Below, one piece after another: positions 1 to 22,319 of a stretch of DNA of 22,319 bases. Made by a program: the position numbers and the translations under genes. Within the stretch, counting starts at the first letter, position 1; every line of letters begins with the position of its first letter. Under the pieces are notes generated by a model. It was not told where the DNA came from, did not search any database, and worked only from the letters and a program-made list of their open reading frames with translations. This stretch comes from Bolinopsis microptera. Its lineage: Eukaryota; Ctenophora; Tentaculata; Lobata; Bolinopsidae. The DNA lies in NCBI RefSeq assembly GCF_026151205.1, contig NC_087078.1, positions 11,730,175-11,752,493 on the forward strand, in the 5' to 3' direction.

Positions 1-249
1 GTTTGAGAAGGACTTTGTTTCTTCTGCTGTGATGGAGTTGTGGAGATAGGTAGCGGCTCCGCCACAAGCTCGACTGGTACGCTCCGCTCGGTAGCCGGTA
101 TAACCTGGGATGTGAACCTCCGCATCTAAGTGATACGACTTGAGGTGGGTTTCCGTCAAGGTGAAGAAAGGAGTGTGGATCGGGTTGGAGCTGATAGACT
201 CTTGGAGGGCTTTCACTTTCCATCGCTGGTTGGTGATGCCAGGATTCAT
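1..249 (-). CDS. LINE ORF, N-terminal endonuclease fragment (runs off left edge)
   Basis: An uninterrupted minus-strand frame starts at an ATG (249-247), with a stop codon two codons upstream, and remains open for 83 codons to the window edge. It reads as the start of an endonuclease/exonuclease/phosphatase (EEP) domain from a non-LTR retrotransposon. Around residues 34-38 there is FTLTETHL, the usual catalytic-Glu motif, followed by HIPGYTGYRAERTSR and then GGAATYLHNSI, matching the order E(T/S)xL ... GYxxxRxxR ... GGxxxYxxxxI of LINE endonucleases. In such elements this domain nicks target DNA to prime reverse transcription. The reverse transcriptase would lie left of the window. It could be an intact element or only a 5' fragment; the sequence visible has no frameshift or stop, so it is probably young. 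Confidence 0.75.
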   Translation of the reverse strand, partial: MNPGITNQRWKVKALQESISSNPIHTPFFTLTETHLKSYHLDAEVHIPGYTGYRAERTSRACGGAATYLHNSITAEETKSFSN

Positions 250-598
250 TCCTTAAATTAAATATTGAAGCTTACGCTTCCAAACGAACCAGTTTAACAA
301 TCTAGTTTAAAAGCACAACACTAAGTCGAGAGATGATGTGTAAATAGTTATTATCTATAATATAATATTAATAGTATCGTACAAATTTGGATATTTTACC
401 GTTTATTCCATTTATCTGCATCTCTTTTTATCTGTTATCTAATCTATGTGACGGTGTTTGTTCTATTATTCAAGTAAATTCATTTTACGTTTTACGTCAC
501 GGCAAAGATTTTTGGTAAAAATTATATTTTTGAAATTTTTAAAAATTTACTTATCATCTAATTAATTAATCGATTAATTATCTAATCCAAAGGTTGGC
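250..598. other. AT-rich non-coding stretch
   Basis: No coding frame or RNA gene is visible. The DNA is strongly AT-rich, with short runs such as ATTAATTAATCGATTAAT near 560-580. On the minus strand this lies just upstream of the LINE ORF start, so part of it may be that element's 5' untranslated region. Confidence 0.4.
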
Positions 599-1041
599 GA
601 ATAAAAGTTGTTCTCTTTTATATTTTGAACACATCGGTTCAATCTAGAACCTTCTACGACATTCAGAAGTCGTTTTATTAGCGGAGATCCAATGTGGTAA
701 AAAGTGGTAAATAGTGGTTTAGTTATTCTTTACAAATTTTACAAGTCCAAAATATTGAAAGTGAAAATTTTCAAATTTTTTATAAGAATTAGTTCAATAT
801 ACGTGGAATTTAATTGTGAACATTTTTTATGAAAATATATTTTTTAAATATTTGAAAATTTATTAATTATTTAATTAATTAATTAAATAATTTATTTTTG
901 AAAAAGTTGTTGAAGAAAAAGTTGTTCTCCTTTGTTTCCTAAACACACTGCTTTAAACTAGAATCTTCTAAGATATTCAGAACGTGACTTATTTGCGGAA
1001 AACCAAAGTGGTAAAAAGGTGGTAAAAAAGTGGTAATTGTG
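599..1041 (+). repeat. Two diverged direct repeats about 315 bp apart
   Basis: Segments at about 606-718 and 916-1041 share the same order of words: AAAGTTGTTCTC, then a variant of AAACACA, then CTAGAA(C/T)CTTCTA(C/A)GA(C/T)ATTCAGAA, then T(T/G)AGCGGA-like or TTTGCGGA, and finally a repeated GTGGTAAAAAGTGG. Both are followed by short GTGGTAA iterations. This looks like an old tandem duplication or two copies of an unknown dispersed repeat. No coding frame is apparent. Confidence 0.5.
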
Positions 1042-1209
1042 GATTTTGCTCAAGTCAGATTTTTTGGGACTTTTCTGGAATGATTCCTGGGACCTGTCCC
1101 GACCATATCCCGTTAAAATCGCTTTGTTGCGAATTTTGTCCGACAAAGGCTCAAATAAGGACGGATTTGACTGTACTATTTAGCGAAAGTTCCTAGTGAA
1201 GAATCCTAG

Positions 1210-2275
1210 GAGGTTACCCAAAAGGGTTTTTCCCTATCCAGTCTTGTCGACTGTTCCACAAATTTGAAGATATGATTGTAGTTTACTGTTTTTAAGGTAG
1301 AGTTTACCAATTATCCTCATTCTGAACGTCATGATCTGGATGCACTTGCAGAGGAGGTGCTGGGATGTTTCTGCTTCTCCTGAAAAGTGTTCACAATCTT
1401 GCGTCTCGAAGTTGACGTTGTTTGCCACGTTCTGAAAATAAACTAGTGGGCTGTGACCTATCCTGAAAGGGCCATGTAAGCCATCTGATGTGAGTTCCAG
1501 AAAAATTTTAGTTCCTGTATTTATATTTGTGGAGGAACATCTCAAGTGGAATGTTCCTTTGTCACTGAGTGTGGCCTAATTGGGAGGAAGGGTTCAGGTC
1601 CTATGGGGATGTTGTTGGATTGATCGTCCCTTGCGAATTCGTCCGCTAGAGCTTTACCGTATACTCCTTAATGTCCTGGAACGAAGTTCTACTCGATGAG
1701 AATACCTAGTGAGTTGAGTTGGTCTGAGATGTTCAAAACGAACCTGGAGTAAAAACTGGTGCTGTTAAGCGCTTTAAAAGCAGCCTGGGAATCTGAGATC
1801 CTAAGTTATCATTAGTCCAGATACTTGCCATTGTATAACGCAAATAGCGGGTACGATTTCCTCAATGAACCTGAAGAAGGAATATCTGTCCTGAAATGAT
1901 ACCATGTATCGTCGAGCTAAAAAATGAATCAAAAATTAGAGTAAATCGTTAAACGTTGTATGTCCTATTTGCATCCCCTAAGCATTGCATTGATGTTTAT
2001 TCCTGGTCCGGTTAGCTTTGCGTCTCAGAACTAAAGAGGTCCACTATGCTTTAGTGAGCTATGCTGTCCACCAGGGTACTGTAGATCTAAGGGTTCCCCG
2101 TGTAATGGGGCAGGCTGTGAAAAAGCATCTCTGCAGGATGTCCGAGATGAACTGTTTTCGAGTGTTGAGAACTTCCGCTGTAGAACTGAATAGAACCAGT
2201 TGCAGTAGGGGTGTCAGTCAAACACTGCTGGCTACTAGATGATTGTAGAGCGTCCAGTCACACTTCAATGAATAG
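1210..2275 (-). pseudogene. Decayed LINE remnant: linker, RNase H and C-terminal knuckle
   Basis: Reading the minus strand from right to left, three diagnostic pieces occur in LINE order. At about 2270-2010 the frame contains CDWTLYNHL and later TVPWWTA, then LRRKANRTR, which resembles the endonuclease C-terminus and the PWW linker before the reverse transcriptase; it holds several stops. At about 1815-1600 there is SDSQAAFKALNSTSFYSR followed after a frame break by VPGH and GKALADEFARD, the RNase H motifs. At 1545-1237 an open frame has LTSDGLHGPFRIGHSPL and then CEHFSGEAETSQHLLCKC, a C-terminal Cys/His knuckle typical after RNase H. The reverse transcriptase itself is missing between about 1860 and 2000. 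In-frame stops and frameshifts show it is inactive. It is separate from the LINE start at 1-249, because it lies 5' of that ORF on the same strand. Confidence 0.7.
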
Positions 2276-2300
2276 TGTGGCAAAGCTAACCCGGTCCCCT
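2004..2300. repeat. Short inverted pair flanking LINE linker remnant
   Basis: GGTCCGGTTAGCTTTG at about 2004 and CAAAGCTAACCCGGTCC at about 2282 are near-perfect inverted copies about 270 bp apart. They enclose the LINE linker remnant. They may be a foldback created by rearrangement; no function is claimed. Confidence 0.45.
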
Positions 2301-2720
2301 GAAAAGTGGTTACTGGAGGAAGAAGTGCCAGGAATTCTCGCTATCAGTGTGTCCTCGTAGTCAGAGTTGACATCCCTAACACTGTCTTATCACGAGCCTG
2401 TGTCTAGCGTGTGTCAGCCCTAACGCATTAGCTGTCTTAACTGGAAAGACCTGAAAAGTGGTTACTGGAGGGAGAAGTGCCAAGACTACTCATTATCAGT
2501 GTGTCCTTGTAGTCAGGATGAGCGTATTGGAATCCCTATCTCTGTGGTGGGTGACTTCGATGGGACCTGAAAGCTGAAAGAGAATTTCCTGGTGATTTAA
2601 TAGCTCTTAGAGCTATGTATCTGTGTCTAACGTATCGTCGTTTGTGTGTGTACTATCTTGTAACCTGATATCTGAAAGAGAAATTTCCTGGTGCTTGGTA
2701 GCTGTTAGTGTTGACTTCCT
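2298..2720 (+). repeat. Local diverged repeats
   Basis: A word beginning CCTGAAAAGTGGTTACTGGA and ending near TCAGTGTGTCCT(C/T)GTAGTCAG occurs at about 2298-2362 and again at about 2450-2516. A second word, CTGAAAGAGAA(A)TTTCCTGGTG followed by a TAGCT, occurs at about 2569-2605 and 2671-2705. The repeats sit beside the LINE remnant and may be internal repeats of a TE untranslated region. No coding frame is convincing on either strand. Confidence 0.5.
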
Positions 2721-3065
2721 GGTTCCTATGGGAACTTTGAGTTGGCAAGTCCCAACCTTTGTACTCAACAAGAGAGCACACCACCCGTTAGTGCCAACCA
2801 GGCCACACCACGTGGAGGTTCGGAGAGGATTTCGTGACCCAACACAACAACTCAAATTAAATAGGCCACAAAATAACTTAATAATACGATAGCGAAACAA
2901 TTAGTTTTACAATGCAATGTATATCTTACTTATAATTCAGAGAATTCCCTTAGTACAATCTTTGTACGTACGACCACCCACGTGCAAATTAGCTAAAAAG
3001 CAAAAGGTTGCAAAATAACCATGGTAACGAGGGTTATTACACGCACGTGCAAAGATTGGCGAACG

Positions 3066-3490
3066 GCATTTTTATCAGTTTTGTTGATATTATGTATGAA
3101 CCGCCCCCCCCCCCCCCCTATATTACGTAATCAAGGTTTGACCCCCCCCCCCCCGTAATCAAGACCCAACCCCCCTCCTATATTACGTAATCAAGATTAG
3201 ACACCCAAAAAAAAGATTAGACACCCCCCCCCCCCCCCCCCCCATTTTTGAGTTAAATTTTGATGTAGAGATACACTTACTAAACGAAAATTGGTTTAAA
3301 AAACGAAAATTTTGATTACATAATTATTATTAACGAAAATTTCCAATTGGTATTTCGAAAATCGGTAAAAATTAAAATTTTTATCAACGACCAAACCCCC
3401 CCCCCCCCCCCCCCCCCCCCGAAATCAACCGTAAGCATTTGAACCCCCCCCCCCCTCGGCTGATTACGTAATATGTGAACGACCCCTTAT
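3066..3490. repeat. Poly-C MITE-like repeat cluster, copy a
   Basis: Long C homopolymers (10-25 bases) alternate with words such as TATTACGTAATCAAG, AGATTAGACACCC and AACCGTAAGCATTTG. The right end is TGATTACGTAATATGTGAAC followed by GACCCCTTA, which is the exact inverse of the start of copy b at 4266. It is non-coding. The termini and the TTA beside them suggest a non-autonomous DNA transposon family, but no transposase is present, so the superfamily is a guess. The C-run lengths are also the least trustworthy bases in the window. Confidence 0.55.
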
Positions 3491-4265
3491 ATGTGTTAAA
3501 CAATCCATGGCCTGTCTAAAATTCGATAATGAACTTCATATTAGTTACTCATATCTCTTGTACAGACTGTTTTACAAGGATATTGACAGATGATACTCAC
3601 ATTAGGCATTCATTATTGCATCTAAATTATTTCACTTGCATTAGGTTTAGAAATTTATTCTCTGGTTAACAGATTTCAAATGTTTAATTAATTGGTAGTA
3701 AGACAGTAAGGTATATAAGAAGTTATTTAATTTTGCTTGGGCTATTATATTGACTATTAAGGTTTATATTAATGATGATATGGAATTTGAATTTTATATA
3801 AATTTACACCATGAGGTTGGGGCATTTTGCATAGTAAATATGGTTACTACTCCTATATATCATATTATTTGATTGGTATTCGATTTCTGATTATTTCCCT
3901 AGGAATATGATTATTATATCTCAATTTGGCTTTAGGTAGGGTGCCCCGCTAAAAGAACTGGATTCTTCCAGGAAGCATCCCGTGCACAGAGCTTGGTCTA
4001 CATATATATTAAATTATTAACCATTCATTCTGTATGCGCACGAAAATTTATTTCAATCAATCATATTATTAGTGGTGCTGCGTGCTGATAAATATTTTGG
4101 GAATCAATCCACCCAATCATGGCGATAACATATGTTTGTGCTCGGCCGGTTTTAGGTTTGAGTTTTTGCTCCAAAAGTGGTAAATCGGGTGCTAGTAAAG
4201 CTCCGACATGTCTTGGGTTGTACTGGACCTAACAAGTTTATTATCGGATGTCTACTTATATTTAT
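3491..4265. other. AT-rich intergenic DNA between two repeat copies
   Basis: No open frame of note, no splice-site chain and no RNA gene are visible here. The stretch lies between the right end of poly-C copy a and the left end of copy b. Confidence 0.4.
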
Positions 4266-4425
4266 TAGGGGTCGTTCACATATTACGTAATCAATATTTT
4301 ACAATTTTTACCCCCCTCCCCCCCTTCCGTAATCAACCGTAATCAAGACCCAACCCCCCCCCCCCCCTCCTGACAGCAATATTACGTAATCATGGCCTGA
4401 CCCCCCCCCCCCCCCCCCCCCCCTT
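4266..4425. repeat. Poly-C MITE-like repeat cluster, copy b
   Basis: The copy begins TTAGGGGTCGTTCACATATT and continues into ACGTAATCA, then alternates C runs with CGTAATCAACCGTAATCAAG and ATTACGTAATCATGG. Its beginning is the reverse complement of the end of copy a, so both ends of the family are represented nearby in facing orientation. Confidence 0.55.
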
Positions 4426-5730
4426 GACTTTTTTCCTAGAAAACACTTTTCTCTACGTTTCATGCTACCCTGATCATGCTATCATGATGTTGGTAATGGT
4501 AGCTTCAATCTTGCCTCCACGTTCATGTCGCAGTCTGATTGCAAGGATACTCCCAGTGATGAGGACGTAAGTTTGATCAAACTCTCAACCAGCACCATTA
4601 ACAAGATCTACAGACTAACCCTCAACTTCAAAGACAGTCTGAAAGCAGATAATTAGTTTCCTTTCTCAGTTTTCTATTTTTGTATTCTTTCTTCTTTTTT
4701 CCTCTCCCCCCTTTTTTCCTCCCAGCTTTGAATCTGTGATGGATGTGATGGAAGGCTTGCGTTTACTTTTATCCCTACATGGGCTCCCGGCTGTGCGTCC
4801 ATGTAGGAGCTGTGGGGCCTTCCGAGTGATAGGGTTACAGTGACTGCTAGTAGAGAAAATATGAAGGTTCCACCAGTAGACATAAGTATCGAAAGCAGGG
4901 CATTGGCTCGACCTCCGAGGCGGGGTATCCGTGAGGACCCTGGTCGTAATCAGCTCTGCACTGTTTCAGTGTATCCTGATGCCTGAAATCTCGGACACTG
5001 CCTACGTACGGGGTAGACAGCCACGGATGATTTTGTCTGTGAGCTTTTCATCACTTCCTGACATGAGCCAGACCTCAGCTGGATCCTTCCTTTTCCTTTT
5101 TCTTTACTTCCCGTTCAGTCTACCTCTTCATCATCAGTTTGAGTTGCTTCGCATTGCATTCGAACTTTTCCTCCTCAGTTCACCACGGCACCTCTTTTGG
5201 ATGCCTCCTACCGGGCAACACTAGCTTTCAGACACTGGCTAACTTACCGCGCACGGTTTAGTTTGTGTGTCTTTTCTGTGGCCGTGTATTCCGTTTTATG
5301 CCACCCTCTCTGCCGTTTTCGCGCTTGCGCTCACCCACTCCTCAGTGGGCTGTTCATTTGACAGAGTTACTGGCTGGCACTCCCATCATCTTCTCACTCA
5401 CCATCACTGCCCAATCAAATTTATGCAATCAAAATCACTATACACCCATAATCATATGATCAAAACACAAAGCTTTGAAATATACTTTTTTCTGTTTGAG
5501 ATTTGAATAACGTTACTGTAATGTTCCAAATTATATTTTAAATGTTCAAAAAAAAAAATGATGAGCCGAAATCATTGTTATGATATCCGGCCAAGCACCT
5601 TCTAAACTACTTACTATTATAGCCGGATATTCGATCAACTTCTAAATTTTATCATTATCAGAGTGAAATTGAGTGGAATTTGAATTAAAATATCGTCAAA
5701 TTGTTATTATTCTAGAGGGAAAAAAATAAA
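4426..5730. other. Intergenic region with weak, unassigned short frames
   Basis: There are scattered open frames of 60-97 codons on both strands, none with a recognisable domain, signal or splice chain. A short plus-strand frame ending at about 4654 contains FMSQSDCKDTPSDEDV and LIKLSTSTINKIYRL and looks protein-like, and the GC-richer block at about 4740-5350 has several broken protein-like frames. These may be remains of a mobile element ORF, but I cannot assign one. Confidence 0.3.
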
Positions 5731-5850
5731 ATTTTGATTACGTAATCAACGACCGAACCCCCCCCCCCCCCCCCCCGTAATCAACCGTAAGCATTTGTAA
5801 ACCCCCCCTTCCCCCCTCGGCTGCTTACGTGATATGTGAACGAGCCCTTA
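5731..5850. repeat. Poly-C MITE-like repeat, copy c
   Basis: The unit GATTACGTAATCAACGACC, a C run, CGTAATCAACCGTAAGCATT, another C run, then TCGGCTGCTTACGTGATATG and TGAACGAGCCCTTA closely matches the right half of copy a (3380-3490). It is therefore a third member of the same family, with a slightly diverged terminal sequence. Confidence 0.6.
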
Positions 5851-6911
5851 TGATATCATTATTCATTGTAATGGCAATAAAATTTAAATTTTGTTTTACT
5901 TACGTTGTGTGTAGTGCGAGCAACATTTTAATCAGCTGTATCTTCGGTGGGGATGAATACTTTTTGACACGATTAAAACTGACTGCCAAAGAATACTATT
6001 AGGTTCCTCGCTGTGACCACGGGTTTTCTAGTCATATATAATATGGGCATATATATGTTTTTTTAAACAAAATTGTATTGTTATAGCACCATATTTAGTG
6101 CAAAAGATAAAGTAATATAAAGTAATATGAAGTAATTTTGTAACGATCTTCATTGATGGGACGATACCCTTTCAATAGTTTATTCAACGATGTAATGAAA
6201 GCTGGGAGCAACTCATTGGGCCACATCCAGAAATTTTTAAATTTCCTCGCAGATCAATGTTTCCCCCTAAAACTTTTCTTATGCCGTAGAAAAAAAAGGT
6301 CCTCTCAGATTATCTGCCTATCTGCCTATCTGCCATAATTCTGAATGTGTGCTCATTGGTAGGTTATAACTATACAAGAATTTACTGAAAGGTTAACAAA
6401 TGAAGCATTCAGAAAGTTTGTGATGCGGGAAGAGTTGCCAGGATTGTATTTAATTTACATGTTTACTCATTCAAAGCAACAATGAACAAAAAGAACAATC
6501 TAGCGTTCAATCATGGTTTACCATGGTGGAACATGCCGTATACCTTAGTCCAAAAACTCCTGTACCCAGTCAACCTTAACAGAATCATTGTGGAGTGATA
6601 TTCATTAACCAGGCCAACTCATCGATTTATCCACATTTGTTACATTATTCCTGAGGAGATTCGTTTGTAAAATTGGCACACATTTAAAATTTCTTGTCTT
6701 CTTGTTTTGCTTGTTATGATAGATGCAGTCTTTTGTTGTTTCTAGTCCATCTTGGCTGTGCATCCAAAGAACAACTGTCAGGACTTTCAAATTCAATTTA
6801 CTTGAGCCTGCCAATGATACTCTTAGTTTCCTTATAGGGCAAATGTTCATGGGTCAGGTGAACAGACCTCATCAGTGGATTGTAATTTACAGTTAAGAAA
6901 GAGTGAAGATA
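5851..6911. other. Upstream region of the large plus-strand gene
   Basis: No confident gene is seen. A short CTGCCTAT repeat occurs at about 6313-6335. The last few hundred bases should contain the promoter and 5' untranslated sequence of the gene starting at 6912, but I find no clear TATA or initiator, and an upstream non-coding exon cannot be excluded. Confidence 0.35.
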
Positions 6912-6960
6912 ATGATCAACACACAAGTCCTTCTTGTCATTGCTACATGGATTTGCACAG
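6912..6960 (+). CDS. Exon 1: signal peptide
   Basis: The exon encodes MINTQVLLVIATWICTG, with a hydrophobic core LLVIATWI, and ends one base into a codon at a GTAATA donor. Joined to exon 2 the sequence continues VLSEVSVFLPYG, so cleavage is likely near residues 17-20. This ATG is preferred because the preceding bases (GATA before ATG) give no upstream in-frame alternative with a signal, and the signal peptide begins directly at it. Confidence 0.75.
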
Positions 6961-9900
6961 GTAATACTGCACATAGTAACTGAATATATTAGCATTCATT
7001 CATTTAAAATAAAGGGAGAATGATGCTATTTATTCATATTGGGAAATATGAAACAAATATTTTCCTTATTATATTTATCATCTTCATTCGCATTTTTGAA
7101 TTGTGAACTGTTTCGTCATATTGTAATAATAAAACATTTCAGTTTTGTCAGAGGTTTCTGTTTTCTTACCTTACGGTAATCATGTTGGAATTGGACTATC
7201 CTTCCCTATGGTTATAACTGTGAAGCCTGATAATTGTGTCAGCTGTCCTTTGATAATTGAAGTGGTTCCACCCTACTTTACCAACTCACAGATAAACCAA
7301 CCTATGCTCAACCTCGAGAATTGCATAGTTAGGTAAGATTCTGTTCTTACAAGTTTTATTATCGTGATTAAAGTTATAGATATTGAGCAACAGGATTTTT
7401 ATTGAAGAATACACACAATCTTAACAGAAATTATATTGATTTTCAGGTATATTGGATCAAATGTAGTTAGTAAGTCTATCACTGCTGGTGACACAGTTGA
7501 ATCAAATAACTTCATCAATATCATTGATGGTGTTCTGTCCATCAACTTTGGAAATGTCGATGTGCCAGCAGGTTTGATTTATATAAATTTACATAATCCT
7601 CAGATTTGTCCAAGAGACTGATTTACCATATTAATATAACAGAATAGTCGACCGATTGATTGTGGCAGATTGTGGAATGGATCTGTATATAATATGTATT
7701 GATATGAAAAGAATTGAATCTTTCAACTGTTATTTCAGGAAGCACTGACTCCGAGATAATAGTTTCGTTAGATCTCAGAGTGAGGAATATGTACACCATA
7801 CAAAACTTCAATGTTCTCACTCTGCAAATCAAGGAGCAGCTTGGTGAGAGATTTTAACTTACCGTTTAGTTTTTGTATTTTTAATGGAATACGTCAGACC
7901 TATTTTTTTACTAAATACTTTTCAAATTTTACAGAGTACAGCAATCAGCAATAAATGAATATAAAATAGAATTGTTCAAAATATTAAATAGTCAACTTCA
8001 ACCATGATAGTCAACTTCAACCAATGATATAACTTCCTTGTTTCAGCTTGTTTAATGTCGTCTTATTTCAGATAATCAGTTCAATTTCGTGAAGGAATCT
8101 CTGCAAGTTGTGAAACCCGAACTTCCTCGTATCCAGGTAATAAGAATTACTCTCCTATAGACTTGCATTTAATTTACTTTGATTAGTACTTATGATAAGC
8201 TCCTGCTAGTACTATTGCCTTATGTCTTATGAGTTATGAGTGGTCCCCTTTTCAGTTTATACATTGCTTTTATTTAAAACCTGTCTCCAGACATTTGAAC
8301 CTGAAGATTCGAGAATGTTGTACCAGAGCAAAGACGAGCCAGCTATAATCTTCAGCGTCAAACTACCAGTGACATCAGCCACACCAGTCTACAACATCTC
8401 TATAACCTGCAGTGTTAGGGATGCTTCTCCTAACTTCCGAACTGCAACTACCAACCCCAACAGTGTCAGCATCGTTGTGGTAACTATTACATGATTTAAA
8501 TTGAACTTCAAACCAACAATTTTATAGCTTTCGCTTTTCACCATTTAGAAAATCATTTTTTCACATTACAACCTTGATTTCGAGATTTGCCTTGCCCAAT
8601 TTTACTGTAAACAATTTTTCGTATCACGATAATAAGTATCATTTCCAGCTCGTCCAGCTAACCGAACCCCTCCCAGGTGGAACAAGACGGAGTGGAACTG
8701 ATACACTTCCAGCTAACCCAACCCCTCCCAGGTGGAACAAGACGGAGTGGAACTGATACACTTCCAGGCAGACGAGTTAAAACCAGGTCACGTGATAGTG
8801 GGCAGGTTTGGGGTGTATCTCCACAACACCCTTCCTCCAGATAAACTCAACATGGACATGAGTGTGGTGTCCTACAGTGCTCCCATTCAGAATAACGGCA
8901 GACAGCTGGATACTGTTCAGAGTAAATCATCATATTTAAATGGAGTTTGTCTGAGTTAAAAAAAGATATCAAAAACTATGTACATTGGCTTAATGTATAA
9001 CGGATTAATGTATAATTACCCGGAATAATACTTTCTTTAGTTTCAACAACAAATTATGAAATAACTTTAAATGAATAAGTTTGTGTAAGACATGTGTCTA
9101 CTCCCAAAACCTTCAGGTAATCTGATCGTACCAGTGAAGCTAAAGTACCCAGTGCTAACACTGGTAGATTACCCTGAAGCTAGTTTGGTTGGGGTCCCCT
9201 TCAATGTCACCCTGTCAGTGGAGCTTCCACCTCTTCTGGTTAACTATAAGGTAAGCAGTTTATCAATTATCAGGGGTAACACTAACATGATGCTTTTGCA
9301 GGTTGAATGCCTTGCTCCTCTTCTTTCTTAAATGTTATTTTTGTTCGGTAAACTAAAATCACGTTTCATACAGTTGAACTGTGCTTGAAACCCAAACCTA
9401 GATAGATATTGCATGCTAGTTGCTATGTCGAGTTAAATCACCATTCACCAACTGCAATAAAATTCTAGGTCGAGTTTTCTGCTGTTTTCGGAGTGAGTTC
9501 CTCGTTGACGTTTATCAGTGTGACAGAAGACAACAAAGCTATCGAAGGGAGTAAAACAATCACGGATAATATGGTTATCATAGAGGGGTAAGAAAAGCAA
9601 GAATATACTTTTTGTCCTTCAATAACAAAATTTAACTGCATTTAACGATTTGCCATTAATTTACTATAACATGATCAACTAGGCCCCCGATCTTACTTGC
9701 TCATCATCGATGAGATCATTCATGAGAAAGTTGTTAAGAAATTTTTTTAATAAAATGGATCACGTACGTAAATGTAAAATTACTCTGCAGTGAAGGGGTA
9801 TTAGAAGAAGAAACAAGAGTTTTGTACACTATCACTGCACGTGTTAAACCTTCGTTACAAACTCGGAATAGCATCTTGATGATTGCCGGTAATAACCACT

Positions 9901-12900
9901 GTTCATTTCCTGTTCATTTCCTGTTCATTTCCTGTTCATTTCCTGTTCATGTCCTGTTCATTTCATGTTCATTTACTGTTCATTTACTGTTCATTTCATG
10001 TTTATTTCCCTTTCATTTCCTGTTCATTTCCTGTTCATTTCCCTTTCATTTCCTGTTCATTTCCCTTTCATTTCCTGTCCATTTCATGTTCATTTCCTGT
10101 TCATTTTATGTTCACTTCATGTTCATTTCCTGTTTTTTGTAAACAAATTTAGTATATTTTTCATGCCACTAAGGTATCTTGATTTGCCCTCAAAGTTCAA
10201 ATGCATCAACAGCAGACGTTATTACCTACAATTGCTCGAAACTATAAATCCAAGATAGATTATACAGGGTGGCCCACAAGTGACTACCCACACGCAACCT
10301 CTTAATAACTCACGTAATTCGTCTCCAAATTGCACAAAAATTTCAGAGATTATAGATATGGGTCAAACTTAGATTTCCTGAAAGTTTCGTAAGCCACGCC
10401 CAATTACAGTGGGCGTGGCGTGACACTCCCTCTTTTTCACTATTGTCTTCATAAAATGAGAACGCTTTAAGCTAAGAACTCCAAATTTTTTGCACACATT
10501 TGGCTTGATAATTTAAAACCTTTCCCAAAGTTTCAAGTTCTTTGTTCAAAATTTGGCTGAGTTATGACCATTTCAAAATTCATCGGAAATGTGATCCGAG
10601 CACTCAGTCAGTGATCTCTGCACTCAATCAGTGATCTCCTCACCCAATCTGATCAAGAGTAAGGCGTTAGCTGTATTAATGAGGTTCATTAGGCTTTACC
10701 AAACATACTGAGGAGATGACGACCTGATCATGATTGATTGGATACCGATAATGACTTTGCTAGACAGGAAAACACCAAATTCTTCGTAAAAGTAAGGTCC
10801 TAGGATTCCACGAGAACTGATAGCGCACCAGATCGTGACCTTTTCAGAAAAATCAGGAATCACGGTCTAAAAGTTGGTGTTTCTTTGTGATCCGATAGGC
10901 CCGGTTAGAAAGATCTTGCTTTAGGATTCGTTGAAGGGATGTTCTGCTGAGGTCTAAGGCAGGAGCTCGTTTTCGGGTGCCAATTTTAGGTGTATCCATC
11001 ACGTCACAAACAACCATGGTGATGTTTTCTTCAGTCCTCGCAGTTCGTCTTCTGCCGACTCTTCGCCGATCGTTCGCAGAAAAAGTGAACTTGATCTTGT
11101 GATGCATATCAAAGCAGCTTTTCCGGCAAGGGGATGGTCGGTTGAATTTCATTTGAAATTGTCGTTTAAGCTGAGGACAGAACTCCCCATTCTCTTTGTT
11201 CAGGTAGACAAACAATCGTTGTTCCGCAGTATAGGGAGGATAGTGAACCATTTTCGATAATTCAATGGATAGTTCATTCCTTTTTATCGATTGTAAGGAA
11301 CGAACCTGTGACTAGCAGGGCTAACAAGCCCTGCAACCAATCAAGCGGTGCATGTGAGCCAAACAGGCCATTAACCAAGTGCAGAGATCACTGACTGAGT
11401 GCTCGGATCACGTTTCCGATGAATTTTGAAATGGTCATAACTCAGCCAAATTTTGAACATTGAACTTGAAACTTTGGGAAGGGTTTTAAATTATCAAGCA
11501 AAATGTGTGCAAAAAAATTGGAGTTCTTAGCTTAAAGCGTTCTCATTTTATGAAGACAATAGTGAAAAAGAGGGAGTGTCACGCCACGCCCACTGTAATT
11601 GGGCGTGGCTTACGAAACTTTCAGGAAATCTAAGTTTGACCCATATCTATAATCTCTGAAATTTTGGTGCAATTTGAAGACGAATTACGTGAGTTATTAA
11701 AAGGTTGCGTGTGGGTAGTCACTTTTGGGCCACCCTGTATTCAACACAGCCACAACTAACAGATAACCTCATCTTCCAGGTCTAACGTACAAAACAGACA
11801 GCAAGACGAAATCACTAGAAAAACTAGAAAAACAGATGGTAGTACAGCACCCGGCACTACAAGTGGAGATAACCTCAAGTGAAGCAGAGTACGTGACCCT
11901 GGGTGAGGCTGTGTCCTACCTCCTTACTGTCACACACCTGCCTGGCTCAGTAGCTGACGCCCATCAGATACTGCTCAATGTGGAGTTGTCTGTTCCGGGG
12001 ATTTTGAACTGTGAGGAGCAGAGTTTGTCTGTTTCTCAGCTTTCTGGAAGGAAGGTTCAGGTGAGTTATTGGTGGGCCCTCGTGTGAGTACACGTGTGAG
12101 TACACGTGTGAGCCCTCGTGTGATTACACGTGTGAGTACACGTGTGAGCCCACGTGTGAGCCCACGTGTGAGTACACGTGTGAGCCCACGTGTGAGCCCA
12201 CGTGTGAGTACACGTGTGAGTACACGTGTGAGCCCACGTGTGAGGCCACGTGTGAGGCCACGTGTGAGCACACATGTGAGTACACGTGTGAATACACGTG
12301 TGAGCCCACGTATGAGCCCACGTGTGAGCCCACGTGTGAGTACACGTGTGAGTACACGTGTGAGTACACGTGTGAGCACACATGTGAGTACACGTGTGAG
12401 TACACGTGTGAGCCCTCGTGTGAGTACACTTGTGAGCCCACGTGTGAGTACACGTGTGAGTACACGTGTGAGTACACGTGTGAGTACATATTGTGTGAGC
12501 CCTAGTGTGAGACTACTAAAGGTAGTTGCAATTATTCAGAAATATCTATACCCTCACAAAATGCTATCCAACAAGCTCATAAGATTAAATTCATTCTGGA
12601 TCAACTTATCAGAAACAGATTTTATTTGTATTTCCCTCACAGATATCAGAAGATCACCTGGGAGTTGGAGAGGTTCTAAAAATACAGATATCAGCTACAC
12701 CCACCTCAGATGACATGCTTCAAAACAAGATGAAACTTCTTGTCACTTACTCCTATCAAAGTTGTCCAGCCTCTTTCTGTCAAACGTAATTTCATATTCG
12801 AATCTTTCTTTTACCTAGCTTATAATAGTATTTTCAAGGAGATTTTCTGTACGGAATTGCTGGCAAATAATGTTTAAACGCCATTTCATAACCGTTCAAT

Positions 12901-15900
12901 ATTGCCAGGTATGGTTTGGTATCATCGAAGGAAAGCATTGGCTTGAAGATCCACTCAAGTGACATTGGTACCGAGTTCCTGCCGTCCTGTGCCGCTGTAA
13001 AACACCCCTTCTCCCTGAAGATAATCCCCGTAAGGGATGCTGACATCTGTGAATACAACGCCACAATTACCCTCCCCAGCACTGAGATAATATTTCAGTC
13101 TGTTGTGACATCTTCCCAATTGCCAATATCTGTTAAAACAGAAGGTCAGAAGGTCAGAATTCACTTCGATTCACCCAACCAAAAAGTCGAAAATTTGGAA
13201 GTTGTCTTTGATTCTGAGGTTGAAAACCCAGGGAGGATTCATACATTTGTACTGAGATCGTCTTTCAAGATGTGTGATTCTGACTTGATCATGGAAGAAA
13301 CCACCAACCCTTCTATCGAGATAGCAGATGCAGATGTTGATATCACTATCACAGCTTCTACACCGACTGTTCAATGCAAAACAGAGTTCACCTACAAAAT
13401 ATCTCTTCAATTTGACAAGCCCATCCCTGTATACGGCCTGTCAGTCAGGGTTTTCAATGATTTCGTGAAATTTACCACCAGTGACAGTAGAATCACCCAA
13501 AATAACGACGGATTCACTCTTCTTGTGCCTCAACTGGACTCAGACACAACGTTCAATGTTTCTGGAACGGCTGAAGGGGTAACACTATCCACCGATACAA
13601 CTGCCTCTTGGAGTTATCAATACTTTTCTGCTCGTGAAAATGGAAAGGTCTACTCAGGCTCATTCTCTCTACCCGAAACTAAGATAGACCAGCCTACGTT
13701 CACCTCATTCATTGAGAACAAAGTTGCCGGGAAGATCACTATTGGCGAAGAGTTCGTTTTTGGGATAGAGGTGATCACATCGGAGATGCTAACAGACTTT
13801 GTCATCAGATTACAACTGCCCGAGTGTAACGGTGATAAGTTATTTGAGGTTGTTGAAGTGCCGAGTCCGGTGGTAGGGGACGATGTTTTCCTAACAACCA
13901 TTCCCAATCATCAAACCAGTAACCGGCTGTTGGAGATCTGGCTGCAGACTGACAACAGGGCTAATTCCTTCACGGATAAAGGAGATCTGTTGACTCAGAG
14001 AGTTACGTTTAGGTCGCTTTTCTCAATGTTACAATGTCAGAATACTAAATTTCCTCTGACTTACACTGTAGACTTTGGACTGGCTCCTAATTTTGAACGT
14101 TTCGATGATACTAAATATCTTAATCTCTCTGGTGAGTAATCATTGATGTTGTAAATTTATATTATTCATAGCAAATGTCGCAATTCTTTTCTCGAGATAT
14201 AATGAAATTAGAATTATAAATAATCACAAATAAATAAGCAGATTTGCTATAACAATCTGCCTTCAGGACCTGATCTGAAGACAGAATTCAGCATCATTCC
14301 ATCGTTGGAGAGGTCACGTGACGCAAAGGATCTAACACTGTTCGACCTCAAACTTTGGCACACTGCCCAATCATCTGCCCCTGCTTATAACATTACTGTG
14401 GAACTTGTAAGTTTCTCAGATATTTTGTATAAACATTGTGGTATTACCTTTGACTCGTATGTGACTTTGAAATTTTTGCTAAAAGTTAAATTAAGACAAT
14501 CGACTATAATGTCTGAACGAATCGTTATAATCACACTGGACATTTTCTGTTCTCAAACTGTTACTTAAACAGGTGTGTGAAGAGTTGAACGTGCTGAGTT
14601 TCAATATAATGACGCCTCCTCCTCTTGGTTTGAAGCAGGGCGCTGTCTCTGTTAGGTTCGCAAGGCTCTCTGTTGGAGAGACCTTCACTGCCATCGTTAG
14701 GTTAGTTTGTTAATAATTTACTGGTTTTACAGCGTTAGGTTAGTTTGTTTATAATTTACTGGTTTTACATCATTAGGTTAGTTTGTTTATAATTTACTGG
14801 TTTTACATCGTTAGGTTAGTTTGTTTATAATTTACTGGTTTTTGTGTTGATTTAGGTTGTACATATTGTATTATCTGAGTTAGAATAGTGAGAAAACTGA
14901 ACAAATTTAGTTGGGCATCTAATATTTATATTATTGCCATCTTTCAAATCAGACGACCTGAATACACCGCATGATACTTTGTGATAGAATAAAAATTCCC
15001 TCTAAAACGACCCGGGAATGTTAACCCAATGTTAATAAATTTGCCTCTTCAGGGCGGAATTGAAGCAAGATGTACTGGTGTCACGTGCTGTGACATGTGG
15101 AGGCAAGGTGGAGTACATGTCCAGTGATAATGAGCCCAGCCTCAACTACATTTACACAACCACATTCGAGTCTGATGAGATTCAGTTGGCTAAACCTGCT
15201 GTGTCTCTGTGGGATGTGGGCAGTCAGGGAAATATTTACGATTACAGGTAAGATAAGATATAAGGTGGATGCCACTTATATTATCAACCTCTTTTTAAAC
15301 AATTTCTCCCATTTTTGCAAGTAACGTTAAGTGATCTTATGGAGCCATTGATAAATTTTTATCAAGGTGAGTACTGACTTACTGAGTAGTTTGTTGGTCA
15401 CCTATCTCTTGTAAATGTACCTCTCTTAAAATGAACCGTTTACTCATTAATATGCTGATTATATATGGCATTAATAACTATCATAACTGTTGAATATGCA
15501 ATATATTGGTATGTAATGTGGCATTATTATTAATGTTGAATAAGCTACAAATTGTTATATTGTGGCATTATCATAAATGTGGCATTTTCATTAATGTGGT
15601 ATATTTCATATTATATAAATATCTCCGGGATTTCGACGCGGGATCATATTATCACTCAACCCGGCCCGCTGTTAGATAAACATCTCAAGGTGATATCATC
15701 CCGCCCCGCAAATTCGTATAAACCCGGCCCGCTTTTTAGTCGTAACTGATGTTTATCATTCAATTCTCCGACTTACAATAATCAATGATACTGCTGATTA
15801 GAACTCGATAATAGTAGAACAGTTAGACGCGCGATCACGTGGGCGCGTCACGTGCGTACCACGTGCCACCAATAGCATACGCCGAGTCTATACCACGTGA

Positions 15901-18900
15901 CACGAAAGCGCACCACGTGATATGAAACATCGTAACCGTCCACTTCTTTTAAACGCAAATTCCTGGGAACGTTGCCAAAGCAGCTAATTCTTGGAATTTC
16001 TCCAACGCGTGGCGTGAGAAGTTGGCGACTAGCCAGCTACCCTTGTCCGTGCCCTAAAAATAGTATTGTTTTGCTTGCTCTCCTTCCAGCTCTTGTTCCT
16101 GCTAACGTTCAAGCTATTGCTCCACTATGACAGATCGGTTTGACATTCAGATTGATGAACTGCTTTCCAATCGTGTTCCGGACAGTACAGTTAGAGTCAA
16201 CAACTGGGCTCTAAACAAATTTAATTCTTGGCTTCAGTCATCCAGATTTGCTCGTGACTTCAATGACTTTGACCAAATTCCTGTTGAACGACTCAACTAC
16301 ATTTTAGAGTGCTTTCTTGTTTCTGTTGGATTTGACTTGAAGATGAAGACTATGTATTCTGTCTTTACCGCTTTAAACCGAAGATTGAGGGATTGGGACG
16401 AAGATTTGGACCTTTTCACAACGAAACGGTTTGCTCATTTCCGTAATGTTCTCGATGGATACTGTAAAACAAAACAATCTGAGGAGGATACTACAGTGAA
16501 AAAAGCAGACATCATCACAGAATCGGATGAGAAGCTACTATGGAGAAAAGCTTTCGGTGTAGAGACAGGAAACAAACTGCTCTTCACTCTCATTTATCTA
16601 ATGACCAAAACTTTCGCTATAAGAGGTGGAGATGAACTTTATCAGATGAGTAGCGACTCCATCACGATACAAACAACCAGTAACTCCCACAAGATTACCT
16701 ACACAGAAAGGAGGAGTAAAAACAAGCAACCAGGACTCCAAAACATCAACAAGCAGAAAAAAATAGTCACACATTACGACCCTTTAGGAAAAACCAACAC
16801 CCTGGCTTACTGTCTTCTGCTTTATCTCCGCTACTCTCACCCAGATGTCACATCAAAGAACTCAACCCTCCCGCTCTTCAATCACCCTCACAAATCTCCT
16901 ATTATCCTTGGTGGACATCCAATCTGGTAAGTTACTGTGCTGTTAAGTCATGAATTTCAATGTTGAATAATAAATTTTTCCCAAGTATTAATATTAAATT
17001 TCTTAAAACTTATCGTGCTCCTAATTTTGAACGTTTCGATGATACTAAATATCTTAATCTCTCTGGTGAGTAATCATTGATGTTGTAAATTTATATTATT
17101 CATAGCAAATGTCGCAATTCTTTTCTCGAGATATAATGAAATTAGAATTATAAATAATCACAAATAAATAAGCAGATTTGCTATAACAATCTGCCTTCAG
17201 GACCTGATCTGAAGACAGAATTCAGCATCATTCCATCGTTGGAGAGGTCACGTGACGCAAAGGATCTAACACTGTTCGACCTCAAACTTTGGCACACTGC
17301 CCAATCATCTGCCCCTGCTTATAACATTACTGTGGAACTTGTAAGTTTCTCAGATATTTTGTATAAACATTGTGGTATTACCTTTGACTCGTATGTGACT
17401 TTGACATTTTTGCTAAAAGTTAAATTAAGACAATCGACTATAATGTCTGAACGAATCGTTATAATCACACTGGACATTTTCTGTTCTCAAACTGTTACTT
17501 AAACAGGTGTGTGAAGAGTTGAACGTGCTGAGTTTCAATATAATGACGCCTCCTCCTCTTGGTTTGAAGCAGGGCGCTGTCTCTGTTAGGTTCGCAAGGC
17601 TCTCTGTTGGAGAGACCTTCGCTGCCATCGTTAGGTTAGTTTGTTAATAATTTACTGGTTTTACATCATTAGGTTAGTTTGTTTATAATTTACTGGTTTT
17701 ACATCGTTAGGTTAGTTTGTTTATAATTTACTGGTTTTTGTGTTGATTTAGGTTGTACATATTGTATTATCTGAGTTAGAATAGTGAGAAAACTGAACAA
17801 ATTTAGTTGGGCATCTAATATTTATATATTGCCATCTTTCAAATCAGACGACCTGAATACACCGCATGATACTTTGTGATAGAATAAATATTCCCTCTAA
17901 AACGACCCGGGAATGTTAACCCAATGTTAATAAATTTGCCTCTTCAGGGCGGAATTGAAGCAAGATGTACTGGTGTCACGTGCTGTGACATGTGGAGGCA
18001 AGGTGGAGTACATGTCCAGTGATAATGAGCCCAGCCTCAACTACATTTACACAACCACATTCGAGTCTGATGAGATTCAGTTGGCTAAACCTGCTGTGTC
18101 TCTGTGGGATGTGGGCAGTCAGGGAAATATTTACGAGTACAGGTAAGATAAGATATAAGGTGGATGCCACTTATATTATCAACCTCTTTTTAAACAATTT
18201 CTCCCATTTTTGCAAGTAACGTTAAGTGATCTTATGGAGCCATTGATAAATTTTTATCAAGGTGAGTACTGACTTACTGAGTAGTTTGTTGGTCACCTAT
18301 CTCTTGTAAATGTACCTCTCTTAAAATGAACCGTTTATTCATTAATATGCTGATTATATATGGCATTAATAACTATCATAACTGTTGAATATGCAATATA
18401 TTGGTATGTAATGTGGCATTATTATTAATGTTGAATAAGCTACAAATTGTTATATTGTGGCATTATCATAAATGTGGCATTTTCATTAATGTGGTATATT
18501 TCATGTTATATAATTGGTATTTGGTATTTTCATTAATGTGGTAATACCACATTGGTATATTCTGCATAGTGATATTTATGTGGTATTTTCAAAGGAGTGG
18601 TACATGCAACATATTGGTTTGTGGTAGTTTTGTAAATTGTAAATTGAAATTCTTGTTGTTTCCAAATCGCACAATTTACTTGAGATGACAAGGCACAATC
18701 TGCTATAGGTAATGACTTAAGAATTTGACAGTTTTATAATGCTTCAATAGGAAATTTAGACAGGAAAAACAATAGAATTAATGATTAGAAGCAAATAAGT
18801 AAATCCAAACATACGAATCATGTTGTAAAATAATTCAATTTTTAATTTAAAATGTTCAATAATGGAAGAGCTTAGCATCACATAATCAATAATTTCAGTA

Positions 18901-21900
18901 CAGGTCCTTCCAGTCACAGTCGTTTAGTCATCCTCTAGGAGATGCAAAACCAGACAGCAAGATGGTTTTCTGACCAAAGACATGTACATGACCATATCAA
19001 TCAGGTTCTGATCCTCATTTCGATATCTCAGCATGTCGCTCCAAAGATCTCCAACTGAAGCATCAAGGGTATCACTGCACATAAGTTGCTCAATATTGTC
19101 GATAGTGCTGGCCATGTCAAACTGCCTTTTCGAGATTCTATCCAAATACCTTGTGGTGTGTCTTTTTCTTGTAGCTAGATGCATTGGACATCTGTCATCA
19201 CAAATGTTTGATCTTTCGATGATATCAAAAACTTGTATTTTAATATCACGTCTGATGATGTATTCGAGAATCATGCACTCAAAATTTTCATTACCGCGTT
19301 GATATCGATGAGAGCAGAACAACGAAAAGATGGTATCCAGAATTTTTTTGGAAACATCTTCGCAACATACCATTAACCGCATGGAATGAAGGAGATTGGT
19401 GGAAATACATTTACGAATTTCATTCTTATCGTTCTCTTTCTTCCTTTGAAACCAGTCTTCATACGCTTTGACGTTCATGATATCTAATATTTTGGTATGG
19501 TCGTTTCTTTTGCTGCACATTTTCTCTGTCACGATCCTGAAAAGCTGATACAAAATTTAGGAAAATTATAAAAATCGCTTTTGGTTCCCCAGTTCATTCA
19601 ATTTTGGAACATCCACGGTAGCATTTCTGCTGGAAAGTAACAGTGTAAATTATCAGCAGTTTGCACTGTACCTGGTTGATGACAAAGTAGTCTTCTTCTT
19701 CGCTGTGAATGGTGATTCCCCAGTCCTGATTTCCCGAGCAAAGATACATCTTGACCATTTTTGATGCAAATGAAAGGTCCACAGTCTTGTCTTTTCTATC
19801 AGCATATCTGTAATGGGACTTTGTATATGTCTACAGATTGTCGCCGATTATGGTTTTCCTGCTGAGCCAATTTATTGCTTTTCTTATTTTCAAGCAAATC
19901 ACTGAACTGTAGAATAGTATTGATTGATAAATAGTACGATTTTAAATCACTTACTTGATTGATGTTATTACTGTGAACCCAGAGAAAAACAAAATCACAA
20001 ATACTAATTTAAAGTTAGACATCAAATGTTTTGTTGATCAGAAAGTTAGGTATGTAAGGACTATGTAGGGACAATGCAGCTGAAAGCAGGGAGGCGAATA
20101 AAACAAAGTTAGGCTAATGGTATGTGGTGCACTGGTCCATTGGTACCCAGATAATACAAATATCATTAAACTGAAGAGCTAACGGGTAATTATCCAGCAC
20201 ACCTGGTATTCAGGTTAGTTGCTGGAAAGAATCAGCTGTTGAAAGTTTAAAATAGATTTCAAGGCTGAAACAATGTAAGAATCGAAAGGATGGTCTAATA
20301 AATAATAGTCTAAGTCTATATTAAGAGGTATTAAAACTCGGGCAGTGTCTAGATAGCCCGACCCCTGTTCGCGAACAGTTGTTCGCCGAACAGGTGTTCG
20401 TGTTACCAGATCATATGACTGCTTAATTTTTAAAAAACCCCTAATTCGCTTTCTGATTCCTGACAATGTATTTTGTCGAGAGTATCCTAAATCTACAGTT
20501 GAAAGAGGTAAGCTGACACATTGTTTTTTCAGAGTGGAAGTGGAAGTACCAGAAGGAAAGCTCTCATCACTGATAATAACCCTGAATGTGGGAATGGGTA
20601 TCTTAATAAAGGAGTGTCAGATTGATCATCTCTCCCTGACTTCCACTCATCAAAACGCTGTAATTATAAGTAACGCCGCTGCTGAAGTTAACTTGGGGGA
20701 AGTCTATAATAGACCTGATAATTTGTGAGTTTCTTGTTCCTATGATTTCTAACTTCTAAAAGATTACTTGATTTTCGTTGAAACTTAATTGGACATTTCT
20801 TTTGTAAACAAAATAGTATTTCTCATGCATCGTAGAATGTCACCGCATTATTTTTACGCCCTCAGAAAAACCGAGAAGGATAAAGTTTCCCTAAAGATAA
20901 AGTTAGAAAAAAGCCCATTTCCATTCGCTGACCTCAGCCTTGTATACACCACCCTGGACGGTGAAAGAACTAAAACTTTTGCTGTTTCCTGGAAGGATGA
21001 GTGCAATTTGCTGGTTAGTGCTAACCATCCGTCAATTCCCGGCAGCCTTTGATCCACTTTCTCAAGTGAAAAACACAACTCTATTTTAAACTCCTTTTGT
21101 AAAAAGATTACAATTCTCTGTAAATATCGTCTCTGATTATTTGATCACATTTAGTCGGCTCGTTCAGTTCCATATCAGTGATGATCTAGCCCCGTTCCAC
21201 CCTCAGTCCCATCAAACAGCACTGCAATTTCTATATCTCTTCCTTTTATCACAGCACTGTACTTGTTACTGTGCTTTAAAACCTGTTGCACAATAAGATA
21301 TAGAAATGCAGCTGACCGAAAAAAGAGAATATCAGCAAGCAAATTCACAAGCAAGTAGAGTGTAACAGGTTTAAAATAAGCGCCGGCTGTGTAGTTAAAT
21401 GGTGTTTTTACTGATCGTACATCACTCATAATGTAGCATGTGTCATTGTACATCTTTTTATCGGAAGTTTAACAAGGGAAATTGTGCATGATTTTGATCC
21501 GTGACGGTAAGGGAAAAGTATTTCTATTGATTCATAGAAATTGAATTATTGAGAATTCTAGATCAAAAAATTTTAACAATAAAAGGTCAGCGAATAAACA
21601 TTATGCAACAAACGAGTTTGTTATCTAAAGTGAAAACCACAAATGCCACGAAACTCAATTTTCATTCCACTAAGCACAACAATAAAAACTATATATTTTC
21701 AAAAAGAGAGAAAGGAACCCTTAAAAATAAAATCTCACCCAAACTCACACTCTTCAGTTGAATCTGGTTAGAAGAGACGAGACGGAGTTTGTGGAAGGAG
21801 GAGACGAGATCAGGTACGATGTGGTGGTTTCACACGATATCAGATCTCAAGTTAACTGTGTTAACGGCAGAATATTCCTTCTTCTCGACTACTGTAAGTT

Positions 21901-22319
21901 GATTCTGGACCAATGTTTTCCTCTTTGCATGTGCAGTTTGCATTAATTTTATAGATTTAAAAAAAGGTGTTCGGTCCTCTCGAAAATGTCAAGATTTAGT
22001 TATTTATCGGGGTTATCGAAACATTTGCTTGAATCATAAATTTATGTCATAAGTTAAATTCGGTTCAGGTGACATCCAGATGCCAGAACAATTGGAAATC
22101 AGAAGTAAAAAGGGCATTCGTAAGATGGTTTATATCGAGAAAAGCGAGGAATCTGCAATATTTGCATTGGACTCTATCGAATTAGGTATAACTTATAAGA
22201 AATCGGTTTACAAATTTACAGATTGTCAGCTTTCACTGTTTACTATAAACTTATTTCATGATCATCATCGTTGATTATATCGAATAATTCTCCTCAGGAG
22301 ACGAATACACAGTTCCGAT
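6912..22319 (+). CDS. Large secreted/surface protein with DUF11-like beta modules (21 exons, 3' end outside window)
   Basis: Exons joined by GT-AG introns with matching phase: 6912-6960, 7143-7332, 7447-7571, 7739-7843, 8072-8136, 8291-8479, 8732-8921, 9117-9250, 9469-9587, 9791-9888, 11780-12060, 12643-12785, 12909-14131, 14267-14406, 14573-14700, 15053-15247, 20533-20724, 20866-21013, 21758-21893, 22069-22185, 22298-end. This gives 3,989 coding bases, about 1,329 residues, without a stop. The protein starts with a signal peptide and then repeats a pattern of alternating hydrophobic beta strands: a strand pair around (F/Y)xxxIxL...(V/A)YN(I/A)(S/T)(I/V) followed by a segment with GxxVxYxLxV. 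This resembles DUF11-type extracellular repeats, by inspection only. Sequons such as YNIS, FNVT, YNAT, FNVS, YNIT and LNLS support an extracellular location. Exon boundaries were chosen by hand from splice consensus and phase; the continuity over 21 exons is the main support. The function is not known. It could be an adhesion or matrix protein, or a membrane protein whose anchor lies beyond the edge. Confidence 0.8.
7143..8479 (+). CDS. Exons 2-6: first modules
   Basis: The five exons 7143-7332, 7447-7571, 7739-7843, 8072-8136 and 8291-8479 encode about residues 17-241. The first module has paired cysteines (PDNCVSCPLIIEV) and a later module carries PVYNISITCSV. Acceptors are TTTCAG or CTCCAG and donors are GTAAGA, GTTTGA, GTGAGA, GTAATA and GTAACT. 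The GTTTGA donor of exon 3 is weak but phase 1 on both sides agrees with it. Confidence 0.75.
8658..8767 (+). repeat. 55-bp tandem duplication of the exon 7 acceptor
   Basis: A 55-bp unit starting CTAACC(G/C)AACCCCTCCCAG and ending TGATACACTTCCAG is present twice (8658-8712 and 8713-8767) with one base difference. The unit contains a branch-point-like CTAAC, a pyrimidine-rich tract, a CAG acceptor and the first 36 coding bases of exon 7. Because 55 is not a multiple of three, only the second acceptor keeps the frame. Confidence 0.9.
8732..8921 (+). CDS. Exon 7 (starts in second copy of a 55-bp repeat)
   Basis: From 8732 the frame reads VEQDGVELIHFQADELKPG and continues to a GTAAAT donor at 8922; both phases agree with exons 6 and 8. 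The identical CAG acceptor in the first repeat copy (after position 8676) would start the same peptide but shift frame when it enters the second copy. Use of the upstream AG at 8648 hits a stop in the second repeat copy. The second copy is therefore the productive site. Confidence 0.7.
9117..9888 (+). CDS. Exons 8-10
   Basis: The exons 9117-9250, 9469-9587 and 9791-9888 encode about residues 305-421. Exon 8 contains GVPFNVTLSVELPPL, a module signature plus a sequon. Exon 9 continues directly with VEFSAVFGVSSSLTF. Exon 10 ends with NSILMIA and one base, and its GTAATA donor opens the very long intron 10 (9889-11779). Phases are 1, 0, 2 and 1 across these joins. Confidence 0.75.
9899..10136 (+). 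repeat. 11-bp microsatellite (TGTTCATTTCC) in intron 10
   Basis: About 21 copies of an 11-bp unit TGTTCATTTCC, with variants such as CTTTCATTTCC and TGTTCATTTAC, begin ten bases after the exon 10 donor. The array is pyrimidine-rich on this strand. The open frames that it creates (rich in Phe, Ser, Cys, His) are artefacts of the repeat. Confidence 0.95.
10265..11737 (-). mobile_element. Deleted Tc1/mariner-like transposon with 360-bp terminal inverted repeats
   Basis: The element runs from CAGGGTGGCCCACAAG at 10265 to its inverse ending CCACCCTG at 11737 and is flanked by TA on each side (10263-10264 and 11738-11739), the usual mariner target duplication. The inverted repeats (10265-10624 and 11378-11737) match almost base for base, including GTGACTACCCACACGC and CCACGCCCAATTACAGTGGG. 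The 753-bp interior carries transposase remnants on the minus strand. At 1,473 bp the element could have held a transposase, but the catalytic region is deleted, so it can be mobile only in trans. It sits in intron 10 of the large gene. Confidence 0.9.
10690..11251 (-). pseudogene. Mariner-like transposase remnant
   Basis: The frame 11251-10853 gives 132 residues. Residues 7-35 (TAEQRLFVYLNKENGEF) resemble the DUF4817-type N-terminal helix-turn-helix of invertebrate mariner transposases. RRRVGRRRTARTEENI is the basic linker, and TSLQRILKQDL ends the second DNA-binding helix-turn-helix. It stops after LLDRDS. A different frame from about 10857 then reads DFSEKVTIWCAISSRGILGP, which is the piece just after the first catalytic Asp region in such enzymes. 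The DDE catalytic residues are absent. An internal deletion plus a frameshift inactivated it. Confidence 0.75.
11780..12060 (+). CDS. Exon 11: DUF11-like module
   Basis: The exon follows the acceptor ATCTTCCAG and encodes 93 complete codons plus the two bases that finish the last codon of exon 10. It carries the clearest module signature, YVTLGEAVSYLLTVTHLPG followed by QILLNVELSVPGIL, similar to the GdxVtYtitvtN ... nvxvxDxlP pattern of DUF11 repeats. It ends with VQ at a CAG/GTGAGT donor, immediately next to the 12-bp minisatellite. Confidence 0.8.
12077..12512 (+). repeat. 12-bp minisatellite in intron 11
   Basis: About 34 units of a 12-bp repeat, consensus GTGTGAGTACAC, differ mainly at three positions (TAC, CCC, GCC, CAC). 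Most junctions form CACGTG. The array begins 17 bases after the true exon 11 donor (GTGAGT at 12061). The repeated RVST, THTC and SHVY peptides in its open frames are artefacts. In the host gene frame each unit contains a TGA stop. Confidence 0.95.
12643..12785 (+). CDS. Exon 12
   Basis: The exon begins after TTTCCCTCACAG with ISEDHLGVGEVLKIQISATP and ends with a cysteine pair, YQSCPASFCQ, at a GTAATT donor. It starts at phase 0 and ends at phase 2, in agreement with exons 11 and 13. Confidence 0.75.
12909..14131 (+). CDS. Exon 13: large exon with several beta modules
   Basis: This 1,223-bp exon encodes about 408 residues (563-970) and is by far the longest in the gene, so several modules are encoded without introns. 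Recurrent pieces are SCAAVKHPFSLKIIPV with EYNATITLP, TVQCKTEFTYKISLQF with PVYGLSVRVF, and KITIGEEFVFGIEVIT with FVIRLQLPEC. Cysteines recur at the start of modules. Sequons include YNAT and FNVS. It ends with KYLNLSG at a GTGAGT donor. The last 49 bases are copied at the start of the second duplicon (17017). Confidence 0.85.
14267..15247 (+). CDS. Exons 14-16 (first copy)
   Basis: The exons 14267-14406, 14573-14700 and 15053-15247 encode about residues 971-1124. They carry a module with APAYNITVEL, then GLKQGAVSVRFARLSVGETF, then RAVTCGGKVEYMSS and a segment ending NIYDYR. Entry phase is 1 (from exon 13) and exit phase is 2, to be completed by exon 17 at 20533. The donor of exon 15 is the unusual GTTAGT. 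Confidence 0.8.
14689..14846 (+). repeat. 38-bp VNTR spanning the exon 15 donor (4 units)
   Basis: Four units of about 38 bp, beginning CGTTAGGTTAGTTTGTTTAT, run from the last bases of exon 15 into intron 15. The first unit includes the real splice donor TTAG/GTTAGT, so each later unit carries a copy of it. The second duplicon has three units. Confidence 0.9.
15836..15919. promoter_or_regulatory. Cluster of five CACGTG palindromes with CCAAT
   Basis: CACGTG occurs at 15836, 15849, 15860, 15894 and 15914, and CCAAT at 15869. CACGTG is the canonical E-box for bHLH-zip factors such as USF, MITF/TFE and Myc. The cluster lies about 210-290 bp upstream of the DUF3504 ORF start, so it is a plausible promoter element for that ORF. 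The sites are observed; their use is an inference. Confidence 0.55.
16127..16930 (+). CDS. DUF3504 (Crypton-type tyrosine recombinase-like) protein, C-terminally truncated
   Basis: The ORF of 267 codons starts with MTDRFDIQIDELL. Residues 20-125 match the N-terminal SAM-like helical domain of DUF3504 proteins (VERLNYILECFLVSV and NVLDGYCKTKQ); residues 135-260 match the first part of the catalytic domain, with TFAIRGGDEL supplying the catalytic Arg (R166). YTERRSKNKQPG and a P-x-LF-like TLPLFNHP follow. The family includes Crypton transposases and domesticated relatives such as QRICH1, ZMYM2-4 and KIAA1958. The later His-x-x-Arg and nucleophilic Tyr are missing, so recombination activity is not expected from this piece. 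The ORF ends at TGG-TAA, but CTG/GTAAGT overlaps the stop and looks like a splice donor, so the original gene probably continued in another exon that is not present here. Confidence 0.75.
   Translation: MTDRFDIQIDELLSNRVPDSTVRVNNWALNKFNSWLQSSRFARDFNDFDQIPVERLNYILECFLVSVGFDLKMKTMYSVFTALNRRLRDWDEDLDLFTTKRFAHFRNVLDGYCKTKQSEEDTTVKKADIITESDEKLLWRKAFGVETGNKLLFTLIYLMTKTFAIRGGDELYQMSSDSITIQTTSNSHKITYTERRSKNKQPGLQNINKQKKIVTHYDPLGKTNTLAYCLLLYLRYSHPDVTSKNSTLPLFNHPHKSPIILGGHPIW
17201..18142 (+). CDS. Exons 14'-16' (second copy, alternative to exons 14-16)
   Basis: The exons 17201-17340, 17507-17634 and 17948-18142 keep the same lengths, frames and splice sites as the first copy. Only two amino acids differ: Thr to Ala in GETF(T/A)AIVR and Asp to Glu in NIY(D/E)YR. 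Both are conservative, so selection or recency has kept the copy intact. Joining exon 16 to 14' gives AGG ACC TGA, an immediate stop, because exon 16 ends at phase 2 and exon 14' needs phase 1. Either set alone fits between exon 13 and exon 17. It may be a genuine alternative cassette or an unused copy. Confidence 0.65.
17623..17742 (+). repeat. 38-bp VNTR spanning the exon 15' donor (3 units)
   Basis: This is the same repeat as at 14689, with three units instead of four. The length difference shows that the array changes copy number on the timescale of the duplication. Confidence 0.9.
18514..18842. other. Intronic AT-rich DNA with TTCATTAATGTGGTA repeats
   Basis: Near 18480-18600, variants of TTTTCATTAATGTGGTA and TGTGGTATT recur several times; they extend a run of GTGGCATTA words already present in both duplicons (15517-15605 and 18413-18500). 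No gene is visible on either strand. Confidence 0.5.
18843..18848 (-). terminator. Possible polyadenylation signal of the nested gene
   Basis: The minus strand reads ATTAAA about 75 bases after the stop codon at 18924. ATTAAA is the commonest variant of the AATAAA signal. In AT-rich DNA such hexamers arise by chance, so support is positional only. Confidence 0.35.
18924..20022 (-). CDS. Nested antisense gene: secreted 12-cysteine protein, unknown family
   Basis: Three exons on the minus strand join in phase: 20022-19955, 19807-19672 and 19544-18924, giving 274 residues and a stop. Exon 1 encodes MSNFKLVFVILFFSGFTVIT, a clear signal peptide, then a GTAAGT donor in phase 2. Exon 2 follows CATTACAG and begins YADRKDKTVDLSFASKMVKM, ending FVINQ at GTACAG. 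Exon 3 follows TTTTGTATCAG with LFRIVTEKMCSKRNDH. The mature protein is alpha-rich and polar, with about 12 cysteines (including CC pairs at VCCED and PSCCL), consistent with disulphides. A stretch DRCPMHLATRKRH is faintly ankyrin-like, but not enough to assign. No family is recognised. The whole gene lies in the intron between exons 16' and 17 of the plus-strand gene, so simultaneous transcription would be convergent. An extra short exon at about 19900 was considered but breaks the frame. Confidence 0.7.
20023..20532. other. Upstream region of the nested gene (intronic on the other strand)
   Basis: This stretch should hold the promoter of the minus-strand gene. No TATA box is convincing. The only notable structure is the palindrome pair at 20365-20395. 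An 83-codon minus-strand open frame that overlaps it has no signal or domain and is not called. Confidence 0.4.
20365..20395. promoter_or_regulatory. Paired TGTTCG palindromes
   Basis: CTGTTCGCGAACAG (20365-20378) is a perfect 14-bp palindrome. It is followed at once by TTGTTCGCCGAACAGGTG, an imperfect version of the same dyad, and another GTTCG. Two adjacent dyads of this kind resemble a binding site for a dimeric factor. They lie about 340 bp upstream of the nested gene's start codon. Regulatory use is an inference. Confidence 0.35.
20533..21013 (+). CDS. Exons 17-18
   Basis: Exon 17 (20533-20724) begins VEVEVPEGKLSSLIITLNVG and ends at GTGAGT with phase 2. Exon 18 (20866-21013) begins KTEKDKVSLKIKLEKSPF and ends SWKDECNLL at a GTTAGT donor in phase 0, the same unusual donor as exon 15. 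If that donor were not used the frame would stop at TGA (21050), 12 codons later, giving a possible short C-terminus; the phase match with exon 19 makes splicing the better reading. Confidence 0.65.
21014..21757. other. Intron 18
   Basis: This 744-bp intron shows no gene. A short word (AGATATAGAAAT and its inverse ATTTCTATATCT) occurs near 21228 and 21296, forming a weak foldback of about 12 bp stems. Confidence 0.45.
21758..22319 (+). CDS. Exons 19-21 (open at right edge)
   Basis: Exon 19 (21758-21893) reads LNLVRRDETEFVEGGDEIRY and then DVVVSHD, again the GxxIxYxVxVxH module signature. Exon 20 (22069-22185) carries MPEQLEIRSKKGIRKMVYIE. Exon 21 starts at 22298 with DEYTVP after CTCCTCAG and is cut by the window edge. 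The GTATAA donor of exon 20 is weak, but phase 1 on both sides and the rebuilt Gly codon support it. Confidence 0.65.

Follow-up and report, generated by a model that had tools for sequence, protein, structure and literature searches.

A three-exon cassette appearing twice in the assembled sequence of one gene

The window, by which we mean the entire 22,319-bp stretch of Bolinopsis microptera DNA analyzed here (C7:11730175-11752493), contains a gene that we modeled splice by splice, by eye and with translation, as exons 1 to 21 (6912..22319; this and all other features described below lie on the + strand). The gene continues past the window, and coding appears to continue downstream, given the further long open frames there. 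All junctions of the model are GT-AG. Exon 7 harbors a 55-bp tandem duplication that gives two acceptors, of which the model takes the second. A Pfam scan of the host protein gave no match above the cut-off and returned only DUF6689 and DUF11, both below it.

Exon 13 (12909..14131) is followed by exons 14, 15, and 16 (14267-14406, 14573-14700, and 15053-15247) and then by a second version of the same set, exons 14′, 15′, and 16′ (17201-17340, 17507-17634, and 17948-18142). The sequence-only reading had proposed that exons 14 to 16 and their introns are present twice, and alignment bore this out. Copy 1 (14083..15613) consists of the last 49 nt of exon 13, exons 14 to 16, and the intron up to a transposon insertion point, and copy 2 (17017..18508) consists of the last 49 nt of exon 13 (17017-17065), exons 14′ to 16′, and the intron. 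The two are direct copies, separated by 2934 bp from start to start, and because the duplicated stretch opens at 14083, inside exon 13, copy 2 begins mid-exon. Over 1492 aligned bases the copies differ by 6 substitutions, one 38-bp indel, and one 1-bp indel, the 38-bp indel corresponding to one unit of a local tandem repeat. The earlier count was about eight substitutions in 1.5 kb; the differences total 8, two of them indels. Two of the 6 substitutions fall in exons, and each is nonsynonymous (T1056A and D1123E); that reading had likewise counted two amino-acid changes. Near-identity over 1.5 kb rules out chance. The copies do not lie directly side by side: ∼1.4 kb of transposon stands between them.

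When the assembly (264.65 Mb in 232 contigs) was searched for the cassette, two loci matched, both inside the window and both on C7; no third locus was found, a miss that is not proof of absence. Similarly, a 258-aa query from around the cassette matched the assembly 8 times, always within the window, and no paralogue was found, which again is not the same as absence. Of three iGluR ORFs compared, one had the Mnemiopsis leidyi entry ML032222a as its best hit, a hint of a lobate ctenophore, and the other two had kainate-receptor entries.

The cassette is 463 nt long (1 mod 3), with entry phase 1 and exit phase 2. With exactly one cassette included, the reading frame of the gene model runs uninterrupted through 1329 codons and reaches the window end. 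When both are included, the exon 16 to exon 14′ junction reads AGG ACC TGA and translation stops at codon 1127, and when neither is included it stops at codon 984. Exon 16 joined to exon 16′ stays open, over 1394 codons. The phases, the junction sequence, the in-frame connection of exons 13 and 17 through either cassette alone, and the phase compatibility of 16 and 16′ were all as first proposed.

A truncated Crypton-type transposon and its empty site

The spacer between the copies is filled entirely by part of a transposon and 20 further bases. The former is a truncated Crypton-type element (15614..16996; left boundary uncertain by a few bases), delimited by alignment to a full-length copy, L004, and to six other copies (L005-L010). 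Its 5′ end is intact and element positions 1 to 1380 are kept, and its 3′ half is absent. It contains an ORF of 267 aa (16127..16930) with a DUF3504 domain (Pfam PF12012, E = 1.1e-11), representing the N-terminal part of a tyrosine recombinase. Comparison with L004 places a splice donor after 16926 and shows that the later exons are absent. The spliced protein of L004 matches the same family with E = 9.8e-13. Up to position 1380 the window element differs from L004 by 6 substitutions, so that it is young.

To within a few bases, the spacer starts where the seven other copies (L004-L010) have their 5′ end. Searching the assembly with the spacer gave 186 first-look candidates, including the window; all 40 that were scored match from the first spacer base, and 37 of these 40 end between positions 632 and 810. 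Of the 39 scored 5′-end matches outside the window, we inspected seven as complete copies. A query made of the 3′ end (260 bp) gave 185 first-look candidates, of which 40 were scored, and this end is present in all seven of the other copies inspected and missing from the window copy. For the catalytic-exon region, the assembly search found one match, in L004, which is thus a full-length copy (2.55 kb) alongside many internally deleted ones. By eye, the candidate counterparts of the catalytic R-H-R-Y in L004 are AIRGG, KSIR (with K at the H place), TGH, and Y; the window copy lacks the later exons.

The element resembles the animal Cryptons (CryptonA/CryptonI) described in PMC3212892 in its DUF3504 tyrosine-recombinase ORF and in the preponderance of internally deleted copies over the full-length one. 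As described there, animal members lack terminal repeats, direct or inverted, and excision as a circle has been proposed. We saw no terminal repeats at the ends of the seven copies by eye, an inspection that repeats of a few bases could escape. Unlike the animal Cryptons of that account, L004 has a subterminal inverted match (∼17/18 bases) that relates its 5′ end to a site lying 182 bp short of the 3′ end and, by eye, a hydrophobic C-terminal tail, and the window copy is without the 3′ half and the later exons. Hairpins near the 3′ end had suggested a Helitron; this identity was rejected on the basis of the DUF3504 ORF and the tyrosine-recombinase exons of the full-length copy. Judged by title, none of the literature retrieved on Cryptons with ctenophores concerned a ctenophore genome.

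A single breakpoint follows the element: the sequence runs from transposon position 1380 through 20 unmatched bases (16997..17016) into copy 2 at mid-exon 13. A 25-mer covering most of these 20 bases found no other site in the assembly at ≤2 mismatches, and their similarity to the continuing transposon and to nearby DNA is at chance level, with no template found in either. There is no run of N in the window, and hence none between the copies. The spacer, being transposon, also eliminates a plain tandem duplication with nothing between the copies.

Copy 2 leads into the transposon-free version of the insertion site (18500..18530). Copy 1 reads TTATATAA and then continues into the transposon, ATATCTCC; at the same place copy 2 reads TTATATAATTGG. 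Because copy 2 has the empty site and copy 1 the transposon, simple duplication of a transposon-bearing chromosome is insufficient unless a complete transposon later left copy 2 cleanly, as a tyrosine-recombinase element might. A join of a transposon-bearing to a transposon-free version explains the empty site by one breakpoint, and such a join could have been made by the assembly, from two haplotypes, or in the animal, by rearrangement between its homologues. The truncated transposon and the empty site, both unseen in the sequence-only reading, reveal how the doubled structure was assembled from its parts.

Splicing of the doubled cassette

The phases had led to the proposal that the layout would permit the two exon sets to be used in mutual exclusion, with double inclusion discarded as a nonsense transcript. 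The arrangement does have features of such exons, in that homologous exons are adjacent and the frame is disrupted by including both (stop at 1127) or neither (stop at 984) and stays open with one. Frame disruption of this kind is common, although not universal, among mutually exclusive exons. Of the 64 combinations of the six cassette exons, 8 keep an open frame up to the end of the window. In four of these, exons 14, 15, and 16 are each represented by one copy; three have no exon 16 at all; and in one, 16 is followed by 16′. None of the 8 contains both whole cassettes.

The sequences that would have to direct a choice between the sets speak against it. Over the 40 intronic bases upstream of every acceptor and the 15 downstream of every donor, the copies do not differ at all; a difference was seen at one exonic base, which lies six upstream of the exon 16 donor. 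The splicing machinery would have little by which to tell the copies apart. Among the cis mechanisms known to enforce exclusion, close spacing is lacking, exon 16 and exon 14′ being 1,953 nt apart; U2/U12 incompatibility is lacking, all junctions being GT-AG; and competing RNA pairing was not seen, in that a comparison of the intervening intron with 14000-20600 showed no perfect, uninterrupted complementarity of at least 12 nt. The cassettes encode two amino-acid differences, with no selection apparent; with 6 substitutions, the copies are too alike for selection to be detectable. Between them lies a transposon with a splice donor of its own (after 16926), the phase of which would also lead into the stop in exon 14′.

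Among known systems, the nearest parallel for exclusive exons enforced by the reading frame is the U2AF1 exon pair Ab/3, in which, as described in PMC5224494, inclusion of both or neither likewise leads to stop codons. The U2AF1 splice sites differ in strength and in branch points, whereas here the neighborhoods are identical; the present case also differs from that account in comprising three exons rather than one, in its 0.4% divergence, and in the transposon between the copies. The proposal of exclusive exon sets thus found no positive support, and we consider a working pair of the U2AF1 kind highly improbable. If the doubled allele exists, double inclusion and a nonsense transcript would be expected.

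Origin of the doubled block

The evidence best fits a join of two haplotypes that differ by a transposon insertion, and the proposed splicing function is unsupported. Specifically, haplotype A would carry exon 13, exons 14 to 16, and a young Crypton-type transposon in the following intron, and haplotype B would carry the same exon set without the transposon. The assembled sequence would run along haplotype A into the transposon (to ∼1380), pass over 20 unmatched bases, and proceed along haplotype B from mid-exon 13. Exons 14 to 16 would then appear twice, with allele-like differences, because the sequence passes from A to B. Most likely, the doubled block joins two such parental versions, whether the join was made by the assembly or arose in the animal, and is not a built-in splicing switch. 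The alternative offered in the sequence-only reading, a young neutral duplication or a haplotype artefact, is accordingly the part of its interpretation that best fits the evidence.

Our tentative preference is that the join was made by the assembly and that the window runs two haplotypes of a single-copy locus together, as a false exon gain; we infer both the allelic relation of the two parts and the computational origin of the join. Copy 1 stops within a few bases of the family's 5′ terminus and copy 2 passes through the empty site. The break falls in a repeat, whose 3′ end is missing here though present in 7/7 other copies, and copy 2 begins at an arbitrary position in exon 13 after unmatched bases. 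The divergence (6/1492) is allele-like, no third place for the cassette was found in the assembly, and inclusion of both cassettes would break a gene otherwise open for 1329 codons. Short unmatched inserts are, however, also usual in real end-joining, and a 2.5-kb element should be easily spanned by long reads. False exon gains are a recognized, documented class (PMC9516828). As in the heterotype false duplications described there, exons of one gene are repeated close together on the same scaffold with allele-like differences and with a structural difference between the two versions; unlike those, for which gaps between the pairs are given as typical, no gap separates the copies here (0 N in the window). 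The same source reports that long-read assemblies processed with purge_haplotigs still held false duplications, and the reported B. microptera genome was produced with wtdbg, TGS-GapCloser, and Purge Haplotigs (PMC10232365).

We also surveyed twenty 10-kb pieces, of which 18 were taken at round-number positions and 2 next to the window, dropping repeats that lay wholly within minisatellite zones. Direct repeats of at least 300 bp, at least 93% identity, and an offset of at least 300 bp occurred in 5/20 pieces, and in 3/20 at an identity of at least 98%; a two-copy repeat longer than 1 kb occurred in one of the 20. Thus, kilobase-scale near-identical direct repeats are not rare in this genome, whatever their origin. 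These figures, like the lack of Ns, can be counted in favor of a true tandem duplication in the animal. A second locus of similar anatomy, L025, lies in one of the 20 pieces and favors an assembly join: its 2.7-kb copies are 99.6% identical and flank a CCCTGA satellite repeat, and copy 2 is preceded by a few bases without a match.

A true tandem duplication is possible, if rather doubtful, and could have arisen by two routes. In a transposon-bearing/transposon-free heterozygote, end-joining or template switching may have connected a break in the transposon with the other homologue's exon 13, in which case one breakpoint accounts for the truncated transposon, the unmatched bases, the empty site, and the allele-like differences. 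Alternatively, duplication on a transposon-bearing chromosome may have been followed by clean excision of a complete transposon from copy 2, so that the truncated one stayed behind between the copies; the circle excision proposed for Cryptons (PMC3212892) is in keeping with this. An assembly join predicts identical anatomy, though, and the 20 breakpoint bases are without a template in nearby DNA. A true duplication would, moreover, interrupt a gene model whose frame otherwise runs open through 1329 codons: on the truly duplicated allele both cassettes would be spliced in and the frame shifted, probably giving a null or weak allele. Between the two sources of the join, the assembly is slightly more likely than rearrangement in the animal.

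All boundaries are compatible with an order of events that starts with the duplication, continues with insertion of the transposon into copy 1, and ends with a deletion that took away both the 3′ half of the transposon and the original junction. The divergence of the cassettes (6/1492) is also about that of the transposon from its full-length copy (6 substitutions to 1380), both being young. We consider this order unlikely, as it needs three events rather than two and its original junction left no trace. That transposition itself made the duplication, either by one-ended integration with a kilobase-scale target duplication or by re-integration, through homology, of a circle comprising transposon and exons, is more improbable still. 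The intact 5′ end, a spacer wholly occupied by the transposon part and the 20 bases, and the proposal of circles as a Crypton intermediate (PMC3212892) fit such an event; all seven other copies inspected, by contrast, have both ends. The flanks of these complete copies (∼1.5 kb on the left, 338-1269 bp on the right) show a direct match longer than 28 bp in 0/7 cases, and kilobase-scale target duplication as a habit of the family is unsupported within these flanks. The tyrosine-recombinase reaction is not known to produce kilobase duplications. Least credible of all is a real duplication made through the Crypton, in which a circular or one-ended intermediate carrying the 5′ half and the exons would have entered a transposon-free allele by homology and given mutually exclusive exons.

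What the locus means depends on which of these origins applies. If the preferred reading, an assembly join, is correct, near-identical exon cassettes that flank a truncated transposon should be screened before they are called alternative exons. If the duplication is real, it would add a new case in which two versions differing by a transposon insertion gave rise to an exon duplication that inactivates its own allele, and would provide a natural test of whether splicing rescues a frame-breaking doubled cassette. Were it made by the Crypton, it would represent the one-step origin of a frame-locked pair of three-exon cassettes needing exclusive splicing, and possibly the birth of mutually exclusive exons.

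A duplicated splice acceptor at exon 7

The start of exon 7 carries a 55-bp tandem duplication (8653-8762; copies 98% identical) with a splice acceptor inside it. In the gene model, the host-gene frame is open only when the acceptor in the second 55-bp copy is used, which places the start of exon 7 at 8732. Thus, splice-site choice seems to bypass this frame-breaking duplication.

Repeats in and around the host gene

Intron 10 contains a 1.48-kb element (10262-11740) with inverted arms of 363 bp (97% identity), and an 11-bp minisatellite (about 9899-10141) lies next to it. A large part of intron 11 is a 12-bp minisatellite. A C-homopolymer-rich motif with TTACGTAATCA occurs several times 5′ of the host gene (3105-5808). 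A short distance upstream of the window lies a tandem array of an ∼703-bp unit with about 99.7% identity (L024:1-5460, within the sampled piece C7:11720000-11729999). A second sampled 10-kb piece, L025 (C3:5000001-5010000), harbors a 2.7-kb pair of 99.6% identity (L025:598-6494). Between the two members of this pair lie a CCCTGA repeat and a small number of unmatched bases, and the arrangement resembles that of the doubled exon 14-16 cassette.

The Crypton family in the assembly

Our search of the whole assembly revealed the catalytic exon in only one Crypton-family copy, that of L004 (L004:1500-4049; C1:13992636 region). Its predicted recombinase has 394 aa and, by eye, a strongly hydrophobic, membrane-anchor-like C-terminal tail. 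The 5′ end of this element also has a subterminal match in inverted orientation, at a site 182 bp short of the 3′ end. The same assembly contains about 185 first-look candidates for internally deleted copies. Among the matches scored (40 for each end), identities were 97-100% at the 5′ end and 95-100% at the 3′ end. The internally deleted copies are a young burst, the origin of which looks like a single surviving full-length Crypton source.
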